Positions 1 to 64,000 of a stretch of DNA of 64,000 bases are shown here, piece after piece. Where the stretch lies: positions 62,001 to 126,000 of IMG/VR virus record IMGVR_UViG_3300028394_002328. The stretch is one strand, 5' to 3'. Each line of letters opens with the position of its first letter. Positions within the stretch are counted from its first letter, which is position 1. Position numbers and translations under genes: made by a program. The stretch comes from a virus. Under the pieces are notes generated by a model. It was not told the DNA's origin. It was given only the letters and a program-made list of their open reading frames with translations, and ran no database searches.

Positions 1-2706
1 CCTAATAAAGAAAATTTTACTATAATAGATAATATTATTGTTGCTCATTTTGACTATAGTTGGCATCCTGACGAAACCGAAGAACTATATGTATATGTAT
101 TTGGTAATAATTATTATCCAGCAGAGATAATGCCAACTGTTCAATACATACCTAAAGGTGCGATAATATCGGCATCAGGTAACCCCATTGAACAAATAAA
201 ATATGTTAGTGGTGTGGTCGCTATACTAGGTGAAAATAAAACCAATTGGATAATACCTAAAGATATTGATCAACCCTCTTTTGATTTTAGTTGGGTTCCG
301 CACCCAAACGATGAACCTTACATATATCAATTTGGTACACAACATCAAAAAACAGGTGGGCCGCAGTATGTACCAACTGCTATACCTAGGTTAGCATCAG
401 GTTCTGCAATTGGTCAGGTTAAATATGTTGATGGTATAAAGGCTAAAAAGCTACCTAATAAAACTAATTGGACTAATCCTAGCAAAGTGGACGTTAGTAC
501 ATTTGATTTCAGTTGGCACCCGGATGATACGTCACCTCCTTACATATATCAATTTGGTACATTATTAGATAGAGAAGATGGACCTAGGTATATGACTCCA
601 AAGACTAATGGAGTGATTGTTTATTTGGAAAAAGTTGAAAAGGAAATTGAGGAAGTAGTAGAAGAAATTGTAAAAGACACTTTTCCCAAATATTATATTA
701 CTACTACACTTGATGATTTAGTAAAACAACATCCAAATGAAATGTTTTGGGCATTAAACCCTGATTTGGATTATAGTGAATTTGATTTTGATTGGAGACC
801 CAATATTGACAGATCACAATATGAGTCTGAATACGTTCATGCATTTGGTTCGAGTGAAAGTGAAAAAACACAAACTTATCTAGTTAATAGTACAATGTGG
901 GAGAAAGGTCTTAGAGAATTAAATTGGGTTGTTGATAAAAAACTTGATGATGAAACCTTGTTTAAAATGTTCAAAAAGCCTGACATATTCTTCGTAGATA
1001 AAAGCAACCTAGAATCTCAAGCAAGGTACGAACAACTTAAAACTAAGTTTCCCAACATACAAAAAACACGTTACCTAAACAGTTGGGTCGATACTATCAA
1101 TCGTTGCATCAACAGGGCAAGTAATAACTTGTGTTGGATATTAAACAGCGAGCTAGACTATACTAATTTTGATTTTGATTATTATCCTAATCCATGGCAA
1201 ATGAAAATGGTCCATGTATTTGGAACACAATGGAGTCATTGGGGAACTACATTCATGATCAACCGTGAGACATTTGCTGAAGATACCAAGTGGATTAAAA
1301 TAATAGAGCATTTGAATAATCTTAATTTCGTAAAAGATAGAACTGCAATTGCTACTGATAATATATATGACATATATGTAGTAGACCATGGTAATAAAGA
1401 AACTGCAAAAGTTGTTCAACAATTAACCAATAAAGCATCAGGTAAATTAGTTAATACTATACCATACTCTGAAAATTATCTACTGACCTTTAAGAAATTA
1501 TTAAAACAACTTCTAGAAAAGAAAGAACACTATATTTGGATATGCAGTAGCATATGTGATTATAGCGATTTTGATTTTAGTTATGTTTGTGATCCTTTTG
1601 CCCGTGAGCAATTACATGTATTTCCTAGCGATAAACAAAAGTTAGGTGATACCTTTTTAGTTAATATTAATAAGTTTCGTGAATTAATTGATAATATGAC
1701 TTTATTAAATGAGTATAATAAAATCAATTATAACCAACATCAAACCGTTAAAAGATTAGATTCACCTACTATAATTACTAATTACGATTCGCATGTATTA
1801 AGTGTAATGGAAGACTTTGACTTCCCGTATGCTGTATTCTTATCAGAAGATAATAAAGATTTAAAAGTTACCGATGAAGAACCAATTAGTTTATGGAGTA
1901 GTGATACTAAGAACATTGTTATTACTAGTACTGGTGGAACAAGAATAGTAGTTCCTAAAGAAGCTAAAAATTATGTAGACACACAATTGTATGATTATCC
2001 CTACATTAAAAAGGCTAGCAGACTTGTGCCAAGTAACACACTAGACATTGTATTTTTAAGTAATGGAGAGCCTAATGCTGATGAAAACTATGAAAACTTA
2101 TTAAAACTAACTCGTGGTTTACCGAATAAAGTTACTAGAATAGAAGGGATAAATGGTAGAGTAGCCGCTTATCATAAAACAGCAGAGGCTAGCCAAACTA
2201 ATTGGTATTTTGTTGTTTGGGGTAAACTATTTGTTAATCCAAAATTTGATTGGTCATGGCAACCTGATAGATTACAAATTCCTAAGAATTATATATTCCA
2301 TGCTAAAAATCCATTAAATGGGTTAGTATATGGACATCAATCAGTTGTTGCATATAATAAAAAATTGGCATTATCTACTAAAGGTAATCAATTAGACTTT
2401 ACTATGGAAAGCCCACATCAGGTAGTACCTATATTATCAGGGACAGCCAATTATAATAGTGATGCATGGACTACATGGAGAACTGCATTTAGAGAGTGTA
2501 TTAAACTTAGATATGATAATACTGAAGAAAGTAAAAATAGATTAAAAATATGGTTAACTACCGCTAATGGAAATTTTGCAGACTTTAGTATTCAGGGTGC
2601 TAATGACGCTATAGAATACTTTGATAGTGTGGATGGTGAGTATTCTAAACTCAAATTGAGTTATGAATGGGATTGGCTGAGAGAAAAGTTCCAAAAATTT
2701 GACTAA
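1..2706 (+). CDS. Giant repeat protein with FDFSW..PYIYxFG modules (5' end outside window)
   Basis: The reading frame is open from base 1, so the protein begins upstream; the ATG at 130 is internal. At least seven degenerate modules carry a core FDFxW/Y followed by P and, 10-20 residues on, an aromatic-rich segment ending in FG (e.g. PYIYQFGT twice, VHAFGS, VHVFGT). The last third looks different: DIVFLSNGEP followed by NWYFVVWGKLF resembles a GT-A-type glycosyltransferase core, but no clear DxD motif was found. Function is unknown; a glycan-modifying role is an inference, helped by a second glycosyltransferase-like gene at 3510. AT-rich codon use matches the late regions. Confidence 0.85.
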   Translation, partial: PNKENFTIIDNIIVAHFDYSWHPDETEELYVYVFGNNYYPAEIMPTVQYIPKGAIISASGNPIEQIKYVSGVVAILGENKTNWIIPKDIDQPSFDFSWVPHPNDEPYIYQFGTQHQKTGGPQYVPTAIPRLASGSAIGQVKYVDGIKAKKLPNKTNWTNPSKVDVSTFDFSWHPDDTSPPYIYQFGTLLDREDGPRYMTPKTNGVIVYLEKVEKEIEEVVEEIVKDTFPKYYITTTLDDLVKQHPNEMFWALNPDLDYSEFDFDWRPNIDRSQYESEYVHAFGSSESEKTQTYLVNSTMWEKGLRELNWVVDKKLDDETLFKMFKKPDIFFVDKSNLESQARYEQLKTKFPNIQKTRYLNSWVDTINRCINRASNNLCWILNSELDYTNFDFDYYPNPWQMKMVHVFGTQWSHWGTTFMINRETFAEDTKWIKIIEHLNNLNFVKDRTAIATDNIYDIYVVDHGNKETAKVVQQLTNKASGKLVNTIPYSENYLLTFKKLLKQLLEKKEHYIWICSSICDYSDFDFSYVCDPFAREQLHVFPSDKQKLGDTFLVNINKFRELIDNMTLLNEYNKINYNQHQTVKRLDSPTIITNYDSHVLSVMEDFDFPYAVFLSEDNKDLKVTDEEPISLWSSDTKNIVITSTGGTRIVVPKEAKNYVDTQLYDYPYIKKASRLVPSNTLDIVFLSNGEPNADENYENLLKLTRGLPNKVTRIEGINGRVAAYHKTAEASQTNWYFVVWGKLFVNPKFDWSWQPDRLQIPKNYIFHAKNPLNGLVYGHQSVVAYNKKLALSTKGNQLDFTMESPHQVVPILSGTANYNSDAWTTWRTAFRECIKLRYDNTEESKNRLKIWLTTANGNFADFSIQGANDAIEYFDSVDGEYSKLKLSYEWDWLREKFQKFD

Positions 2707-2709
2707 ATA
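2703..2709 (+). promoter_or_regulatory. Weak T4-type late promoter candidate
   Basis: CTAAATA overlaps the stop codon of the upstream gene and lies about 50 bases before the lipoprotein ATG. It deviates from the ATAAATA seen elsewhere at the first base, so it is tentative. Confidence 0.35.
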
Positions 2710-2757
2710 TACAGAAGGTGATATACTGTATTCATCGGTAACACAACGGAGTTCAAC

Positions 2758-3012
2758 ATGAAACGAGTTCTTGGTCTTGTCGTAGCGTTAGGTCTTGGTG
2801 CAAGTGCTACTGGTTGCGCCAGTCATCAGGTTGCCCCCGCCCTCGTAGGAGCGGTGGTTGGAGTAGCGGTTGCAGATGCGGCTTACCGTCGTCCTGTAGT
2901 GGTTCAAGGTCCTGTTATTATTCAACAACGTCCGTATCCTACAAATTATAATCGTCAGCCAATTTATGTGTGTGACTACTACAGTATCCCCAATCGTTGT
3001 TTTTGGCAATAA
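2758..3012 (+). CDS. Small predicted lipoprotein with glycine-zipper segment
   Basis: 84 residues. The N-terminus is a lipoprotein signal peptide: MKR, a hydrophobic core, then lipobox ATGC with Cys at residue 20. Residues 27-42 (ALVGAVVGVAVADAAY) have small-residue spacing like glycine-zipper outer-membrane lipoproteins. The rest is rich in Pro, Gln, Val and Tyr. An SD-like GGAG precedes the ATG. The next gene, also exported, starts 14 bases after the stop. Function unknown; possibly envelope modification or exclusion of other phages, which is speculation. Confidence 0.8.
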   Translation: MKRVLGLVVALGLGASATGCASHQVAPALVGAVVGVAVADAAYRRPVVVQGPVIIQQRPYPTNYNRQPIYVCDYYSIPNRCFWQ

Positions 3013-3026
3013 TAGGAGGTCGTACA

Positions 3027-3347
3027 ATGAAAACAAAAATTCTAGCCGCTGTGCTAGCCATGTCTCCACTAAGTGGCATGGCTCAACACCATCATGGTAT
3101 GAGACATTTTGACCATCATCAACACCATAGAGGTGGATGGGGTTGGGTAGCACCAGCCGTAATTGGTGGTGCTGTAGTATATGGACTAACCCGCCCTGCA
3201 CCAGTAATCGTTCAACAACCGCCAGTTTATATTCAACAATCTACTATAGTAGACTCATCACAGGTTGTAATCATTGATGGGGTATCTTACATTAAACAAG
3301 CCATGGTTATCAATGGAGTAACACAAGAGGTATTGGTACGCCAATAA
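3027..3347 (+). CDS. Small exported His-rich protein
   Basis: 106 residues. The ATG at 3027 is chosen because it has a perfect AGGAGGT 7 bases upstream and yields a classic signal peptide (MKTKILAAVLAMSPLSGMAQ) cleaved near residue 19-20. The mature N-terminus is His-rich (QHHHGMRHFDHHQHHRGG), suggesting metal binding, followed by a Gly/Ala-rich hydrophobic stretch and a Pro/Gln/Val-rich tail like that of the preceding lipoprotein. The pair probably forms one envelope-directed unit. Function not recognised. Confidence 0.8.
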   Translation: MKTKILAAVLAMSPLSGMAQHHHGMRHFDHHQHHRGGWGWVAPAVIGGAVVYGLTRPAPVIVQQPPVYIQQSTIVDSSQVVIIDGVSYIKQAMVINGVTQEVLVRQ

Positions 3348-3353
3348 TAAACA

Positions 3354-3503
3354 ATGCTTAAATTTCAATTGTGGGTTAGAATTAACGACTATCAAACTGT
3401 TCATACTGTAGTTTGGGCTAGTAATGCATGGGAAGCCAAACTGTTAGGTGAAGCGCAGTATGGTGCGGGTAATGTGTTGAATTATACGCAGATAGATGAA
3501 TAA
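3354..3503 (+). CDS. Short hypothetical protein (49 aa)
   Basis: A 49-residue frame starting MLKFQLWVRINDYQTVHTVV, with only 6 bases between the previous stop and this ATG and 6 bases to the next gene. The content (WASNAWEAKLLGEAQYG) looks like a real small protein, similar in style to short phage proteins that align residue by residue with no charge bias. It has no strong SD; translational coupling to the upstream gene is likely. Confidence 0.6.
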   Translation: MLKFQLWVRINDYQTVHTVVWASNAWEAKLLGEAQYGAGNVLNYTQIDE

Positions 3504-3509
3504 CCTATA

Positions 3510-4661
3510 ATGAATAATTTTATAGTTTATAACCCATCAACTTTGGATGGGACAGTATACAATATATTTTTTAATATTTTTGGTAGATATACAGATATCG
3601 TAGAAGATGTTAAACTGTTTAGTGGTATTTCAGTCTTAACATTAAGAGAAGATTTATTGTTAACAAAAAATCCACTAATGTTTAATTATTATGAAATTTA
3701 CATGTACAGAAAATCTAAAGGGTTACCTACAAAAATTATCATTGATTGGTCATTAGAGGGTCAATGTCATAATTCAAGTTTATCAACTTTATTCAAGGAA
3801 AACGAACTTAATATTGATAAAGATATATTATTTGTACATAATGATTCTTCTAATAGAATTTGGGTTCCGTTTAATATTGGACAACAGTTAACTATTGATT
3901 ACCATGCATTAGATGCATATAAAAGGTGTATTATTACCTCTAGCAATTTGACCGATACTACTTTAATTAAAGATAGAAAAAATGGATTAAATTTATTAAT
4001 AGGTAAACTTAAAACAAAACACGCTAGATTTTTAGCGGCGTATTATTTTTACAAACATGATCTACTTGATAATACTATTTTAGGTTTACATGTACTACCA
4101 GAAGATATTTTAGCAAGAATGAAACAATATCCTAAGTACGATGATATAGATTTTTATAACAAAATTATACCATTAATAGGACCAGCGGATTCAGTTTCTA
4201 AAATACACGATACGGATGAAGGTTGTACAGCAGAAGATGGCGGGTGGCCATTTGATCCAAACATATTTAAAAATTCTAGTATAAGCTATGTTTGTGAAAC
4301 CTATGATATTGACAAAGGAATTTTTCCATACTTAGTGACAGAAAAATTTTATAGGTCTATTATTAATAAACATCCGTTTGTAGTGCAAGCCGGTTCAGGT
4401 CAATTAAACACTGTTAAATCTTTGGGGTTTGAAACCTTTTCATCTATCATTGATGAAAGTTATAATTATTATGATGTTCTTGATTATTCACATGTTGAAA
4501 AAACTGTATTAGCCGCAAAGGATTTTTTATCAAAACTACCTAATAATGCTGATAAAATACAAGAAATTGTAGACTATAATTATAATCGTTGGCTATCAAG
4601 AAGTAAGGATGAATATGATAAGACTACTGATTTTTTTATCAGATTTATAAATAATCAGTAA
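3510..4661 (+). CDS. Glycosyltransferase-like protein
   Basis: 383 residues. The C-terminal half has a run typical of some bacterial and viral glycosyltransferases (TEKFYRSIINKHPFVVQ, then GLNTVKSLGFETF-like and IIDESYN), where a conserved Glu in TEK and a Gly-rich turn bind the sugar nucleotide. The N-terminal half is not recognised. The start ATG lies 6 bases after the upstream stop. With the giant repeat protein at the window start it may belong to a glycan-modifying cluster. Family assignment is by motif impression only. Confidence 0.6.
   Translation: MNNFIVYNPSTLDGTVYNIFFNIFGRYTDIVEDVKLFSGISVLTLREDLLLTKNPLMFNYYEIYMYRKSKGLPTKIIIDWSLEGQCHNSSLSTLFKENELNIDKDILFVHNDSSNRIWVPFNIGQQLTIDYHALDAYKRCIITSSNLTDTTLIKDRKNGLNLLIGKLKTKHARFLAAYYFYKHDLLDNTILGLHVLPEDILARMKQYPKYDDIDFYNKIIPLIGPADSVSKIHDTDEGCTAEDGGWPFDPNIFKNSSISYVCETYDIDKGIFPYLVTEKFYRSIINKHPFVVQAGSGQLNTVKSLGFETFSSIIDESYNYYDVLDYSHVEKTVLAAKDFLSKLPNNADKIQEIVDYNYNRWLSRSKDEYDKTTDFFIRFINNQ
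4646..4653 (+). promoter_or_regulatory. T4-type late promoter (exact TATAAATA)
   Basis: TATAAATA, the full T4 late consensus, sits in the last codons of the glycosyltransferase-like gene, about 25 bases before the tmRNA acceptor piece. It is a plausible promoter for the tmRNA precursor. Confidence 0.55.
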
Positions 4662-4748
4662 ATAAAAGTATTGTTGTAAAAGCCGTGAGGAAAGAAGCAA
4701 GTCAAAAGACGGGCAAGACGGGGGTGCGAATCCCCCCACCTCCACCAA

Positions 4749-4814
4749 AAGCATACTAGAGTGACGCTGGGGAAGAGTAATAGGCAGCGGTTAATAAATC
4801 TTCCAAGTATGCTT
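4749..4814 (+). other. tmRNA intervening segment with processing hairpin
   Basis: AAGCATACT (4749-4757) and AGTATGCTT (4806-4814) are perfect 9-base inverted repeats that directly extend the tmRNA acceptor stem; an inner GGAAG/CTTCC pair (4771-4775 with 4800-4804) extends the hairpin. This loop must be excised to free the CCA end and the 5' G, presumably by host RNases. Confidence 0.75.
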
Positions 4815-4905
4815 CTGATGGGGGTGACTAGAATCGATTGACGGATGAGTAGATGAGTGGACAACACGAGAGGCGATGGACGTAATCCAAGCAAAATCTA
4901 TAAAT

Positions 4906-4938
4906 GCCAACGATGAGGTATTTTCTTTAGCCGCATGA
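4906..4938 (+). other. tmRNA tag reading frame (ANDEVFSLAA-stop)
   Basis: The resume codon GCC starts ten codons reading ANDEVFSLAA and then TGA. AND(E) at the start and LAA at the end match the proteobacterial tag consensus; LAA is the ClpXP degron. Confidence 0.92.
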
Positions 4939-4982
4939 GGCTGAGACGGAGTAGGACAGACTCTGTAAAATAACCAACCTGT

Positions 4983-5016
4983 AATAGGCCCGCAAGGGCC
5001 TATTATTTTGTTGTTT
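4983..5016 (+). terminator. Rho-independent terminator of the tmRNA
   Basis: AATAGGCCC (4983-4991), loop GCAA, GGGCCTATT (4996-5004), followed by a T-rich tract. Confidence 0.85.
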
Positions 5017-5036
5017 TTTCGCAACAAACCCAAAAT

Positions 5037-5065
5037 TTGACATTAATTCGGCATAAGCGTATACT
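5037..5065 (+). promoter_or_regulatory. Early sigma70-type promoter
   Basis: TTGACA (5037-5042), 17-bp spacer, TATACT (5060-5065). The extended -35 TTGACATTAATT recurs at other early promoters in the window. Confidence 0.85.
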
Positions 5066-5095
5066 ATATCTATAGTGAGAAACAAGGAGAGCGAA

Positions 5096-5467
5096 ATGAG
5101 CGAACTGACTTACAAGACTTGGGAAGAGTACACTCCGCTTGAGCAGGCCGCAATGACCTACTGGGACATGTACAAGGACGCTTACAATTTCCGCCCCCGT
5201 AGTGTAGACACGTCCACATGGACGCTGGCCGACTTCCAAAAGGAGTTCGAAACCCTTCAGTTTATCATCGACCGTGATGAGGCCCAGCGTATCGAGGACG
5301 AGGCTGCGGCTGTGACTCGGTTCGAAGCCCGTATTGCTAGCATCATCCAACTTGGTGCTCGGGACCGTGCAATGGCTCTGCGTTGGATTCACGAGGCTGA
5401 GGACACCGGCGGCGACGATGAGTACCTCTGCTACACGGTTGGCATCCCTTATGGATACTTCAAATGA
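5096..5467 (+). CDS. Hypothetical early protein (123 aa)
   Basis: Start ATG at 5096 is chosen because AGGAG (5085-5089) lies 6 bases upstream and the promoter at 5037-5065 leaves a short leader. The protein begins MSELTYKTWEEYTPLEQAAM and is rich in Asp and Glu in its middle (DRDEAQRIEDEAAAV). No family recognised. Its codon use is more GC-rich than the flanking late genes, like the rest of the 5.0-8.1 kb block. It overlaps the next small gene by ATGA. Confidence 0.8.
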   Translation: MSELTYKTWEEYTPLEQAAMTYWDMYKDAYNFRPRSVDTSTWTLADFQKEFETLQFIIDRDEAQRIEDEAAAVTRFEARIASIIQLGARDRAMALRWIHEAEDTGGDDEYLCYTVGIPYGYFK

Positions 5468-5577
5468 CATTCACTTTAACTACCCCAACCGGTAAGGTCA
5501 TGCGGTTCTATTTGCAGGCTATGGCCGAGTTGTATCAGGAAATTTATCAAAGCACAATCACTAAGGTTTCTGCTTGA
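5464..5577 (+). CDS. Short hypothetical protein (37 aa)
   Basis: ATG at 5464 overlaps the preceding stop codon (ATGA), the standard coupling in this genome. The product is MTFTLTTPTGKVMRFYLQAM followed by a short Gln- and Tyr-containing helix. Its stop codon overlaps the -35 box of the next promoter. Function unknown. Confidence 0.55.
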   Translation: MTFTLTTPTGKVMRFYLQAMAELYQEIYQSTITKVSA

Positions 5578-5602
5578 CATTAATTCAGGCAGTTGCTATA
5601 AT
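5574..5602 (+). promoter_or_regulatory. Early sigma70-type promoter for the MoxR gene
   Basis: TTGACA (5574-5579), 17 bp, TATAAT (5597-5602); a strong SD (CAGGAG) precedes the ATG at 5637. Confidence 0.85.
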
Positions 5603-5636
5603 CTTTTTATCGTAGTTTTTTCAACAGGAGTAAGAA

Positions 5637-6737
5637 ATGGCTCAAGTATCTGACAATCTCACCGTTACTAGTGTTCAGGCCCGTAAAGCAATTCTCAAGG
5701 CTTTCAAGGTCAAGCGTCCCGTGTTTCTCTGGGGCCCTCCCGGAATCGGTAAGTCTGAGGTTGTTTCCGAAATCACCGAGGAGCTTGGTGGTTTTATGAT
5801 TGATTTGCGTATGGCGCAAATGGAACCCACTGACATTCGTGGTATTCCCTTCTTCAACAAAGACATTGGCAAGATGGACTGGGCGCCCCCGGTTGATCTT
5901 CCTGACGAGGAACTTGCTAGTCAGTATCCTATCGTCTGTCTATTCTTGGACGAGATGAACTCGGCTGCGCCTGCTGTACAGGCTGCAGGCTATCAGTTGA
6001 TTCTCAATCGCCGTGTTGGTAAGTACAAACTTCCTGACAACGTGGTTATTGTTGCGGCAGGTAACCGTGACAGTGACAAGGGTGTTACTTATCGTATGCC
6101 GATGCCCCTTGCTAATCGGTTCTTGCATATTGAAATGCGTCCTGATTTCACTTCGTGGCAGAACTGGGCAGTTAACAAAGGCATCCACAAGGATGTGGTT
6201 GGTTATCTGTCATTCGCTAAACAGGATCTCTATGACTTTGATTCAAAGTCCTCTAGCCGCGCATTTGCTACTCCCCGTAGTTGGTGCTTTGTCAGCGATT
6301 TGCTGAATGATGAAGAGGACACGGACTCTGATACCCTGTTCAACTTGGTTGCAGGTTCTGTTGGTGAAGGTCTTGCTGTTAAGTTTATGGCACACCGTAA
6401 GGTTGCAGGTCAGATGCCCGAGCCTAGCGACATTCTCGCAGGTAAGGTCAAGGAACTCCGTGTCAAGGAAGTGTCGGCAATGTACTCCCTCACGATTAGC
6501 CTGTGCTATGAATTGAAGGATGCGCTTGACAACAAGCGTGTATCTAACAAACAGTTCCATGAAATGGCTGATAATTTCTTCAGTTACATCATGGCTAACT
6601 TTGAAACTGAGTTGGTCGTAATGGGTGCAAAGGTCGCTCTGAAAACTTATCGTCTTCCGATCGAACCCAGTCAGTTGAAGCATTTTGATGACTTCCACAA
6701 GAAATACGGCAAGTACATTGTAGAAGCAGGTAACTGA
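5637..6737 (+). CDS. MoxR/RavA-like AAA+ ATPase
   Basis: 366 residues. Walker A GPPGIGKS at 33-40, Walker B CLFLDEMN at 101-108, then the sensor region VIVAAGNRD and an arginine-bearing PLANRF segment, in the order and spacing of the MoxR family. MoxR ATPases typically act as chaperones with VWA-domain partners to insert cofactors or remodel complexes. The next gene encodes just such a partner. Own promoter upstream and a terminator directly downstream, followed by a second promoter, so the two genes can be expressed separately. Role in the phage cycle unknown. Confidence 0.9.
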   Translation: MAQVSDNLTVTSVQARKAILKAFKVKRPVFLWGPPGIGKSEVVSEITEELGGFMIDLRMAQMEPTDIRGIPFFNKDIGKMDWAPPVDLPDEELASQYPIVCLFLDEMNSAAPAVQAAGYQLILNRRVGKYKLPDNVVIVAAGNRDSDKGVTYRMPMPLANRFLHIEMRPDFTSWQNWAVNKGIHKDVVGYLSFAKQDLYDFDSKSSSRAFATPRSWCFVSDLLNDEEDTDSDTLFNLVAGSVGEGLAVKFMAHRKVAGQMPEPSDILAGKVKELRVKEVSAMYSLTISLCYELKDALDNKRVSNKQFHEMADNFFSYIMANFETELVVMGAKVALKTYRLPIEPSQLKHFDDFHKKYGKYIVEAGN

Positions 6738-6740
6738 TCA

Positions 6741-6765
6741 AAGGGGAGGCAACTCCCCTTTTTTC
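6741..6765 (+). terminator. Rho-independent terminator after MoxR gene
   Basis: AAGGGGAG, loop GCAA, CTCCCCTT followed by TTTT. Confidence 0.88.
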
Positions 6766-6767
6766 AT

Positions 6768-6796
6768 TTGCAATTAAATACGGTATATGTTACAAT
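6768..6796 (+). promoter_or_regulatory. Sigma70-type promoter for the VWA gene
   Basis: TTGCAA (6768-6773), 17 bp, TACAAT (6791-6796), followed by an SD AAAGGAG before the ATG at 6825. Confidence 0.75.
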
Positions 6797-6824
6797 ATAG
6801 CATATATACGATAAAGGAGTAGGT

Positions 6825-8108
6825 ATGAGCGAAGTAATTGCCCCGACTAAAAAGCGTAAACGCAGTAAAAAATTTGAGAACTTGGTCGGTCCTACCGACG
6901 CTAAAGTAGACTTCAATGCCCGTGAGCGGTTGGTAACTGCCCGCATTGGTCTGCTTCTCCGTCATTCATTCTTTGGTAACCTTGCGACCCGTATGCAACT
7001 GGTTAACGCCGATGAATGGTGTAGTACAGCCGCTACCGACGGCTTGAAATTCTATTACAATTCTCGGTTCATTATGATGCTCAAGCCTAAAGAAGTTGAA
7101 TTCTTGGTTGGGCATGAAGTACTACATGTGGTCTACGATCATATCGGTCGTCGAGGCACCCGCGATCCCCAGCTTTGGAATATTGCTGATGACTACGCCG
7201 TTAATGCCGACCTGAAACGGCACAAGGTCGGTGAGTTTATCAAAACAGTTCCTTGTTTGTATGAAGCAAAGTACGACGGTAAGTCTGCCGAAGAAATCTA
7301 TGATGACCTTTATGAGAAGGCAGAAAAGATTAACGTCGAGGATCTTATCGACCAAATGATTGATGATCATATGGAAGGTGAAAGTCAAGGCGAGAGTGAC
7401 GGCGAAGAGGTTGACGGTAGTGGTAAGGTTAAAGGTCGTCCTAAGATGAGCCCTGAGGAGCGTGAGCGTGTCCGTCAGGAAGTCAAGCAGGCTATCATCA
7501 ATGCCGCACAAGGTGCAGAAGCAGGTTCTGTTCCTAAAGGTGTTGAGCGGTTGATCAAGCATCATACTAACCCAGTTATGCCTTGGCGTGAATTGATTCA
7601 AACTAATTTGACAAGTGCTATTCGTACCGACTTTAGTTTCATGCGTCCTAATCGTCGCGGTTGGCACATGGATGCTATCATGCCTGGTATGACCCCGGGT
7701 GAAGAAATTGATGTTGTAGTTAGTCTTGATATGTCAGGGTCTATCACTGATAAACAAGGACAGGCATTCTTGGGTGAGATTGCAGGTATGATGGATGCCT
7801 TTGACGGATACAAAGTACATGTATTCTGCTTTGATACAGAGACTTATAATCCGCAAGACTTCACTAGCGAGAACATGGACACAATTGATTCATATGAACC
7901 AGTTGGTGGAGGTGGTACTGACTTTGATTGTGTCTTTGGTTATCTTAAAGAAAATGCAATTGTACCCAAACGTTTGATTGTGTTCACGGATGGCTACCCT
8001 TGTGGTAGTTGGGGAGATCCTGATTATTGTGATACGACATGGATCATTCACGGTGATAAGGATCCTAATCCCCCGTTTGGTACATTCGCAATTTATGACG
8101 AGAAGTGA
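6825..8108 (+). CDS. DUF2201-type VWA/metallopeptidase-like protein, MoxR partner
   Basis: 427 residues in two parts. The N-terminal part has HEVLH (residues 97-101), a zinc-peptidase HExxH motif, in the context FLVGHEVLHVVYDHIGRR. An acidic linker follows. The C-terminal part is a VWA-like domain with MIDAS residues DMSGS (from residue 302), the Thr of GGGTDFD and the Asp of FTDGYP. This matches the putative metallopeptidase plus VWA architecture encoded beside MoxR ATPases in bacteria. Proteolytic activity is not established for the family. The N-terminal KKRKRSKK patch is strongly basic. Confidence 0.88.
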   Translation: MSEVIAPTKKRKRSKKFENLVGPTDAKVDFNARERLVTARIGLLLRHSFFGNLATRMQLVNADEWCSTAATDGLKFYYNSRFIMMLKPKEVEFLVGHEVLHVVYDHIGRRGTRDPQLWNIADDYAVNADLKRHKVGEFIKTVPCLYEAKYDGKSAEEIYDDLYEKAEKINVEDLIDQMIDDHMEGESQGESDGEEVDGSGKVKGRPKMSPEERERVRQEVKQAIINAAQGAEAGSVPKGVERLIKHHTNPVMPWRELIQTNLTSAIRTDFSFMRPNRRGWHMDAIMPGMTPGEEIDVVVSLDMSGSITDKQGQAFLGEIAGMMDAFDGYKVHVFCFDTETYNPQDFTSENMDTIDSYEPVGGGGTDFDCVFGYLKENAIVPKRLIVFTDGYPCGSWGDPDYCDTTWIIHGDKDPNPPFGTFAIYDEK

Positions 8109-8121
8109 CCTGATATATGAA

Positions 8122-8138
8122 TCCCCCGATAAGGGGGA
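8122..8138 (+). terminator. Hairpin after the VWA gene
   Basis: TCCCCC, loop GATAA, GGGGGA. No U-tract follows, so it may be a weak terminator or an mRNA 3'-end stabiliser. Confidence 0.5.
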
Positions 8139-8187
8139 AACTATATATGCTAGAAAAGCGGGATCTACAGAAAGGGTGTTAATATCA

Positions 8188-8343
8188 ATGAGTGAAAAGG
8201 CTTGGTCTCGTATCAATGAACAAGAGCAAGCCGAAGTTTGGAAAGATATTAGAGGATTGGCAAAAACCAATCCATCATTGAATGATGTATTGGATAGGTT
8301 GTTAGTAGTTTATAATCTTATTAAAAAAGAAAATTCACTATGA
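8188..8343 (+). CDS. Short hypothetical protein (51 aa)
   Basis: The ATG at 8188 gives MSEKAWSRINEQEQAEVWKD, a helical 51-residue protein, with AAAGGG 11 bases upstream. Upstream in-frame codons would run into the VWA gene and its hairpin, so this start is preferred. It overlaps the next gene by ATGA. Confidence 0.65.
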   Translation: MSEKAWSRINEQEQAEVWKDIRGLAKTNPSLNDVLDRLLVVYNLIKKENSL

Positions 8344-8747
8344 TGTATATTGGTGGTAGTTTGGGCGGCTGCTTACAGAGTATCCTAAGGGGCGAAGTGT
8401 CCGAGGACCAAGTTTTGATGATTATTACTAGGACTAAGTGTGAAACCTATGAGCAATATGTTGGGGTAATTAAGTTATATTATGATGACGGTAATCAATA
8501 CGCTAGGAATTCTCAAAGGTACGACTTCTCAAGATTTGATTTTGAAACCGTTATGGAATTGGCTTCCAAACTTTACAATTCAGGCAGGATTCATCAACCT
8601 AGATTATACTCAGAGGGTGAGTATTTACCTATTACCTTTGCTTTTCGAGACCTTTGGTTAGAAGTAGTGCCAACCAATACAAATTCTTCACCTGCAGTAG
8701 TAGAGGCGTATGAAAAATATAAAATGCTAGATACACTAACACGATAA
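8340..8747 (+). CDS. Hypothetical protein (135 aa)
   Basis: Starts MMYIGGSLGGCLQSILRGEV with ATG overlapping the previous stop and ends overlapping the next start by one base (TAATG). Contains FDFETVMELASKLYNSGRI. A serine-protease-like glycine motif is not evident. Coupled translation with its neighbours is likely; no family recognised. Confidence 0.75.
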   Translation: MMYIGGSLGGCLQSILRGEVSEDQVLMIITRTKCETYEQYVGVIKLYYDDGNQYARNSQRYDFSRFDFETVMELASKLYNSGRIHQPRLYSEGEYLPITFAFRDLWLEVVPTNTNSSPAVVEAYEKYKMLDTLTR

Positions 8748-8977
8748 TGGGTATTGATCCTATCACTTGGTTTTCTTATAGGCAATTAAATTTTAAGCCA
8801 ACGCATTTTGTATTGGCTAAAACTGCGATAACCGCTAAATCTATAGCATGGATCGCTACCACTCTTAACGGTAGGTATTCTTTAGTTACTATGATGGATG
8901 AAGATTATCAAAAATTTCAGGTTCCTGCATTTGAGGATCCTGGAGAAGCCGTATTATACGAACTAACTTGGTCATAA
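8747..8977 (+). CDS. Hypothetical protein (76 aa)
   Basis: Start MGIDPITWFSYRQLNFKPTH; end EAVLYELTWS faintly resembles the WFxLRW tails of the small-protein family at 34-36 kb (acidic residue, aromatic, xL, x, W). Single-base overlap with the upstream stop. Function unknown. Confidence 0.7.
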   Translation: MGIDPITWFSYRQLNFKPTHFVLAKTAITAKSIAWIATTLNGRYSLVTMMDEDYQKFQVPAFEDPGEAVLYELTWS

Positions 8978-9033
8978 TAAATTTTACAATGTAGTCAAAA
9001 TTTATTAAATAATTATATAATCAGGAGATTGAA

Positions 9034-9705
9034 ATGAGTTTCTTAAGACATGTAGGCAAACACGGTGATCGTAAAATAGCAGTTATCTTTAGGGAGGTCC
9101 CTGGAGAGCCACATATGTGTTTGGTAACATACACTGAAACATTGAATATGCACGTTCACGACCCAATGATTCAATGTATTGAAAGTGACATTGGTCAGAA
9201 TAGTGAAAACTTAGCAGACGCTCTTAACAGAACATACACCAAAGACGGTAAACCTATTCTTCATGTACTTCACCATGAAGGTCAACTTAAAAAGGTTAAT
9301 ACAGAACAAATCGTAATGACACCTCAACCCAATACTAGAATCAAGTTAAATGAATTAAACAAGATTCTAAACGAAATGCAACAGGGTGAGGATGCAGTCC
9401 GTCGATTGGCCGAAATGGATAAAAGCATGGGATTACAAGATCCAGCTGATGTAGTACGCAGAATGCGTGGTCCACAATCTGGTGTTCAAGGATCAAGTGA
9501 TATCTTAGGTGATAGTTCATTAGCACAACAAAGAATTGAACAAGCACAGAAAATGGAACGTGAAGCACAGGGCCTATTAGCTGAATCAAGGCGTTTAATG
9601 GAAGAAGCTAAATCATTAGATCCCGGTATTGGTGCATCTTCAACACCAGTTGTTGACGCAACTCCAGTTAAAGCAAGAAAATCAAGAGCAAAAGTTAGTG
9701 CATAA
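9034..9705 (+). CDS. Hypothetical protein with C-terminal coiled coil (223 aa)
   Basis: A folded N-terminal half (MSFLRHVGKHGDRKIAVIFR, then CLVTYTETLNMHVHDPM) is followed by a long charged helical region (about residues 135-195, RIEQAQKMEREAQGLLAESR) and a basic tail KARKSRAKVSA. AGGAG is 8 bases before the ATG. It heads the run 9034-11624 in which every gene overlaps the next, ending with DHFR and ThyA. Known only as a conserved phage hypothetical to me; DNA or RNA binding by the basic tail is possible. Confidence 0.75.
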   Translation: MSFLRHVGKHGDRKIAVIFREVPGEPHMCLVTYTETLNMHVHDPMIQCIESDIGQNSENLADALNRTYTKDGKPILHVLHHEGQLKKVNTEQIVMTPQPNTRIKLNELNKILNEMQQGEDAVRRLAEMDKSMGLQDPADVVRRMRGPQSGVQGSSDILGDSSLAQQRIEQAQKMEREAQGLLAESRRLMEEAKSLDPGIGASSTPVVDATPVKARKSRAKVSA

Positions 9706-10001
9706 TGTCACCAGAATTTATCGCCAAATGGGAACACATCCTTGAGGATGTTGAAAAACAAAAGATCCCGGTAGAATTTATTAAAAAAGTGGTTATTAAA
9801 TTACAGGGTAAACGCCAACAAACAATTAACATTGAGAAGTTTCTAAGCCAAGGATTGGATCCAAATCAAATTGAAGAGGCAGTAAGTAGAAAGCTTCATG
9901 AACTTGACGATTCCATTACTAGTATAGAGTTTATTCTTAATGTTCAAAGTATTGCTGATGCGGTGCAACCTGAAACAGATAGGCTGTTGGGTAATTTATG
10001 A
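9705..10001 (+). CDS. Hypothetical helical protein (98 aa)
   Basis: MSPEFIAKWEHILEDVEKQK followed by helical segments ending EFILNVQSIADAVQPETDRL. Overlaps the upstream stop by one base and DHFR by ATGA. A role as a small transcription accessory protein in the style of T4 gp33 was considered, but the sequence gives no firm support. Confidence 0.7.
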   Translation: MSPEFIAKWEHILEDVEKQKIPVEFIKKVVIKLQGKRQQTINIEKFLSQGLDPNQIEEAVSRKLHELDDSITSIEFILNVQSIADAVQPETDRLLGNL

Positions 10002-10495
10002 ATTTGATTATAGCCTGTGATCCAAAAGGTGGTATAGGCTATCATAACAGATTGCCTTGGAGTAAAATCGAGGGCGATTTGTCAAGATTCAAAAAATTAA
10101 CTCAGGATAAAACTGTAGTTATGGGTCGTAATACTTGGGATAGTCTTCCAGTAAAACCATTACCTCACAGAATTAATGTTGTAGTTACTACAAAACCAAT
10201 TATACTACCTAATAATGTTAAAACAATTGCTCATCTAGATGACCTAGAATATTTTCATGAACCATGGATAATGGGCGGGGCAGCATTAATTAAATCATGT
10301 TGGGGAAAGATTACTAAAATTCATTTGACTACTACCTTTGCTGAATACGCATGTGATACTTTTATAGACTTAATAAAATTGCGCGGTGAGTTTAGAATTT
10401 CACATGAAGAGGTTCATAGTGACCATATATATGAAATTTGGGGCAGAGATCATCCTGATTATTGGAAATACACACAAAAATGCAATTATACTTAG
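9998..10495 (+). CDS. frd: Dihydrofolate reductase
   Basis: 165 residues, the usual DHFR length. Reduces dihydrofolate to tetrahydrofolate with NADPH, regenerating the folate used by thymidylate synthase. Visible motifs: N-terminal LIIACDPKGGIGYHNRLPW (folate and Met20 loop), VVMGRNTW (NADPH binding) and WIMGGAALI. Start overlaps the previous gene by ATGA; the stop lies inside thyA by 16 bases, an overlap reminiscent of the T4 frd-td pair. Confidence 0.94.
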   Translation: MNLIIACDPKGGIGYHNRLPWSKIEGDLSRFKKLTQDKTVVMGRNTWDSLPVKPLPHRINVVVTTKPIILPNNVKTIAHLDDLEYFHEPWIMGGAALIKSCWGKITKIHLTTTFAEYACDTFIDLIKLRGEFRISHEEVHSDHIYEIWGRDHPDYWKYTQKCNYT

Positions 10496-11379
10496 ATTTG
10501 CTTAAAGACATATTAGAGAACGGCGAAACAAAAAACGACAGAACTGGTGTAGGAACACTATCGGTATTTGGTAGACAATTACGGTTTGATTTACGCAAAG
10601 GTTTTCCTGCTGTTACTACTAAAAAATTAGCTTGGAAAGCCTGTGTAGGTGAACTTTTGTGGTTCATTGAAGGTAGTAACGATGAGCGTAGACTAGCTGA
10701 AATCACACATGGCACTAGAGAAGGTGTTGTTACAATTTGGACTCCTAATGCTTTAGCACCTTATTGGAAAGATAAAGCAAAATTTGACGGAGACTTAGGA
10801 CCAGTTTATGGAGTGCAATGGCGTCATTGGAACAAGTACCGTATTGAAAAAGATATGGGTTCTGCACACAAAGGTGGCACACGACTTGCAGTTGACCAAA
10901 TTGAAGTAGACCAACTTAAAAATCTAATCGATGGATTAAAGAATGATCCTAATGGTCGTAGACATATTCTCAGTGCATGGAATGTTGGCGAATTAGATCA
11001 AATGGCATTGCCACCTTGTCATGTTATGAGTCAATTCTATGTGAACAAGAACCGTGAATTGAGTTGTCATATGTATCAAAGGTCAGTGGATGTTTTCTTG
11101 GGATTGCCCTTTAATATTGCTAGTTATGCTCTACTAACTCATTTGATTGCTCATCATTGTGGTTACAAAGTTGGTGAATTAATTATCAGTACCGGTGATA
11201 CACATATCTATACCAATCATGTTGAACAGGTTAAAGAACAATTATCCCGTGATCCATTGCCCTTACCTACATTAATGCTACCCGTAGAAAAGAAAGATAT
11301 TTTTGAAATGACTATGAATGATATTCATTTAGAAGGATATAGTAGTCATGGACCAATCAAAGCGGAAATGGCTGTATGA
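10480..11379 (+). CDS. td: Thymidylate synthase (ThyA type)
   Basis: 299 residues, full length. Converts dUMP to dTMP using methylene-THF. The ATG at 10480 is preferred over upstream TTG 10462. Motifs: catalytic Cys180 in LPPCHVMSQFYV, the RSVDVFLGLPFNIASYA dUMP-binding block, DRTGVGTLSVFG near the N-terminus and the terminal GYSSHGPIKAEMAV. No intron or inserted endonuclease interrupts it, unlike T4 td. Translated from inside the DHFR gene, so the two folate-cycle enzymes are coupled. Confidence 0.96.
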   Translation: MQLYLDLLKDILENGETKNDRTGVGTLSVFGRQLRFDLRKGFPAVTTKKLAWKACVGELLWFIEGSNDERRLAEITHGTREGVVTIWTPNALAPYWKDKAKFDGDLGPVYGVQWRHWNKYRIEKDMGSAHKGGTRLAVDQIEVDQLKNLIDGLKNDPNGRRHILSAWNVGELDQMALPPCHVMSQFYVNKNRELSCHMYQRSVDVFLGLPFNIASYALLTHLIAHHCGYKVGELIISTGDTHIYTNHVEQVKEQLSRDPLPLPTLMLPVEKKDIFEMTMNDIHLEGYSSHGPIKAEMAV

Positions 11380-11624
11380 AAGACTACATTAAAACTAAAG
11401 TTCATACATTCAGTATAGGTGATGCTGATGATCCTGATATCTATGCTTCTCAACCTCTTTGGGAATTCCAACAATCAGAAAAAGGTAAGTGGATTATGGA
11501 TAATGCTATAGAGCAACCAACTTGGCATAGACATGTTGATCATACTCTTTTTGGTTATGTGTATACTATTACGGCTAAATTGCCTAAAGAAAAATATACA
11601 TTTTTCAAACTTAAGTTTGATTAA
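11376..11624 (+). CDS. Hypothetical protein (82 aa)
   Basis: Overlaps thyA by ATGA. Sequence MKDYIKTKVHTFSIGDADDP, then WEFQQSEKGKWIMDNA and PTWHRHVDHTLFGYVYTI, ending TFFKLKFD. The placement and size fit a small conserved phage protein of unknown function; last gene of the DHFR/ThyA run before a late promoter. Confidence 0.75.
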   Translation: MKDYIKTKVHTFSIGDADDPDIYASQPLWEFQQSEKGKWIMDNAIEQPTWHRHVDHTLFGYVYTITAKLPKEKYTFFKLKFD

Positions 11625-11637
11625 TTGATTCCTGTAG

Positions 11638-11644
11638 ATAAATA
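11638..11644 (+). promoter_or_regulatory. T4-type late promoter, leaderless geometry
   Basis: ATAAATA, then 5 bases, then the spanin ATG at 11650. Transcription would begin at or next to the start codon. Confidence 0.7.
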
Positions 11645-11649
11645 CGGGC

Positions 11650-12117
11650 ATGTGGATATTATCTGTTCTACCTGATTACGCTATACATGGTTTATTAACT
11701 GTTGGTATTATTGGTGTGATTCTAGGCTTTGTATTAGGGTTTATACCATTTGTTGGTAAGTATAAACTACCTATTCAAATTATCAGTATATTCGTACTAA
11801 CACTTGCCTTATACTTAGAAGGTGGGTTAGAAAATGAACACATATGGCAATCGAAAGTAAAAGAAGTAGAAGCTAAAGTTGCTGTATCAGAAGTCAAAGC
11901 TGTAGAAAAAACTGTAGAAATACAAGAAAAGATTGTAAACAAAACCAAGGTCATCAAACAAAAGGGCGATGATATAATAAAATATATTGATAAAGAAATC
12001 ATTAAAAAAGAAGAGATTATCAAATATATAGAAAATTGTCCAGTGCCTCAAGAAATCATTGAGCAACATAATAAGATTGTAAACTTATCTAGTCAATCCT
12101 CAGGAGAGAAAAAATGA
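11650..12117 (+). CDS. Inner-membrane spanin-like protein (Rz-like)
   Basis: 155 residues. Two hydrophobic segments near the N-terminus (about 12-34 and 41-58) are followed by a long charged coiled coil (about 65-135, VEAKVAVSEVKAVEKTVEIQ). The architecture, and the overlapping downstream lipoprotein gene, match a two-component spanin, which fuses inner and outer membranes at the last step of lysis of Gram-negative hosts. Two membrane segments instead of one is slightly unusual for an i-spanin. Preceded by a late promoter without room for an SD. Confidence 0.65.
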   Translation: MWILSVLPDYAIHGLLTVGIIGVILGFVLGFIPFVGKYKLPIQIISIFVLTLALYLEGGLENEHIWQSKVKEVEAKVAVSEVKAVEKTVEIQEKIVNKTKVIKQKGDDIIKYIDKEIIKKEEIIKYIENCPVPQEIIEQHNKIVNLSSQSSGEKK

Positions 12118-12383
12118 GGACGTTAATACCAGTAATATTATTGTTATCTGCTTGTGCTACCGCCCCTGTTCCAATAGAGCGTAAATTTCCTCCTTATCCT
12201 AGCGCATTAGCAGAAAAATGCGAACCGTTAAAACCTATTGAGCCTGGTGATAAAGTACCTATTACAGACATGTTAAAAGTTGTAGTAGAAAACTATGTGA
12301 GATATTATAATTGTGCAACCAAAGTTGAGAGTTGGCAAGAATGGTATACTGAGCAGAAAAAAATATTTGAAAGCGTGAAATAA
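12114..12383 (+). CDS. Outer-membrane spanin-like lipoprotein (Rz1-like)
   Basis: 89 residues. Signal peptide with lipobox LLSAC (Cys at about residue 14), then a Pro-rich stretch (TAPVPIERKFPPYPSALAEK) and a short helical C-terminus VESWQEWYTEQKKIF. Overlaps the i-spanin-like gene by ATGA with AGGAG upstream. The Pro-rich lipoprotein adjacent to a membrane-anchored coiled coil is the expected o-spanin arrangement. Confidence 0.68.
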   Translation: MRTLIPVILLLSACATAPVPIERKFPPYPSALAEKCEPLKPIEPGDKVPITDMLKVVVENYVRYYNCATKVESWQEWYTEQKKIFESVK

Positions 12384-12411
12384 TTCTCAGTTTACAAAAG
12401 CCTACTGTGTG

Positions 12412-12418
12412 ATAAATA
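12412..12418 (+). promoter_or_regulatory. T4-type late promoter
   Basis: ATAAATA followed by CT, 23 bases before the ATG at 12442. Confidence 0.7.
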
Positions 12419-12441
12419 CTATATAGATTTGGAACATAGAT

Positions 12442-12972
12442 ATGGCCACACTTGAAGTCATTAATGTAGGGGCAACAGCCAATGATGGTGACGGCGATCC
12501 CTTACGCACTGCCTTTCAAAAGGTAAACAATAACTTTGCGAATATTAATGCGGTAAACTTCTCTACATTACAAAGTATTACTGTTGGTGTAGATCCGCAA
12601 TTAATTCTAAGTACCCCTGCTAATGCTTTTACTCAAGCAACTATGCAGATTAATTCTAGTAATGTTCTCAATGATGATAGCCAAAATATTATAATATATT
12701 CGGCTATTAATAATAGTTTAACCGATGTTAATTGGGCAGAACAAAGTCAACAATATTTTGGAAATCTTATAACAGAATATGATATGGTTGTAGAAAATGG
12801 TAATGTTAACTTGTATGCACTACCATTAGGTAATTCAGCAAATACCACTATTGTACATTTTATCTCTTATCAGATAACATTCAATGCTATAGTCCCAGGA
12901 AGTATATTAACACTTACACAAGACACTGATTACGAGTTAGCAACTAACAATGGGTTAATAATTACAACATGA
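12442..12972 (+). CDS. Virion fibre-like protein (176 aa)
   Basis: The N-terminus (LEVINVGATANDGDGDPLRT followed by AFQKVNNNFANINA) is the recurrent opening of phage tail-fibre and baseplate-attached proteins. The remainder is beta-rich and Asn/Thr-rich. Transcribed from the late promoter at 12412. It overlaps the next gene by ATGA. Exact position in the virion unknown. Confidence 0.75.
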   Translation: MATLEVINVGATANDGDGDPLRTAFQKVNNNFANINAVNFSTLQSITVGVDPQLILSTPANAFTQATMQINSSNVLNDDSQNIIIYSAINNSLTDVNWAEQSQQYFGNLITEYDMVVENGNVNLYALPLGNSANTTIVHFISYQITFNAIVPGSILTLTQDTDYELATNNGLIITT

Positions 12973-13361
12973 GAGCTAGAGAATTTATTACAGAAGCAAC
13001 CGGATCTATTCAGCCTGCAGTAGAGCGAACATTACCTGCTGCATGGGTTATTGATAAATTAAAAAATAATGATTTTTATACTCAATATAGATTTGGTGTA
13101 GGGTTAGCAGGAGCAAAAGGTGCTAAACAGCGTCAAGAGGATGCTGTACCCGAGTTCGCTAAAGAAACTCCATGGGGAGAAAATTTAGTTATAGTATCAT
13201 ACGCAGGCATAGATCCATTGCAAGGATATCTAGATGATACAATGCATGAAATGGGAATGAAAACAAGTGATGCAAAACTAATTACAACACCTAAAAGTGA
13301 AGAGCCGGTAGATACTGGTACTAAGAGTACTTTAAAACCCTTTAAAGGGTATAAAAAATGA
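12969..13361 (+). CDS. Candidate internal head protein, paralogue 1 (130 aa)
   Basis: Starts MRAREFITEATGS, close to the T4 capsid-targeting sequence MKTYQEFIAEA of internal proteins, which the gp21 protease cuts after (I/L)xE; here ITE-A. The C-terminus SEEPVDTGTKSTLKPFKGYK is shared with the next gene. No enzyme motif. Inference: packaged in the head and perhaps ejected with DNA. Overlaps both neighbours by ATGA, in a late transcription unit. Confidence 0.6.
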   Translation: MRAREFITEATGSIQPAVERTLPAAWVIDKLKNNDFYTQYRFGVGLAGAKGAKQRQEDAVPEFAKETPWGENLVIVSYAGIDPLQGYLDDTMHEMGMKTSDAKLITTPKSEEPVDTGTKSTLKPFKGYKK

Positions 13362-13729
13362 GAGCCCATGAATTTTTAACTGAAAGTGATGGTAAACCTA
13401 ACCACAACCATACTCAAGTATCTAAGGGCATATATAAAGTTCGTGATAAAGGTGGATATGATAGAACATATCATTTAAATCGTTTATGGATGGCTATGGC
13501 AATGGCTGATGGTAAGAGTCAAGATGCAGTAGAAATGGATAATGCTAGTTTTATTGAGAAGTATAATTCAGTTCATCCATATACTGAAGAAGAATACAAT
13601 ATGTTTATAGCAGCCACAAAGACTATACCTACAGAAGTACACGAAGTAATTCCTTATTCCAAGAGTGAAGAACCCGAAGATACTAATACCAAGAGTATTG
13701 CTGTAGGATTTAAAGGGTATAAAAAATAA
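13358..13729 (+). CDS. Candidate internal head protein, paralogue 2 (123 aa)
   Basis: Starts MRAHEFLTESDGK and ends SEEPEDTNTKSIAVGFKGYK, so both ends match the preceding protein while the middles differ (here a Met/Ala-rich helix RLWMAMAMADGKSQDAVEMD). Conserved ends with diverged cores suggest common N-terminal processing or targeting plus a common tail. T4-like gp21 cleavage after LTE is possible. Confidence 0.6.
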   Translation: MRAHEFLTESDGKPNHNHTQVSKGIYKVRDKGGYDRTYHLNRLWMAMAMADGKSQDAVEMDNASFIEKYNSVHPYTEEEYNMFIAATKTIPTEVHEVIPYSKSEEPEDTNTKSIAVGFKGYKK

Positions 13730-13747
13730 TTTATCTTGCGTTTGCGA

Positions 13748-13754
13748 ATAAATA
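13748..13754 (+). promoter_or_regulatory. T4-type late promoter, leaderless geometry
   Basis: ATAAATA, 5 bases, then ATG at 13760 of the GIY-YIG gene. Confidence 0.65.
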
Positions 13755-13759
13755 TATGT

Positions 13760-14383
13760 ATGGAGACGGTTGCATATGTATATAAGTGGATTCATCTACC
13801 TACTGGTAAATGGTATATAGGGTCCCGAACTAGAGCGGGAAGCCATCCTGAAGATGGCTATTACTGTTCAAGTAAAATAGTCAAACCATTAATACTATCA
13901 AATCCAAATGAATGGAAACGAGAAATACTAGCAACTGGTACACCTGCTGATATGTATGCGTTAGAAACTAAATTACTACAGGATTCAAATGCTAAACATG
14001 ATTCAGCAAGTTACAATCAACATAATAATGATCGCTCACCGATTCGTACCGGTATCCCCCACACACCGCAATCAATAGATAAAATGAGTGGCCCGCGCAA
14101 GCCTTATGGTCCGCAAACACCAAACCATATTGAAAAACGAGCAGTCAAAAAAAGAGGAATAGGTAGGCCTGATTTAGGCCTATTGAATAGGTCTAGAGTC
14201 GGAATCAATAATCCAAACTTTGGAAAAATACAGTCCGATGAATGGAAGCTAAAAAATAGTATAGCCAATTCAGGTAAACCCAAACCACAAATTAACTGTC
14301 CACATTGTGGAGTTACAGGTGGTACTGGGGTGATGTCTAGATGGCATTTTAATAACTGTAAACAAAAGAAAGACCAACCATGA
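13760..14383 (+). CDS. GIY-YIG endonuclease (homing type)
   Basis: 207 residues. The N-terminal nuclease core reads VYKWIHLPTGKWYIGSRTR, with the VYK and YIG strands of the family. The C-terminus has a zinc-finger-like CPHCGVTGGTGVMSRWHFNN followed by Cys, typical of freestanding homing endonucleases of phages (Seg-like). ATG 13760 follows the late promoter. It sits between the internal-protein paralogues and a methyltransferase, not inside a recognisable split gene, so it is a freestanding mobile gene. Overlaps the next ATG (ATGA). Confidence 0.88.
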   Translation: METVAYVYKWIHLPTGKWYIGSRTRAGSHPEDGYYCSSKIVKPLILSNPNEWKREILATGTPADMYALETKLLQDSNAKHDSASYNQHNNDRSPIRTGIPHTPQSIDKMSGPRKPYGPQTPNHIEKRAVKKRGIGRPDLGLLNRSRVGINNPNFGKIQSDEWKLKNSIANSGKPKPQINCPHCGVTGGTGVMSRWHFNNCKQKKDQP

Positions 14384-15069
14384 TTGATGTTAACCAAATA
14401 TTTGACACTGTTAAACTTAAGTTTTATTATGAATATCTAGTAAACTGTCACATTTATAGTGAGGGTGAAAGCAAGTTCCACAAACAGTTAACTACAGAAG
14501 TTATAAAAACTTATATAGATCCATTAGATTTACCTAAAGATTCTAAAATTTTAGATTTAGGTTGTGGCCCGGGCTATTTCCTAGACGAAATGAAAGAGCG
14601 TGGTTACACAGATGTAACTGGAGTAACTCTAAGTCCTGAAGATGTAAAAATTTGTGAGGATAAAGGTCATACTATCAAGAAGTATGATTTAAGTTTCTTA
14701 CCACAAAAAGATGGCTATTATGATGAGTCAGTAGATTTTATATTTCTACGACATGCGTTAGAGCATAGTCCATATCCTATCTTTAGTTTAATGGAATATA
14801 ACCGTGTACTTAAACAAGGTGGCAAGATGTATATTGAAGTACCTGCCCCAAACTGTGAAAGACAGCATGAGTTTAACTTAAATCATTACAGTATCTTAGG
14901 AGAGGCTCAGTTATTAGCATTATTCATACGAACTGGGTTTGATACTAACATATTCAATAGTATTGAGTTTGATTTAGGTAGTCCTGGCGAAAATGGTGAA
15001 ATTAAGAACTTTAAAGAAAAGTTTTACTGTATTGTTCTTACAAAAACTAGACCCTTAGATATTAAATAA
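14380..15069 (+). CDS. SAM-dependent methyltransferase
   Basis: 229 residues. Class I Rossmann methyltransferase: motif I KILDLGCGPGYFL (about residues 51-63), acidic VTGVTLSPEDV strand, motif IV-like FIFLRHALEHSPYP and the post-motif RVLKQGGKMYIEVPAP. HALEHS is typical of methyltransferase type 11 or 23 (small molecule, sugar or quinone substrates) rather than DNA methylases. Substrate unknown. Ends just before a strong terminator. Confidence 0.88.
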   Translation: MIDVNQIFDTVKLKFYYEYLVNCHIYSEGESKFHKQLTTEVIKTYIDPLDLPKDSKILDLGCGPGYFLDEMKERGYTDVTGVTLSPEDVKICEDKGHTIKKYDLSFLPQKDGYYDESVDFIFLRHALEHSPYPIFSLMEYNRVLKQGGKMYIEVPAPNCERQHEFNLNHYSILGEAQLLALFIRTGFDTNIFNSIEFDLGSPGENGEIKNFKEKFYCIVLTKTRPLDIK

Positions 15070-15072
15070 ACG

Positions 15073-15079
15073 ATAAATA
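15073..15079 (+). promoter_or_regulatory. T4-type late promoter box overlapping a terminator
   Basis: ATAAATA lies at the left edge of the terminator hairpin at 15077. A second, better placed box follows at 15108. Confidence 0.4.
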
Positions 15080-15104
15080 CTCACTATGTAGTGAGTATTT
15101 TTTT
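15077..15104 (+). terminator. Rho-independent terminator before terminase
   Basis: ATACTCACT (15077-15085), loop ATGT, AGTGAGTAT (15090-15098), then a run of T. Confidence 0.88.
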
Positions 15105-15107
15105 AAG

Positions 15108-15138
15108 ATAAATATTAGTTTGGGAAGACGCCCAAACT
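15108..15138 (+). promoter_or_regulatory. Late promoter and 5' leader hairpin of terminase
   Basis: ATAAATA at 15108-15114 is followed at once by AGTTTGGG (15117-15124), loop AAGACG, CCCAAACT (15131-15138). The transcript would carry a stable hairpin at its 5' end, which may protect the mRNA. Confidence 0.65.
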
Positions 15139-15149
15139 AAATAATAATT

Positions 15150-16697
15150 ATGAGTGGATCACCATCATTAGTTAAGACCCCCTATGTAAAAACTAAATTC
15201 GCAACACAAAAAGAATTAGATGATTTTGTTAAGTGTTGCGACCCAGTTACTGGTTATCTATACTTCATGGATAACTTTTTTATGATTCAACACCCTACTA
15301 AGGGCAGCATGGTATATCATCCATGGCCTTATCAAGAACGGTTAATTCATACATACCATAATTATCGTTTTAGTATTAGTTTGATGCCTCGTCAAAGTGG
15401 TAAATCTACTAGTGCTGCCGGCTATCTACTTTGGTACGCTATGTTCGTGCCCGATTCTACTATCCTTATAGCAGCACATAAGTATACAGGCGCACAAGAA
15501 ATCATGCAGCGTATTCGCTACGCATATGAAAATTGCCCTGACTATATTAAAGCAGGTGTTACTACTTATAACAAAGGCTCATTAGACTTTGAAAACGGTA
15601 GTCGTATAGTTTCAGCCACTACTACGGAAAATACAGGTCGTGGTATGTCTATCACACTACTATACCTAGATGAGTTTGCGTTCGTTCGACCTACTATTGC
15701 TGAACAGTTTTGGACTTCTATTACACCTACACTATCAACTGGTGGTAAAGCAATTATCACTAGCACTCCAAATAGTGACGAAGACCAGTTTGCTCTTATT
15801 TGGAAAGGTGCTAATAAAACAGAAGATTCATATGGCAATCAAACTGAATTAGGTGTAAACGGATTTAGAGCATATAGGGCACATTGGACTGAGCAACCTG
15901 GCAGGGATCAAAAATGGGCTGATGAAATGAAAGCCCAACTAGGAGAAGATAGATTCCGTCGTGAAATAGGCTGCGAATTTATTATCGCAGATGAAACTCT
16001 TATTAGTCCTAGTACATTAATTGATTTAGAAGGTATTGAGCCTATCACCCGTATGGGCCAAGTTCGTTGGTATAAAAAACCTGAGAAGGGTAATATTTAC
16101 GCAGTAGGATTAGATCCAAGTTTAGGAACAGGTGGAGATCCTGCTGCTATACAAATCTTTGAAGCCAACACTACCACCCAAATTGGTGAATGGAAACATA
16201 ATAAAACAGACATACCTAATCAGATTAAATTACTAGCACAAATAAACAAGTATATCGTAGAATGTACAGGGGAAACTGATAATCTATATTATAGTATAGA
16301 GAATAATTCTATTGGTGAAGCTTCTCTAATATCATTAGCAGAATATGGTGAAACTAATATACCAGGTATTTTTTTAAGTGAGTCAGGCAAAAAGCGTAGA
16401 GGATACAATACTACACAAAAGTCTAAAATCACTGCCTGTGCTAAATTTAAAACGCTATTAGAAAGCAAGAAAATGAAAATTTATAGCAAAAGTTTGATAT
16501 CAGAATTAAAGACTTTTGTTGCTAGTGGTGGTAGTTATGCGGCTAAGATAGGTGATACTGATGATTTGATTATGGCATCATTGCTAACAGTTAGAATGCT
16601 ACAATCTTTAAGTGATTACTATCATGACTTGGGAGAACAAATTCGTGACCATGATGAATACATTCAACCATTACCATTCTTCGCCGTCTTAAGTTAA
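15150..16697 (+). CDS. Terminase large subunit (gp17-like)
   Basis: 515 residues, shorter than T4 gp17 (about 610). Packages DNA into the prohead. ATPase: Walker A-like MPRQSGKSTSAAGYL, Walker B LLYLDEFAFV, coupling motif ITSTPN. C-terminal nuclease: GLDPSLGTGGDPAAIQ with the metal-binding Asp, and DDLIMASLL near the end. Late promoter with leader hairpin upstream; weak SD. No small terminase is recognisable next to it. Confidence 0.95.
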   Translation: MSGSPSLVKTPYVKTKFATQKELDDFVKCCDPVTGYLYFMDNFFMIQHPTKGSMVYHPWPYQERLIHTYHNYRFSISLMPRQSGKSTSAAGYLLWYAMFVPDSTILIAAHKYTGAQEIMQRIRYAYENCPDYIKAGVTTYNKGSLDFENGSRIVSATTTENTGRGMSITLLYLDEFAFVRPTIAEQFWTSITPTLSTGGKAIITSTPNSDEDQFALIWKGANKTEDSYGNQTELGVNGFRAYRAHWTEQPGRDQKWADEMKAQLGEDRFRREIGCEFIIADETLISPSTLIDLEGIEPITRMGQVRWYKKPEKGNIYAVGLDPSLGTGGDPAAIQIFEANTTTQIGEWKHNKTDIPNQIKLLAQINKYIVECTGETDNLYYSIENNSIGEASLISLAEYGETNIPGIFLSESGKKRRGYNTTQKSKITACAKFKTLLESKKMKIYSKSLISELKTFVASGGSYAAKIGDTDDLIMASLLTVRMLQSLSDYYHDLGEQIRDHDEYIQPLPFFAVLS

Positions 16698-16704
16698 TAC
16701 AAAG

Positions 16705-16711
16705 ATAAATA
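16705..16711 (+). promoter_or_regulatory. T4-type late promoter, leaderless geometry
   Basis: ATAAATA, 4 bases, then ATG at 16716. Confidence 0.65.
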
Positions 16712-16715
16712 CTAT

Positions 16716-18458
16716 ATGCCCATTAAAACAGACTCATTAAACCGCGATTTATACAAATTACTCAAGGTAAGGGGTTACGATCCTATACCAAAAGGCAGCG
16801 ATGGGGAAACAGTACCTGTTCCTGATGAAGCCGAAGTTTTTAAATTTACTTTCAAAAAAGATGGTAACCCTGTAGACACTGCTTGGGTAACTATTGACAG
16901 TAACCAAGACTTAAAAATATATTATGATGATGATATTACTGACTCTACTAACGAAGATTTAGAATCAGGATCGTTTGATGATAGTTGGACTGGGTTTTTA
17001 CAACAATTAAAGATGTGGAGTCAACGCCGTCAGTTAGGCTTTGACACCGAAAACAAAGACCATTTAGCAAGTGATATGGCACAGAGGGATCATATGAAAA
17101 AGAAAGAAAACATAGCAGAAGGGTATTATCCAATGGGTAAACAAGCCAGTTATAGTGACGCTATACCTAGTGTCAAAATAATATTACAACATAACCGTAA
17201 ACTTGAAGAAGGTGAACAGCGTTATCGTAATATTTCTAGAATTTTCGTTGAAAATGCTAATGGCGAACGCTTTTTACTTAACACTACTAAGCCAGGTCTT
17301 GCCCGAGTATATGCTAGACATATCGCAGAGGGTGGCACACCATATGATGACCGCGCTAGTCATATTCAATCATTGGTTGAAGAATATGAAAAAATGGCAG
17401 GATTTGTTCGTGCTACCCGCAATGGACAATTTAATGAAAGTACCCAACGCTTAGTACTAGAAGGTGCTAATCATTATCAATCATTAAAAGAAACACTAAG
17501 CCGCATGACAGGTCGTCGCGGATACAATATGTATTTTGAAAGTTGGACTCCTGCTCTAATGGAAGATGATAGTGAAGTATCAGGTATTAATGAATTATTC
17601 GTTCAGGAAACACTAGATCCTAGAATTGAAAACGCTATGCCAATTCTTAAAAAATTACACAAGAAACTTGGTGAGATTAAAGAAGTTTCTCAGTTAGAAG
17701 AGTGGGCAGATAGTTTAATAAATGAATATAAGCAGGGTGATGACAGTGGTTATATTCAGTTATTACAAAGCAAATTAAAAGCAGGCAAGCCATTAACTGC
17801 CCAAGAAAAAGAAAAACTTAAAGCATATCTATCTGCTAAACAGTTAGGTCTAAAAGAAGAAGGTGATAGTGGTCAAACAGCACTTAATCCAGTTGGTATT
17901 CCTGAAGATGAACTAGATGAAGGCAAGGGTGCTATAAGAAAGTTCTTAGCAGGTTTAGGAATCATAGGTGCTTTAGGCGCACATATCAGTAGTGAAGACG
18001 AAGCCATAATACAAAGAATGGCTGTGAAATATGACCAAGCGCAGACTCCACAAGAGAAAGCACAAATCAAGCATGACATTGAAAGAGTTACAAAAGGTAG
18101 TTTAGTTAAAGAAGAAGATATAGAAGAAAGCGGGCTACAGGCATATCTTGGTAATAAGAAATATGGCAAAGAAGGTATGGATGCTTTACGCAAAGCAGGT
18201 CGTGATGGTGCTAGTAAAGAAAAGATGGCATCAATTCGTTCTAAGTATGACAAACTAGATGAAGTTGAAATGGACGAAGGCTTAGATGCTAACCAAAAGC
18301 GTGTAGGACAATTAGGCCCAACCGAAAAGGTAGGACCTAAAGGCGCAGTTGGTAAACTAGTTGGTGCTAATGAAAACTTTATCAATACAGTTGACCAAGC
18401 AGTAACGACTGAAGGTGTAGAAGAATTGGCTGCACTAAAACGATTATTGGGTAAATAA
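16716..18458 (+). CDS. Large hypothetical late protein (580 aa)
   Basis: Starts MPIKTDSLNRDLYKLLKVRG. An N-terminal domain with a beta-rich section (FKFTFKKDGNPVDTAWVTID) is followed by a charged helical middle (YDDRASHIQSLVEEYEKMAG) and a C-terminal part with one hydrophobic stretch (about residues 405-425) and low-complexity GDSG/EEGD linkers. Late promoter placed 4 bases before the ATG. Position after terminase and abundance of acidic helical segments suggest a virion or head-associated protein; no enzyme motif recognised. Confidence 0.75.
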   Translation: MPIKTDSLNRDLYKLLKVRGYDPIPKGSDGETVPVPDEAEVFKFTFKKDGNPVDTAWVTIDSNQDLKIYYDDDITDSTNEDLESGSFDDSWTGFLQQLKMWSQRRQLGFDTENKDHLASDMAQRDHMKKKENIAEGYYPMGKQASYSDAIPSVKIILQHNRKLEEGEQRYRNISRIFVENANGERFLLNTTKPGLARVYARHIAEGGTPYDDRASHIQSLVEEYEKMAGFVRATRNGQFNESTQRLVLEGANHYQSLKETLSRMTGRRGYNMYFESWTPALMEDDSEVSGINELFVQETLDPRIENAMPILKKLHKKLGEIKEVSQLEEWADSLINEYKQGDDSGYIQLLQSKLKAGKPLTAQEKEKLKAYLSAKQLGLKEEGDSGQTALNPVGIPEDELDEGKGAIRKFLAGLGIIGALGAHISSEDEAIIQRMAVKYDQAQTPQEKAQIKHDIERVTKGSLVKEEDIEESGLQAYLGNKKYGKEGMDALRKAGRDGASKEKMASIRSKYDKLDEVEMDEGLDANQKRVGQLGPTEKVGPKGAVGKLVGANENFINTVDQAVTTEGVEELAALKRLLGK

Positions 18459-18466
18459 CTTTCTAA

Positions 18467-18491
18467 AAAACCTCACTTTTTAGTGAGGTTT
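18467..18491 (+). terminator. Hairpin terminator
   Basis: AAACCTCACT (18467-18476), T-loop, AGTGAGGTTT (18482-18491). The trailing U-tract is short. Confidence 0.7.
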
Positions 18492-18503
18492 ACCATATCC
18501 GGC

Positions 18504-18542
18504 ATAAATACACTTGACGCAGCATGAAAGTTGTTATATACT
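18504..18542 (+). promoter_or_regulatory. Tandem late and sigma70-type promoters for gp32
   Basis: ATAAATA (18504-18510) is immediately followed by TTGACG (18514-18519), 17 bp, TATACT (18537-18542). The SSB gene can thus be transcribed both early and late. The leader contains a small hairpin GTTGTC/GACAAC (18556-18571). Confidence 0.75.
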
Positions 18543-18625
18543 TAGTACTGTGTTAGTTGTCTCCTGACAACGACATTTAAATCATATTTAGGCTCAAATT
18601 AGGCACATTTTTAAGGAGAAAACAA

Positions 18626-19606
18626 ATGGCAAGTCTAGCAGAAATCCGCGCTCGTATTTCAGCGCAAGAAAACAAGTCAACCAAGGGCTCTAACGCCCAA
18701 TCAGATAACGCAATCTACCCCCACTGGAACATGGATGAAGGTACTTCAGCTACCCTTCGTTTTATTCCAGATGCTAATCCAAAGAATGAATTCTTTTGGG
18801 TAGAGCGAGCGATGATTAAACTCCCATTCAACGGAGTTAAAGGTGATTCTAATACTAAACAAATTCAGGTACAAGTCCCATGCGTAGAAATGTATGGTGA
18901 TAACTGCCCTATTTTGGCAGAAGTTCGTCCATGGTATAAGGACGAAAGTCTTAAGGAAATGGCTAACAAGTATTGGAAGAAACGCAGTTATATTTTTCAA
19001 GGGTTCGTTCGTCAAAACCCTATTCAGGATGACAAGACTCCTGCGAATCCTATTCGTAGGTTTATTATCAGCCCACAAATTATTCCTATTATCCGTACTG
19101 GTTTGATGGATCCCGAGATCCTAGAACTTCCTACTGATTATGTTCGTGGATTGGATTTTAAAATTATTAAAACCAGCAAAGGTGGTTATGCTGACTACAG
19201 TACCAGTAATTGGTCTCGTAGGGAAAGCGCACTGACCGAAGCCGAGCAACAAGCAATTGAAGAACACGGTCTTTTCAACTTGGTAGACTTCTTGCCCAAG
19301 AAGCCTAGTGAGGCTGAATTGCGTATTATCAAAGAAATGTTTGAAGCAAGTGTTGAAGGTCGTCCATACGATAATGATCGTTGGGGAGCATACTATCGTC
19401 CATATGGTCTAGAAGCACCTGCAGGAGCAACAGCGGTACAAACACAAGCGACTACTAGTAGCGCACCCGCAACAGCACCCGTAGCAGATCCACATGATGA
19501 CCATGATGATGAAGCATCAAGTCCAGTTGTAGTTCCCAAAAATGCTCAAAGCGATAAAGCGCAAGACATTTTGGCAATGATCCGAGCCAGACAAAAATCT
19601 GCTTAA
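18626..19606 (+). CDS. 32: Single-stranded DNA-binding protein (gp32-like)
   Basis: 326 residues. Coats ssDNA in replication and recombination. It starts MASLAEIRARISAQENK, the basic self-association region of gp32-like proteins; the core contains PHWNMDEGTSATLRFIPD and WKKRSYIFQGFV; the C-terminus is acidic (DPHDDHDDEASS) before a short helix DILAMIRARQK, as expected for protein-protein contacts. Only two closely spaced Cys (CVEMYGDNCP) are visible where T4 gp32 has a zinc site. AAGGAG leads the ATG. UvsX and a UvsY-like gene lie downstream. Confidence 0.92.
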   Translation: MASLAEIRARISAQENKSTKGSNAQSDNAIYPHWNMDEGTSATLRFIPDANPKNEFFWVERAMIKLPFNGVKGDSNTKQIQVQVPCVEMYGDNCPILAEVRPWYKDESLKEMANKYWKKRSYIFQGFVRQNPIQDDKTPANPIRRFIISPQIIPIIRTGLMDPEILELPTDYVRGLDFKIIKTSKGGYADYSTSNWSRRESALTEAEQQAIEEHGLFNLVDFLPKKPSEAELRIIKEMFEASVEGRPYDNDRWGAYYRPYGLEAPAGATAVQTQATTSSAPATAPVADPHDDHDDEASSPVVVPKNAQSDKAQDILAMIRARQKSA

Positions 19607-19614
19607 TAGGAGTT

Positions 19615-19632
19615 AGGGAGCATCTGCTCCCT
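19615..19632 (+). terminator. Hairpin downstream of gp32
   Basis: AGGGAGC, loop ATCT, GCTCCCT. No U-tract, so more likely an attenuator, processing site or mRNA stabiliser than a full terminator. Confidence 0.5.
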
Positions 19633-19649
19633 TACTTAGGAGAATTCCC

Positions 19650-19886
19650 ATGACATTACCAGACGAAAGATTCCGTGCCCTTAAGCAAGGCAAAAAACTA
19701 CTTGAGGAGTTATGCGATCCAGGTCGCACTCCTCGTGTTCCCAGCTTAGTCAGGGATAAGGCAAGGGCCGCTCTAAGACATTATCCTAGTGATTACGAAT
19801 TGGATCGCATTGCGGATCAATGTCCAGATATCCTTGACAAATTATCGTTTGCTGATAAACTATATGCTAGTGGAATACACAAATAA
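19650..19886 (+). CDS. BPSL0761-like small protein (78 aa)
   Basis: MTLPDERFRALKQGKKLLEE, then SLVRDKARAALRHYPSDYEL. The pattern PDER-RA, V(R)-A, LRHYP is that of the BPSL0761 family common in betaproteobacterial chromosomes. Function of the family is unknown. AGGAG precedes the ATG. Its presence between gp32 and uvsX suggests acquisition from a betaproteobacterial host and is one of the host clues. Confidence 0.65.
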   Translation: MTLPDERFRALKQGKKLLEELCDPGRTPRVPSLVRDKARAALRHYPSDYELDRIADQCPDILDKLSFADKLYASGIHK

Positions 19887-19899
19887 TAAGGAAATGAAA

Positions 19900-20091
19900 A
19901 TGACAAAATTGAACAAACTAGAAAAAGTAAACGAATCGTTTACTGTGAATCGTTACGATAATGGTTACATGATTGAAGTAACTGGTCGTGACCAAGAAAA
20001 TGATTGGAAAACTTGTAAAATCCTTTGTACTTCAGATGAAGAATTGTTTGAGGTAATCAAAGAAGCATTGGCAATGGAATTGGATAGTTAA
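19900..20091 (+). CDS. Hypothetical protein (63 aa)
   Basis: ATG 19900 preferred (AAGGA 7-8 bases upstream; ATG 19894 possible). MTKLNKLEKVNESFTVNRYD, then a beta hairpin and an acidic helix ELFEVIKEALAMELDS. One base separates it from uvsX. No family recognised. Confidence 0.75.
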   Translation: MTKLNKLEKVNESFTVNRYDNGYMIEVTGRDQENDWKTCKILCTSDEELFEVIKEALAMELDS

Positions 20092-20092
20092 G

Positions 20093-21160
20093 ATGGCAAA
20101 ACCTTTTGATGTATCAAAATTTAGAAAGGATATCACAAAGTCTATTGAAGGACTTTCAATTGGATTTAATGATCCAACAGATTGGATCAGTACAGGAAAT
20201 TATGCTCTCAACTACCTCATTAGTGGTGATTTTAATAAAGGCGTTCCTCTTGGAAAGGTTACTGTCTTTGCCGGAGAATCAGGTGCAGGTAAATCATTCA
20301 TCTGCTCAGGAAACTTAGTACGCCATGCTCAACAACAAGGTATCTTCGTAGTATTGATTGATACAGAAAATGCCCTTGATGAAAAATGGCTACACGCACT
20401 AGGTGTATCAACTGATGAAGATAAACTTCTGAAATTGAATATGGCTATGATTGATGATGTGGGTAAAACTATATCAGAATTTATGAAATCATATAAAATT
20501 CTACCTGAAACTGATAAGCCAAAGGTCTTGTTTGTACTTGATTCATTGGGTATGTTATTGACACCAACTGATGTTAATCAATTTGAAGCAGGTGATATGA
20601 AAGGTGATATGGGTCGTAAGCCTAAAGCACTAACCGCACTTGTTCGTAACTGTGTTAATATGTTCGGTAATCATAATGTAGGATTAGTTGCTACTAATCA
20701 CACATACGCAAGTCAGGATATGTTTGATCCAGATGATAAAATCAGTGGTGGTCAAGGTTTTGTTTACGCATCTTCAATTGTAGTTGCTATGAAAAAATTG
20801 AAACTCAAAGAAGATGAGGATGGTAATAAAATTAGTGATGTAAGAGGTATTCGTGCATCATGTAAGATTATGAAAACTCGCTATGCGAAACCATTTGAAT
20901 CAGTTCAAGTTAAAATCCCTTATGAAACAGGTATGAGCCCTTATTCAGGAATGCTTGATATGATTGAAAAGGCTGAACTTGTTAAGAAAGAAGGTAACAG
21001 TCTTGTTTACACTACCCTTGATGGTGAAATCATTAAGAAGTTTCGCAAAGCATGGGAAGCAAATACAGATGGTTGCTTGGATAAAGTAATGAGTGAGTAT
21101 AGTCAAAAAACAAATCGTAAGATAAGTAATGTATTACCTGAGGAGGAAAATGCAGAATGA
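20093..21160 (+). CDS. uvsX: UvsX/RecA-like recombinase
   Basis: 355 residues. Forms filaments on ssDNA for strand exchange and recombination-dependent replication. Walker A GESGAGKSF, then LIDTENALDEKWL, Walker B VLFVLDSLGMLL, DNA-binding loop region ISGGQGFVYASSIVVAM. Length is close to T4 UvsX (391). Downstream genes overlap by ATGA, and the third gene is UvsY-like. Confidence 0.95.
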   Translation: MAKPFDVSKFRKDITKSIEGLSIGFNDPTDWISTGNYALNYLISGDFNKGVPLGKVTVFAGESGAGKSFICSGNLVRHAQQQGIFVVLIDTENALDEKWLHALGVSTDEDKLLKLNMAMIDDVGKTISEFMKSYKILPETDKPKVLFVLDSLGMLLTPTDVNQFEAGDMKGDMGRKPKALTALVRNCVNMFGNHNVGLVATNHTYASQDMFDPDDKISGGQGFVYASSIVVAMKKLKLKEDEDGNKISDVRGIRASCKIMKTRYAKPFESVQVKIPYETGMSPYSGMLDMIEKAELVKKEGNSLVYTTLDGEIIKKFRKAWEANTDGCLDKVMSEYSQKTNRKISNVLPEEENAE

Positions 21161-21405
21161 GTCTAGATATTATTTCATCCGTGTGGGATGCATTGGTTAC
21201 ACACATTGATTTGAATGAGCGTAAATATGCAGCCGAAACATTAGTTGATTTTTTAATTGATAATGATTTTTCATCAAATGATATTTTAGAGCATTTCCAA
21301 GGTGACTCTGAAATAACTCATGCAATTAAAGGGTGGGTTGATCAATACGGTGATGATAATTATGATGATCCATACGACATCGACGATTATGACGATTGGC
21401 TTTAA
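21157..21405 (+). CDS. Small acidic protein between uvsX and uvsY-like gene (82 aa)
   Basis: Overlaps uvsX by ATGA. Ends in a strongly acidic tail QYGDDNYDDPYDIDDYDDWL. Acidic C-terminal tails in this position could bind SSB or mimic DNA, but that is speculation; no family recognised. Confidence 0.75.
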   Translation: MSLDIISSVWDALVTHIDLNERKYAAETLVDFLIDNDFSSNDILEHFQGDSEITHAIKGWVDQYGDDNYDDPYDIDDYDDWL

Positions 21406-21864
21406 ATGAATTGGTATACGAAAATATCGCAAGACCTTTCTATTATACCTGATTTCATAACATACTACGAATTAGAACTAGTTTCATCTAAAAAAGAAGT
21501 GACCATATACGGCAATGTTGAAAAAAACATTGCCGGCTTACCCGGTATTACTGAGCATAGATTTAACCAGCTTCAAGAAATTGAGGCTGTGTTAAATTTC
21601 CTCAATATTAAACTTAGGCAAATTCGCCGAAAACATTTTCAAAAATATTTAGAAGCGTATAATAGAGCATTGACTAGCCGTGATGCTGAAAAGTATGTTG
21701 ATGGCGAAGATGAAGTTATTGATTTTGAAACACTTATTAATGAAGTAGCCTTGTTAAGAAATAAATGGTTAGGTGTTATGAAAGGATTAGAATCAAAAAA
21801 CTTTATGCTAGGCCATGTAGTTCGTTTAAGAGCAGCCGGCATGGAAGACATTCAAATAGGATAA
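21406..21864 (+). CDS. uvsY: UvsY-like recombination mediator (putative)
   Basis: 152 residues. Starts MNWYTKISQDLSIIPDFITY immediately after the preceding stop. Helical and charged, with RQIRRKHFQKYLEAYNRALT, then VDGEDEVIDF and a C-terminal GLESKNFMLGHVVRLRAAGM. The helix-rich layout, the TSRDAEKY segment, size near T4 UvsY (137) and location behind uvsX support a UvsY role: loading UvsX onto gp32-coated ssDNA. Sequence similarity to T4 UvsY itself is weak. Confidence 0.6.
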   Translation: MNWYTKISQDLSIIPDFITYYELELVSSKKEVTIYGNVEKNIAGLPGITEHRFNQLQEIEAVLNFLNIKLRQIRRKHFQKYLEAYNRALTSRDAEKYVDGEDEVIDFETLINEVALLRNKWLGVMKGLESKNFMLGHVVRLRAAGMEDIQIG

Positions 21865-21867
21865 AAA

Positions 21868-22662
21868 ATGTCAAATATTAGTATTAGAGGGTTAAAGCAA
21901 TATAATTCTCAAGCCGCGGCACTGGCTACTCAACAGTTGTACTGGAATAATATAGCATCAATTCCAGCCATTAATTTAAATGATATACTAACATCTCAAC
22001 CTTATAACACAGACTATGTGAAAAAATACGAAATTATTGAAACTACCGAAGACGCCCTTGTAGTTAGTGTAACACATAAACGGTTAACTTCTACTAAAAA
22101 TTATCGTAGTGGGATTCCTCTTAGAAATATGTTAGATTCGCAAATTTTTGATAACATCACTGATGAGGATCGAGAAATTGCTAATAAAATACGAACTTAT
22201 TACGCTCATCAATTTGTAATGTGGACTCTAAAGGGTATTAGACTTACTAAATTTAGAGATTGTTTGAATAATTATATCAATGGTGATAGTAAACGTTTTA
22301 AAGAAGAATACATTCCTATCATAGCCAAGTTGCCGTATTTTTATGAATATGATATTCAACTAGATGAAATTAAAAGATCCATCGATAGTGAAATTAATAT
22401 TGATAAAAGTTTACAAATAACGGCACATTGTATGACTCCAATTAAATCGTTGGTTCGTAAAAATAAACGAATTAAGTGTATTGAATATTGGCTTAGTGAT
22501 ACAAACAATCATGCTTATAAGATTCAAATAGAAATCAACAATCCATTGCAACATTTGTGGGATAATATTTTTAAACAAGAAATGAAAATTACTGGTATCG
22601 GCGTACCCAAACGCAGAGATGATTTTAAATATTACCAACTTTTAAACTGGTCCATAGCTTGA
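21868..22662 (+). CDS. Hypothetical protein (264 aa)
   Basis: MSNISIRGLKQYNSQAAALA, with Lys/Arg-rich middle (VTHKRLTSTKNYRSGIP) and several Tyr-rich stretches. Last gene of the uvsX run; its stop overlaps a new early promoter. AT-rich like the late genes. No motif recognised. Confidence 0.75.
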   Translation: MSNISIRGLKQYNSQAAALATQQLYWNNIASIPAINLNDILTSQPYNTDYVKKYEIIETTEDALVVSVTHKRLTSTKNYRSGIPLRNMLDSQIFDNITDEDREIANKIRTYYAHQFVMWTLKGIRLTKFRDCLNNYINGDSKRFKEEYIPIIAKLPYFYEYDIQLDEIKRSIDSEINIDKSLQITAHCMTPIKSLVRKNKRIKCIEYWLSDTNNHAYKIQIEINNPLQHLWDNIFKQEMKITGIGVPKRRDDFKYYQLLNWSIA

Positions 22663-22687
22663 CAGGAAATCAAGTTTGAACTATACT
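22659..22687 (+). promoter_or_regulatory. Early sigma70-type promoter
   Basis: TTGACA (22659-22664), 17 bp, TATACT (22682-22687), then GGAG before the ATG at 22708. Confidence 0.82.
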
Positions 22688-22707
22688 ATACTTTTGATGG
22701 AGAACAC

Positions 22708-22926
22708 ATGAGTAGACTAGCATTTATCGGCCGGCCGTGGGTGGCATTTGAAGCAACAGATCCACAGCACCGTGAGTGGTTTGCAGAATTTCGGAAGTTA
22801 GGCACTTGGGGCAAATGCCCTGTGCGATTCATCATTCCGGATGATCACGGTGATCTTATTACTATGATCCAACGACGGTTGATTGATTTTTATGTAGGTA
22901 AAGAATTTGGATCAACAAATGGCTAG
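22708..22926 (+). CDS. Hypothetical early protein (72 aa)
   Basis: MSRLAFIGRPWVAFEATDPQ, then WFAEFRKLGTWGKCPVRFII. First gene of the 22.7-27.6 kb early region, which is richer in G+C than the flanks. Overlaps the next gene by 8 bases. Unknown function. Confidence 0.75.
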   Translation: MSRLAFIGRPWVAFEATDPQHREWFAEFRKLGTWGKCPVRFIIPDDHGDLITMIQRRLIDFYVGKEFGSTNG

Positions 22927-23134
22927 GATTATCCTAAGTTGTGGGCATGAGGTATTTGATTTCAAACATTCATATCATACCATGACCAAAGGTACAGATA
23001 AGTATGGCGACCGAGCCATCGTATATCAAACTGTTTGTGGGACATGTGAAGATCGTTATAGGCAACAGGGTCAGATTTTTGACTTTGAAGAAGTAGCATA
23101 TCAATGGGTTAGTAAAGGTCAAAAAAACACTTAG
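22919..23134 (+). CDS. Small Cys-containing protein (71 aa)
   Basis: ATG 22919 lies within the upstream gene. MARIILSCGHEVFDFKHSYH and VCGTCEDRY supply SCGH and CGTC, a possible zinc site. Unknown function. Confidence 0.75.
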   Translation: MARIILSCGHEVFDFKHSYHTMTKGTDKYGDRAIVYQTVCGTCEDRYRQQGQIFDFEEVAYQWVSKGQKNT

Positions 23135-23150
23135 ACTAAGGATTATTGAA

Positions 23151-23459
23151 ATGAAAAAAGTTATCCGTGATGGTAAAGTTGCTGTACTGTATAGCCCGGG
23201 TTATGGAGCAGGGTGGTATTCTTGGCATAGTATTCCTGAACTGATCTATGATCCTGTGGTTGTAGAAATGGTCGAGAATCTAACCCCTTCTGAAGACATT
23301 GTAACATATTGTGAAGATAGATATCCTGAGGGTTACTATGGCGGTGCCGAAGATTTGACCATCTATTGGATTAATGAGGCCGAAGAATTCATCATAGAAC
23401 AATACGATGGTTCAGAAAGCATCCAATTCAAATCTCAAATGAAATGGTTGAAAGCCTAG
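23151..23459 (+). CDS. Hypothetical early protein (102 aa)
   Basis: MKKVIRDGKVAVLYSPGYGA, then GWYSWHSIPELIYDPVVVEM and an alpha/beta C-terminus EEFIIEQYDGSESIQF. Acidic overall. Followed within 2 bases by another early promoter. Looks like a conserved small phage protein; function unknown. Confidence 0.75.
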   Translation: MKKVIRDGKVAVLYSPGYGAGWYSWHSIPELIYDPVVVEMVENLTPSEDIVTYCEDRYPEGYYGGAEDLTIYWINEAEEFIIEQYDGSESIQFKSQMKWLKA

Positions 23460-23460
23460 G

Positions 23461-23489
23461 TTGACATTAAATCTGTGGTAGCGTATACT
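23461..23489 (+). promoter_or_regulatory. Early sigma70-type promoter
   Basis: TTGACA (23461-23466), 17 bp, TATACT (23484-23489), then leader with ACACTGAGAAAAGGGAG. Confidence 0.85.
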
Positions 23490-23519
23490 AAGGTATACAC
23501 TGAGAAAAGGGAGTTAGAT

Positions 23520-23714
23520 ATGAGTGCAATGGGCAGGCTTTATACAGAAATTCAAGAACTCTTAGAAGACGGAGTATTCCCGACGGTGATTGCAAGTCGG
23601 CTTGAGGTTCCCCTAAGTTGGGTAGATCAGATCCGCATGGATTTGGATGAGCCCGATTTGCCCTATGATAGTGAGGAACAGTTCCAAGATTACGATTCAG
23701 CCCTAGAAGGTTGA
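23520..23714 (+). CDS. Small HTH-like protein (64 aa)
   Basis: ATG 23520 follows GGGAG by 6 bases. MSAMGRLYTEIQELLEDGVF, then PTVIASRLEVPLSWVDQI, the alternation of a short helix-turn-helix (ASRLEVPLSWV), and an acidic tail. Possible small DNA-binding regulator. Its stop overlaps the next promoter. Confidence 0.7.
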   Translation: MSAMGRLYTEIQELLEDGVFPTVIASRLEVPLSWVDQIRMDLDEPDLPYDSEEQFQDYDSALEG

Positions 23715-23739
23715 CAATAATTTGGTTTGGGCGTATAAT
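23711..23739 (+). promoter_or_regulatory. Early promoter cassette
   Basis: TTGACA (23711-23716), 17 bp with TTTGGGCG at its end, TATAAT (23734-23739), leader ending AACGGAG. Confidence 0.88.
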
Positions 23740-23772
23740 CTATACATAGACAGTTAACTAACGGAGCAGAAA

Positions 23773-24039
23773 ATGTTCGTTGTTTTTCACACTGAATTTC
23801 CGAAACAAGACAAGCGTTATTTCAAGACCAAGGCAGGTGCCAAGCGTAGTGCTACCTGTGCTAATCGGAACGCAGGTAAGTTTGTCTACAACTTTGTGGA
23901 AGAATCTTGGTTCGAACTCAAGTATGGCCCGGTGGGTACTAAGGTCGTCAAGAACCTGATGACTGGTAAGGATATTGAAATTGCCGAGGATACTCCTTGG
24001 TGTTGTAACCCCGCTAGCGAAGCGTATTGGAGTAACTAA
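23773..24039 (+). CDS. Hypothetical early protein (88 aa)
   Basis: MFVVFHTEFPKQDKRYFKTK, basic N-terminal half with GAKRSATCANRNAGKFV, C-terminal TPWCCNPASEAYW with paired Cys. Own promoter and SD CGGAG. Unknown function. Confidence 0.75.
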   Translation: MFVVFHTEFPKQDKRYFKTKAGAKRSATCANRNAGKFVYNFVEESWFELKYGPVGTKVVKNLMTGKDIEIAEDTPWCCNPASEAYWSN

Positions 24040-24043
24040 TTAT

Positions 24044-24072
24044 TTGACAATAATTCGGTTTGGGCGTATAAT
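24044..24072 (+). promoter_or_regulatory. Early promoter cassette
   Basis: TTGACA (24044-24049), 17 bp ending TTTGGGCG, TATAAT (24067-24072), leader ATACACTGAGAAAACGGAG. Confidence 0.88.
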
Positions 24073-24102
24073 AGATTCATACACTGAGAAAACGGAGTTG
24101 TC

Positions 24103-24432
24103 ATGAATATGCTAGAAAAAGAAACCCAGTTCAAAAGCGCGGGTTACTATGCATGGTGTGCTTCTAGGGACGCAAGTATGCGTAGCGCGGTCAACGCTAG
24201 CCGGTTCAGTAGCGCCCAAAAACTCAGGGCCGACCGAGTAAAATTGGCACTAGAGTTGGTCTATACGGCTAAGGAAGTGTCAATCACTAACTGCCAAAAA
24301 TGGATCCGCGTTAAGGTACATGGTGGGACGGTTCGTGACAAAAAAGCCCTCCAACTGTTGGAAAGTGATTGGGCCATGCAAGGGATCCAAAAAAACATCA
24401 CCCCTCAGGGCGTGATTTATCGTGTTGCTTAA
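24103..24432 (+). CDS. Basic hypothetical early protein (109 aa)
   Basis: MNMLEKETQFKSAGYYAWCA, then SRFSSAQKLRADRVKLALEL and a beta segment CQKWIRVKVHGGTVRD. Net basic. Own promoter; a perfect inverted repeat follows that may end its transcript. Unknown function, possibly nucleic-acid binding. Confidence 0.72.
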   Translation: MNMLEKETQFKSAGYYAWCASRDASMRSAVNASRFSSAQKLRADRVKLALELVYTAKEVSITNCQKWIRVKVHGGTVRDKKALQLLESDWAMQGIQKNITPQGVIYRVA

Positions 24433-24437
24433 AAACA

Positions 24438-24479
24438 ACAAGCCCAAAATTTGACAATAATTGGGCTTGTCTGTATAAT
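24438..24479 (+). promoter_or_regulatory. Early promoter inside a perfect inverted repeat
   Basis: ACAAGCCCAA (24438-24447) and TTGGGCTTGT (24461-24470) flank the -35 box TTGACA (24451-24456); TATAAT is at 24474-24479 after 17 bp. The repeat could be an operator or, when read from upstream, a terminator. Confidence 0.82.
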
Positions 24480-24510
24480 AGATTCATACACTGAGAAAAC
24501 GGAGAAACAA

Positions 24511-24924
24511 ATGGCTTATATCAATCAGGAACGTAAAGCGAAATTGGCCCCCACAATCAAGGCAATCTTGACCAAGTATGGTGTCAAGGGTTCGCTAAGT
24601 GTTCGTAATCACAGCACCCTGGTTCTGACCCTGAAGTCGGGAAAAATTGATTTCATCGGCAGCAGTAACCGAGTTTGCGGTAATGATTTTTACCAAGTTT
24701 CACGTGGTTTCAAGCCTAACACCTCGGGCTACTGTGATGTTAATCCGTACTGGTACAAGGATCACTATGACGGCGTTGCACTGTCCTTTCTCAAGGAAGT
24801 GATTGTAGCCATGAACGATGGCAACCACGACAATTCGGATATTCAATCCGACTATTTTGATGTGGGCTGGTATATTGATGTTAACGTTGGTAAGTGGGAT
24901 AAGCCTTACACTGTTGAAGCCTAA
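24511..24924 (+). CDS. Hypothetical protein (137 aa), LPD29-like
   Basis: ATG 24511 follows CGGAG. MAYINQERKAKLAPTIKAIL, then KYGVKGSLSVRNHSTLVLTL and KSGKIDFIG. The opening resembles a domain seen in phage and polyvalent proteins (large polyvalent protein-associated domain 29), from memory only. The C-terminus has NVNPYWY-like aromatic stretches. Function unknown. Confidence 0.72.
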   Translation: MAYINQERKAKLAPTIKAILTKYGVKGSLSVRNHSTLVLTLKSGKIDFIGSSNRVCGNDFYQVSRGFKPNTSGYCDVNPYWYKDHYDGVALSFLKEVIVAMNDGNHDNSDIQSDYFDVGWYIDVNVGKWDKPYTVEA

Positions 24925-24946
24925 TCAGGCATACAAGGAGAACACC

Positions 24947-25159
24947 GTGGGTTACAAAGTTTTGGCAGACAAATTTCAGATGGACGAGATGCGTACCAAA
25001 TATGGCCCACGTAAGGGCTTAGAAGGTCCGTTTAACTTCTCGGGTCGGGTTCTGTACTATGATATGAAGGAGGGTCAATACTATGACCCTAAGACCGACT
25101 TCTACGTGGAACAGGCCGAAATGGATCTGATTCACAATCAGTTAATTGCCAAACTTTGA
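24947..25159 (+). CDS. Hypothetical early protein (70 aa), GTG start
   Basis: GTG at 24947 with AAGGAG 6 bases upstream; no ATG fits. MGYKVLADKFQMDEMRTKYG, then FNFSGRVLYYDMKEGQYYDP. Unknown function; overlaps nothing, follows the previous gene by 22 bases. Confidence 0.72.
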   Translation: MGYKVLADKFQMDEMRTKYGPRKGLEGPFNFSGRVLYYDMKEGQYYDPKTDFYVEQAEMDLIHNQLIAKL

Positions 25160-25173
25160 TAGGCAATTTAATA

Positions 25174-25338
25174 ATGAAAGCCGCTTTTTATGTACGGTGT
25201 GCCGAGTGTCAGGAACAACATTATGTGGATGAGGTAGAATTCCTCGATGTTGAGGAAGATTATATGGGCCGAGACATTATGCATTTTGTATGCTCGGAAA
25301 CACAGGAAGAATCCAAATCTTTGGTATATAAAGAATGA
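25174..25338 (+). CDS. Small zinc-ribbon-like protein (54 aa)
   Basis: MKAAFYVRCAECQEQHYVDE and FVCSETQEE: CAEC plus a later Cys may bind zinc. ATG 25174 chosen; the upstream in-frame TTG lacks an SD. Confidence 0.65.
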   Translation: MKAAFYVRCAECQEQHYVDEVEFLDVEEDYMGRDIMHFVCSETQEESKSLVYKE

Positions 25339-25363
25339 ATAAATTAGCAGGAGTGAGGTCACT

Positions 25364-25759
25364 GTGGTTCATGAATTATTTGAAGGATTAGAAGAAAATA
25401 CAAAACTTTGCACCATGTGCAATAGAATTTTACCTGTTCATAATTTTGGAAAAGAAGGTAGTAAAGGGTATTTAAGATACGAGTGTAGGCAATGTGCAAA
25501 AAATCAAGTAAGGATTGTGGCGAAAATTAAAAAGTCTGCACCACCAATTCCCAAAGACCACGCTTGTCCAGTATGTCAACGCACAGCAGATAAATTAACT
25601 ACTTACGGAAAGAATAAAAAATCAGTTTGGGTAGCAGACCACAATCACGAGACAGAAGAATTTCGAGGATGGTTATGCCATAAATGTAATTTAGGATTAG
25701 GAAATTTAGGTGATGATGCCGAACGATGTAAACGGGCTTCGGAGTACCTTTCCTTATAA
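25364..25759 (+). CDS. Endonuclease VII-like HNH nuclease
   Basis: 131 residues, GTG start with GCAGGAG upstream. Two N-terminal Cys pairs (LCTMC, ECRQC) precede the nuclease: CPVC, then WVADHNHETEEFRGWLCHKC and NLGLGNLGD. This is the His-Me finger fold of T4 endonuclease VII (gp49), with DHNH the catalytic strand. It could be the Holliday-junction resolvase or, given the extra N-terminal zinc ribbon and its insertion between early promoters, a freestanding homing-type relative. Confidence 0.88.
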   Translation: MVHELFEGLEENTKLCTMCNRILPVHNFGKEGSKGYLRYECRQCAKNQVRIVAKIKKSAPPIPKDHACPVCQRTADKLTTYGKNKKSVWVADHNHETEEFRGWLCHKCNLGLGNLGDDAERCKRASEYLSL

Positions 25760-25768
25760 GAAGTGAGG

Positions 25769-25797
25769 TTGACAATAAATGGTTTTGGGCATATAAT
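25769..25797 (+). promoter_or_regulatory. Early promoter cassette
   Basis: TTGACA (25769-25774), 17 bp ending TTTGGGCA, TATAAT (25792-25797), leader ending AACGGAG. Confidence 0.88.
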
Positions 25798-25830
25798 AGA
25801 ATCTTAGACAGTTAGATAACGGAGTAAGTG

Positions 25831-26064
25831 ATGCAAGTAGGTGATATTGTTAAGTCCTTGGATTTCAATGGTATTGACAATTGCTACATGATCGGTAAGG
25901 TCGTTGGGATTCAATACGACGGTCTCTTCCGAGCAAAATTCATCAAGCGGGTTTGGGAAGGTGTCGAGGATCGCAAATTCAAGACCGACTTTTTTACCGC
26001 TCCTCTTCAGGGAGAACAGTTCATGGATCGTGACGATTCTCCCCGTGTTATCGTAATCGCCTAA
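25831..26064 (+). CDS. Hypothetical early protein (77 aa)
   Basis: ATG 25831 (GTG 25828 in frame) after CGGAG. MQVGDIVKSLDFNGIDNCYM, then IGKVVGIQYDGLFRAKFI: a small beta-barrel-like pattern as in proteins that bind nucleic acid or a partner. Unknown function. Confidence 0.72.
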   Translation: MQVGDIVKSLDFNGIDNCYMIGKVVGIQYDGLFRAKFIKRVWEGVEDRKFKTDFFTAPLQGEQFMDRDDSPRVIVIA

Positions 26065-26075
26065 TAGGAAACATC

Positions 26076-26291
26076 ATGTACACACAATACTCAACCGTTC
26101 TCAGCACTATCCGTCTCAGCGATATCCGTACTGGTAGCATTGTAGTTGTGCGTGGTGACTTTGGCTTGGGAATGTCTCACATTGCCTCGGTAGACTATGT
26201 GGAAGACAACATCAAAAACGGCAAGCCAGGCATTGCTTACGGCCGTAGCTGGGCTTACTTGGATCAAGTAGTTCAGGTGCTCAAGTACTAA
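26076..26291 (+). CDS. Hypothetical early protein (71 aa)
   Basis: MYTQYSTVLSTIRLSDIRTG, then SIVVVRGDFGLGMSHIASVD. Beta-rich like its upstream neighbour, from which it is separated by 11 bases. Unknown function. Confidence 0.72.
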   Translation: MYTQYSTVLSTIRLSDIRTGSIVVVRGDFGLGMSHIASVDYVEDNIKNGKPGIAYGRSWAYLDQVVQVLKY

Positions 26292-26296
26292 CCGGT

Positions 26297-26325
26297 TGAC
26301 AATAATTGGACCTTCTAGTATACTG
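26297..26325 (+). promoter_or_regulatory. Early sigma70-type promoter
   Basis: TTGACA (26297-26302), 17 bp, TATACT (26320-26325). Confidence 0.85.
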
Positions 26326-26352
26326 TATATATTAACTCAAAAGGAAGATGAA

Positions 26353-26514
26353 ATGACTATTGACTCTGTGACCGATCTCATCATTATTGTTGCCTTTGGA
26401 TTCACCCTGTTCCAAATGGGCCGGTGCTATGAGATTTTGGTAGAAATGCGTAAGAGCAACGAGGAACACCAGCGGAAAATGGATGAAATCAGCATCCCTA
26501 AGTTGGGCTATTGA
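26353..26514 (+). CDS. Small membrane protein (53 aa)
   Basis: ATG 26353 with AAGGAAG upstream. MTIDSVTDLIIIVAFGFTLF forms one membrane helix (about residues 7-24), followed by a charged helix RKSNEEHQRKMDE. Single-pass membrane proteins of this size in early phage regions often act on host envelope functions, but nothing here identifies the target. Confidence 0.7.
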   Translation: MTIDSVTDLIIIVAFGFTLFQMGRCYEILVEMRKSNEEHQRKMDEISIPKLGY

Positions 26515-26515
26515 T

Positions 26516-26544
26516 TTGACAATAAATGAGTTTGGGTGTATAAT
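26516..26544 (+). promoter_or_regulatory. Early promoter cassette for the AAA ATPase
   Basis: TTGACA (26516-26521), 17 bp, TATAAT (26539-26544), leader ATACACTGAGAAAACGGAG. Confidence 0.88.
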
Positions 26545-26575
26545 GTATACATACACTGAGAAAACGGAGTAACAA

Positions 26576-27610
26576 GTGGCACAAGTTCTTATCAAATACG
26601 GCGAGTATCGCAATCTGCCCGTGATCAATACCCGATTCACCCTTGTCAAGGACTTTCAGCAAGGCAAGAAAGGTGCTTACATCACCGTTAAGAACGATGG
26701 ACAATTTCCAATCGCTATTAGCGTGGTTAAGGTTAAAGTAAATAATGTTATGAATGTAGAATATCTTGATGGAGAACCTGTGATGGCACAGACCGTAGAA
26801 TTTAAAGCACAAAAAACCCCCGCGGTCGAGACCGAGCAAGAAGCAATGGATCGTATTGCTACCCGTTTTCAGATCCTTGATGACATGTCCAAGGCATGTA
26901 TCAACGGTGATATCCGCGCAATGATTGTGTCAGGTCCTCCGGGAGTTGGCAAATCGTTTGGAGTTGAAAACCAACTAGAAAAATCCTCAACATTTGATCG
27001 GATTGCTAGTAAACGTATCCGTTTTGAAATTGTCAAAGGTGCAATGACTCCAATTGGACTGTACTGTACTCTGTACAAGTACTCTGATCCAAAGAACGTC
27101 CTAGTCTTTGACGATTGCGATTCAGTCTTCCAAGATGATCTGGCTCTGAACATTCTCAAGGCTGCCCTTGACAGTGGTAAACGTCGGCGCATTTGCTGGA
27201 ACTCTGACAGTTCTATGCTTCGCCGTGAAGGCATCCCCGAGTCGTTTGAATTCAAAGGTTCGGCAATCTTTATCACTAACTTGAAGTTTGAGAACCTCAA
27301 GTCTAAGAAACTGCAGGATCACCTCGAGGCTCTGCAAAGTCGGTGTCACTTTCTTGACCTGACTATTGATACAGAGCGTGATAAGATTCTCCGAATCAAG
27401 CAGGTTCATCGTGATTGTGACGGTGGTTTGTTTAAAGACTATGATTTTGAAGGTGACGAGGCTGATCAGATCCTCAACTTCATGGAAGCAAACAAATCCA
27501 AACTCCGTGAGTTGTCGCTACGCATGGCACTAAAGATTGCGGATCTGACTAAAGTGTCAGCCTCAAACTGGCGTGTACTTGCTGAAAGCACTGTGATGAA
27601 GCGCGGTTAA
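26576..27610 (+). CDS. AAA-family ATPase (344 aa), GTG start
   Basis: GTG 26576 lies 6 bases after CGGAG. The N-terminal 75 residues form a beta-rich domain (RFTLVKDFQQGKKGAYITVK). The ATPase has Walker A SGPPGVGKSF, Walker B VLVFDDCDSVF and a sensor-like AIFITNLKF. An ATPase of this type with no fixed partner occurs widely in large phages; the aspartates of Walker B are D-D-C-D rather than DE. Likely a chaperone or remodelling enzyme; target unknown. Terminator downstream. Confidence 0.82.
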   Translation: MAQVLIKYGEYRNLPVINTRFTLVKDFQQGKKGAYITVKNDGQFPIAISVVKVKVNNVMNVEYLDGEPVMAQTVEFKAQKTPAVETEQEAMDRIATRFQILDDMSKACINGDIRAMIVSGPPGVGKSFGVENQLEKSSTFDRIASKRIRFEIVKGAMTPIGLYCTLYKYSDPKNVLVFDDCDSVFQDDLALNILKAALDSGKRRRICWNSDSSMLRREGIPESFEFKGSAIFITNLKFENLKSKKLQDHLEALQSRCHFLDLTIDTERDKILRIKQVHRDCDGGLFKDYDFEGDEADQILNFMEANKSKLRELSLRMALKIADLTKVSASNWRVLAESTVMKRG

Positions 27611-27627
27611 TAATATTGCTTGGTTTT

Positions 27628-27651
27628 AGGGGGAGAAATCCCCCTTTTTTT
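27628..27651 (+). terminator. Rho-independent terminator
   Basis: GGGGG, loop AGAAAT, CCCCC followed by seven T. Confidence 0.9.
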
Positions 27652-27661
27652 GCCTTTTAAC

Positions 27662-27690
27662 TTGAATAATTTTTTGGATGGCTATATACT
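27662..27690 (+). promoter_or_regulatory. Sigma70-type promoter, leaderless geometry
   Basis: TTGAAT (27662-27667), 17 bp, TATACT (27685-27690), then 6 bases and ATG at 27697: transcription should start at the initiation codon. Confidence 0.75.
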
Positions 27691-27696
27691 TGTAGG

Positions 27697-28713
27697 ATGA
27701 TAAAAGTAACTACCAAGGAAGAACTATTATATTTTATGCAATGCGGGATGATGCGGTTGAGTATGAACGACCTTAGGTTTGTTCATAACATGCATATGAT
27801 TTCTTGTATTAGAGATAAAGCATTGACTTCAAACCAAGTTAAGTTGTTTAATATATTGACAAAGAAATATAAAAAACAATTGGACAAACATAGAATATCT
27901 CAGGGAATGATTGAACATATGCGGTGGAACACTAAAATTGTTTCTAGTGATCCTGAATTTACTAACGCACATATTACTATAGAAAATAATCATATCTATT
28001 TTAGAGCGCCGTTTAATAAAAATTTCTTGATAGCATTACGAAAAGATAATTTAGTTAATACATTTATATGGAATAAAGAACTTAAAAGGTATGAATCACC
28101 TTTTAGTACCCATGCATTAAAGTTAATTGTAACTATTTCACAAGATATTTACAAGACTGTTACTCATTGCGAAGTGACCAAAAAATTGTTAAATACTGTT
28201 AATCAGTATGAGGCATTGTATTGGGATCCTACTCTTATTCCGTTTGATAATAGATATATTATTGCCGCATCTAACTCTTCTTTGGATGAAGCGATTAAAG
28301 ATGTTGAATTGTCTAAGGACATTAAATGTATTTCACAATTATCTGAATATGGAATAACAATTGATCCTAGCATCATCGCCAATATTGGTAAATTAAAATT
28401 TGCTAGTGAATATGAACCAACAATTGACTTTGTAGATTTTGATTTAGTAGGGCTGTGGTTAAAGGAATTAGAATGTGACACCGTATATTATTCAGGTACA
28501 GCAAGAAAAAACTTTATGTATATTACTGAAACTGTAGATAGGATACTGAATAACTTAAAAATTAAACTGAAATTGTATTCTAATAATTTAGATATACCAA
28601 AATCAAACTACAATGTACTATTAGTATTAACAAGTAATACACAGACAATATACAACCATCAATTTAATAAAATAATTAAAATGAAAAACTCAACTCCAAT
28701 CTCAATTAAATGA
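27697..28713 (+). CDS. Hypothetical protein upstream of uvsW (338 aa)
   Basis: MIKVTTKEELLYFMQCGMMR, then VRNMHMI-like helical N-terminus and a beta-alpha section TIENNHIYFRAPFNKNFLIA followed by NTFIWNKELKRYESPFS, which resembles HARP-type domains seen in annealing helicases. No ATPase motif is present. It overlaps uvsW by ATGA, suggesting a joint function in recombination or replication. Predicted leaderless start. Confidence 0.75.
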   Translation: MIKVTTKEELLYFMQCGMMRLSMNDLRFVHNMHMISCIRDKALTSNQVKLFNILTKKYKKQLDKHRISQGMIEHMRWNTKIVSSDPEFTNAHITIENNHIYFRAPFNKNFLIALRKDNLVNTFIWNKELKRYESPFSTHALKLIVTISQDIYKTVTHCEVTKKLLNTVNQYEALYWDPTLIPFDNRYIIAASNSSLDEAIKDVELSKDIKCISQLSEYGITIDPSIIANIGKLKFASEYEPTIDFVDFDLVGLWLKELECDTVYYSGTARKNFMYITETVDRILNNLKIKLKLYSNNLDIPKSNYNVLLVLTSNTQTIYNHQFNKIIKMKNSTPISIK

Positions 28714-30167
28714 AAAAATGTAAAATTATAATCAAAGACGAAGTTAATGTTAAATTGGAAGGATTGGAATTATCTGACCGCAAAACATTAATGAAGATGT
28801 TTGAATATGAAGATCCATCTGCTAGGTTTAGACCATCATATAAACTTGGTAGATGGAATGGAAAAATCTCATATTTTAGTTTAGGCGGAACAACTTATAT
28901 TAACTTATTACCTGACATTGTTCCACTATTAGACCGTGCAGGATACGATATTGAATTGGAGGACAACAGAGAATACACCACTACTTTTGCTTTCAACAAA
29001 GTGTCCGAAACCGCATTTGAAAGTAAATCATGGCCTGTAGGACATCCTAAAGCAGGTGAGGCAATTATGTTGCGTGATTATCAAGTAGAGATTATTAATA
29101 ACTTCTTATCTAATCCGCAAAGCATTCAAGAGGTAGCAACGGGTGCAGGTAAAACTATTACCACAGCCGCACTAAGTTATAGTGTACAAGATTATGGCCG
29201 TAGTATTGTAATCGTACCTAATAAAAGTTTGGTAGTACAAACGGAAACAGACTACAGAAATTTAGGTTTGGATGTAGGAGTATACTTTGGAGATAGAAAA
29301 GACCTAGGTAAGCAACATACAATTTGTACTTGGCAAAGTCTTAATAACATGCTTAAAGCAACTAAATCAGGAGAAGCAGATATTACCATTGGTGAATTTA
29401 TTGAAGGTGTAGTTTGTGTAATGGTTGATGAGGTCCATAGTGCTAAAGCAGATGGGCTTAAAGCATTGTTAACAGGACCAATGGCATGTATTCCAATTCG
29501 TTGGGGATTGACTGGTACTATACCTAAAGCCAAACACGAGGCTCAGGCATTGTTTGTTAGTTTAGGCAATGTGATCGGTAAGTTAACAGCCAGTGAATTG
29601 CAAGACAAAGGTGTACTTGCTAAGTGCCATGTGAACATCGTACAATTACAAGATGAAGTAGAGTTTACTAATTATCAAAGTGAACTTAAACATTTATTAG
29701 AAGATAAAAACAGGCTTGATACTATTGCTCAATTAATTTTAAAGATTAAAGAAACTGGTAATACTCTAGTATTGGTTGATAGAGTAAATGCAGGAAAAGA
29801 ACTAATTGATAGATTGCCTAATAGTGTATTTGTAAGTGGTGAAACTAAACTAACGGAAAGAAAGGAAGAGTATGATGAAGTGGCGACTGCTACTGACAAG
29901 ATCATTGTGGCGACTTATGGTGTGGCCAGTGTGGGTATTAATATTCCAAGGATTTTTAATTTGGTTCTTTTGGAGCCCGGAAAAAGCTTTGTTAGGGTTA
30001 TCCAAAGTATTGGACGAGGCATCAGAAAAGCTGAGGACAAGGACTTCGTCCAAATTTGGGATATAACTAGCAGTTGTAAATTTGCCAAAAAACATTTGAC
30101 ACAACGAAAGGTCTTTTATAAAGAGGCTGCATATCCATTTGATATTGAAAAACTTAAATATCGGTGA
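28710..30167 (+). CDS. uvsW: UvsW-like SF2 helicase
   Basis: 485 residues, near T4 UvsW length. Unwinds branched DNA and R-loops. The N-terminal domain (residues 1-90) has the UvsW-type RPSYKLGRWNGKISYFSLGG; helicase motifs: Q-like LRDYQVEIINNF, Walker A ATGAGKT, DEVH box VDEVHS, motif III LTGTIP, motif VI-like QSIGRGIRK. Translation coupled to the preceding gene. Confidence 0.94.
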   Translation: MKKCKIIIKDEVNVKLEGLELSDRKTLMKMFEYEDPSARFRPSYKLGRWNGKISYFSLGGTTYINLLPDIVPLLDRAGYDIELEDNREYTTTFAFNKVSETAFESKSWPVGHPKAGEAIMLRDYQVEIINNFLSNPQSIQEVATGAGKTITTAALSYSVQDYGRSIVIVPNKSLVVQTETDYRNLGLDVGVYFGDRKDLGKQHTICTWQSLNNMLKATKSGEADITIGEFIEGVVCVMVDEVHSAKADGLKALLTGPMACIPIRWGLTGTIPKAKHEAQALFVSLGNVIGKLTASELQDKGVLAKCHVNIVQLQDEVEFTNYQSELKHLLEDKNRLDTIAQLILKIKETGNTLVLVDRVNAGKELIDRLPNSVFVSGETKLTERKEEYDEVATATDKIIVATYGVASVGINIPRIFNLVLLEPGKSFVRVIQSIGRGIRKAEDKDFVQIWDITSSCKFAKKHLTQRKVFYKEAAYPFDIEKLKYR

Positions 30168-30173
30168 TATACT
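30145..30173 (+). promoter_or_regulatory. Sigma70-type promoter, leaderless geometry
   Basis: TTGAAA (30145-30150), 17 bp, TATACT (30168-30173), then 6 bases and ATG at 30180. Lies in the last codons of uvsW. Confidence 0.72.
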
Positions 30174-30179
30174 ATTATC

Positions 30180-30680
30180 ATGAACATACTATTACTAGAC
30201 AACATCAAATATAATTTAGAAAATCTACCCGATGAAGTAGATGATTTCAGATTTGCTATCTTAGATAACAGTAATCCTAGCAATGTAGATTACCATTATA
30301 TACCTCTTATATTTTTAGAATCATTTAGTGCTCCTGCACTAGTTTTACAGATTGGTAATCATACAATTAAGATGCCTGTAGATTGGCAAATATTGATTGG
30401 AGAAAAGGATCACGGTGATTTAGAAACATTACCATTGACTAGTGTTAATGATAGGGGGTTTAGTGCGTTTGAATTTAATCCACTGAGTTCTTTTAGGCCA
30501 TCATTTCAACCAATTGAAATTGTAGATGTATACCATGATGTAACTTGGTATGCACCTAGATTAAAGAATGGACAGTTTCTTTGCGTACCTATTGAAGATG
30601 GTCATAAACCTAAATGTGTTTATTTTGTAAAAGAAGTTAGTAGGAATTGTGAAATAGTAGACTATAATCAATCATTCTAA
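30180..30680 (+). CDS. Conserved phage hypothetical protein (166 aa)
   Basis: MNILLLDNIKYNLENLPDEV, then MPVDWQILIGEKDHGDLETL and a C-terminal WYAPRLKNGQFLCVPIEDGH with CVYFVKEVSR. Familiar as a conserved hypothetical of marine T4-like phages; function unknown. Position between uvsW and the clamp-loader-like gene suggests replication. Predicted leaderless start; overlaps the next gene by one base. Confidence 0.75.
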   Translation: MNILLLDNIKYNLENLPDEVDDFRFAILDNSNPSNVDYHYIPLIFLESFSAPALVLQIGNHTIKMPVDWQILIGEKDHGDLETLPLTSVNDRGFSAFEFNPLSSFRPSFQPIEIVDVYHDVTWYAPRLKNGQFLCVPIEDGHKPKCVYFVKEVSRNCEIVDYNQSF

Positions 30681-31270
30681 TGAAAAAATCTGATATACCT
30701 GCCGACGAAAAACTTGAAAATCAAGATTTTGATTTGTTTAATGCTTTAACAGCATTAGATAAAAAAGACTATGGTTATTATGATAGACTGAATCAGGAAC
30801 AACAAAGGAAGTTTGTTCCTTATATGTTGTTGATGTGGATGAGTGCAGTTAAGGGTAGTAAAGACCTACAAAACTATTATATTAGTAGCACTGACTATTA
30901 TGCCAACAAATATATGTTCAATGAAAATGTACAAAAGCATCCTAAATTACAATGGTTAATGCTATGTGCTGCTAGCCCGGGTATTGGAAAACAATTTCAT
31001 CAATGGATTCCTAATATCAGTCCTAGTATTAGTAAATTAAAATCAGCGGCAAAGGTCAAAGATATTAAAGACTATTATGCAAAAATATATCCCAAATTAA
31101 ATAAAGATGATTTGCAGGACTTATCTACTGAGTTTGTAGAAAATCAAAAAAGAAAAATGTATCTTAGTAAAATATATCCTAATTCTAAAATAGAAGATGT
31201 AGAGGTATTAAATCAATTAGTAACAGACATGGATATTGAGCAGTATGAAAAAGACAGAGGAAACGACTAA
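30680..31270 (+). CDS. 62: Clamp-loader small subunit (gp62-like, putative)
   Basis: 196 residues, near T4 gp62 (187). Starts MKKSDIPADEKLENQDFDLF, then RKFVPYMLLMWMSAVKGSKD and QWLMLCAASPGIGKQFHQWI; the C-terminus LSTEFVENQKRKMYLSKIYP parallels the gp62 tail VKEQKQLKKLALEW in charge pattern. gp62 works with the gp44 ATPase to load the sliding clamp. No gp44 is in this window, so assignment rests on motif resemblance and location. Confidence 0.6.
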   Translation: MKKSDIPADEKLENQDFDLFNALTALDKKDYGYYDRLNQEQQRKFVPYMLLMWMSAVKGSKDLQNYYISSTDYYANKYMFNENVQKHPKLQWLMLCAASPGIGKQFHQWIPNISPSISKLKSAAKVKDIKDYYAKIYPKLNKDDLQDLSTEFVENQKRKMYLSKIYPNSKIEDVEVLNQLVTDMDIEQYEKDRGND

Positions 31271-31946
31271 ACCAAAATTTAGTTGCGAATTTTGTAAACG
31301 GGAGTTTATTCGTGAATCCACGGTATTAAAACATATTTGTGAATATAAACATCGTTGGTTAGAAAAAGACAAACAAAGTAATAGAATAGGGTTTCAGGCT
31401 TGGATGCAATTCTATAAGAAAAATAGCGCATCTAAAAAATATAAAACCTACGAAGAATTTATTCGTAATCCTTATTATACAGCCTTCGCAAAGTTTGGTT
31501 TATATTGTACAGAAGTTAATGTTATTAATGTAAGTAGATACTTAGATTGGTTATTAAAAGACCAAATTAAAATTGATGAATGGTGTTATGACGCGGTATA
31601 CACTAGATTCTTAATAGAATATTTGCGTAATGAAGATCCATTTGATGCTATTCATAGAAGTGTAGAAACTACTATGCAATTTGCCGATACAGAAAGAATC
31701 CAACATAAGGATTATTTACGGTATGGCAATAAAAACAAAATCTGTTATGCCGTGACCAAAGGCAAAATCAGCCCATGGCTGTTGTACCAAAGTGAGTCAG
31801 GTGTCCATTTTCTAGATACAATAAATCCAGACCATGTTAAACTTATCATTGATTACATAAGTCCCGAGCAGTGGACATTAAGATTCAGGCGTGACCCAAA
31901 AGTAGTTAATGATGTTAAGGAATTACTTGGTGCAATCGGCTTATAA
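31245..31946 (+). CDS. Conserved zinc-finger phage protein (233 aa)
   Basis: ATG 31245 lies within the preceding gene. N-terminal C2H2/C2HC-like finger CEFCKREFIRESTVLKHICE, then KHRWLEKDKQSNRIGFQAWM, YKTYEEFIRNPYY and an all-alpha C-terminus. Known to me as a conserved hypothetical of T4-like marine phages. Probable DNA-binding protein of the replication or recombination module. Confidence 0.78.
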   Translation: MKKTEETTKPKFSCEFCKREFIRESTVLKHICEYKHRWLEKDKQSNRIGFQAWMQFYKKNSASKKYKTYEEFIRNPYYTAFAKFGLYCTEVNVINVSRYLDWLLKDQIKIDEWCYDAVYTRFLIEYLRNEDPFDAIHRSVETTMQFADTERIQHKDYLRYGNKNKICYAVTKGKISPWLLYQSESGVHFLDTINPDHVKLIIDYISPEQWTLRFRRDPKVVNDVKELLGAIGL

Positions 31947-32133
31947 ATTTAAGGTTCGTATTCCGTGGCGCAAGGGTATGACGGTAACATCTTGGGATGA
32001 GATTTGTATTTGGGCGCTTGAAAATTATGGTACACCAGGATCTAAATATGTAACAACACTGACTCAAGACTATATGGATTTTATGTTTGCTGATAGTCAG
32101 GACGCAATTCACTTTTCCCTACGCTGGGAATAA
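31927..32133 (+). CDS. LRW-tail small protein 1 (68 aa)
   Basis: TTG 31927 has AAGG 6 bases upstream and gives MVQSAYKFKVRIPWRKGMTV; ATG 31909/31912 in frame are alternatives. It ends FADSQDAIHFSLRWE, the tail shared by six more proteins at 34.2-36.0 kb. Located apart from the main cluster, just before the subtilase. Confidence 0.65.
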   Translation: MVQSAYKFKVRIPWRKGMTVTSWDEICIWALENYGTPGSKYVTTLTQDYMDFMFADSQDAIHFSLRWE

Positions 32134-32150
32134 TTCTTAAGGGATATGAT

Positions 32151-34166
32151 ATGAAATTTAAAATATTGGCTGCAAGCGTGGCACTAGCCTGTTCTAGTTT
32201 GTCTTATGCTCAGACTACCACAGAATATTCTCTAAGCCGTAGCCTTGATGTAATTAAAGCTAACGCCGCATATGCCCGTGGTTACACAGGTAAAGGTAGT
32301 GTAATTGCTATTTTAGATACAGGTATCGACACCAGCAGTGATGAATTTAAAAACAAAATCCTAGCCATTAAGGACTTCAGCAATAGTGGTACTATCGTTG
32401 ATAAAGTTGGACATGGCACTCATGTTGCAGGTATTGCAGCCGCCGCTAAAAATGGTGTAGGTGTTCAAGGTGTTGCTTATGATGCTAGTTTGATTGTTGG
32501 TAAGATCACCAACACTGGTGCTATGAACACACAAACCGTTCTTACAGCCGCAAGTTGGGCTGCTAGTTTGGGTGCTGATGTTGCTAACATGAGCGTTACA
32601 TTTCCTATTAGTCGTAACACAATTACCCCTGTACTGATTGCCCCGGGTATCTATAAAACATCTTATACTAACACTGGCAAATTGCCCTATGACTTTGACG
32701 CTAAGGTATGGGCGGCTGCTACTAAAGGTGAAATGATCATGGTTGTAGCCGCAGGCAATGAGGCTACAGCATGGTCTAATAGTATTACTCAGTTGGCTAC
32801 TGCTACTGACGCAAATGGTAATTTGTTGTTGGGTGGTAGAATGATTATCGCAGGCAATTGGAACAGTGTTACTAATAAGACCGTTGGTCCATCAACCAAT
32901 GGCGCGGCGCATCTATGCCAAGTTATGGTTAATTCAGTTTGCCAAGACAAGTACAAAGCATATGACTTTTTTCTAATGGCTCCCGGTACTAGCATTATTA
33001 GCACTGGACTTAAGACTCCTATCAATCCAACTGGATTGGTTACTATGTCTGGTACATCTATGGCAGCCCCTGCTATCTCAGGTGGCGCCGCACTAATTCA
33101 TCAGATGTGGCCACAGATGACAGGCTCTAACATTGTAAGGTTATTGCTTGTTACTGCTAACAAGAATCTGCCTGGCTATAGTCTATACACTATGGGTCAG
33201 GGTCTAATGGATCTTGATAAAGCAACTAGCCCAGTTGGTTCGGTTGGTATCCCAACTACAGGTCGATTGTCCGATACTACTCTTGCCAGCGCAAGACCTC
33301 TTGTCTACACTGCAACTGGTAGTGCTAGCACAGGTAAACTAAGTGGCATCATGGTAGTGGATAGTTTTGAGCGTGATTTCTATCTCAATGGCAAATCATT
33401 TACTGCACACAAGAAAGCTGATCCCTTCAATCCTCATCAGGCAATGATGCCCTATGAGTCACACAACCCTTATACATTGTTCAATACATACTATGACCGA
33501 ACTAATGTACAAATAGGCTCATATGAGATGAGCATTTACCGTGACACTACTAACATGTTGGAAACATCACCCATGATGTTGGAAATGGCTTACACTAAAA
33601 ACTTTGGTGATACTAGTGTCAAGTTTTCAGGTGGATTCTTTAACGAAACTAACACTTGGTTGGGTAATAGTGTAGGTAGTTTTGTGGGTGATGGTAAAAA
33701 CAATAACAGCACTACACAGTTTGCCGGTGTTGAACTGAACAAAGCATTTGACACTGGTACTAATCTGTATGCTAATTTTATCCATGGTATCACAAAGACC
33801 AACTCGCATAGTGAAAACATTCAGAAAATTGGAAGTGTCCTAAGTTACGCATGGACCGCAGGTATTGAGCAAAAACTAAATATCAACAATACAATTGGTG
33901 TTATGGTATATCAACCTGTTAGTGTCTACCGTGCTAATGCTGATTTGGTTGCCCCTGTTGGATTGGATAGTTCATTCAATGTCATTCAGAATAGTAGTGT
34001 TAACCTAGCCGCAGATGTACATGAATTTAGAACGGGTGTTTATCATAAGTTCCAAAACTCTAAGGAGTTTAACACTATGGCATTTGTAGAGGCTCGGCAG
34101 AATTATCGTGGTCAACTGGGTCAAAATGACATGGCTGTAGGATTCAAACTTACAAAAACCTTTTGA
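32151..34166 (+). CDS. Exported subtilase with outer-membrane-like C-terminal domain
   Basis: 671 residues. Signal peptide MKFKILAASVALACSSLSYA. S8 protease with Asp56 in IAILDTGID, His88 in GHGTHVAGI, oxyanion Asn in VVAAGNEA and Ser303 in MSGTSMAAP. Residues about 390-671 are a beta-rich region of alternating hydrophobic strands ending in a terminal Phe (KLTKTF), the signature of outer-membrane barrels, so the layout matches an autotransporter-type protease. AAGGGA precedes the ATG. Codon use is phage-like. Such a protease could act at the cell surface, on receptors or during lysis; the role is inference. Confidence 0.9.
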   Translation: MKFKILAASVALACSSLSYAQTTTEYSLSRSLDVIKANAAYARGYTGKGSVIAILDTGIDTSSDEFKNKILAIKDFSNSGTIVDKVGHGTHVAGIAAAAKNGVGVQGVAYDASLIVGKITNTGAMNTQTVLTAASWAASLGADVANMSVTFPISRNTITPVLIAPGIYKTSYTNTGKLPYDFDAKVWAAATKGEMIMVVAAGNEATAWSNSITQLATATDANGNLLLGGRMIIAGNWNSVTNKTVGPSTNGAAHLCQVMVNSVCQDKYKAYDFFLMAPGTSIISTGLKTPINPTGLVTMSGTSMAAPAISGGAALIHQMWPQMTGSNIVRLLLVTANKNLPGYSLYTMGQGLMDLDKATSPVGSVGIPTTGRLSDTTLASARPLVYTATGSASTGKLSGIMVVDSFERDFYLNGKSFTAHKKADPFNPHQAMMPYESHNPYTLFNTYYDRTNVQIGSYEMSIYRDTTNMLETSPMMLEMAYTKNFGDTSVKFSGGFFNETNTWLGNSVGSFVGDGKNNNSTTQFAGVELNKAFDTGTNLYANFIHGITKTNSHSENIQKIGSVLSYAWTAGIEQKLNINNTIGVMVYQPVSVYRANADLVAPVGLDSSFNVIQNSSVNLAADVHEFRTGVYHKFQNSKEFNTMAFVEARQNYRGQLGQNDMAVGFKLTKTF

Positions 34167-34172
34167 TTAACC

Positions 34173-34421
34173 TTGCACTACTATAACATTGAATCATTAA
34201 AAGAATGGGAAGAATGTAAACCAGGTTGGTATGAATGTAAATTACCATTACACAACTCAGGCCCGCAAGAACTTAAATATGTTGAATCAATTATAGATTG
34301 GGTTTTCAATCACATTGAAAAGTGTGAAAAACATGCTAGATGGATGATCACCGATGAATCATTCAATTTTAAATTTAGGTATGAGCGGGACTACTTAATG
34401 TTTGTTTTGCGTTGGTCATGA
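34173..34421 (+). CDS. LRW-tail small protein 2 (82 aa)
   Basis: TTG 34173 is the only plausible start after the subtilase stop (weak SD). Reads MHYYNIESLKEWEECKPGWY and ends RDYLMFVLRWS. First of the tandem cluster; its stop overlaps the next ATG. Confidence 0.65.
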   Translation: MHYYNIESLKEWEECKPGWYECKLPLHNSGPQELKYVESIIDWVFNHIEKCEKHARWMITDESFNFKFRYERDYLMFVLRWS

Positions 34422-34630
34422 ACACTGTTACGGTATATAATAAAACCGGTAATGAAATTAGTTTAATACTTGGTGAATTAAAATCACATGGATTGGTTGC
34501 CAATGAACATTATGAGTTTAGATATTTTCATACTACTTGGGATCCTATGACAGGCGAAGTTCCAAAAAAATGTGAATTTACTTTTAAAGATGATAAACTA
34601 GCAAGTTGGTTTATCTTGAGATGGGGATGA
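34418..34630 (+). CDS. LRW-tail small protein 3 (70 aa)
   Basis: ATG 34418 overlaps the upstream stop (ATGA). MNTVTVYNKTGNEISLILGE; ends DDKLASWFILRWG. The preceding FTFK strand and acidic DD before the tail recur in the family. Confidence 0.7.
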   Translation: MNTVTVYNKTGNEISLILGELKSHGLVANEHYEFRYFHTTWDPMTGEVPKKCEFTFKDDKLASWFILRWG

Positions 34631-34821
34631 AACTATTAAAAGCCAATCAAGCCGATAGTCTAGTAGTCATCATAAGAGATTATGAATTTTTTGATGGAGA
34701 TACCACCGAAGATATGGATGAATGGTGTTGGCAAACATTTGGGTATCACCCAAGAACTGGCATGGTGTTGACATTTCGTGAACCCAGCCATACTAATTGG
34801 TTTATGTTAAGATGGGGATAG
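34627..34821 (+). CDS. LRW-tail small protein 4 (64 aa)
   Basis: ATG 34627 overlaps the upstream stop. MKLLKANQADSLVVIIRDYE; ends EPSHTNWFMLRWG. The TGGGGATGA that encodes the upstream tail also supplies this start codon. Confidence 0.7.
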   Translation: MKLLKANQADSLVVIIRDYEFFDGDTTEDMDEWCWQTFGYHPRTGMVLTFREPSHTNWFMLRWG

Positions 34822-35057
34822 AGACTAAACGCAAGCGAAGAACACCAGAAGATTGGCATACTGTGTTTACTGGAAAAGCAAATCACTGGAAGGCTACTGA
34901 TTGGTGTACTAAACAATTTGGTCAACGTTGGAGTGTTGTGGATAATAGAGATGGTATATGGTGCTGCTTTTGGGCTGGTCGAGAACAATTTAGTTCATAT
35001 ATTTGGCATTTTGAAAATGAGCGTGATGCCATGTGGTTTAAACTGAGGTGGATCTAA
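34812..35057 (+). CDS. LRW-tail small protein 5 (81 aa)
   Basis: ATG 34812 lies in the LRWG codons of the previous gene (10-base overlap). MGIETKRKRRTPEDWHTVFT; ends NERDAMWFKLRWI. Basic N-terminus, Trp-rich. Confidence 0.68.
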   Translation: MGIETKRKRRTPEDWHTVFTGKANHWKATDWCTKQFGQRWSVVDNRDGIWCCFWAGREQFSSYIWHFENERDAMWFKLRWI

Positions 35058-35059
35058 AA

Positions 35060-35458
35060 ATGGAAAAACAATTAGAACATATAGATAAAGCGGGAAATAC
35101 GTTAGTAGGCATATTTCATAGACTGGCACTATTTGGTATTGGTGCTGCCACTGTATGGAGCGCTGGCACGAACTTTTTAGAAATGTTTAGCCAAACACGT
35201 GTTGATATAGACGACCTATTACTATTGTTTATATACTTGGAAATCGGAGCTATGGTTGGGATCTACTTTAAAACCAATCATATGCCTGTGCGTTTTCTAA
35301 TTTATATTGCTATCACGGCATTAACTAGACATATGGTAGATTTAATAGCCATTGGCCATGAACAAATGACTAACATATTAATACTGTCTGGAGCCACTTT
35401 GATATTATCTATTAGTTTGTTTTTAATTAGATTGGCCAGTAGTAAATTTTCATCATGA
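35060..35458 (+). CDS. psiE: PsiE-family membrane protein
   Basis: 132 residues, typical PsiE length (about 135). Four predicted membrane helices. The conserved core YLEIGAMVGIYFKTNHMPVR and YIAITALTRHMVDL is characteristic of phosphate-starvation-inducible protein PsiE of proteobacteria, whose molecular function is unknown. Starts 2 bases after the preceding LRW gene and interrupts the tandem family, so it appears inserted. Probably an auxiliary gene taken from a host. Confidence 0.9.
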   Translation: MEKQLEHIDKAGNTLVGIFHRLALFGIGAATVWSAGTNFLEMFSQTRVDIDDLLLLFIYLEIGAMVGIYFKTNHMPVRFLIYIAITALTRHMVDLIAIGHEQMTNILILSGATLILSISLFLIRLASSKFSS

Positions 35459-35468
35459 TCATACAACT

Positions 35469-35780
35469 ATGAAATTTAGAATTGATAGAACAGATAAAAG
35501 ACATACCGGGCATGAACAATTCCAATGGTACATAAAAGCCTATGGTGATTGGCGTACTCATAATCAAATTGACAAACTGTCCAGCTTGTTTGATCTGAGA
35601 GAATGGGCGTGGACTACTTGGGGCCCTAGTTGCGAACGTGACTTCTGGCTCTATATTCTACGCTACGACCCTGACTATGCGTTAAATACTCACTGGTGCT
35701 GGCATACAGAATATAAAGAAACTAAACTGTATCTCCGCACCGACAAAGAAGCCGATTGGTTTACGCTGAGGTGGCTATGA
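35469..35780 (+). CDS. LRW-tail small protein 6 (103 aa)
   Basis: Longest member. MKFRIDRTDKRHTGHEQFQW, internal LFDLREWAWTTWGPSCERDF and a second Trp-rich part HWCWHTEYKETKLYLRTDKE before ADWFTLRWL. It could be a fusion of two units of the family. Confidence 0.7.
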   Translation: MKFRIDRTDKRHTGHEQFQWYIKAYGDWRTHNQIDKLSSLFDLREWAWTTWGPSCERDFWLYILRYDPDYALNTHWCWHTEYKETKLYLRTDKEADWFTLRWL

Positions 35781-35959
35781 TAGTTACTATACCTTACGAT
35801 CCATTTTGGGAACCATTGAATTGGGCTAAAAAATATTGTTCAAGTTATATTACTAACAATATGCACATGGATGGATACAATACATATGATGCTACAAAAA
35901 TCGATTATCATTTCAGCGACGAAAAAGATGCGGTAATGTTTGCGTTGAGGTGGGCTTGA
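35777..35959 (+). CDS. LRW-tail small protein 7 (60 aa)
   Basis: ATG 35777 overlaps the upstream stop (ATGA). MIVTIPYDPFWEPLNWAKKY; ends FSDEKDAVMFALRWA. Last of the cluster; followed 8 bases later by an early promoter. Confidence 0.7.
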   Translation: MIVTIPYDPFWEPLNWAKKYCSSYITNNMHMDGYNTYDATKIDYHFSDEKDAVMFALRWA

Positions 35960-35966
35960 AAACAGG

Positions 35967-35995
35967 TTGACATTAAATTGACATGTCTGTATAAT
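35967..35995 (+). promoter_or_regulatory. Early sigma70-type promoter for the 36-38 kb operon
   Basis: TTGACA (35967-35972), 17 bp, TATAAT (35990-35995), leader ATACGCTGAACAACCGGAG, a variant of the shared early leader. Confidence 0.87.
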
Positions 35996-36026
35996 ATATA
36001 CATACGCTGAACAACCGGAGCAAAAG

Positions 36027-36233
36027 ATGAACGAACGAATTAAAGAACTGATAAAACAGGCAACCGAGGAGGAACTGGACTACACTGAAAGCGGTGTGCC
36101 TTTCGTTGTTAGGGAGTTTGTTCCAGAAAAGTTTGCCGAGTTGATCATTTCCGAAACTTGTCGAATGCTGGCAGAGAACAGTGAACTTAGAGCCGCTACT
36201 CTCGTAGGCAAACACTTTCCACTTTGGAAATAA
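36027..36233 (+). CDS. MNERI-family small protein 1 (68 aa)
   Basis: MNERIKELIKQATEEELDYT, then VPEKFAELIISETCRM. Shares with four neighbours the pattern MNxRIxEL, (K)FAELIVxEC. Strong promoter and CGGAG upstream. Function unknown. Confidence 0.75.
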   Translation: MNERIKELIKQATEEELDYTESGVPFVVREFVPEKFAELIISETCRMLAENSELRAATLVGKHFPLWK

Positions 36234-36237
36234 TGAG

Positions 36238-36444
36238 ATGAACAAACGAATTCTTGAACTTGCCTTAAAGTCTGGTAGCACACACAAACAGAATCTTGGT
36301 GTGTATCAATTCTATGAAGATGAATTGGAAAAGTTTGCTGAATTGATTGTGAATGAATGTCTGCGACAGGCAAAGGAAGTGGTAATTCCTATTACAGCCG
36401 ATGCTATTGAAAACAAGATTAAAGAACATTTTGGTGTTGAATGA
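36238..36444 (+). CDS. MNERI-family small protein 2 (68 aa)
   Basis: MNKRILELALKSGSTHKQNL, then LEKFAELIVNECLRQ and tail KEHFGVE. Four bases after the previous stop; overlaps the next gene by ATGA. Confidence 0.75.
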   Translation: MNKRILELALKSGSTHKQNLGVYQFYEDELEKFAELIVNECLRQAKEVVIPITADAIENKIKEHFGVE

Positions 36445-36818
36445 TGAAAATCAGATACAGTACTAATTGGATGGGCCCAGTCAGTATGAATTGGTATGAA
36501 CAACGCGGCCTTGTTGAAACTAAAATGATCACACTAGAAAAAGACTCAGTTATCAGTGGACTTAAGGCCGGCGAAGGATTTAAAATTGATGAAATCACCA
36601 CACATTATAGTTGCGGTAGAATTGATGTAAGAGGAACTGATGATCCTCATGGTGATGAAATAGGCGTGCCTCCAATGACCAGTGAGGATTGGGCTAGGTT
36701 TGGTCTTTGGCTTGAGACTTTTGAAACTGATGCGGTTTGGACATTGGATCAATTAGTTGAACTATACGAGAGAGATAATCCAAAAATTACATGGGACAAT
36801 TATGAACGAACGAATTAG
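36441..36818 (+). CDS. Hypothetical protein (125 aa) in MNERI operon
   Basis: MMKIRYSTNWMGPVSMNWYE, then CGRIDVRGTDDPHGDEIGVP and SEDWARFGLWLETFETD. Glycine and Asp-rich middle. Familiar as a conserved small phage protein; unknown function. Overlaps both neighbours. Confidence 0.75.
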   Translation: MMKIRYSTNWMGPVSMNWYEQRGLVETKMITLEKDSVISGLKAGEGFKIDEITTHYSCGRIDVRGTDDPHGDEIGVPPMTSEDWARFGLWLETFETDAVWTLDQLVELYERDNPKITWDNYERTN

Positions 36819-37029
36819 AGAACTTGCTGAACAGGCTGAATTTTCCGAAAAAGACTTGCACATTCAAGGTGATAATTTTCAAAAGTTCGCCGAGTTGATT
36901 GTCAAGGAATGTATGAGAATGTGTGAGGTTGCTCAAGTGGGGTATCTTACACACGGACTAGAAAAAGAAGCATCGGGTGCTTTTTCTGTCAAACAATACA
37001 TTGAAGAATATCTAGGAGTTGACGAATGA
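36802..37029 (+). CDS. MNERI-family small protein 3 (75 aa)
   Basis: ATG 36802 within the previous gene. MNERIRELAEQAEFSEKDLH, FQKFAELIVKECMRM, tail EEYLGVDE. Overlaps the next member by ATGA. Confidence 0.75.
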   Translation: MNERIRELAEQAEFSEKDLHIQGDNFQKFAELIVKECMRMCEVAQVGYLTHGLEKEASGAFSVKQYIEEYLGVDE

Positions 37030-37226
37030 ACGAACGAATTCGAGAATGTTGGTTAAAGGCTGCTAGAGAAGATTCCGGTGATAAGTGGGATACGCAAGAA
37101 GAATTTATTGAGCGATTCGCTCGGTTGATTATTAGAAAATGTGCTAAGGTTGCCGATCTTGCTGATGAGAACAAATGCGAATGGATTGGTGGAAATATTC
37201 TAACACATTTCGGAGTCGAAGAATGA
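37026..37226 (+). CDS. MNERI-family small protein 4 (66 aa)
   Basis: MNERIRECWLKAAREDSGDK, FIERFARLIIRKCAKV, tail HFGVEE. More basic than its paralogues. Confidence 0.75.
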   Translation: MNERIRECWLKAAREDSGDKWDTQEEFIERFARLIIRKCAKVADLADENKCEWIGGNILTHFGVEE

Positions 37227-37564
37227 GCTTAACCGTAAGCCTAATGGTGCCCAAACCTGTATCAGTCTATGACAACAACATTACTCATAACTTGAGCAAG
37301 ATGGCCTCCGAAGTCAAATTGTCTAATGGACTCTCACTATACGATGTGTTATGGCGGCCTGATGAACACGAACTGGAATTGGCCGAAGATATTGTAGAAC
37401 TGCTGGACGAAGGCTGGAACATACTAGTCAGTGAGCCTGATCGATTTCGACAACTTAATCCAGAGAATGGCTGGGGCAATTACGACGGTCTTTGTAAGTT
37501 TGTTTATGAATACCGTAATGCCTGCTGGAACGAACCTAATGCTACTATAGAGGTCTGCCGATGA
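37223..37564 (+). CDS. Hypothetical protein (113 aa) in MNERI operon
   Basis: ATG 37223 overlaps the previous stop. MSLTVSLMVPKPVSVYDNNI, then LYDVLWRPDEHELELAEDIV and a Gly/Asn-rich NPENGWGNYDGL. Unknown function. Confidence 0.75.
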   Translation: MSLTVSLMVPKPVSVYDNNITHNLSKMASEVKLSNGLSLYDVLWRPDEHELELAEDIVELLDEGWNILVSEPDRFRQLNPENGWGNYDGLCKFVYEYRNACWNEPNATIEVCR

Positions 37565-37809
37565 ACGAACGAATTAGACAACTTGCTGATGAGGCTGGAT
37601 TAAAATATCACAACTGGATCACAAATGAATCCAATATAAACGATGGTTATTTCAAGTATCCAAGATTAGAAGATTACGAAAAGTTCGCCGAGTTGATTGT
37701 TAAAGATTGTTTGGACATTGTTAATAGACACGAGTACAGTTATCATGAGGCTGATCCACTTTGGGAAACTGCTCAATTGATTAAAGAACGTTTTGGAGTT
37801 GAAGAATGA
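37561..37809 (+). CDS. MNERI-family small protein 5 (82 aa)
   Basis: MNERIRQLADEAGLKYHNWI, YEKFAELIVKDCLDI, tail ERFGVEE. Longest member owing to an insertion after residue 20. Overlaps neighbours by ATGA on both sides. Confidence 0.75.
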   Translation: MNERIRQLADEAGLKYHNWITNESNINDGYFKYPRLEDYEKFAELIVKDCLDIVNRHEYSYHEADPLWETAQLIKERFGVEE

Positions 37810-38114
37810 AAACATTAGCAGAAGCTTGGGAACTTATTGATTATTTAAACGAACAAGCACACTCAGATGCTTGGGAGAGTTGGGAAGCCGCAGATGAAAT
37901 GGAAGAATCTGATGATGAGGACAGCGGCGAAACGGCTGAACAACTTAGAGAAGAAGCCAGTAATGAACAGGCTGGATACTTCCGTGACAGTTACGAGATG
38001 CTAGACGAAGAAGATCAAGCGGCAATTAAACATTGGCTCAAAGAAGATGAATCATTTAAGGATCAATTTGCTACTTGGTTTGGCTACGACTACTTTGAAG
38101 ATGAATTTGAATGA
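37806..38114 (+). CDS. Highly acidic small protein (102 aa)
   Basis: MKTLAEAWELIDYLNEQAHS followed by DEMEESDDEDSGETAEQLRE and further acidic helices, ending FGYDYFEDEFE. About a third of residues are Asp or Glu. Such a charge pattern fits a DNA mimic (as anti-restriction or nuclease inhibitors) but no sequence family supports it. Confidence 0.72.
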   Translation: MKTLAEAWELIDYLNEQAHSDAWESWEAADEMEESDDEDSGETAEQLREEASNEQAGYFRDSYEMLDEEDQAAIKHWLKEDESFKDQFATWFGYDYFEDEFE

Positions 38115-38126
38115 TTGTTTGCGTTA

Positions 38127-38393
38127 ATGACAATAATTAAATCTTTTAAGGATTACGACGATGACGATCCTGAAATAGATCGTAGGAAAAATCGTTGGAA
38201 TTATTGGAACGCACTTAAAAAAATCAGAGTAGAATATCTTGATGGTAAAACAAATTTTGATGCATATGAATTTGAAGAATATATAACAACTGTGTATGGC
38301 ATTAAAATGCACCTAACCGATGGTAAAATTACTGATGGTTACGAGATAGTGGATGAAAAAAAATATGTTGTATTTTTATTAAAGTTTACTTAG
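38127..38393 (+). CDS. Hypothetical protein (88 aa)
   Basis: MTIIKSFKDYDDDDPEIDRR, then RVEYLDGKTNFDAYEFEEYI and end KKYVVFLLKFT, a tail reminiscent of the LRW family (aromatic-x-L-[RK]-[WF]). No SD; the upstream in-frame TTG at 38115 is an alternative. Confidence 0.65.
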   Translation: MTIIKSFKDYDDDDPEIDRRKNRWNYWNALKKIRVEYLDGKTNFDAYEFEEYITTVYGIKMHLTDGKITDGYEIVDEKKYVVFLLKFT

Positions 38394-38394
38394 T

Positions 38395-39084
38395 ATGAAT
38401 GAATTAATAGATGGAAGTGGCTATGTATTAACTAAGAATTTTATTCCTGAACAATTAATTGACAATGTGGTTAATCGTTTAGATGAAATTTCACCAGTCC
38501 GTGCATCTAGTTCCACAATGGAATATGCTGAAAAAGAAGATATAAAAAACTTACCTGATATAGCGGTATGGTGGTCACAAACTGTTATTAATTGGCTAGA
38601 AGTTTTAGAAATAGAAAAATTATTAAATCCATTAATTAAAAATTACTTACCTAATGCTGAATTTTATTCTAGTGATATTGTAGTAATTGAAAAAGAAAGT
38701 ACTTGGCTAAACCCACATGTGGACACTCCCCACAGATTTAAAAAATATAATTACGATAAAAGACTATTAGGTATACAGTGTATTATTTCACTAAGTGATA
38801 TCAATAAAGATTCTGCTAGCACTGGATTAGTCCCTCAAAGTCAACTAAAGGATTATAATATTAATTTGTGCTACGAGGGTTTATATAATGATTTCTTCTT
38901 AGAACATTGTATTCAACCTGATATGCCCAAAGGATCTATTCTATTTTATAATTGTAGGGTACTACATAGTAGTATGCCTAATCCATTGCCCAAATCAAGA
39001 CCGGCACTATTGCTTCATTACCTAAATGGTGATATAGTTGAAGATGTAAAAGATATTGACAATATTTGGAAAAGCAATAAATGA
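38395..39084 (+). CDS. 2-oxoglutarate/Fe(II) dioxygenase (PhyH-like)
   Basis: 229 residues. Double-stranded beta-helix oxygenase motif: HxD in LNPHVDTPHR (His and Asp iron ligands), distal His in CRVLHSSMPN and the 2OG-binding Arg in KSRPALLLHY. Hydroxylates a small molecule, peptide or nucleotide; the substrate cannot be read. Such oxygenases are common in T4-like phages of aquatic bacteria. Overlaps the next gene by ATGA. Confidence 0.85.
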   Translation: MNELIDGSGYVLTKNFIPEQLIDNVVNRLDEISPVRASSSTMEYAEKEDIKNLPDIAVWWSQTVINWLEVLEIEKLLNPLIKNYLPNAEFYSSDIVVIEKESTWLNPHVDTPHRFKKYNYDKRLLGIQCIISLSDINKDSASTGLVPQSQLKDYNINLCYEGLYNDFFLEHCIQPDMPKGSILFYNCRVLHSSMPNPLPKSRPALLLHYLNGDIVEDVKDIDNIWKSNK

Positions 39085-39701
39085 AAATTGAATCAGATGT
39101 TGATATTGATTTTGGAGACAGAGAAAAGATTCTTCAACATATCAATTACATTCCAGCAGCAATGCGTAAAGTTAAACCACAGCGTAAACATGCTACGGGT
39201 ATACATATCACACAGATTCCATATGACCCTGTTAATGACATGGCTGCTATTGATTATTCAGATGCGGAACAGCGTGGATACTTTAAATTAGATTTACTAA
39301 ATGTCCATGTATATAATCAAGTTAGAGATGAATTACATTTAGTTGAATTAATGCGTGATCCAAATTGGGATAATTTGAAAGATAAAGAGTTTGTAGAGAA
39401 ATTGATTCATCTAGGAAATCATTATCAATCACTACAAAAAATGCCTGAGCCTGTTAATAGTATCCCTAGGCTAGCAATGTTCTTAGCACTAATTCGTCCT
39501 GCTAAAAAACATTTAATTGGTAAGACTTGGAGAGAAGTAAGTAAAACTATATGGGATAAGGGTGATGATGGTTATGTATTCAAGCGTTCGCATTCTTGTG
39601 CCTACGCAATGTTAGTTGTGGTTCATATGAACTTGCTAGAAGAATCAAGGCATTCTTTTTACAAGAGTGATGCTTCTTCGTTTGCTTCTTCGTTTGTGTA
39701 A
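39081..39701 (+). CDS. Miniature DnaE/PolC-like protein (206 aa)
   Basis: Despite its size it carries, in DnaE order, the palm motif DVDIDF (6-11), KHATGIHI (36-43), YFKLDLLN (67-74), LALIRP (135-140) and FKRSHSCAYA (167-176). These correspond to the PDxDxDF, KHAGGVVI, KFDFLG, LxRPG and FNKSHAxAYA motifs of C-family DNA polymerases, including all three catalytic Asp. The PHP domain, thumb and most of the fingers are absent. Either a degenerate relic with a structural role or an extremely compact polymerase-like enzyme. Coupled to the oxygenase gene. Confidence 0.72.
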   Translation: MKIESDVDIDFGDREKILQHINYIPAAMRKVKPQRKHATGIHITQIPYDPVNDMAAIDYSDAEQRGYFKLDLLNVHVYNQVRDELHLVELMRDPNWDNLKDKEFVEKLIHLGNHYQSLQKMPEPVNSIPRLAMFLALIRPAKKHLIGKTWREVSKTIWDKGDDGYVFKRSHSCAYAMLVVVHMNLLEESRHSFYKSDASSFASSFV

Positions 39702-40025
39702 TTCGTTCATACTACATACTGGACCATGTAATATTACTAAACTTTTATTTGTAAAAGTTCTTAGATAAGGTTTAAAAGGAAGCCATTCTTCCTTTAAGAA
39801 TAAATTAATGGGAATCAATCTATTTGATTCCCACCACCACGTATCCCCTAATTCTAAAAATCTAGTTCTAGAATTACTATCTATTATTGATCCATAATCA
39901 TATATAGTAGTAACACTGTCATCTTTATTCTGAACTATTCCTACATAATCCTGACTGGCATAGGAACATACCGTTATAAACGGATGTGTTTCACTAAGCT
40001 TTTTAAAAAATTCATTTTGAATCAT
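39645..40025 (-). CDS. Hypothetical protein on minus strand (126 aa)
   Basis: MIQNEFFKKLSETHPFITVC, then YVGIVQNKDDSVTTIYDYGS and WWWESNRLIPINLFLK, a composition typical of a real small phage protein. The basic C-terminus (HKRRSKRRSIT) lies antisense to the last 57 bases of the DnaE-like gene, so the two transcripts converge and overlap. Promoter not evident. Confidence 0.75.
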   Translation of the reverse strand: MIQNEFFKKLSETHPFITVCSYASQDYVGIVQNKDDSVTTIYDYGSIIDSNSRTRFLELGDTWWWESNRLIPINLFLKEEWLPFKPYLRTFTNKSLVILHGPVCSMNELHKRRSKRRSITLVKRMP

Positions 40026-40091
40026 TATTATTTTTACAATACATTCTATTTAATCGGGCAACCAAGAAGATAATAATTTAATATTTTGAGA

Positions 40092-40098
40092 CTAAATA
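40092..40098 (+). promoter_or_regulatory. Late promoter candidate
   Basis: CTAAATA followed by CA; deviates from ATAAATA at the first base but precedes a virion gene. Confidence 0.45.
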
Positions 40099-40193
40099 CA
40101 TAAAGGAGCTAAACTGTGTACTCAACTGCTGTATTTCTTTATACTCAGCGTCAAATTGTTGTACTTTTAACTGGCACATCACCGAGGAGATAT

Positions 40194-40895
40194 ATGCCTG
40201 TATACGCAAAACCATTAACTTTAAATAAGGGTGTGGATAATCAAATACAATTTCAATTCTTAAATCAAGAACAAAAACCAGTAGATATTACAGGTAAAGA
40301 AATTTCCTGTAGAGTTATTAGTTATGATGGTAGTGAAGTATTACTTAGAAAAGCATTGACACTTCAATTACCGGCTACGGGTATTGCCGCACTAATATTA
40401 AATGCTGCGGAAATAGAAGATATTCCTGCTCAACAAGGACATTATTCATTAGAAATACCGGTTGGTGCTTTTAATTTCCCTGTGTTTGTTGATCAAAATG
40501 CTGGTGCTCGCGGTGATATGAATATCGTCAACAGCGTGTTACCAGCCTTTGTACCAAGTTCAAATATCACTATTCCTACAGGACAACCTTTCCCTAATAT
40601 TGATTCTAACAATAGTATACAAAATGCGTTACCAAACGCTAATACATATTATAGTAGCGTAATCAATACAGATTCTAACCCAATACTTACTATTCAGACT
40701 CACTACTATCAATTCAACGGTGATGTTACTATAGAAGGTTCTACTATTGTAGATGCTGATTGGTATCCTATAACTACTTCAACTTATAGTAATGTAACTG
40801 ACACTTTTGGATATACTGTTCGTGGATTCCATCCATATATCCGTATGCAATTCGTCAGCAACACTGGTGCGGTAACTAACATATTGGCAAGGTAA
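40194..40895 (+). CDS. Virion fibre/baseplate-associated protein (233 aa)
   Basis: Start MPVYAKPLTLNKGVDNQIQF with GAGGAG before ATG 40194; an in-frame GTG at 40116 (with AAGGAG) would add 26 residues. The N-terminal part (QFQFLNQEQKPVDITGKEIS) is the beta-sandwich seen in receptor-binding and baseplate upper proteins of phages; the C-terminus is Ser/Thr/Asn-rich beta structure. Position in the virion unknown. Confidence 0.75.
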   Translation: MPVYAKPLTLNKGVDNQIQFQFLNQEQKPVDITGKEISCRVISYDGSEVLLRKALTLQLPATGIAALILNAAEIEDIPAQQGHYSLEIPVGAFNFPVFVDQNAGARGDMNIVNSVLPAFVPSSNITIPTGQPFPNIDSNNSIQNALPNANTYYSSVINTDSNPILTIQTHYYQFNGDVTIEGSTIVDADWYPITTSTYSNVTDTFGYTVRGFHPYIRMQFVSNTGAVTNILAR

Positions 40896-40903
40896 ACCTG
40901 CTC

Positions 40904-40932
40904 TTGTATTTTACTTCATATTATGCTATAAT
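40904..40932 (+). promoter_or_regulatory. Sigma70-type promoter, leaderless geometry
   Basis: TTGTAT (40904-40909), 17 bp, TATAAT (40927-40932), 6 bases, then the primase ATG at 40939. Confidence 0.72.
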
Positions 40933-40938
40933 CATAAT

Positions 40939-41910
40939 ATGTTTGAAATATTAACTATAGTTCCGGGTAAGAAAAAACTAACACAAAGTGGTTGGCATGG
41001 ATTCAATGCTGTGTGTTGTCATCACCGTGGGCATAAAGCAGATAAAAGAGGTCGTGCTGGTCTACGAATCGATGGCCCAAACTGGAGTGTCCATTGTTTT
41101 AATTGTGGTTTTAAGTGTGGATTCACTCTGGGTAAAAGTATTACCCAAAATGCAAAACATTTCTTACAATGGTGTGGTATAGATGAATCTCAGATACAGC
41201 GTTGGAGCTTAGAAAGTCTACAGAAAAAAGATATATTAGATTTAATACAGGTTAAAAAATCTAAGAAAAAAATTAAATTTAAAGAAGAAACTTTACCTGA
41301 GGGCGAATTACTTGATGTAAATAATCCATTACATAAAGTATATGTTGATTATATACAATCTAGGGGGATAAATCTTAATGACTATCCGTTTATGATCACT
41401 CCAAATGACAAGGGGCGTCAAGGCAATAGAATAATTATCCCTTATACCTACCAAAACAAAATAGTAGGTTACACTAGTCGTTTCTTAGACAACAAAACAC
41501 CTAAGTATATCAATCAACAACAATCGGGTTATGTATTTGGTATTGATTTTCAAAAGCCTGATTATGAAGTTTGTATATTGGTAGAAGGTATTTTTGACGC
41601 ACTAAGTCTTAATTGTTGTGCGTTGACACATAACACAATCAATGATGATCAGGTAGAACTATTAAGCCAATTAAATAGACGAATTATTTTTGTGCCGGAT
41701 CGTGATAAAACTGGATTAGAAACTTGTAGCAGAGCATTAGAGTTAGGATATAGTGTTAGTATTCCGAATTGGGAATCTGATGTAAAAGATGTTAATGATG
41801 CTGTAGTAAGATATGGTAAGTTACCTACATTGTTAAGTATTTTACAGTGGGCAACTACAAGTAAAGTCAAAATAGAAATTCAAAGGAGAAAACTTGAGCA
41901 ACGAATATAA
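40939..41910 (+). CDS. 61: DNA primase (gp61/DnaG-like)
   Basis: 323 residues. Synthesises RNA primers for the lagging strand. N-terminal zinc site CCHHRG plus CFNCGFKCGF; Toprim core VCILVEGIFDALSLNC with catalytic Glu and VPDRDKTGLE with the DxD. Helicase gene overlaps the 3' end by 17 bases, matching the primase-helicase pair of T4 (gp61-gp41). Predicted leaderless start. Confidence 0.92.
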   Translation: MFEILTIVPGKKKLTQSGWHGFNAVCCHHRGHKADKRGRAGLRIDGPNWSVHCFNCGFKCGFTLGKSITQNAKHFLQWCGIDESQIQRWSLESLQKKDILDLIQVKKSKKKIKFKEETLPEGELLDVNNPLHKVYVDYIQSRGINLNDYPFMITPNDKGRQGNRIIIPYTYQNKIVGYTSRFLDNKTPKYINQQQSGYVFGIDFQKPDYEVCILVEGIFDALSLNCCALTHNTINDDQVELLSQLNRRIIFVPDRDKTGLETCSRALELGYSVSIPNWESDVKDVNDAVVRYGKLPTLLSILQWATTSKVKIEIQRRKLEQRI

Positions 41911-43297
41911 TAGTGATATGCAGTTATTCTTTTTGCGTATGATGGTCACAAACGCAGAATTATATACAAGGGTCATGAACATCATGAACTCACAAAACTT
42001 TGACCGTAAATTAAAACCAGTAGCAGACTTTTTAGTAGAACATAGTAAAAAATATAATATAATGCCGGATCCTGCTCAAATCAAAGCAGTGACAGGTATA
42101 GATGTAGAGATTCTTAATGAATTAGATGATGGTCATTATAATTGGTTTTTAGATGAATTTGAAAAATTCACAAGACGCCAAGAATTAGAAAGAGCAATTT
42201 TAAAATCAGCCGATTTATTAGAAAAGGGTGATTATGATCCTGTTGAAAAATTAATTAAAGATGCTGTACAAATTAGTTTACAAAAAGACATGGGTACAGA
42301 TTATTTTGCTGATCCTAGGGCTAGGCTTTCTCAACTTAAAAGTAATAACGGACAAAATAGTACAGGATGGCCCTGTATGGATCAGAAACTTTATGGTGGA
42401 TTCAATCGGGGAGAATTGCAAATTTTTGCAGGAGGATCAGGCTCAGGTAAAAGTTTGTTTATGCAAAACTTGTCAGTAAATTGGGTACAAGCAGGATTAA
42501 ATGGTATTTATGTTACACTAGAACTTAGTGAAGGGCTGTGTAGTATGCGTATTGATAGTATGATGACTGATACTAGCAGCCGTGATATCTTTAAAGATAT
42601 TGATAATGTTGAAATGAAAATCAAAATGCTTGCTAAAAAAGCAGGAAAGTTTCAAATTAAATATATGCCAGCACAAAGTACAGTAAATGATTTGCGGGCG
42701 TTTTGTAAAGAATTTCAAATAAAAACAGGTACAAAATTAGATTTCTTGTGTGTAGATTATTTGGATTTGCTTATGCCTGTTAGTGCAAAGGTCAGTCCTT
42801 CAGATTTGTTTGTTAAGGATAAGTATGTCTCTGAAGAATTGCGTAACTTAGCAAAAGAATTAAATGTATTGTTCGTAACAGCAAGTCAGTTGAATCGTAG
42901 TGCAGTTGAAGAAATTGAGTTTGATCATAGTCATATCAGCGGTGGTATTAGTAAAATTAATACAGCAGATAATGTGTTTGGTATCTTTACAAGCCGTAGT
43001 ATGCGTGAACGTGGACAGTATCAATTGCAATTAATGAAAACTAGAAGTAGTAGTGGTGTGGGTCAAAAGATTGAATTAGAGTTTAACATTGAAACTTTGC
43101 GAATTACTGATCCTGATCCTGAGGCTAGTACATATAGACCACCTGCTCCTAGTCCTAATGACATTATTAATAAAATTAAAACTCAATCTACTGTAAATGA
43201 CATGGTACATGCTACTATTGAGCCTGAAAGTAAAAGAGTTATTGCAACTACTGCGGAATCTAGACTAAAGGGTATTCTTAACGGGTTAAAGAAATAA
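41894..43297 (+). CDS. 41: Replicative helicase (gp41/DnaB-like), TTG start
   Basis: 467 residues. TTG 41894 follows AAGGAG by 6 bases. Hexameric 5'-3' helicase: N-terminal DnaB-like domain, Walker A FAGGSGSGKSLFMQN, Walker B LDFLCVDYLDLLMP, motif H4-like ASQLNRSAVEEIEF. Overlaps primase, so both are co-translated. Confidence 0.93.
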   Translation: MSNEYNSDMQLFFLRMMVTNAELYTRVMNIMNSQNFDRKLKPVADFLVEHSKKYNIMPDPAQIKAVTGIDVEILNELDDGHYNWFLDEFEKFTRRQELERAILKSADLLEKGDYDPVEKLIKDAVQISLQKDMGTDYFADPRARLSQLKSNNGQNSTGWPCMDQKLYGGFNRGELQIFAGGSGSGKSLFMQNLSVNWVQAGLNGIYVTLELSEGLCSMRIDSMMTDTSSRDIFKDIDNVEMKIKMLAKKAGKFQIKYMPAQSTVNDLRAFCKEFQIKTGTKLDFLCVDYLDLLMPVSAKVSPSDLFVKDKYVSEELRNLAKELNVLFVTASQLNRSAVEEIEFDHSHISGGISKINTADNVFGIFTSRSMRERGQYQLQLMKTRSSSGVGQKIELEFNIETLRITDPDPEASTYRPPAPSPNDIINKIKTQSTVNDMVHATIEPESKRVIATTAESRLKGILNGLKK

Positions 43298-43310
43298 TTA
43301 TCAAATCAGC

Positions 43311-43317
43311 ATAAATA
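43311..43317 (+). promoter_or_regulatory. T4-type late promoter
   Basis: ATAAATA followed by CT, 17 bases before ATG 43335. Confidence 0.7.
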
Positions 43318-43334
43318 CTATTAGGATATTATAT

Positions 43335-43583
43335 ATGCAAAAGAAAACCCGTAGCCTTTTAGAAGAATTAGAATCTATTGGTAGTACCCGTGACATGACA
43401 CATGTTATAGAAAATAGAGCCCATAATATTATCACTAGTGCAATTAATTTAATTGAATTAATTAACAAACACTATGATAAAGATACCTCTGAGGTATTAG
43501 AGCGTAAACTTCTAAGTGCGATAAAAGGCAAGGATCAAAATAGATTTGCTAAAAGCATAAGGAAAAACCATGACACGCCGTAG
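43335..43583 (+). CDS. Hypothetical late protein (82 aa)
   Basis: MQKKTRSLLEELESIGSTRD, then a helical HNIITSAINLIELINKHYD, and basic tail RFAKSIRKNHDTP. Overlaps the next gene by 14 bases. Conserved-looking late protein; function unknown. Confidence 0.75.
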   Translation: MQKKTRSLLEELESIGSTRDMTHVIENRAHNIITSAINLIELINKHYDKDTSEVLERKLLSAIKGKDQNRFAKSIRKNHDTP

Positions 43584-44568
43584 AATTGATGATGAGGTTC
43601 GCAGTTTAGAAGAAGCATTAAGTAATTGGATAGGTGATTACGGTGCGGCTGCTGCAAAGCAGTTGGGAAATAGAATAACCGGCAAACCTGAAGGTGCAAT
43701 GTCCATTCAAGATAAAATGGCTAAAGAAAAGTTTCTTCAAAACTTTTTAGGTCGTGCAAGTGCTACATTGAATTCAGGTATTGCTAGTGGTAGAATAACA
43801 ACGAATGTAACACCGCAGTCTGCTCCACCAGCTGCACAGCCTGCAGAACCTACTTCACCTGCACCTGCACCAGCAGCACCAGCAGCATCTAAACCTTCTA
43901 TTGCCCCTACTACAGCTCCTCCAAGTAGACCTACCATTGGCAATACTCCAATACATGCAATGCAAGTAAAGTCTATGCAGAACAATATAGCTAGGGATAA
44001 ACGGGTGGCTAACATGCCTCCACCAAACAAAAAGACTTTTGCAGCAGACAAAAGGACACCCGCACAGATTGCACAAATGCGCCGAGCAGGGTTTAGTGAA
44101 AGTTCTACTTATGATAAATTAAACGCAATTTTTGAAAGCATTATGGGTGAGGCTGATCCAGCAGCACCTGCAGCACCTGCTGCCATGACAGCAGCACCTG
44201 CACCAACTGGAGTAGAAACTATATCTCAATTTTTGACTAAATGGGTCAAACAATATATGACTGGCACTAGCCTTGGTGATGCCAATTCTGTGAATCATAT
44301 TAAAAGTTTAATTAAAAATGTAGAAGATACTTATAGTAAAGACAGGGGTAAAGCAGCACTTACAAAATTAGCAAATGATTTGTATGCTGTGTCATATGCA
44401 CAGGATACAGAGCAAAAAGCTGCACCAAGCCAACCTACTCAGCAACCCGCTAGTAGTCCTGCAGCAGCAAAACCAGCAGCACCGGCTAATAATGCTCCAA
44501 GTGATTCATGGGCATCACGAGTAACAGAAAGTAAAAAGAAACCAGTAAAATACTGGGGTCAAAAATGA
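43570..44568 (+). CDS. Ala/Pro-rich late protein (332 aa)
   Basis: MTRRRIDDEVRSLEEALSNW, then long low-complexity PAPAPAAPAA and TAPPSRP stretches linking two folded parts (about 1-75 and 195-270). A helical SLGDANSVNHIKSLIKNVED lies in the second. Low-complexity Ala/Pro linkers are frequent in head scaffold or core proteins, but no specific match. Late promoter upstream at 43311. Confidence 0.75.
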   Translation: MTRRRIDDEVRSLEEALSNWIGDYGAAAAKQLGNRITGKPEGAMSIQDKMAKEKFLQNFLGRASATLNSGIASGRITTNVTPQSAPPAAQPAEPTSPAPAPAAPAASKPSIAPTTAPPSRPTIGNTPIHAMQVKSMQNNIARDKRVANMPPPNKKTFAADKRTPAQIAQMRRAGFSESSTYDKLNAIFESIMGEADPAAPAAPAAMTAAPAPTGVETISQFLTKWVKQYMTGTSLGDANSVNHIKSLIKNVEDTYSKDRGKAALTKLANDLYAVSYAQDTEQKAAPSQPTQQPASSPAAAKPAAPANNAPSDSWASRVTESKKKPVKYWGQK

Positions 44569-45725
44569 ATCTTTCCGAGTCTTTAGCCTCTCTTAGAAAT
44601 AAGTTAGAGACTTTATCTATACCTCCGTTGACAGAAGATAAAGGGCACTTGGACCATCCTGAAGATTTGATATTTTTGGGAGATGTTCAGGGTGCTCAAA
44701 GAGCAGTAGATGCAATCGTAAAAACAGTTTCAAATCCAAAAACTGTTACTATTAAGTGGGATGGGTACCCTGCGCTTATATTTGGCCGTGATTCTAAAGG
44801 TAGATTTAGCATCATGGACAAGCATATGTTTAATAAAAAAGACGGTACAGGCAGACAAGTTTATAGTCCTCAACAATTCAGAGAATATGATTTAGCCCGT
44901 GAAGTAGATCGTTCTGATTTGCATAAACTAATAGCTGAAATATGGCCCGGTTTAGAAAAGGCAAGCGCAGGTACCCAAGGATATTATTGGGGAGATTTAC
45001 TATTCAGCCAACCATTAACAGATAACAATGGTTTGTATAAATTTAAAGCCAATCCTAATGGTATAACATATACCGTGGATGTTGATAGTGAAACTGGTAA
45101 ATTAATGGCAGGCAAAACTGCTGGCATTGCAGTACATCAGTATATAGAACCTGAAGCACCTAACACTGATTCTGCTGTACCACTAGACGGGACAATAGGA
45201 CAACTTAAGAACAACAGCAATGTTGCTATCATTCCTAGTAAGATGCCTGTCACTCCTAACTTAAAGTTGGATCAAAAATTATTAGCAAAAGCCAAACAAG
45301 ATATAGCAAAATATGGTCAAGCAGTTCAACAGTTAATGAATACTGCCCCTCAGGCTAGAAATACATTTAATCAGTTGTTTACAGTTTATGTTAATAAACG
45401 AATCGTTCAAGGAGATTTAAGTAATTTACTAGAAGGATTTATGGAATTTGTTAAATCTAGACCAATGACTGATAAGATGCGGGCTAAGATAGATGAACAT
45501 CTACAAGCCAACGAAGAAGGCTTAATTGGGGCATTTACTATATGGATAGACATATACAATCTTAAGATGAATGTAGTTCAGCAACTAAACAAAGCCGCTG
45601 AAGCCAGTCCTGTAAAAGGATACCTGCAAGATGGTACACAAACCCAAGAAGGATTCGTTTCTAATGGGCTTAAGTTTGTGGATAGAATGGGCTTTAGTAG
45701 ACAGAATTTGGCTGGAAGAGCATAG
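44565..45725 (+). CDS. KWDG nucleotidyltransferase/ligase-like protein (DUF6267 type)
   Basis: 386 residues. KWDG at 64-67 has the form of ligase motif I (KxDG, the AMP-accepting Lys), then YYWGDLLF (140-147) like motif III and EGF (362-364) with GLKFVDR (368-374) like motifs IV-V. The order fits the covalent nucleotidyltransferase superfamily, though motif III has GD rather than GE. Known to me as a conserved phage protein of unknown function. Overlaps the upstream late gene by ATGA, so it is expressed late. Confidence 0.65.
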   Translation: MNLSESLASLRNKLETLSIPPLTEDKGHLDHPEDLIFLGDVQGAQRAVDAIVKTVSNPKTVTIKWDGYPALIFGRDSKGRFSIMDKHMFNKKDGTGRQVYSPQQFREYDLAREVDRSDLHKLIAEIWPGLEKASAGTQGYYWGDLLFSQPLTDNNGLYKFKANPNGITYTVDVDSETGKLMAGKTAGIAVHQYIEPEAPNTDSAVPLDGTIGQLKNNSNVAIIPSKMPVTPNLKLDQKLLAKAKQDIAKYGQAVQQLMNTAPQARNTFNQLFTVYVNKRIVQGDLSNLLEGFMEFVKSRPMTDKMRAKIDEHLQANEEGLIGAFTIWIDIYNLKMNVVQQLNKAAEASPVKGYLQDGTQTQEGFVSNGLKFVDRMGFSRQNLAGRA

Positions 45726-45752
45726 TCAAAACCGATATTTTTTGTAACTGGC

Positions 45753-45759
45753 ATAAATA
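45753..45759 (+). promoter_or_regulatory. T4-type late promoter
   Basis: ATAAATA, about 45 bases before ATG 45804; AAGGAA is the SD. Confidence 0.7.
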
Positions 45760-45803
45760 ATTGTATGGGACAGTAGGTCTCAACAAATATAAGGAATTTT
45801 AAA

Positions 45804-46214
45804 ATGGCACAATTCACCCGTACACATGGTGACTATCAACCAGTAATGAACTTTGACGCACCTGCGTATACCGTTGGTGCAGTTAATGCAGTAACAGCTA
45901 ACGTAACAGTTCAGCCACAAGGTCCAAAGTTAGATTATTTCACAGTTTTGGCAGCTAGTGGTACATCATTCAGCACAACTCAAGTTAACCTCATTGTACA
46001 AACAGTTCAGCAATTAGCTACTGTTTATATCTATGAGTACAACGATGCAAGCACAAACACATTGGCTTTCGCAGTGTACCCAACAGGTGCATGGGCAATC
46101 GACAATTCATTAGGTGCTAACGCTAATATCGTTGCTGCTGTTAACGCAGCATTGACACAAGCCTCAGTTGCTAATACTACAACTGGTAGTGCATCAGCTA
46201 CATTCAGTAACTAA
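45804..46214 (+). CDS. Small virion protein (136 aa), probably abundant
   Basis: MAQFTRTHGDYQPVMNFDAP, then AVNAVTANVTVQPQGPKLDY and a Thr/Ala/Asn-rich C-terminus. Own late promoter with SD and own strong terminator, i.e. a monocistronic high-output unit, as for decoration or tail-tube-like proteins. Identity not established. Confidence 0.75.
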   Translation: MAQFTRTHGDYQPVMNFDAPAYTVGAVNAVTANVTVQPQGPKLDYFTVLAASGTSFSTTQVNLIVQTVQQLATVYIYEYNDASTNTLAFAVYPTGAWAIDNSLGANANIVAAVNAALTQASVANTTTGSASATFSN

Positions 46215-46232
46215 TTTTAGTTTCAATGTATC

Positions 46233-46262
46233 AAAAACCCGAGATTTATTCTCGGGTTTTTT
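46233..46262 (+). terminator. Rho-independent terminator
   Basis: AAAACCCGAGA, short loop, CTCGGGTTTT followed by more T; also T-rich on the opposite strand, so possibly bidirectional. Confidence 0.9.
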
Positions 46263-46267
46263 ACCAT

Positions 46268-46275
46268 TATAAATA
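46268..46275 (+). promoter_or_regulatory. T4-type late promoter (exact TATAAATA), leaderless geometry
   Basis: TATAAATA, 5 bases, then ATG at 46281. Confidence 0.7.
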
Positions 46276-46280
46276 TGTGT

Positions 46281-46736
46281 ATGAGTTATAGAATTTCTTG
46301 TTACACAATGTTTGATATTACACATACTGGAGTATTAAACCGATCTAGACCTAATGAAGGTCAAGATTTGAATGAGTGGGTTCAAAAAAGAAATACTCAG
46401 TGCAATTTTGATACAGTATTACAAGTCATATCACTAAGGTCACAGCCTGAGATAATTAACATGCCTTCTAAGATAGAAATTAGGTTTGATAATTTTGAGA
46501 ATTTTGGGTTTTTATTTGAACAGATAGAAAACGAATTATATCCATGTTGGACATTTGACTTTGATGTACAGCACCCAAGTGTGTTTGATGATGGTGTAAC
46601 AGAATTGGGCGCATTATACGGAGATTGCGATGGTGTTCCTATGATATTATGCGGAACAGAATGGAACAAACTTCCATCTTTTTTAGACGCTTCTCCTGAA
46701 TTAAAAAACATATATTTTACAGTACATCATGGATGA
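46281..46736 (+). CDS. Hypothetical late protein (151 aa)
   Basis: ATG 46281 preferred; ATG 46275 lies inside the promoter box. MSYRISCYTMFDITHTGVLN, then RFDNFENFGFLFEQIENELY and CWTFDFDVQHPS. Overlaps the next gene by 8 bases. No family recognised. Confidence 0.72.
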   Translation: MSYRISCYTMFDITHTGVLNRSRPNEGQDLNEWVQKRNTQCNFDTVLQVISLRSQPEIINMPSKIEIRFDNFENFGFLFEQIENELYPCWTFDFDVQHPSVFDDGVTELGALYGDCDGVPMILCGTEWNKLPSFLDASPELKNIYFTVHHG

Positions 46737-47205
46737 CAAAAAGGCTATAGCCAAATTAAATGATTTCTTTTCTAAAGAATTTTTACACGGATCAGGTGGC
46801 ATTTCTATTTTTAGAAATGATGACGGTTCGTATCAGGTCTTTAACACCTATACATTGTATAACCATCAACATGGTTGCGTAGTTAATAGTAAAACCAATG
46901 ACGATTCTTTGGTATTTTCTTCAGCGAAACATGCTATGACTTGGTGCATATTTGAAAAAAGAAATAAAATTCAGACGGCTGACAGAATTGCTCACTTAGA
47001 CCGTATGATAACTGGTATAGATGTATCAATTGAAATGCATAGGAAATTGATAAAAAAGACTAAAGATTTGAATTCAAAAATAATTTATTTGGCTAAATTA
47101 ACAGAAGAACAAGAAAAAAGAAAACTTATGATAAAAGAATTTGATAGGTATGTTAATGATTCTAAAATTTGGCAAATACGGCAATTTGCTGAAAGAACAA
47201 AATAA
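46729..47205 (+). CDS. Hypothetical late protein (158 aa), helical tail
   Basis: MDDKKAIAKLNDFFSKEFLH, a small alpha/beta N-terminus (SIFRNDDGSYQVFNTYTLY) and a long coiled-coil-like C-terminus HRKLIKKTKDLNSKIIYLAK with EEQEKRKLMIKEF. Function unknown. Confidence 0.75.
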   Translation: MDDKKAIAKLNDFFSKEFLHGSGGISIFRNDDGSYQVFNTYTLYNHQHGCVVNSKTNDDSLVFSSAKHAMTWCIFEKRNKIQTADRIAHLDRMITGIDVSIEMHRKLIKKTKDLNSKIIYLAKLTEEQEKRKLMIKEFDRYVNDSKIWQIRQFAERTK

Positions 47206-47217
47206 ATAGCCAATATG

Positions 47218-47224
47218 ATAAATA
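47218..47224 (+). promoter_or_regulatory. T4-type late promoter
   Basis: ATAAATA followed by CT, 26 bases before ATG 47251. Another ATAAATA at 47202-47208 lies at the preceding stop. Confidence 0.7.
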
Positions 47225-47250
47225 CTATATAAAGTTTGGAACCAAAAACT

Positions 47251-47964
47251 ATGAGATTAAACGACTTAAACAACAAAGTTCATGCTGCCCAAGCATTGAA
47301 AGAAAATTATAAAATGGCATTTAACCTTAATAAAATGTCATTGAATGAAACTAAATCAATGCTAAAGAAGGTACGCTCATTAGCTAATGAGGCTAAACAA
47401 TCACCTGATTTTTACAAAGATCAGTCTAATCCATCTTATATGAAATTAGTATTTATGGAACAGGCATTGGTTACTCATCATAACCAATTAGCATCAAGAC
47501 CTGCTACAAGAATTGTAGTAGAGAATGAGAAAATAGAAGAATCACAAGTTTACTTAGCCGCACAGGATTTAGTAGACACTGTTCAGAAAATGCTAGAAGA
47601 AGTGGGGCAAATGCAAGTTAAGGAATTACCTGCATTAGTTTCTAGTATTGAAAGCGAGATTGGTGTTAATGAAAGTCAATCATTCAATGACCAAGTATCT
47701 CAGCAGCTAGATGCGCTAAGTGCTACTTTAAAAGAGTCAATGGCAGGATTAAAATCCGCAGTTAATGGTTTAACTGGTCAAGAAGCTGGAATGGCTTTTA
47801 ATGAACCACCAGTTGATGATGCACAAATGGGAGCAGATATTGGTGCTGATGTAGGCGCAGAAATGGGTGCAGATATCGGCGCTGATTTAGGTGCTGAAGC
47901 GGGAGAAGAAATTGAACCTCCTGAGCCACAACCTGTCGGTGGAGTTGGACGAGCAAAGAGGTAA
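47251..47964 (+). CDS. Helical late protein with GAD-repeat tail (237 aa)
   Basis: MRLNDLNNKVHAAQALKENY, then LNETKSMLKKVRSLANEAKQ and SYMKLVFMEQALVTHHNQLA, an all-helical core. The tail repeats Gly-Ala-Asp units (MGADIGADVGAEMGADIGAD). Familiar in marine T4-like phages near head genes; a virion or scaffold role is likely but unproven. Confidence 0.78.
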   Translation: MRLNDLNNKVHAAQALKENYKMAFNLNKMSLNETKSMLKKVRSLANEAKQSPDFYKDQSNPSYMKLVFMEQALVTHHNQLASRPATRIVVENEKIEESQVYLAAQDLVDTVQKMLEEVGQMQVKELPALVSSIESEIGVNESQSFNDQVSQQLDALSATLKESMAGLKSAVNGLTGQEAGMAFNEPPVDDAQMGADIGADVGAEMGADIGADLGAEAGEEIEPPEPQPVGGVGRAKR

Positions 47965-47966
47965 GT

Positions 47967-48302
47967 ATGCGCCTCTTTGAATTAGATGGTATTGACCCGT
48001 TAGTAGTAAAATTAATTGCAGTTTCGGATCAGTTACATACCGATTTATTAAATGGTAAAACTGATCCTGAAATGACTACGGATGAACTATTGCAATATCT
48101 TCAGAAATATGATATAGTATTAGATAAAACTGATCTATACAAAATGATTAAAAAACCACCACTCAATAAGATAATTAGCAACATCCAATCAGATAAAATA
48201 GTATTTAAGGATATGGGTACTCCCGAAGCACCTGATCAAGAACAAAATAACCAAATTGTTAAACAAATGGCAAACCAAGCTGCCGCTAATATGCAAACAT
48301 GA
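47967..48302 (+). CDS. Hypothetical late protein (111 aa)
   Basis: MRLFELDGIDPLVVKLIAVS, helical with DELLQYLQKYDIVLDKTDLY and a Gln/Asn-rich tail. Two bases after the previous stop, overlaps the Fe-S gene by ATGA. Function unknown. Confidence 0.75.
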   Translation: MRLFELDGIDPLVVKLIAVSDQLHTDLLNGKTDPEMTTDELLQYLQKYDIVLDKTDLYKMIKKPPLNKIISNIQSDKIVFKDMGTPEAPDQEQNNQIVKQMANQAAANMQT

Positions 48303-48619
48303 TAAGTGCTACTCCGTTTGCAGCCGATAAAATAAAATATTTTTTAGAAAAAAGAGGAAAAGGTCTAGGAATTAAAGTAGGCGTGAAAACTACTGGATGT
48401 AGTGGTCTAGCTTACACACTAGAATTCATAGACCAACCTGATTCTACCTATGCTGTATATGAATCTCAAGGTGTAATGATTTGGGTAAGCCCTAAAGATA
48501 TAGTTTATTTAAAAGGGTTAACCGTAGATTATGCCAAACAAGGACTAAATGAAGGTTTTGAATTTATTAACCCTCAGGAAAAAGATCGTTGCGGATGCGG
48601 CGAAAGTTTTAGAATATGA
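48299..48619 (+). CDS. A-type iron-sulfur carrier (IscA/ErpA-like)
   Basis: 106 residues, full family length. Binds or transfers Fe-S clusters. The three cysteine ligands are in place: Cys34 in TTGCSGLAYT, then Cys98 and Cys100 in RCGCGESF, with the family spacing of 63 residues. It may supply a cluster to a phage nuclease; the adjacent gene is a RecB-like nuclease, a group in which some members hold 4Fe-4S. Overlaps both neighbours by ATGA. Confidence 0.92.
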   Translation: MISATPFAADKIKYFLEKRGKGLGIKVGVKTTGCSGLAYTLEFIDQPDSTYAVYESQGVMIWVSPKDIVYLKGLTVDYAKQGLNEGFEFINPQEKDRCGCGESFRI

Positions 48620-49299
48620 TAGTAGAAAAATTTAAATATAAAGCCCTTGAAAGAGCCACAGTTGATGGTAGTAGAAAATATGCAACACCTGATGGAGAAA
48701 AACTCCCTAGTGTTACTACTATATTAGATGCAACAAAATCAGAAGAAAGTAAACAAGCACTAGCTAATTGGCGTAGGCGTGTAGGACATGCCAAAGCCCA
48801 AGAGATTACTACTGAAGCGGCTGGTCGTGGTACAAGGATGCACAAATGGCTTGAAGACTATATCAAAACAGGTGTAATAGGTGAACCTGGTAGTAATCCA
48901 TACAGCATTCAAAGTCATCTGATGGCTAGGTCAATCATTGATCAGGGACTAAGCAAGTGTAATGAATTTTGGGGAACAGAAGTATCATTGTATTTTCCTA
49001 AAATTTATGCTGGTACAACAGACTTGGTAGGGTTGCATGAAGGTAGTGAATCTATTATGGATCACAAACAAACCAACAAGCCTAAAAAGCGTGAATGGAT
49101 TGAAGATTATTTTGTTCAGTTAGCAGCATATGCTAATGCTCATAATGAAGTATATGGCACAAAAATACGCAAAGGCGTTATTTTTATGTGTTCAGCGGCC
49201 AATGAATATCAAGAATTTATTCTTGAAGGTGCTGATTTTGATACCTATACAGACAAGTGGTTTAATAGGGTAGAACAGTACTACATGCAATTCATCTGA
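48616..49299 (+). CDS. PD-(D/E)XK exonuclease (RecB-like)
   Basis: 227 residues. LPSVTTILDATKSEESKQAL with the WRRRVG helix and GRGTRMHKWLEDYI opening is the Cas4/RecB-type nuclease layout. Catalytic residues: Asp in AGTTDLVG, DxK in IMDHKQTNK, and QLAAYANAH (motif Q-Y). The four-Cys cluster of Cas4/AddB is not visible. Probably acts in recombination or DNA degradation. Overlaps the Fe-S carrier by ATGA. Confidence 0.88.
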   Translation: MIVEKFKYKALERATVDGSRKYATPDGEKLPSVTTILDATKSEESKQALANWRRRVGHAKAQEITTEAAGRGTRMHKWLEDYIKTGVIGEPGSNPYSIQSHLMARSIIDQGLSKCNEFWGTEVSLYFPKIYAGTTDLVGLHEGSESIMDHKQTNKPKKREWIEDYFVQLAAYANAHNEVYGTKIRKGVIFMCSAANEYQEFILEGADFDTYTDKWFNRVEQYYMQFI

Positions 49300-49307
49300 T
49301 ATTTGTG

Positions 49308-49338
49308 ATAAATAAATGTAATTGAGAAGATTACATTT
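49308..49338 (+). promoter_or_regulatory. Late promoter with hairpin abutting the tail-fibre ATG
   Basis: ATAAATA (49308-49314) runs into AAATGTAAT (49314-49322), loop TGAGAAG, ATTACATTT (49330-49338). The perfect 9-bp hairpin ends at the base before ATG 49339; the only SD-like sequence is in the loop. Confidence 0.65.
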
Positions 49339-51933
49339 ATGGCTATAATACAGATCAGCAAGATACAACAACGATCGGGTAATATCGTTGATTTACCTCA
49401 GTTGGATGAAGCAGAATTTGGTTGGGCAACAGATTCTAAACAGCTTTATATAGGTAAATCTGACCCCAATGAAAACATTGAAGTATTAACTTCTTACTCG
49501 GCGATTGATTTTGATCAAATAACTGGCGCTGTTGGCAATTTAGACATTGATGGTGCTAATATTGGCAATGGTCAAATACTTACCTATAATGGGTCTGATT
49601 GGACTAATCGTGGTGGTACTGTAGGTGGACTAATCACTTTGGGTAATGTTAGCAATGTTAAAATTGACGGTGGTTCTATTGGTTATGTATTAGAAACTGA
49701 TGGAACAGGTAATTTAAGTTGGACTCCTAAATCTACTATTAGTGCAAATATTAGTAATATTACTAAAGCTAATCCTGCTGTAGTTACTACAGCGGCTGAT
49801 AACTTTTTCACTGAAGGCGCATTAGTTACTATTACAGGTGTAGTGGGAATGACTCAGGTTAATGGTAATAGTTACTATGCCAATGTCATTACTGCTAATA
49901 CTTTTTCATTATATTCAGATCCCTCATTAACTACTCCTGTCAATTCTTCAGGGTACTCAACATATACTAGCGGTGGTAGAGCTATTTCGGCTGTAGGTGG
50001 TTCAGGATCTGTGGCAGCAGGTGGTTCTAATACAACTATTCAATTTAATAATAATAATTTATTAGATGGTGACGCAGATTTTACTTGGAATTATACTACA
50101 AATTTACTAACAGTTAACGGCAATGCTAATGTAGCAAACCTTAATGCTACTGGAATAGTTACCGCTACTAGATTGTTTTCTAATGTAGCAACAGGTACTA
50201 CTCCTATTGTTGTCACTTCTACTACCCGCGTAGCTAATTTAAATGTAAATTACGCTAACGTAAGTGATTTTGAAGTAGTCACAACTCAAACAACAGGTAC
50301 ATTTTATCCAGTATTTGTAAATGGTAATACTACTGCTAACTATGCATTGGGTTCTAATGCTAATATATCTTTTAACGCCGCAACAGGAAATTTATCAGCA
50401 ACACTTTTAAATTCAAATAGCAATATAACGGCTACAGGTAATATAACTGGTGGTAACATCATTGGTATTATAGCAGCAGGTGCGAACACTATTACTACAA
50501 CAGGTAATGCTAATGTAGGTAACTTAGGCTTTGGCACTGGAGTAATAACTGGCACAGGTAACATAACTGGCGGTAACATCATTGGTATTATAGCAGCAGG
50601 TGCCAATACAATCAGTACTACTGGTAATGCTAACGTTGGTAACTTAGGATTTGGTAGTGGGGTTATAGTTGGTACAGGTAATATAACTGGTGGTAACATC
50701 ATTGGTATTATAGCAGCAGGTGCGAACACTATTACTACAACAGGTAATGCTAATGTAGGTAACTTAGGCTTTGGTACTGGAGTAATTGTAGGGACTGGCA
50801 ATATCACCGGTGGTAACTTTATAGGAACGCTTGCAAATGGTAATAGCAATGTTAATATTCCTGCAGCCAATGGAAATATTACACTAAGTGTTGCAGGCAA
50901 TGCAAATATTATTGTAGCTACTGGCACTGGAGTAAACGTAGCAGGATATCTGACAGTAACAGGAAATGTAGGTGCTAACAATGTAAATGCTACTAATAGT
51001 GTAGTAGCCAGCACTTTAACTTCTAATGTAGCAATAGGCACTGCACCTTTAACAGTAACTAGTACTACCCGTGTTACTAATTTAAATGTAGCATACTCTA
51101 ATGTTAGCGATTACGGTGTAGTAACCGCACAAAGTTCAGGAGTGTATTATGTTTCGTTTGTAAATGGTAGTACTACTGCAAATCGTGCATTAGGTGCAAA
51201 TGCAAATTTGTCATTTGATGCAGGTACAGGTCAACTATCAGCAACTTTATTAACAGGTACATTAACAACCGCATCACAGGGAAATATTACCACTGTAGGT
51301 ACATTAGGTAGTCTTTCGGTGACTGCTAATGTGTCAACTGGTGGTATAAAGACTGATAATTATTATTATGCTAATGGTGCAGCAATTAGTTTTGCAGGAA
51401 CATATGGTGATAGTAATGTTGCTTCATATTTGCCAACTTACACAGGTCAAGTGGGAACAGGAGTGGCAACATTTTATGGGGCGAATCTCACTACAGGGGC
51501 TAATTCTAATGTAGGAACAATTACAGGCAATTGGTCTTTGAGTGCAGGATCAAGATTAAATGCTACATACGCTGACTTAGCAGAATACTATGAAGCAGAT
51601 TATGATTATGAACCAGGTACTGTATTAGAGTTTGGTGGGGATAAAGAAGTCACATTAGCTACTGATGAAACAATGAAAGTAGCAGGTGTAGTGTCATCTA
51701 ATCCTGCATATGTAATGAACGCTACATGTCAAGGTATAGCAGTTCCTATAGCACTACAAGGTAGAGTTCCTTGTAAAGTACGAGGTGTAATTCGTAAAGG
51801 CGATATGATGATTAGCGGTGGAAATGGTTATGCACGACCTACACATAGTCCTACTATAGGTACAGTAATTGGTAAGGCATTAGAAAACTTCTCAGGCGAG
51901 GGTATCATTGAAATCGCCATAGGTAGACTATAA
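49339..51933 (+). CDS. Tail fibre with internal 40-residue repeats
   Basis: 864 residues. N-terminus IIQISKIQQRSGNIVDLPQL then DEAEFGWATDSKQLYIG, the attachment domain of many phage fibres. A beta-rich, Thr/Asn/Gly-rich shaft contains three near-identical 40-residue repeats (GNITGGNIIGIIAAGANTI, then GNANVGNLGFG). The C-terminal domain LAEYYEADYDYEPGTVLEFG followed by GRVPCKVRGVIRKGDMM is widespread in phage fibres and structural appendages. Late promoter and hairpin upstream. Receptor specificity cannot be read. Confidence 0.88.
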   Translation: MAIIQISKIQQRSGNIVDLPQLDEAEFGWATDSKQLYIGKSDPNENIEVLTSYSAIDFDQITGAVGNLDIDGANIGNGQILTYNGSDWTNRGGTVGGLITLGNVSNVKIDGGSIGYVLETDGTGNLSWTPKSTISANISNITKANPAVVTTAADNFFTEGALVTITGVVGMTQVNGNSYYANVITANTFSLYSDPSLTTPVNSSGYSTYTSGGRAISAVGGSGSVAAGGSNTTIQFNNNNLLDGDADFTWNYTTNLLTVNGNANVANLNATGIVTATRLFSNVATGTTPIVVTSTTRVANLNVNYANVSDFEVVTTQTTGTFYPVFVNGNTTANYALGSNANISFNAATGNLSATLLNSNSNITATGNITGGNIIGIIAAGANTITTTGNANVGNLGFGTGVITGTGNITGGNIIGIIAAGANTISTTGNANVGNLGFGSGVIVGTGNITGGNIIGIIAAGANTITTTGNANVGNLGFGTGVIVGTGNITGGNFIGTLANGNSNVNIPAANGNITLSVAGNANIIVATGTGVNVAGYLTVTGNVGANNVNATNSVVASTLTSNVAIGTAPLTVTSTTRVTNLNVAYSNVSDYGVVTAQSSGVYYVSFVNGSTTANRALGANANLSFDAGTGQLSATLLTGTLTTASQGNITTVGTLGSLSVTANVSTGGIKTDNYYYANGAAISFAGTYGDSNVASYLPTYTGQVGTGVATFYGANLTTGANSNVGTITGNWSLSAGSRLNATYADLAEYYEADYDYEPGTVLEFGGDKEVTLATDETMKVAGVVSSNPAYVMNATCQGIAVPIALQGRVPCKVRGVIRKGDMMISGGNGYARPTHSPTIGTVIGKALENFSGEGIIEIAIGRL
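50431..50820 (+). repeat. Three tandem 120-bp coding repeats plus partial fourth
   Basis: Period exactly 120 bases (40 codons). The 60-base blocks at 50461 and 50701 are identical; the middle copy at 50581 differs at several third positions. The partial fourth copy starts near 50791. Likely substrate for in-frame expansion or contraction. Confidence 0.9.
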
Positions 51934-51934
51934 G

Positions 51935-51941
51935 ATAAATA
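51935..51941 (+). promoter_or_regulatory. T4-type late promoter
   Basis: ATAAATA followed by CT, 19 bases before ATG 51961. Confidence 0.7.
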
Positions 51942-51960
51942 CTAGACAGGAAATAAGAAA

Positions 51961-52518
51961 ATGGCATCATACGCATATACCGCAAGTTCAGCAGTAGCAA
52001 CATCAGGAAATATCGCTACAGATAAAATAATGATATCAACTACTAGTAGCCCTATTCAATATACTACTAGTTTTCCAAATGTTGCATTAACTGGAACAGT
52101 AACCTGTGCTACTAACAGCAATACGGTTACAGGTTCAGGAACTGCATTTACTACTCAGTTAAATATTGGAGCTTGGATAGGTAATACTAGTGGCAATACT
52201 GTTGGTATTGTTAAAGCAATTGCTAATAATACAAGTTTAACATTAACCGCAAATGCAGCAGTAGCAATTAGCGGAGCAACAGCGAGATATAACCCATATG
52301 GAGTTGCCTATACTGTGGCTACTGCCAATAGTACAATAATTCCTGCTAATACCGTAGCGAATAGTATTATTGTAGGTCAAGGCAATATAGTATCATTTTT
52401 AGAAGTAAGCGGTGTAACATCTGCACCATTTACTATTACAGAATTAGGTGCTGCACATCCTAATACAGGCACTACTGGTGTTTTAGCGACACCATCTGCC
52501 GGTGGACCTAACAACTAA
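51961..52518 (+). CDS. Virion structural protein (185 aa)
   Basis: MASYAYTASSAVATSGNIAT, then Thr/Ala/Asn-rich beta strands (VTCATNSNTVTGSGTAFTTQ). Its own late promoter precedes it. Composition like decoration or fibre-associated proteins. Exact role unknown. Confidence 0.78.
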   Translation: MASYAYTASSAVATSGNIATDKIMISTTSSPIQYTTSFPNVALTGTVTCATNSNTVTGSGTAFTTQLNIGAWIGNTSGNTVGIVKAIANNTSLTLTANAAVAISGATARYNPYGVAYTVATANSTIIPANTVANSIIVGQGNIVSFLEVSGVTSAPFTITELGAAHPNTGTTGVLATPSAGGPNN

Positions 52519-52533
52519 AACTACGCAAAAAAG

Positions 52534-52566
52534 ATAAATATATTCATATACTCTCATGGTGAGAGT
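52534..52566 (+). promoter_or_regulatory. Late promoter and leader hairpins
   Basis: ATAAATA (52534-52540), then ACTCTCA/TGAGAGT hairpin (52550-52566) and a GCGG/CCGC stem further on; AAGGAG precedes ATG 52624. An unusually long (about 80-base) structured late leader. Confidence 0.65.
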
Positions 52567-52623
52567 TTATGCGGTCCCCGCCGCGTAGTGGCTAGAACCC
52601 ACACATAATAAGGAGAAAAACAA

Positions 52624-54015
52624 ATGGGACGCCCTTTAAAGATTGCCAAAGCGGTAATGTTAACATTGACCGCAACAAATGGTACAACTGAAGTTGTTAC
52701 AGTAAGTGAAAATTTAAATACTCTAAATGTTATCGCAGGAATGCCTTTTGTAGTTGCTACTACAACAGGAGGACTAACAGCAGGTACAACATATTGGATT
52801 TTAGAAGTACTAACAGCTAATACTTTTACAGTATCAGCTACAGAAACAAGTGCTAATCCTAGTTATACTAAGGTTAACCTATCAAATGCTGGTCCAGTAA
52901 CAGTGAAGGTATCGGTTGGTGTAGTAGACACAGGTTTTCAAAATCCTGATTCTACAGCACAATCAGGTGGTACATCTACTAACCCTGGCGCAAGTTATGG
53001 TGTAGTTGGTGGTAACACAACAATTTATGGCTCACAAGTATTAACACGAGTTGCTATTGGTATTCAAGGAACAGGTACAATTTATGCATCTACTGGTAGT
53101 GCATTAGTATTTGGTGATGCTAATACTAATTTTGATACTGACTTTGTAGCAGGTACTGCTATTCAAGTAGGTACTGCTAACATTAATGGTACATCTACTA
53201 ATTATGCTGATGTAGGATTTGTCTCTTCTACGGGCAACACTGATGTAACAGTGGCTAATACTGTCGTATCAGGTAGCTTTATTGGTGTGTCAGCTGGTGA
53301 TGCTACTAATTTATCTGCAAACAATCCAATACAATTTGTTGCTAATATAGGTACTCTAGTAGCAGGCACAACATATTTTGTTAAGACTATTGCTAATTCG
53401 GCTGCGTTTACTGTTTCAACATCAATTGGTGGCCCTGCATTAGCAATGACAGCAAATACTTCTGCAACTACTGGAAGACAGCAAGTTGCATATTTAGCTG
53501 GTCCGGCATCACTTGTAAATGCAGTTGGCAATACGTATGTTTATGCAAATGATGAAGCAGGATATATTGTTCGTCAAAAAGGTAAGCAAAAATATCTAGT
53601 AACAGGTTTAACATCTGGTTTAACTGCACAATGTACAACAGCTAATGTTGCAAATGCAGCATTAACACCAAATACAATGAGTATTACTGCAACAACAGCA
53701 GCACCTGCAACAGTGTATGTACAGTCAGTAAACAATTATCAAACAGAATTGTTTGAAGTTACAGTTGCTCCTAGTGCATTGTCAGTTGGTACAGCTTACA
53801 CCATTACTAGTGTAGGTACTACAAATTGGACAGCAGTTGGTGCTTCTGCTAATATTACTGGTGTATCATTCGTTGCAACTGCAACTGGTTCAGGTACAGG
53901 TACAGCGATATTGACTACAGCGAATCCTGATGTTATTGCTACATTCAACACAGCATACGCTGCTAATACATACGATGGACAACCTAACCCAATCGTTGTA
54001 GTTAATAACGCATAA
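52624..54015 (+). CDS. Virion structural protein (463 aa)
   Basis: MGRPLKIAKAVMLTLTATNG; beta-rich and Thr/Ala/Asn-rich with repeating TAGTTY and AFTVST elements. The segment YIVRQKGKQKYLVTGL is a conserved marker of phage virion proteins that start MGRPL. Probably a head or tail decoration protein. Long structured leader suggests regulated, high expression. Confidence 0.82.
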   Translation: MGRPLKIAKAVMLTLTATNGTTEVVTVSENLNTLNVIAGMPFVVATTTGGLTAGTTYWILEVLTANTFTVSATETSANPSYTKVNLSNAGPVTVKVSVGVVDTGFQNPDSTAQSGGTSTNPGASYGVVGGNTTIYGSQVLTRVAIGIQGTGTIYASTGSALVFGDANTNFDTDFVAGTAIQVGTANINGTSTNYADVGFVSSTGNTDVTVANTVVSGSFIGVSAGDATNLSANNPIQFVANIGTLVAGTTYFVKTIANSAAFTVSTSIGGPALAMTANTSATTGRQQVAYLAGPASLVNAVGNTYVYANDEAGYIVRQKGKQKYLVTGLTSGLTAQCTTANVANAALTPNTMSITATTAAPATVYVQSVNNYQTELFEVTVAPSALSVGTAYTITSVGTTNWTAVGASANITGVSFVATATGSGTGTAILTTANPDVIATFNTAYAANTYDGQPNPIVVVNNA

Positions 54016-54017
54016 TC

Positions 54018-54329
54018 ATGGCAAATACTAGAGCATTATCCGTTAATACATCGGACACTGATATTGCCGTCCTTCAAGTTCAAGTTAATAATATTGAAAC
54101 AAAAATCAATGAATTAAAAGATGACTTGAGGGAAGTGCATGAATGCCTTGACAAAAATGCGGAAGAAACTCACAAGTTAATAAAAGAGTTGCAAGAAACT
54201 AATGACGCTTCTCATAAAGCATTAACTGACAAGGTTAGTTCATTAGAAAAGTGGCGTTGGATGATGATGGGAGCAGGTGTAGTTATCGGCTCAATGGGAT
54301 TTGATACTCTAGCAAAACTGCTAAAATAA
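54018..54329 (+). CDS. Coiled-coil protein with C-terminal membrane segment (103 aa)
   Basis: MANTRALSVNTSDTDIAVLQ then a heptad-rich coiled coil (about 15-78) and MMMGAGVVIGSMGFDTLAKL as one membrane helix. The layout resembles XhlA-type haemolysin/holin accessory proteins and could assist lysis. Two bases after the previous stop. No SD of its own. Confidence 0.7.
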   Translation: MANTRALSVNTSDTDIAVLQVQVNNIETKINELKDDLREVHECLDKNAEETHKLIKELQETNDASHKALTDKVSSLEKWRWMMMGAGVVIGSMGFDTLAKLLK

Positions 54330-54356
54330 AAAAAGGGACTTTAAAGTCCCTTTTTT
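54329..54356. terminator. Bidirectional terminator between convergent genes
   Basis: AAAAAAGGGACTTT and AAAGTCCCTTTTTT form a stem with A-tract on one side and T-tract on the other, serving both strands. It overlaps the Nudix gene's stop. Confidence 0.9.
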
Positions 54357-54757
54357 ATTAGTGTGTTTAATTTTTTTTGTACTACATCAAAATTTACTGT
54401 ACTAAACAATCCAGGATGTAATGGTTTGGGGTATTGACCTTCACCTACCCAAGCATATCCGCAATGCTCTTCATTTAATACAGGAATAAATTCTTCTTCT
54501 ATAGCAGAAAAAAAGGTATGGTATGTAAAGTTATTATTTACAAATTTTTGAATAGGTACTAGTTTAGGATTGTCGGGCCAATAACCAACCTCTTCTACAC
54601 TTTCTCGCTCTAACCCGTCTAATAGAGTTTCATCACTTTCTATTTTACCACCGGGAATACCCCAATTACCTGGATTCTTAGCGTCAGTTCTAAGTAAATA
54701 CAGGAATCGTCCAGTGTTTTTACTGTAAAAGAATATTCCAGCCGATATGTTATTCAT
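54341..54757 (-). CDS. Nudix hydrolase
   Basis: 138 residues. Perfect Nudix box: GKIESDETLLDGLERESVEE followed by VG, with G37, E43, R51-E52, E55-E56 and G58 spaced as GX5EX7REUXEEXG. Hydrolyses nucleoside diphosphate-linked substrates; substrate unknown (mutT-like, cap or NADH are options). Minus strand, upstream of no other gene in that direction except virion genes behind it. Confidence 0.94.
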   Translation of the reverse strand: MNNISAGIFFYSKNTGRFLYLLRTDAKNPGNWGIPGGKIESDETLLDGLERESVEEVGYWPDNPKLVPIQKFVNNNFTYHTFFSAIEEEFIPVLNEEHCGYAWVGEGQYPKPLHPGLFSTVNFDVVQKKLNTLIKKGL

Positions 54758-54781
54758 CTACAAATTGTATCATATTATTAA

Positions 54782-56149
54782 TTAGATTACAATACTGTAG
54801 TCACCCTCATTATACCATCCATCAACTGCTTTTACCCAATTGCCATCTGTCCAACGATATTGCATGTTGGTAGTTAAATTAGTAACATATTCAATAGAAG
54901 TTGTATTTTCAGAATCAAACGCAACTTGCCATACTCCTAAGCTACTATTAAATTGTATTATATCATTAGCATTGGCTTTTAGATTTCCCCAAGCTACAGT
55001 AGAAGAATCGCCCCCTACACTCTCTACAATTAAATATCTTCTACCATTAATAGGTCCTGGCAAGCCTGCATTAGGACCAGTTAATTGTGGATTAATTATA
55101 CTGGCTACAGGATTTAAAGTATTTTGTGGCAGTGTATCAGGGTCTATGTTGTATAATAAAAATCTATCATCAAGTGGATCAGGAACTATTGTTCCTACAA
55201 TTTCTGTATCCATATATGGGTTTTGTAACCATATTTGTGATATACCTGGTTTTATAACTCCATAGGCATTTAAATAAGAAGTCCAATATAATGAAGTATT
55301 TGGAGCTTCAGGAATAGCAAACTCATCATTAGGTGGATCAAATGGTTGATTAGAAGGTAATAATTGTAATGTATTACCTAATAATAATACTTGGTATCCA
55401 TATGGACTAATTTTTTGTCTAGTGCCTAATAGTAAATCATCATCTTGTATATCTTGTAAGGTACTTCCTCTAAAAATACTATAGATAATTTTTTCAATAA
55501 CACCCATTTTCTTAAGCTTACTAGTTGTGCTTAACCATATGGGCATGTAGAATTTCCAAGTCATAACATCAATAGGGTTTCCTGTTCCTTGTGGAATACT
55601 ACGGCTAGTAAATGTTAATCCATCTTGATATACTATGCTTAAAGAAGTCCAATCTAAAAAGTTATCTGTACTTTGAATTTCTAATCCAGGATTGAACAAT
55701 GTTCCTAATTGTTCAATAATTTCTAATTTTTGATTATAATTTGTAGTCCAAAAATCAACAGTAACTCTTAGCGTATAAGGTACTGGCATTAATCTTTCCA
55801 CAGTAAATGCTTGACCCTGTGTAGTTTCATATGTTTGTGAATCAGCATTATATGCTCGTTGACGAATTTGTGTTTTTTCAACGAATGTAGGATTTTGAGT
55901 TCTATTTTGATTATATTCTAATCCACTTATGTAATAGGTTATCAATGGAGCTGATGGTAAATTACTAGCCGAGTTGTTAGCAATTATAGTAGAAGCCTGT
56001 CTGCTACTATCGCCATACATAATAGGTACTCTAACATATATTGTATTACCAGCAGGATCTTTTCCTTTAGTCACATACCAATTGGAAAATATTTTTGCAA
56101 ATTGAATTAAAAATCTGCGAATCTGATTATCATAAAAAAACTGTGCCAA
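54782..56149 (-). CDS. 15: Tail sheath stabiliser/completion protein (gp15-like)
   Basis: 455 residues (T4 gp15 is 272). N-terminal MAQFFYDNQIRRFLIQFAKI followed by FSNWYVTKG and YVRVPIMYGDSSRQ matches the gp15 opening FYNSSFRRYATLMGDLFSNI with RVPITYAS. Starts at TTG (56149) with AAAGG about 7 bases before. The C-terminal extension (from about 270) carries extra beta-rich sections. Caps the tail tube and sheath at the head-proximal end. Neighbour of gp14-like gene. Confidence 0.85.
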   Translation of the reverse strand: MAQFFYDNQIRRFLIQFAKIFSNWYVTKGKDPAGNTIYVRVPIMYGDSSRQASTIIANNSASNLPSAPLITYYISGLEYNQNRTQNPTFVEKTQIRQRAYNADSQTYETTQGQAFTVERLMPVPYTLRVTVDFWTTNYNQKLEIIEQLGTLFNPGLEIQSTDNFLDWTSLSIVYQDGLTFTSRSIPQGTGNPIDVMTWKFYMPIWLSTTSKLKKMGVIEKIIYSIFRGSTLQDIQDDDLLLGTRQKISPYGYQVLLLGNTLQLLPSNQPFDPPNDEFAIPEAPNTSLYWTSYLNAYGVIKPGISQIWLQNPYMDTEIVGTIVPDPLDDRFLLYNIDPDTLPQNTLNPVASIINPQLTGPNAGLPGPINGRRYLIVESVGGDSSTVAWGNLKANANDIIQFNSSLGVWQVAFDSENTTSIEYVTNLTTNMQYRWTDGNWVKAVDGWYNEGDYSIVI

Positions 56150-56164
56150 TTGAATTACCTTTGT

Positions 56165-57856
56165 TTATGGAATTGGTGGGATAGGATCTAACGGAGGTTG
56201 CAATATTGAAGATAATGGTTGTGCTTCAGCGATAGTAGTACCATTTGTCAATACAGTTACATTAGAGTCATTGATAAATCCGGACAATAATGACTTATCT
56301 GAAGCAGTAAATCCTGTATCTGTTCTAACATTTTCGGAAATTCTTATCCATAATTTACCATCCCATCTATACAATAATTGTGGTAAATAATCTATTCGTA
56401 AGAAATAATCACCTACTTGTGGGTTTTGCGGGAATGATATACCAGTACCAACTGGATATCCATTTGGTGCTGCTGCTGTACCTGTTAAATAGCCTGCACT
56501 ATATCCGAATGTTCTAGGACTTGATCTAGCAATATATTGGAATGCAGGATCGCAATCAGCACGGTAATTCATTTGTGGTGTTACCGTACCAGTGAAACCG
56601 GGTGCTACTGGGTTTTGATCACCTGTTGCATATGTATTATCAGAAGTTCCATATGGACCAGTAACTGGGCCATTAGACTCTAATGAAAGAATATAATCAC
56701 CTTCAACTTGTCCTGAATCATTACCTATTCTTTTTGGTGCTAATTGAAGTACCTCTAAATTAATTTGAGTAGAAACATTTATAGCATCTACTGTTATGTC
56801 CCATATACTTTGTAATGCTTTTTTAGATATTTTAACTACAGGACTTGCAATTTTGTAATTAGGATTACGAATCATTGCTACTGTACCTGTAGTAGGTTCT
56901 CCACTTGAGCTAGTAATTAAGTTAATAGGTGGTGAAGGTTGATCATTCTTTCCTGATAATACACCATTTGATTCATATTCACCATATGTTGGGGCAATAT
57001 ATAAACTACTACGATTGTATCCTGATTGCGGAACGATTCTAGCGGCTTCTTGTAATGCAGCATTATTAATGTCAAGATTCTTGTTATATGTAGCAAGTAT
57101 ATCTTTAAGATTCTGTTCTGTAGATAACTGCCAATATGCTGGATTTGGTGGATATACACCAGCAGGAACATCTGTAATTGATTCGTAATTCTTGTCGCCA
57201 TAAGTGATTATATAACCAGGTGGATAAGTTTTATCTTTATCCCATAAACCTAAATAATTATCCTGATCAATAGGCTCTTGTAGTATTTGACTGAATTCTT
57301 GACTATCAACCATTGGCTCGCATTTAATGCGCCATAGATGGGGATACCATGTTACAGAGAATCCTTCACTAGCATAATTAGAATCAGTTATTTGATAGAA
57401 TCTTTTTAATGCTACTGGTATTGTTTCTTTTAATGGGTTGTAATCAAGTAAATGCGGCAATTCTAATACATCACCTACCATTAACTTTCTACCTATAAGT
57501 TCAATCATGTCATTATAATGTACTGTAATAAAGATAATGTCATTATTCAAAAACAATCCAAATTGACTTAAATCAAAGTCTAAGTTTTGTACATTGTAAT
57601 GTCCACGCAACCGATATATACTAGTATCGTATGTTCTATCACGGTTTTCTAAAAACAACAGGTCTTGTATATTAGTGGGATTTAGTGTAGAATACTCAGG
57701 TTGAGTATAATCAACGCTTGCACCTTGATTAGTAGGACCTAAATATTTATGTATGTATAAATCAGTTCCACCAACAGTTAACATTTCCGATATGGATCTA
57801 TCTAAAAATCTATAGTCGTTTTGTTTATTGGAACGGTAGAGGCTAAGTCTTGGCAT
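56165..57856 (-). CDS. 14: gp14-like neck protein with C-terminal extension
   Basis: 563 residues. ATG 57856 chosen because it sits 5 bases after a minus-strand late promoter and gives MPRLSLYRSNKQNDYRFLDR. Residues about 90-185 (FGLFLNNDIIFITVHYNDMI, then VGDVLELPHLLDYN and FYQITDSNY) parallel the gp14 neck protein in order of strands. A large C-terminal part with Pro/Gly-rich linkers is not in T4 gp14. Identity inferred from pattern and from the adjacent gp15-like gene. Confidence 0.6.
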   Translation of the reverse strand: MPRLSLYRSNKQNDYRFLDRSISEMLTVGGTDLYIHKYLGPTNQGASVDYTQPEYSTLNPTNIQDLLFLENRDRTYDTSIYRLRGHYNVQNLDFDLSQFGLFLNNDIIFITVHYNDMIELIGRKLMVGDVLELPHLLDYNPLKETIPVALKRFYQITDSNYASEGFSVTWYPHLWRIKCEPMVDSQEFSQILQEPIDQDNYLGLWDKDKTYPPGYIITYGDKNYESITDVPAGVYPPNPAYWQLSTEQNLKDILATYNKNLDINNAALQEAARIVPQSGYNRSSLYIAPTYGEYESNGVLSGKNDQPSPPINLITSSSGEPTTGTVAMIRNPNYKIASPVVKISKKALQSIWDITVDAINVSTQINLEVLQLAPKRIGNDSGQVEGDYILSLESNGPVTGPYGTSDNTYATGDQNPVAPGFTGTVTPQMNYRADCDPAFQYIARSSPRTFGYSAGYLTGTAAAPNGYPVGTGISFPQNPQVGDYFLRIDYLPQLLYRWDGKLWIRISENVRTDTGFTASDKSLLSGFINDSNVTVLTNGTTIAEAQPLSSILQPPLDPIPPIP

Positions 57857-57861
57857 ATATG

Positions 57862-57868
57862 TATTTAT
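57862..57868 (-). promoter_or_regulatory. T4-type late promoter, minus strand, leaderless geometry
   Basis: ATAAATA on the minus strand, 5 bases before the ATG ending at 57856. The plus-strand early promoter at 57881 is divergent from it. Confidence 0.7.
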
Positions 57869-57880
57869 CATGCACGAGGC

Positions 57881-57909
57881 TTGACAATAAATGGCAGATC
57901 GTGTATCAT
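57881..57909 (+). promoter_or_regulatory. Early sigma70-type promoter
   Basis: TTGACA (57881-57886) with the ATAAAT extension, 17 bp, TATCAT (57904-57909); CAGGAG precedes ATG 57939. Confidence 0.82.
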
Positions 57910-57938
57910 TGATATATAGATCGTAAACAGGAGTGATC

Positions 57939-59138
57939 ATGGTTAGGAAAGCTAGCAAGAAAGCCGTAGAAGAAGTTGGTTTGGTCCGTAGTCTGACCCC
58001 CAAGGATGAAGATGTCAAATATTTTGGTGAAGAGCCTTCGTTCCTGATTCAGCCTACTGAGGATGATCGCGGTATAGCACTATCCCGAGCGTTCAATTGG
58101 TACAACAAATTTTATAACAAGAAAGACGCCAAAGAATTTTTGGCACAGTACCTAGACTTGAATGCCAAAACTACTGAAGCTAAAACTATCAGGCGTGTTG
58201 CTGACAACGAAATCATCCCAACGATTGGTTGGTTGTCTCGTATGACACTCCGTGGTCTAGTATTAGTAGAATATGAAAAACAGACCTTGGACAATGAAAT
58301 CGGTAGGTTGTTGAATACAATCTATAAACCCGAAGTCAAAGAGGCTAGCCGCACAGGTGGCCCAGTTAAGTCTGAGGCGCCGGCTGTCAATCGGCCTAAT
58401 GTACAAGAAATCATGCGGGAAAAGGCTAGTGAAGCCGCAGGTGAATTGGAAGGCTTGCTAGATGATTTCATTCAAGCAGGTGCACCTACTAAACATACAT
58501 ACCGCCCAATTGATGAATTGGCTAAAAAGAATGTATTGCCTCAGCATGTTAGTTTCATGGTTGAAACTTGGAATAAAAAACTCATTGAGTTTACCGAGGT
58601 ACAAGAAGGTAAAGATGACCAACTTGTACAAGGTTACATGCATTTGAGTAAGCAACAAATCAAAAACATTATTAAGTTTATTGAATTGGTTCTTAGCGAA
58701 ATCGGTAGTTATGTTACTGTTAAAAAGGTTAGCAAAGCTCCTCGTAAACGCAAAGCAGTTCCAGTTGAAAAGCAAGTATCTAAACTTAAATATTTGCGTG
58801 AATTTGTAGATGCGGCTACTAAACTTAATCTAACAAGTTTACACCCAACTAAACTACATGGTGCAAGTGAAGCGTGGGTTTATGATACTTCACGGCGTAA
58901 ACTTCATCACTACATTGCTGACGAATATAGTAAATACTTTACTGTCAAAGGTAATACGCTATTAGGGTTTGATACTACCCAAAGTGAATGTAAAACACTG
59001 CGTAAACCAGCAGAACAGATCAAAGAAATTATGGGTAGCAAGCCGGCTGCTCGTAAATACTTTAAAGAAATTAAGGCAGTGTCCGTTACTCCTACAGGAA
59101 GGTTCAACGAACACATGGTCATTTTAAAAGCATTTTAA
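57939..59138 (+). CDS. Hypothetical early protein (399 aa)
   Basis: ATG 57939 after AGGAG. MVRKASKKAVEEVGLVRSLT, basic N-terminus, helical middle (NVQEIMREKASEAAGELEGL) and KKVSKAPRKRKAVPVEKQVS, a Lys/Arg-rich linker suggestive of nucleic-acid binding. Conserved-looking in aquatic phages; function unknown. MazG-like gene 12 bases downstream. Confidence 0.78.
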   Translation: MVRKASKKAVEEVGLVRSLTPKDEDVKYFGEEPSFLIQPTEDDRGIALSRAFNWYNKFYNKKDAKEFLAQYLDLNAKTTEAKTIRRVADNEIIPTIGWLSRMTLRGLVLVEYEKQTLDNEIGRLLNTIYKPEVKEASRTGGPVKSEAPAVNRPNVQEIMREKASEAAGELEGLLDDFIQAGAPTKHTYRPIDELAKKNVLPQHVSFMVETWNKKLIEFTEVQEGKDDQLVQGYMHLSKQQIKNIIKFIELVLSEIGSYVTVKKVSKAPRKRKAVPVEKQVSKLKYLREFVDAATKLNLTSLHPTKLHGASEAWVYDTSRRKLHHYIADEYSKYFTVKGNTLLGFDTTQSECKTLRKPAEQIKEIMGSKPAARKYFKEIKAVSVTPTGRFNEHMVILKAF

Positions 59139-59150
59139 TAAGGATAAAAA

Positions 59151-59585
59151 ATGAGTGTAGATTTAAACAAGTATAGCGAATTTGTAGAGGCAGTTACTAG
59201 TAGACCTAGTAATTATTTGACAGATTTTATTAATAGGTTAGACCAATTGTCTGATAATAGGGATGACTCTATTGAGGAGTATGGTCCGCAAGTTAATATG
59301 CCTTTGTTAATTACAGGGGCATTAGGACTTAGTTCTGAGTGTGGTGAGTTCAATGAAATCGTAAAGAAAATGATTTTTCAAGGGAAGCCACTAACCAAGG
59401 AAAATCTATTTCATATGGAGCGTGAATTAGGTGATATCATGTGGTACTGGATCAACACCTGCAGGGCGCTTGGCTTTGATCCTAATAAAGTCATTGAGGG
59501 CAATGTTGATAAGTTGATGAGTCGCTATCCAAGTGGTGTATTTGATGTAACTAAAAGCGAGAATAGAAAAGAGAATGACCTGTAA
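59151..59585 (+). CDS. MazG-like nucleotide pyrophosphohydrolase
   Basis: 144 residues. MazG core: ALGLSSECGEFNEIVKKMIF then ERELGDIMWYWINTCRALGF, giving the ExxE (E-CGE) and ELGD metal-binding motifs. Hydrolyses NTPs or dNTPs to monophosphates; phage MazGs are thought to modulate host nucleotide or ppGpp pools. AAGGA precedes the ATG. Confidence 0.85.
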   Translation: MSVDLNKYSEFVEAVTSRPSNYLTDFINRLDQLSDNRDDSIEEYGPQVNMPLLITGALGLSSECGEFNEIVKKMIFQGKPLTKENLFHMERELGDIMWYWINTCRALGFDPNKVIEGNVDKLMSRYPSGVFDVTKSENRKENDL

Positions 59586-59615
59586 TCCTGATAAATAACA
59601 TATATCAGGATTACA
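59581..59615 (+). promoter_or_regulatory. 13-bp inverted repeat around a late promoter and SD
   Basis: TGTAATCCTGATA (59581-59593) and TATCAGGATTACA (59603-59615) are perfect inverted repeats, spacer AATAACATA. ATAAATA (59591-59597) straddles the left arm; the SD AGGA is inside the right arm. Possible operator, or hairpin hiding the SD on transcripts from the upstream gene. Confidence 0.75.
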
Positions 59616-59619
59616 AAAA

Positions 59620-60405
59620 ATGACCGCAAATATATTATCCACACCTACTAATCTAAACTTAGATGAATTAAAAGAATCATTATTCACTAACCTAAGATTA
59701 CGATTAGGTGATGGTATTATAGATATTGAACTAGATCCTCAGCATTATGAGGCTGCATTCAATTATACCATTAAACTATATCGTCAGCGGGCACAAAATG
59801 CTACCGCTGAATCGTATACATTAATGACGGTTATTCAAAACATAGACACTTACACCTTACCTCAAGAATTTATTAATGTAAGGGCACTATTTCGTAGAAC
59901 AGTAGGACTTGAAACAGGTACTGGTTCTACATCTTTTGATCCTTTCTCAAGTGCTATTCTTAACACTTACTTGTTAAATTATAACTATACCGGTGGCATG
60001 GCAACATATGATTTTTATGCCGGTTATGTTGAATTGGCAGCAAGAATGTTTGGTGGTTATGTCAATTATACTTTTGATCCAGTTACTAAAGTTCTTAGAG
60101 TAGTTAGAGATTTTAAGGGAACTGGAGAACGCATATTAGTTTGGGCTGATGTGCAAAGACCTGTTGAAGTTCTATTGCAAGATCCAGGTGCTGGAGTTTG
60201 GATTGGTGACTATGTTCTAGCAGTTCTAAAAGGTATCATTGGAGAAGCCCGCGAAAAATTTGGTACTATTGCTGGTCCAGGTGGCGGCACTACTTTAAAT
60301 GGTACTGCGATGAAAGCTGAATCCAAAGCGTTGCAAGAAGCACTATTGGACGATCTGAGAAAATATCAAGACTATTCTCAGCCATTGACTTGGATTCAAG
60401 GTTAA
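59620..60405 (+). CDS. 13: gp13-like neck protein
   Basis: 261 residues (T4 gp13 is 309). LNLDELKESLFTNLRLRLGD then GIIDIELDPQHYEAAFNYTI, KLYRQRAQNATAE, is the neck-protein N-terminus (connector with conserved helices of ELK...LG..VI.I.VD..Q), followed by a FKGTGERILVWADVQRP beta section and a helical C-terminus. Joins the portal/head to the tail with gp14. Late promoter within an inverted repeat upstream. Confidence 0.7.
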   Translation: MTANILSTPTNLNLDELKESLFTNLRLRLGDGIIDIELDPQHYEAAFNYTIKLYRQRAQNATAESYTLMTVIQNIDTYTLPQEFINVRALFRRTVGLETGTGSTSFDPFSSAILNTYLLNYNYTGGMATYDFYAGYVELAARMFGGYVNYTFDPVTKVLRVVRDFKGTGERILVWADVQRPVEVLLQDPGAGVWIGDYVLAVLKGIIGEAREKFGTIAGPGGGTTLNGTAMKAESKALQEALLDDLRKYQDYSQPLTWIQG

Positions 60406-60425
60406 CCTAAATACTTTATTTTGTA

Positions 60426-60461
60426 AAGCTCCTGTAATATAATATATATTTACAGGAGCTT
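60426..60461 (+). promoter_or_regulatory. 12-bp inverted repeat around -10 and SD of the dNMP kinase
   Basis: AAGCTCCTGTAA (60426-60437), spacer TATAATATATAT, TTACAGGAGCTT (60450-60461). The spacer contains TATAAT; the right arm contains AGGAG, the SD of ATG 60467. The -35 region is weak. Confidence 0.72.
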
Positions 60462-60466
60462 ACCAT

Positions 60467-61102
60467 ATGATCATTGGAATTACCGGGTTGATAAATTCTG
60501 GCAAGGACACCATAGCAGATTATCTGACTACATTTCATGGCTATAAAAGATTAAGCTTTGCCGCTTCTCTAAAAGATGCTGTAGCAGCGGTATTTAACTG
60601 GGATCGTGAAATGCTAGAGGGCACTACCAAGTCTAGCAGAGAATGGCGTGAACAAGTTGATCAATGGTGGGCAGAACGATTAGGCATGCCTCATCTTACT
60701 CCACGATGGATTCTACAGTATTGGGGAACAGAAGTTTGCCGTAACGCATTTCATAGTGACATTTGGGTAGCATCAGTAGAAAACAAATTAAGAACTTCTG
60801 CTGATAATATTGTATTAACAGATTGTAGATTCTACAATGAGGTAGGGGCTATTAAAAATGCAGGTGGAATTACTATTAGAGTTGAAAGAGGTGCTAACCC
60901 TGAATGGTATTCACATGCAATAAACTTTAATAAAGGTGAAAACGGTAATTTAGGCTGGGCTCTTGGGAGAAATCATCTTGAACAATTAGGTATTCATGCT
61001 AGTGAATATAGTAGCGTTGGATTAGAGTATGACTATATCATTGCTAATGATGGGACAATAGATGACCTACATAAAAAAATTCAATCAATAGTCAACTTGT
61101 AA
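60467..61102 (+). CDS. 1: Deoxynucleoside monophosphate kinase (T4 gene 1-like)
   Basis: 211 residues. P-loop GITGLINSGKDTIADYL, then FAASLKDAVAAVFNW and WAERLGMPHLTPRWILQYWG with FHSDIWVASV and VLTDCRFYNEV, the block order of the T4 gp1 nucleotide kinase family. Phosphorylates dNMPs to dNDPs. Together with DHFR, ThyA and MazG it completes a nucleotide-supply set. Overlaps the convergent HNH gene by 18 bases. Confidence 0.9.
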   Translation: MIIGITGLINSGKDTIADYLTTFHGYKRLSFAASLKDAVAAVFNWDREMLEGTTKSSREWREQVDQWWAERLGMPHLTPRWILQYWGTEVCRNAFHSDIWVASVENKLRTSADNIVLTDCRFYNEVGAIKNAGGITIRVERGANPEWYSHAINFNKGENGNLGWALGRNHLEQLGIHASEYSSVGLEYDYIIANDGTIDDLHKKIQSIVNL

Positions 61103-61438
61103 GTCACCGCGTTTCCAAGTAACTTCTTTTTTCTTTACTACTTCAACACAATTCAAACATATGCTACGCAAATTACTTAATACAATATTTTCTAAATTAC
61201 CGTCAATATGAAATACGGTAATTTGCGTTGGAAATACACTACGAAACCCACATAAATCACATGTGGGTTTTTTCTTGTATCCTGATTTTTCCCAATTATA
61301 AATTCTAGGTTTTTTCTTAGCCCTAGTCTTACCACACCCATCGCAAATACTACGGTAGTGAGTTATGTCATTCCTTTTGTAATTAATAGCACAATAATTC
61401 TTGTTGCAAGTATTACAGATAGGCCTTTTTATTGTCAT
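61085..61438 (-). CDS. HNH-like zinc protein (minus strand, 117 aa)
   Basis: MTIKRPICNTCNKNYCAINY, CDGCGKTRAKKKPRIYNWEK, then CDLCGFRSVFPTQITVFHID and NLRSICLNC. Three Cys pairs and the HID...NL..ICLNC segment resemble a degenerate HNH homing-type nuclease. Located between the kinase and the tail sheath on the opposite strand, so it behaves like an inserted freestanding gene. Nuclease activity not certain: the usual first catalytic His is present in FHID. Confidence 0.72.
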   Translation of the reverse strand: MTIKRPICNTCNKNYCAINYKRNDITHYRSICDGCGKTRAKKKPRIYNWEKSGYKKKPTCDLCGFRSVFPTQITVFHIDGNLENIVLSNLRSICLNCVEVVKKKEVTWKRGDLQVDY

Positions 61439-61442
61439 GTTG

Positions 61443-61449
61443 TATTTAT
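61443..61449 (-). promoter_or_regulatory. T4-type late promoter, minus strand, leaderless geometry
   Basis: ATAAATA on the minus strand, 4 bases before the ATG at 61438. Confidence 0.68.
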
Positions 61450-61498
61450 ATCTTCACCTTCGAAGGTTCGCTTAAATGGCTGTTTTTGAAAAAATAAA

Positions 61499-61505
61499 AT
61501 AAATA
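61499..61505 (+). promoter_or_regulatory. T4-type late promoter for the tail sheath
   Basis: ATAAATA, 55 bases before ATG 61561; AAGGA is the SD. A 12-bp palindrome ACCTTCGAAGGT (61456-61467) lies between this box and the divergent late box. Confidence 0.72.
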
Positions 61506-61560
61506 AGAATATGCAAACTAGGTGGTAAACCTCATAATTTTACAATAAGGAAAAATAAAA

Positions 61561-64000
61561 TGGCATTAACAAGTCCTGGCGTTGAAGTTACAATCGTTGA
61601 CCAAAGTCAATATCTTCCAGCCGCAACCGGTTCCGTACCTTTCGTATTAGTCGCAACAGCACAAAATAAAGCTGATCCAACTGGTACGGGAGTAGCAGTT
61701 GCTACTACAGCAGCAAATGCAGGTAAATTATATCAAGTAACAAGCCAGCGTGATCTTGTTACATTATATGGCAATCCGTTCTTCTATACAACAACCGCAG
61801 GTACCCCTATTCAGGGTTATGAACTTAATGAATATGGCTTATTAGCAGCGTACTCATTATTGGGTGTCACTAACCGTTGTTATGTATTAAGAGCTGATAT
61901 TGATTTAGCTAGTTTAGTAGGTCAAACAGGTCGTCCAACTGGTGCCCCTGATAATGGTGCATGGTGGTTAGATACAACCACTTCAACTTGGGGCATATAT
62001 CAGTTTAATGCCACAACTGGACAATTTACACTACAAAATCCTATTGTTATTACTGATGAAGCTTATATAAGTGCTGGATCCCCTGTTAACAGTATAGGTA
62101 ATATCGGCGACTACGCAGTAATAGCTAATCAACTAACCGGGACTCCAACTTCTGCAAAACAATTCTTTTACAAGACTAGTAGCAATACTTGGACATTTAT
62201 TGGCTCTTCTGCATGGAAAGCAGATTGGCCCACAATTCAAGGTACCGCTTCAAATCCTGTATTAAACGCAGGCGACACATTTGATCTTCTTATATCCGAT
62301 GGTTCTAATGTTACTATTACTGTTCCTGATGCTGGAGGTGGTAATGGCACAGTTTCCGGAGTTGCAAGTGCAATCAATGCTTTGGGTTGGGGAAATATGT
62401 CTGCTTCTGTAAGAAGTGGAAAACTTTGTATATTTGGAAAAAGCACTGAATACATAGATGATAATCCACAATATGTCAGTATCACAAATAACAGTGGTAC
62501 TGCTCTTGACGATATGGGAATTGCTGAGGGTTACTATTATCAGCCTTTACTGGAATCAGGAACTTCAGCACAACAACCTTTATGGCAAACTGGACAAACT
62601 TATCCTCGTCCTACTGGTTCGGTGTGGATGAAAATTGGATCAGCCGGTACTGGACTACAGCCATATGTTTCTCAATGGGATTCTACCATAGCATCTTGGG
62701 TAAATAGAAATGTATCATTAGCTACAAGTGACTGGGCTGCTTCAGCAGCACTAGATGCTACCGGTGGTCAAGCTATTCCTGCAGGAACAGTGTATGGTCA
62801 ATATCAATTTAACGATACGTTAAGACCTAGTCCTTTATTTTTATGGGAAAGATATGCAACAGGTCCTACAGTAGTTACTGGCACAAATACTAGCCCATCA
62901 TTTACAGCCGGGCCCTATACTTTAACAGTTTATGTTTCTATTCCAGGTAGTACATCCCTGTCTAGTGGTTATACTATGTCTTTAGGTGATAATACTGATG
63001 CTACTGATTTTGTTACAGCATGGTCAGCGGCTGGTATTGATTATACTACTGCTAGTGTAACAACTGATGGTGCAATACAATTAACACATACTGAAGGTGG
63101 TGAGATTGTTCTTGATGATGTAATTGCTGCAACAGGAGTTTCTTCTGGATTGATAACCGAAGCTGGATTTGTTATCGGTGATACTAATGTTAAATATGGA
63201 TCTCCTATAACAACATCATTTAGTAACGTCGCGGTTACCGGTGGAGCAGGTACGAGTGGTGTAGTAAATGTTTCAATAATTAGTGGTAACTATGTTGATA
63301 TCACAGCATCGGGCGGAACTAGTTATGTTGTGGGCAACACACTTACAGTTTTAGGGGCTAATCTAGGGGGAGCTACTCCTGCAAATAACTTAGTTTTAAA
63401 AGTTACAGCAATTGGAGGTAGCGGAAGCTTATCTGAAGTAACTTACGTGTCTGGCACTCCAAATATAGATTTTGCGGTGCAACTAAGCAATTGGTCTGAA
63501 TTTACTTATACAGCAAACGAAGGTGCCCCTGTTGCAGCTCCTGCTAACAATACAAATTGGTTCTACAGTGTTGTTAACCAAGTTGATATTATGGTAAATA
63601 TCCCAGTTGATGGTTGGGTAGGCTATAAAATGATTAACTATGATTCCAATGGTTTCCCAATTCCAACAGGTAGTAATACTACTGATCCAGCTGGGCCAAT
63701 AGTAAGTCCAACTGAGCCAACTACACAAAGTGATGGAACAGCATTGGAATATGGTGATATATGGGTTAACACTACTAACTTAGAAGATTATCCTGTCATT
63801 TCTCGTTGGCAATCAGTTGATGGTACAGATACATGGGTTCTAATAGATAATACAGATCAAGTTAATAGTACTGGTATAGTATTTGCGGATGCTCGTTGGG
63901 CAACTAACGATAATACGAATCCAGCAGATGATCCTATTCCAACAATAGCAAGTTTGTTAAGTAGTGATTATTTAGATTTAGATGCACCAAGCTCAAGTCT
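61561..64000 (+). CDS. 18: Tail sheath protein (gp18-like), 3' end outside window
   Basis: The frame is open from ATG 61561 to the window end (813 codons so far). N-terminus MALTSPGVEVTIVDQSQYLP then ATGSVPFVLVATAQNKADPT is the conserved sheath-protein start (SPGVxVxEx). The sequence then contains large Thr/Ser/Asn-rich insertions (beta-sandwich type), making the protein longer than T4 gp18 (659). SD AAGGA upstream and a late promoter. Contractile tail, hence myovirus. Confidence 0.9.

What the first reader, a model, noticed from the sequence alone, without database searches (positions are those of the whole stretch)
4646..5016. Phage-encoded, circularly permuted tmRNA with its own late promoter
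The 3' acceptor piece (T-arm, CCA) precedes the 5' piece, with a 72-base intervening segment whose ends pair over 9 bases. All seven acceptor-stem pairs form, including G3:U70, and the tag frame reads ANDEVFSLAA. An exact TATAAATA late box lies upstream. One-piece tmRNAs are known in phages; a permuted form, apparently under phage late control, is unusual and could redirect stalled-ribosome products or proteolysis.
Basis: partly seen in the sequence, partly recalled or inferred. Interest (0 to 1): 0.92.

Follow-up and report, generated by a model that had tools for sequence, protein, structure and literature searches.

The report
Phage two-piece tmRNA with Clp proteases
A giant bacterial virus carries a real two-piece tmRNA (an RNA that frees stuck ribosomes and tags the unfinished proteins for destruction), a type already known in viruses, but here the same virus also encodes the proteases that would destroy the tagged proteins.

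Summary
Window 4646-5019 is a complete circularly permuted tmRNA transcription unit: RF04321 111.5 bits and RF01850 (beta) 98 bits, both above gathering. It has seven of seven acceptor pairs including G3:U70, a 72-nt intervening segment with a 9-bp end stem, tag ANDEVFSLAA, a TATAAATA box upstream and an intrinsic terminator.

The claim that a permuted phage form is unusual does not hold. Two-piece tmRNAs were already reported in phages (53 of 133 unique structures, PMC9004378). Here 35 of 80 records from related T4-like jumbo phages have one, all upstream of the same AAA-ATPase on the same strand.

What is added: the same 335-kb phage encodes ClpX, ClpP, ClpA, ClpS and Hsp20, but no recognisable SmpB. 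Its ClpX keeps all six residues that read the ssrA tag. Two relatives whose tag ends in LAV have a ClpX altered at exactly those loops. The most likely role is late ribosome rescue using host AlaRS and SmpB, with tagged fragments degraded by host and phage ClpXP/AP. The RNA itself is a new member of a known kind.

The parts
4646..4653 (+). TATAAATA, T4-type late promoter box (inferred start of transcription about 4659-4661)
   Evidence: sequence; ATAAATA-class boxes strongly concentrated upstream of this phage's genes
4672..4677 (+). TGTTGT, 5' strand of the second helix joining the two RNA pieces
   Evidence: pairs with 4861-4866; covaries T-A/C-G in 26 of 26 tmRNAs
4660..4747 (+). acceptor piece of the tmRNA (3' tRNA-like half, encoded first); 5' end inferred
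   Evidence: RF01850 4649-5008 and RF04321 4686-4938
4720..4736 (+). T-arm GGGGG-TGCGAAT-CCCCC
4737..4747 (+). 3' acceptor strand CACCTCC, discriminator A, encoded CCA
4748..4819 (+). 72-nt intervening sequence with 9-bp terminal stem, no ORF; predicted to be removed
4820..4826 (+). 5' acceptor strand GGGGGTG with G3 (pairs U70)
4820..4980 (+). coding piece of the tmRNA (5' tRNA-like half plus mRNA-like part); 3' end inferred
   Evidence: RF01850 alignment
4861..4866 (+). ACAACA, 3' strand of the second inter-piece helix
4906..4938 (+). tag reading frame ANDEVFSLAA-stop (resume codon GCC)
4981..5019 (+). intrinsic terminator (11-bp stem, GCAA loop, T-run)

Best explanation
A T4-like jumbo phage transcribes a circularly permuted tmRNA from its own late promoter. 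Host tRNA-processing enzymes would remove the 72-nt intervening segment and leave a two-piece RNA held by the acceptor stem and the 4672/4861 helix. Host AlaRS charges it (G3:U70) and host SmpB loads it on stalled ribosomes. Nascent chains receive ANDEVFSLAA, and the stalled ribosomes are recycled for virion protein synthesis when host ssrA transcription is failing. Tagged fragments are degraded by ClpXP/ClpAP, and part of that capacity is phage-encoded, since the same genome carries ClpX, ClpP, ClpA and ClpS. Shown here: the gene, its anatomy, its conservation across the phage clade, the Clp genes, and the conservation of ClpX's tag-reading residues. Inferred: expression, processing, charging, SmpB use, tagging and degradation.
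For: RF04321 and RF01850 above gathering. Intact anatomy with terminator. Helix covariation. Present in 35 of 80 related records and in 8 of 9 contigs over 200 kb, always upstream of the same ATPase on the same strand in 36/36 including the window. Late-box enrichment. Tag pattern ANDEVF-[S/A/T/P]-LAA found in only 2 stretches of 84,980 bacterial and archaeal species genomes, both on small MAG contigs. ClpX passes the NCBIfam equivalog cut-offs (481.6 against 370.75), ClpP passes PRK00277, ClpS and ClpA match. Tag-reading residues Y153, V154, T199, V202, R228, H230 are all kept against E. coli ClpX (roles from PMC7652416). ClpP occurs in 6 of 6 relatives of 286 kb or more, all with tmRNA.
Against: No transcript, processing or tagging data. 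No gp55 or gp45 homologue recognised. No SmpB in the record, and tblastn finds none in it or in four more large relatives. The P2 helix next to the T-arm is weaker than in most relatives (hand inspection; pair marks). Many relatives place a sigma-70-like promoter over the late box, so late-only control may be particular to this phage. The host is unknown.
Confidence: 0.8

Rival explanations
1. The tag is used to redirect proteolysis: the phage deliberately tags host or phage proteins for its own ClpXP, or shields them from host ClpXP.
For: The phage encodes ClpX, ClpA, ClpP and ClpS. In two relatives with LAV-ending tags the phage ClpX is altered at the tag-reading loops. The ANDEVF-type tag is nearly absent from bacteria.
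Against: In this phage the tag end LAA and the ClpX tag-reading loops are canonical, so host ClpXP should read it too. tmRNA acts on stalled ribosomes, not on chosen proteins.
Confidence: 0.15
2. A passenger or decaying copy of host ssrA picked up by the phage, without function.
For: Best match is the betaproteobacterial model. P2 looks weaker and the score is lower than in many relatives.
Against: All stems, the tag frame, promoter and terminator are intact. It is conserved in place across a diverse clade with compensatory changes.
Confidence: 0.04
3. A decoy that blocks host trans-translation, as reported for the tag-less tmRNA-like RNA of mycobacteriophage DS6A.
For: Precedent cited in PMC11915505.
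Against: The tag reading frame with stop and the LAA degron is intact and conserved in kind across relatives.
Confidence: 0.03

Closest known systems
Permuted (two-piece) tmRNA, Rfam RF04321 / RF01850 (Betaproteobacteria type)
   Same: order acceptor piece - IVS - coding piece, G3:U70, T-arm, CCA, IVS end stem, tag with LAA end, terminator hairpin
   Different: phage-encoded, T4-type late box as the only evident promoter, tag nearly absent from bacterial genomes, weak P2
Two-piece tmRNA of methylophage Melnitz and pelagimyophages (PMC9004378)
   Same: T4-like myophage with a permuted tmRNA
   Different: Melnitz type is alphaproteobacterial, behind an early promoter with a glutamine riboswitch; the present one is beta-type, with a late box and terminator. 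The text of that paper does not mention ClpX or ClpP
Sinorhizobium jumbo phage AP-J-162 (PMC11242549)
   Same: related jumbo phage group with a tmRNA and six Clp proteins including ClpX, plus Hsp20
   Different: tmRNA form and tag not analysed there; Clp proteins discussed for replication control, not linked to the tmRNA in the passages read
Huge phages of Al-Shayeb et al. 2020 (PMC7162821)
   Same: tmRNAs reported in large metagenomic phages
   Different: some of those also carry SmpB; none found here. Clp proteases are not mentioned in that text

Membership tests
permuted tmRNA (RF04321/RF01850) | covariance-model score above gathering | tested here: met
   111.5 against 47 bits; 98 against 84 bits
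permuted tmRNA (RF04321/RF01850) | 3' acceptor half with CCA encoded before the 5' half, separated by an IVS | tested here: met
   4737-4747, 4748-4819, 4820-4826
permuted tmRNA (RF04321/RF01850) | tRNA-Ala-like acceptor with G3:U70 | tested here: met
   7/7 pairs; G:U in 26/26 relatives (that set was chosen for 7/7 pairing)
permuted tmRNA (RF04321/RF01850) | tag frame ending in a hydrophobic AA degron and stop | tested here: met
   ANDEVFSLAA-stop
permuted tmRNA (RF04321/RF01850) | helices joining the two pieces beyond the acceptor stem | tested here: met
   TGTTGT/ACAACA, covarying; the inner P2 segment is weak
permuted tmRNA (RF04321/RF01850) | pseudoknots of the mRNA-like part | tested here: inconclusive
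   the model aligns through the region with several broken pairs
permuted tmRNA (RF04321/RF01850) | mature RNA in two pieces | not testable with these tools
   needs end mapping of RNA from infected cells
T4-type late promoter | late box upstream at promoter distance, enriched genome-wide upstream of genes | tested here: met
   4646-4653; 64 of 110 ATAAATA copies in upstream windows
T4-type late promoter | gp55/gp45-dependent transcription machinery | tested here: inconclusive
   no hit, but the PHROG controls did not ring either; phmmer weak only
[quoted passage not shown]
ssrA-ClpXP tag-and-degrade pathway | own SmpB | tested here: not met
   PF01668 absent, rings in 10 control genomes; tblastn negative in five large records

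The most novel reading that the evidence does not exclude
These jumbo phages run a phage-owned tagging and degradation pathway in which the phage tmRNA tag and the phage ClpX co-evolve. In lineages whose tag has become a 27-29 residue peptide ending in LAV/FAV, the phage ClpX has lost the residues that read Ala-Ala (T199/H230 equivalents) and would read only the phage's own tag, making a private tag-protease pair. The window's phage would represent the ancestral state, still compatible with host ClpXP.
Probability: 0.35. Interest if true: 0.87.

Novelty: new member of a known kind. Interest (0 to 1): 0.5.

Why it matters
It is usually unclear what phage tmRNAs are for. Finding this one in a genome that also encodes ClpX, ClpP, ClpA and ClpS, with tag ends and ClpX tag-reading loops that differ together in relatives, gives a concrete and testable answer: some phages may own the whole path from stalled ribosome to degraded fragment. 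It also shows that ARAGORN-only annotation misses such genes.

Tried and rejected
ARAGORN as a test: it finds nothing in the window, although both Rfam models do. DNA similarity to known phages: only short T-arm matches, to Brevundimonas and Caulobacter phages, and no megablast relatives. Late sigma factor: phrog_12791 and phrog_223 negative without a ringing control; the weak phmmer hit L134:5301-6461 is not supported by PHROGs or Pfam. Nearest bacterial tmRNA by a class-wide RF01850 search: one genome over cut-off, with a different tag (ANDDNFEVALAA), so no host could be named. The idea that the tag redirects proteolysis in this phage was rejected as the main reading because its LAA end and its ClpX loops are canonical. 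More tag/ClpX pairs were sought by two further ClpX scans, but apart from G033 (already known) no new contig could be tied to a tag by name.

Full report
WHAT IS THERE. The window is bases 62001-126000 of a 335,035-nt IMG/VR virus record. Terminase, UvsX, UvsY, gp32-like SSB, primase and helicase, and tail sheath hits mark it as a T4-like jumbo myovirus. Its terminase is 49% identical to Pseudomonas phage PA5oct and 43% to Cronobacter phage GAP32. At 4646-5019 lies one complete transcription unit. It consists of a TATAAATA box, the acceptor piece, a 72-nt intervening sequence, the coding piece with the tag ANDEVFSLAA, and an 11-bp terminator stem with a T-run. Two Rfam models find it above gathering, with the beta type the best of the lineage models. 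ARAGORN misses it.

IS IT INTACT AND SELECTED. The acceptor stem has seven pairs with G3:U70. The T-stem has five pairs, CCA is encoded, and the tag ends LAA-stop. In 26 tmRNAs from viral contigs the T-stem and a second inter-piece helix (window 4672-4677 with 4861-4866) are kept, with compensatory changes at several pairs. The acceptor stem was a selection criterion for that set and so does not count there. The helix next to the T-arm (P2) is weaker in the window than in most relatives, judged by hand from the aligned sequences.

SPREAD. A scan with the AAA-ATPase that follows the tmRNA gave 80 related records. RF04321 is over its cut-off in 20 of 50 and 15 of 30 of them, many being fragments. 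Of nine contigs over 200 kb, eight have it. In all 36 cases, window included, the tmRNA lies upstream of the ATPase on the same strand, 0.7-26 kb away; two of these count across a contig end. The gene is therefore an old, conserved part of this clade and not a recent pick-up.

PROMOTER. ATAAATA-class boxes are concentrated upstream of this phage's genes: 64 copies in 290 windows of 120 nt, against 110 on both strands of the whole record. The TATAAATA at 4646 fits this class. Relatives often carry a box 59-79 nt before the acceptor strand (window: 91), and several have TTGACA and TATAAT-like hexamers over it, which suggests early plus late expression there (no background was computed). The late sigma factor itself was not recognised, so late control is inferred from the motif.

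TAG. A degenerate pattern for ANDEVF-[S/A/T/P]-LAA matches only two stretches in 84,980 bacterial and archaeal species genomes. Both are small contigs of MAGs: one carries a PhoH-like gene and the other MAG holds three strong permuted tmRNAs, so phage origin is likely but not proven. The tag is thus essentially a phage tag, while keeping AND and LAA.

THE CLP GENES (OUTSIDE THE WINDOW). The same record encodes ClpX (about 243.5-244.8 kb), Hsp20, ClpS, ClpP (248.6-249.2 kb) and a ClpA-like unfoldase (about 186.1-188.3 kb). ClpX passes two NCBIfam equivalog cut-offs and ClpP passes PRK00277. ClpS and ClpA are clear matches below their strict equivalog cut-offs. ClpP keeps the GQACSMG and MIHQP motifs. 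Against E. coli ClpX the six residues that read the ssrA tag (Y153, V154, T199, V202, R228, H230; PMC7652416) are all kept. SmpB and SspB are not found. ClpP occurs in all six relatives of 286 kb or more that were searched, all of which also have the tmRNA. ClpX, ClpS and Hsp20 were found in five of the six.

TAG AND CLPX DIFFER TOGETHER. Four phages with LAA tags (window; G033 ANDSVFALAA; G020 ANDNSTMDIALAA; G057 ANDEQFALAA) have ClpX with T199, V202, R228, H230. Two phages with long tags ending SLAV (G068, G074) have changed loops: S199 and Q230, and I202 and V230. Of 171 distinct viral ClpX, 94 keep T/V/H, and every ClpX with S or A at 199 has also lost H230. Because the LAV phages share a clade, this is perhaps one independent event; it is a lead, not proof. 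Two more scans gave no further contig, beyond G033, that could be tied to both features.

MECHANISM. Most likely, host processing enzymes, AlaRS and SmpB are used. The phage RNA adds tagging capacity late in infection, when host transcription of ssrA would fail and truncated mRNAs abound. Tagged fragments go to host and phage ClpXP/AP. Only the sequence-level steps are shown.

KNOWN OR NEW. Permuted tmRNAs in phages were reported by Buchholz et al. (53 of 133 unique phage tmRNA structures, PMC9004378), and RF04321 was built from permuted genes at large (PMC11915505). A jumbo phage with both a tmRNA and Clp proteins is on record (AP-J-162, PMC11242549), without the link being drawn in the passages read. 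The RNA is therefore a new member of a known kind. The phage-owned tag-and-degrade set and its possible co-evolution are the part worth a specialist's time.

Noticed in passing
L356, L247, L360, L251, L313, L222, L223, L346, L353, L367, L259, L320, L273 and others: In relatives the tmRNA intervening sequence holds a complete small protein gene: SD right after CCA (TAAGGA), and in most cases the stop is the TGA one base before the 5' piece. Products include a thioredoxin (PF00085, 4e-21), DUF2061 (3.5e-20) and PGDYG. Differences between homologues fall mostly on third codon positions, and RF04321 spans the insert. I found no report of protein genes nested there.
   Followed up: yes
L240, L248, L236, L224, L242, L249, L250, L378-L428, L703-L731: A conserved family of 27-29 residue phage tmRNA tags, (A)xxTGEVTVSGKxVKFSAR...[LF]AV, in about 80 viral contigs. 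It does not end in AA.
   Followed up: partly
L234 (reverse strand 1633-1713), L232, L243: Intervening sequences that contain a tRNA-like gene (ARAGORN calls a 4-base anticodon in L234) or T-arm-like pieces.
   Followed up: no
viral ClpX L612-L623, L659, L660, L674, L681, L685, L696-L701: Further ClpX variants with N or A in place of H230; the tags of these phages are unknown.
   Followed up: no
window 52550-52626: freshwater-2 cis-regulatory RNA motif (RF02980, 65 bits) directly before the ORF at 52624.
   Followed up: no
record 266-286 kb (L133): Cluster of 18-19 tRNA genes far from the tmRNA, without tRNA-Ala.
   Followed up: no
window 5637-8108: MoxR-like AAA ATPase followed by a DUF2201 metallopeptidase/VWA protein, a conserved neighbour pair downstream of the tmRNA.
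   Followed up: partly
G081 (Flavobacteriales MAG SZUA-1004): One MAG with three strong permuted tmRNAs on separate contigs, probably phage contigs in the bin.
   Followed up: no
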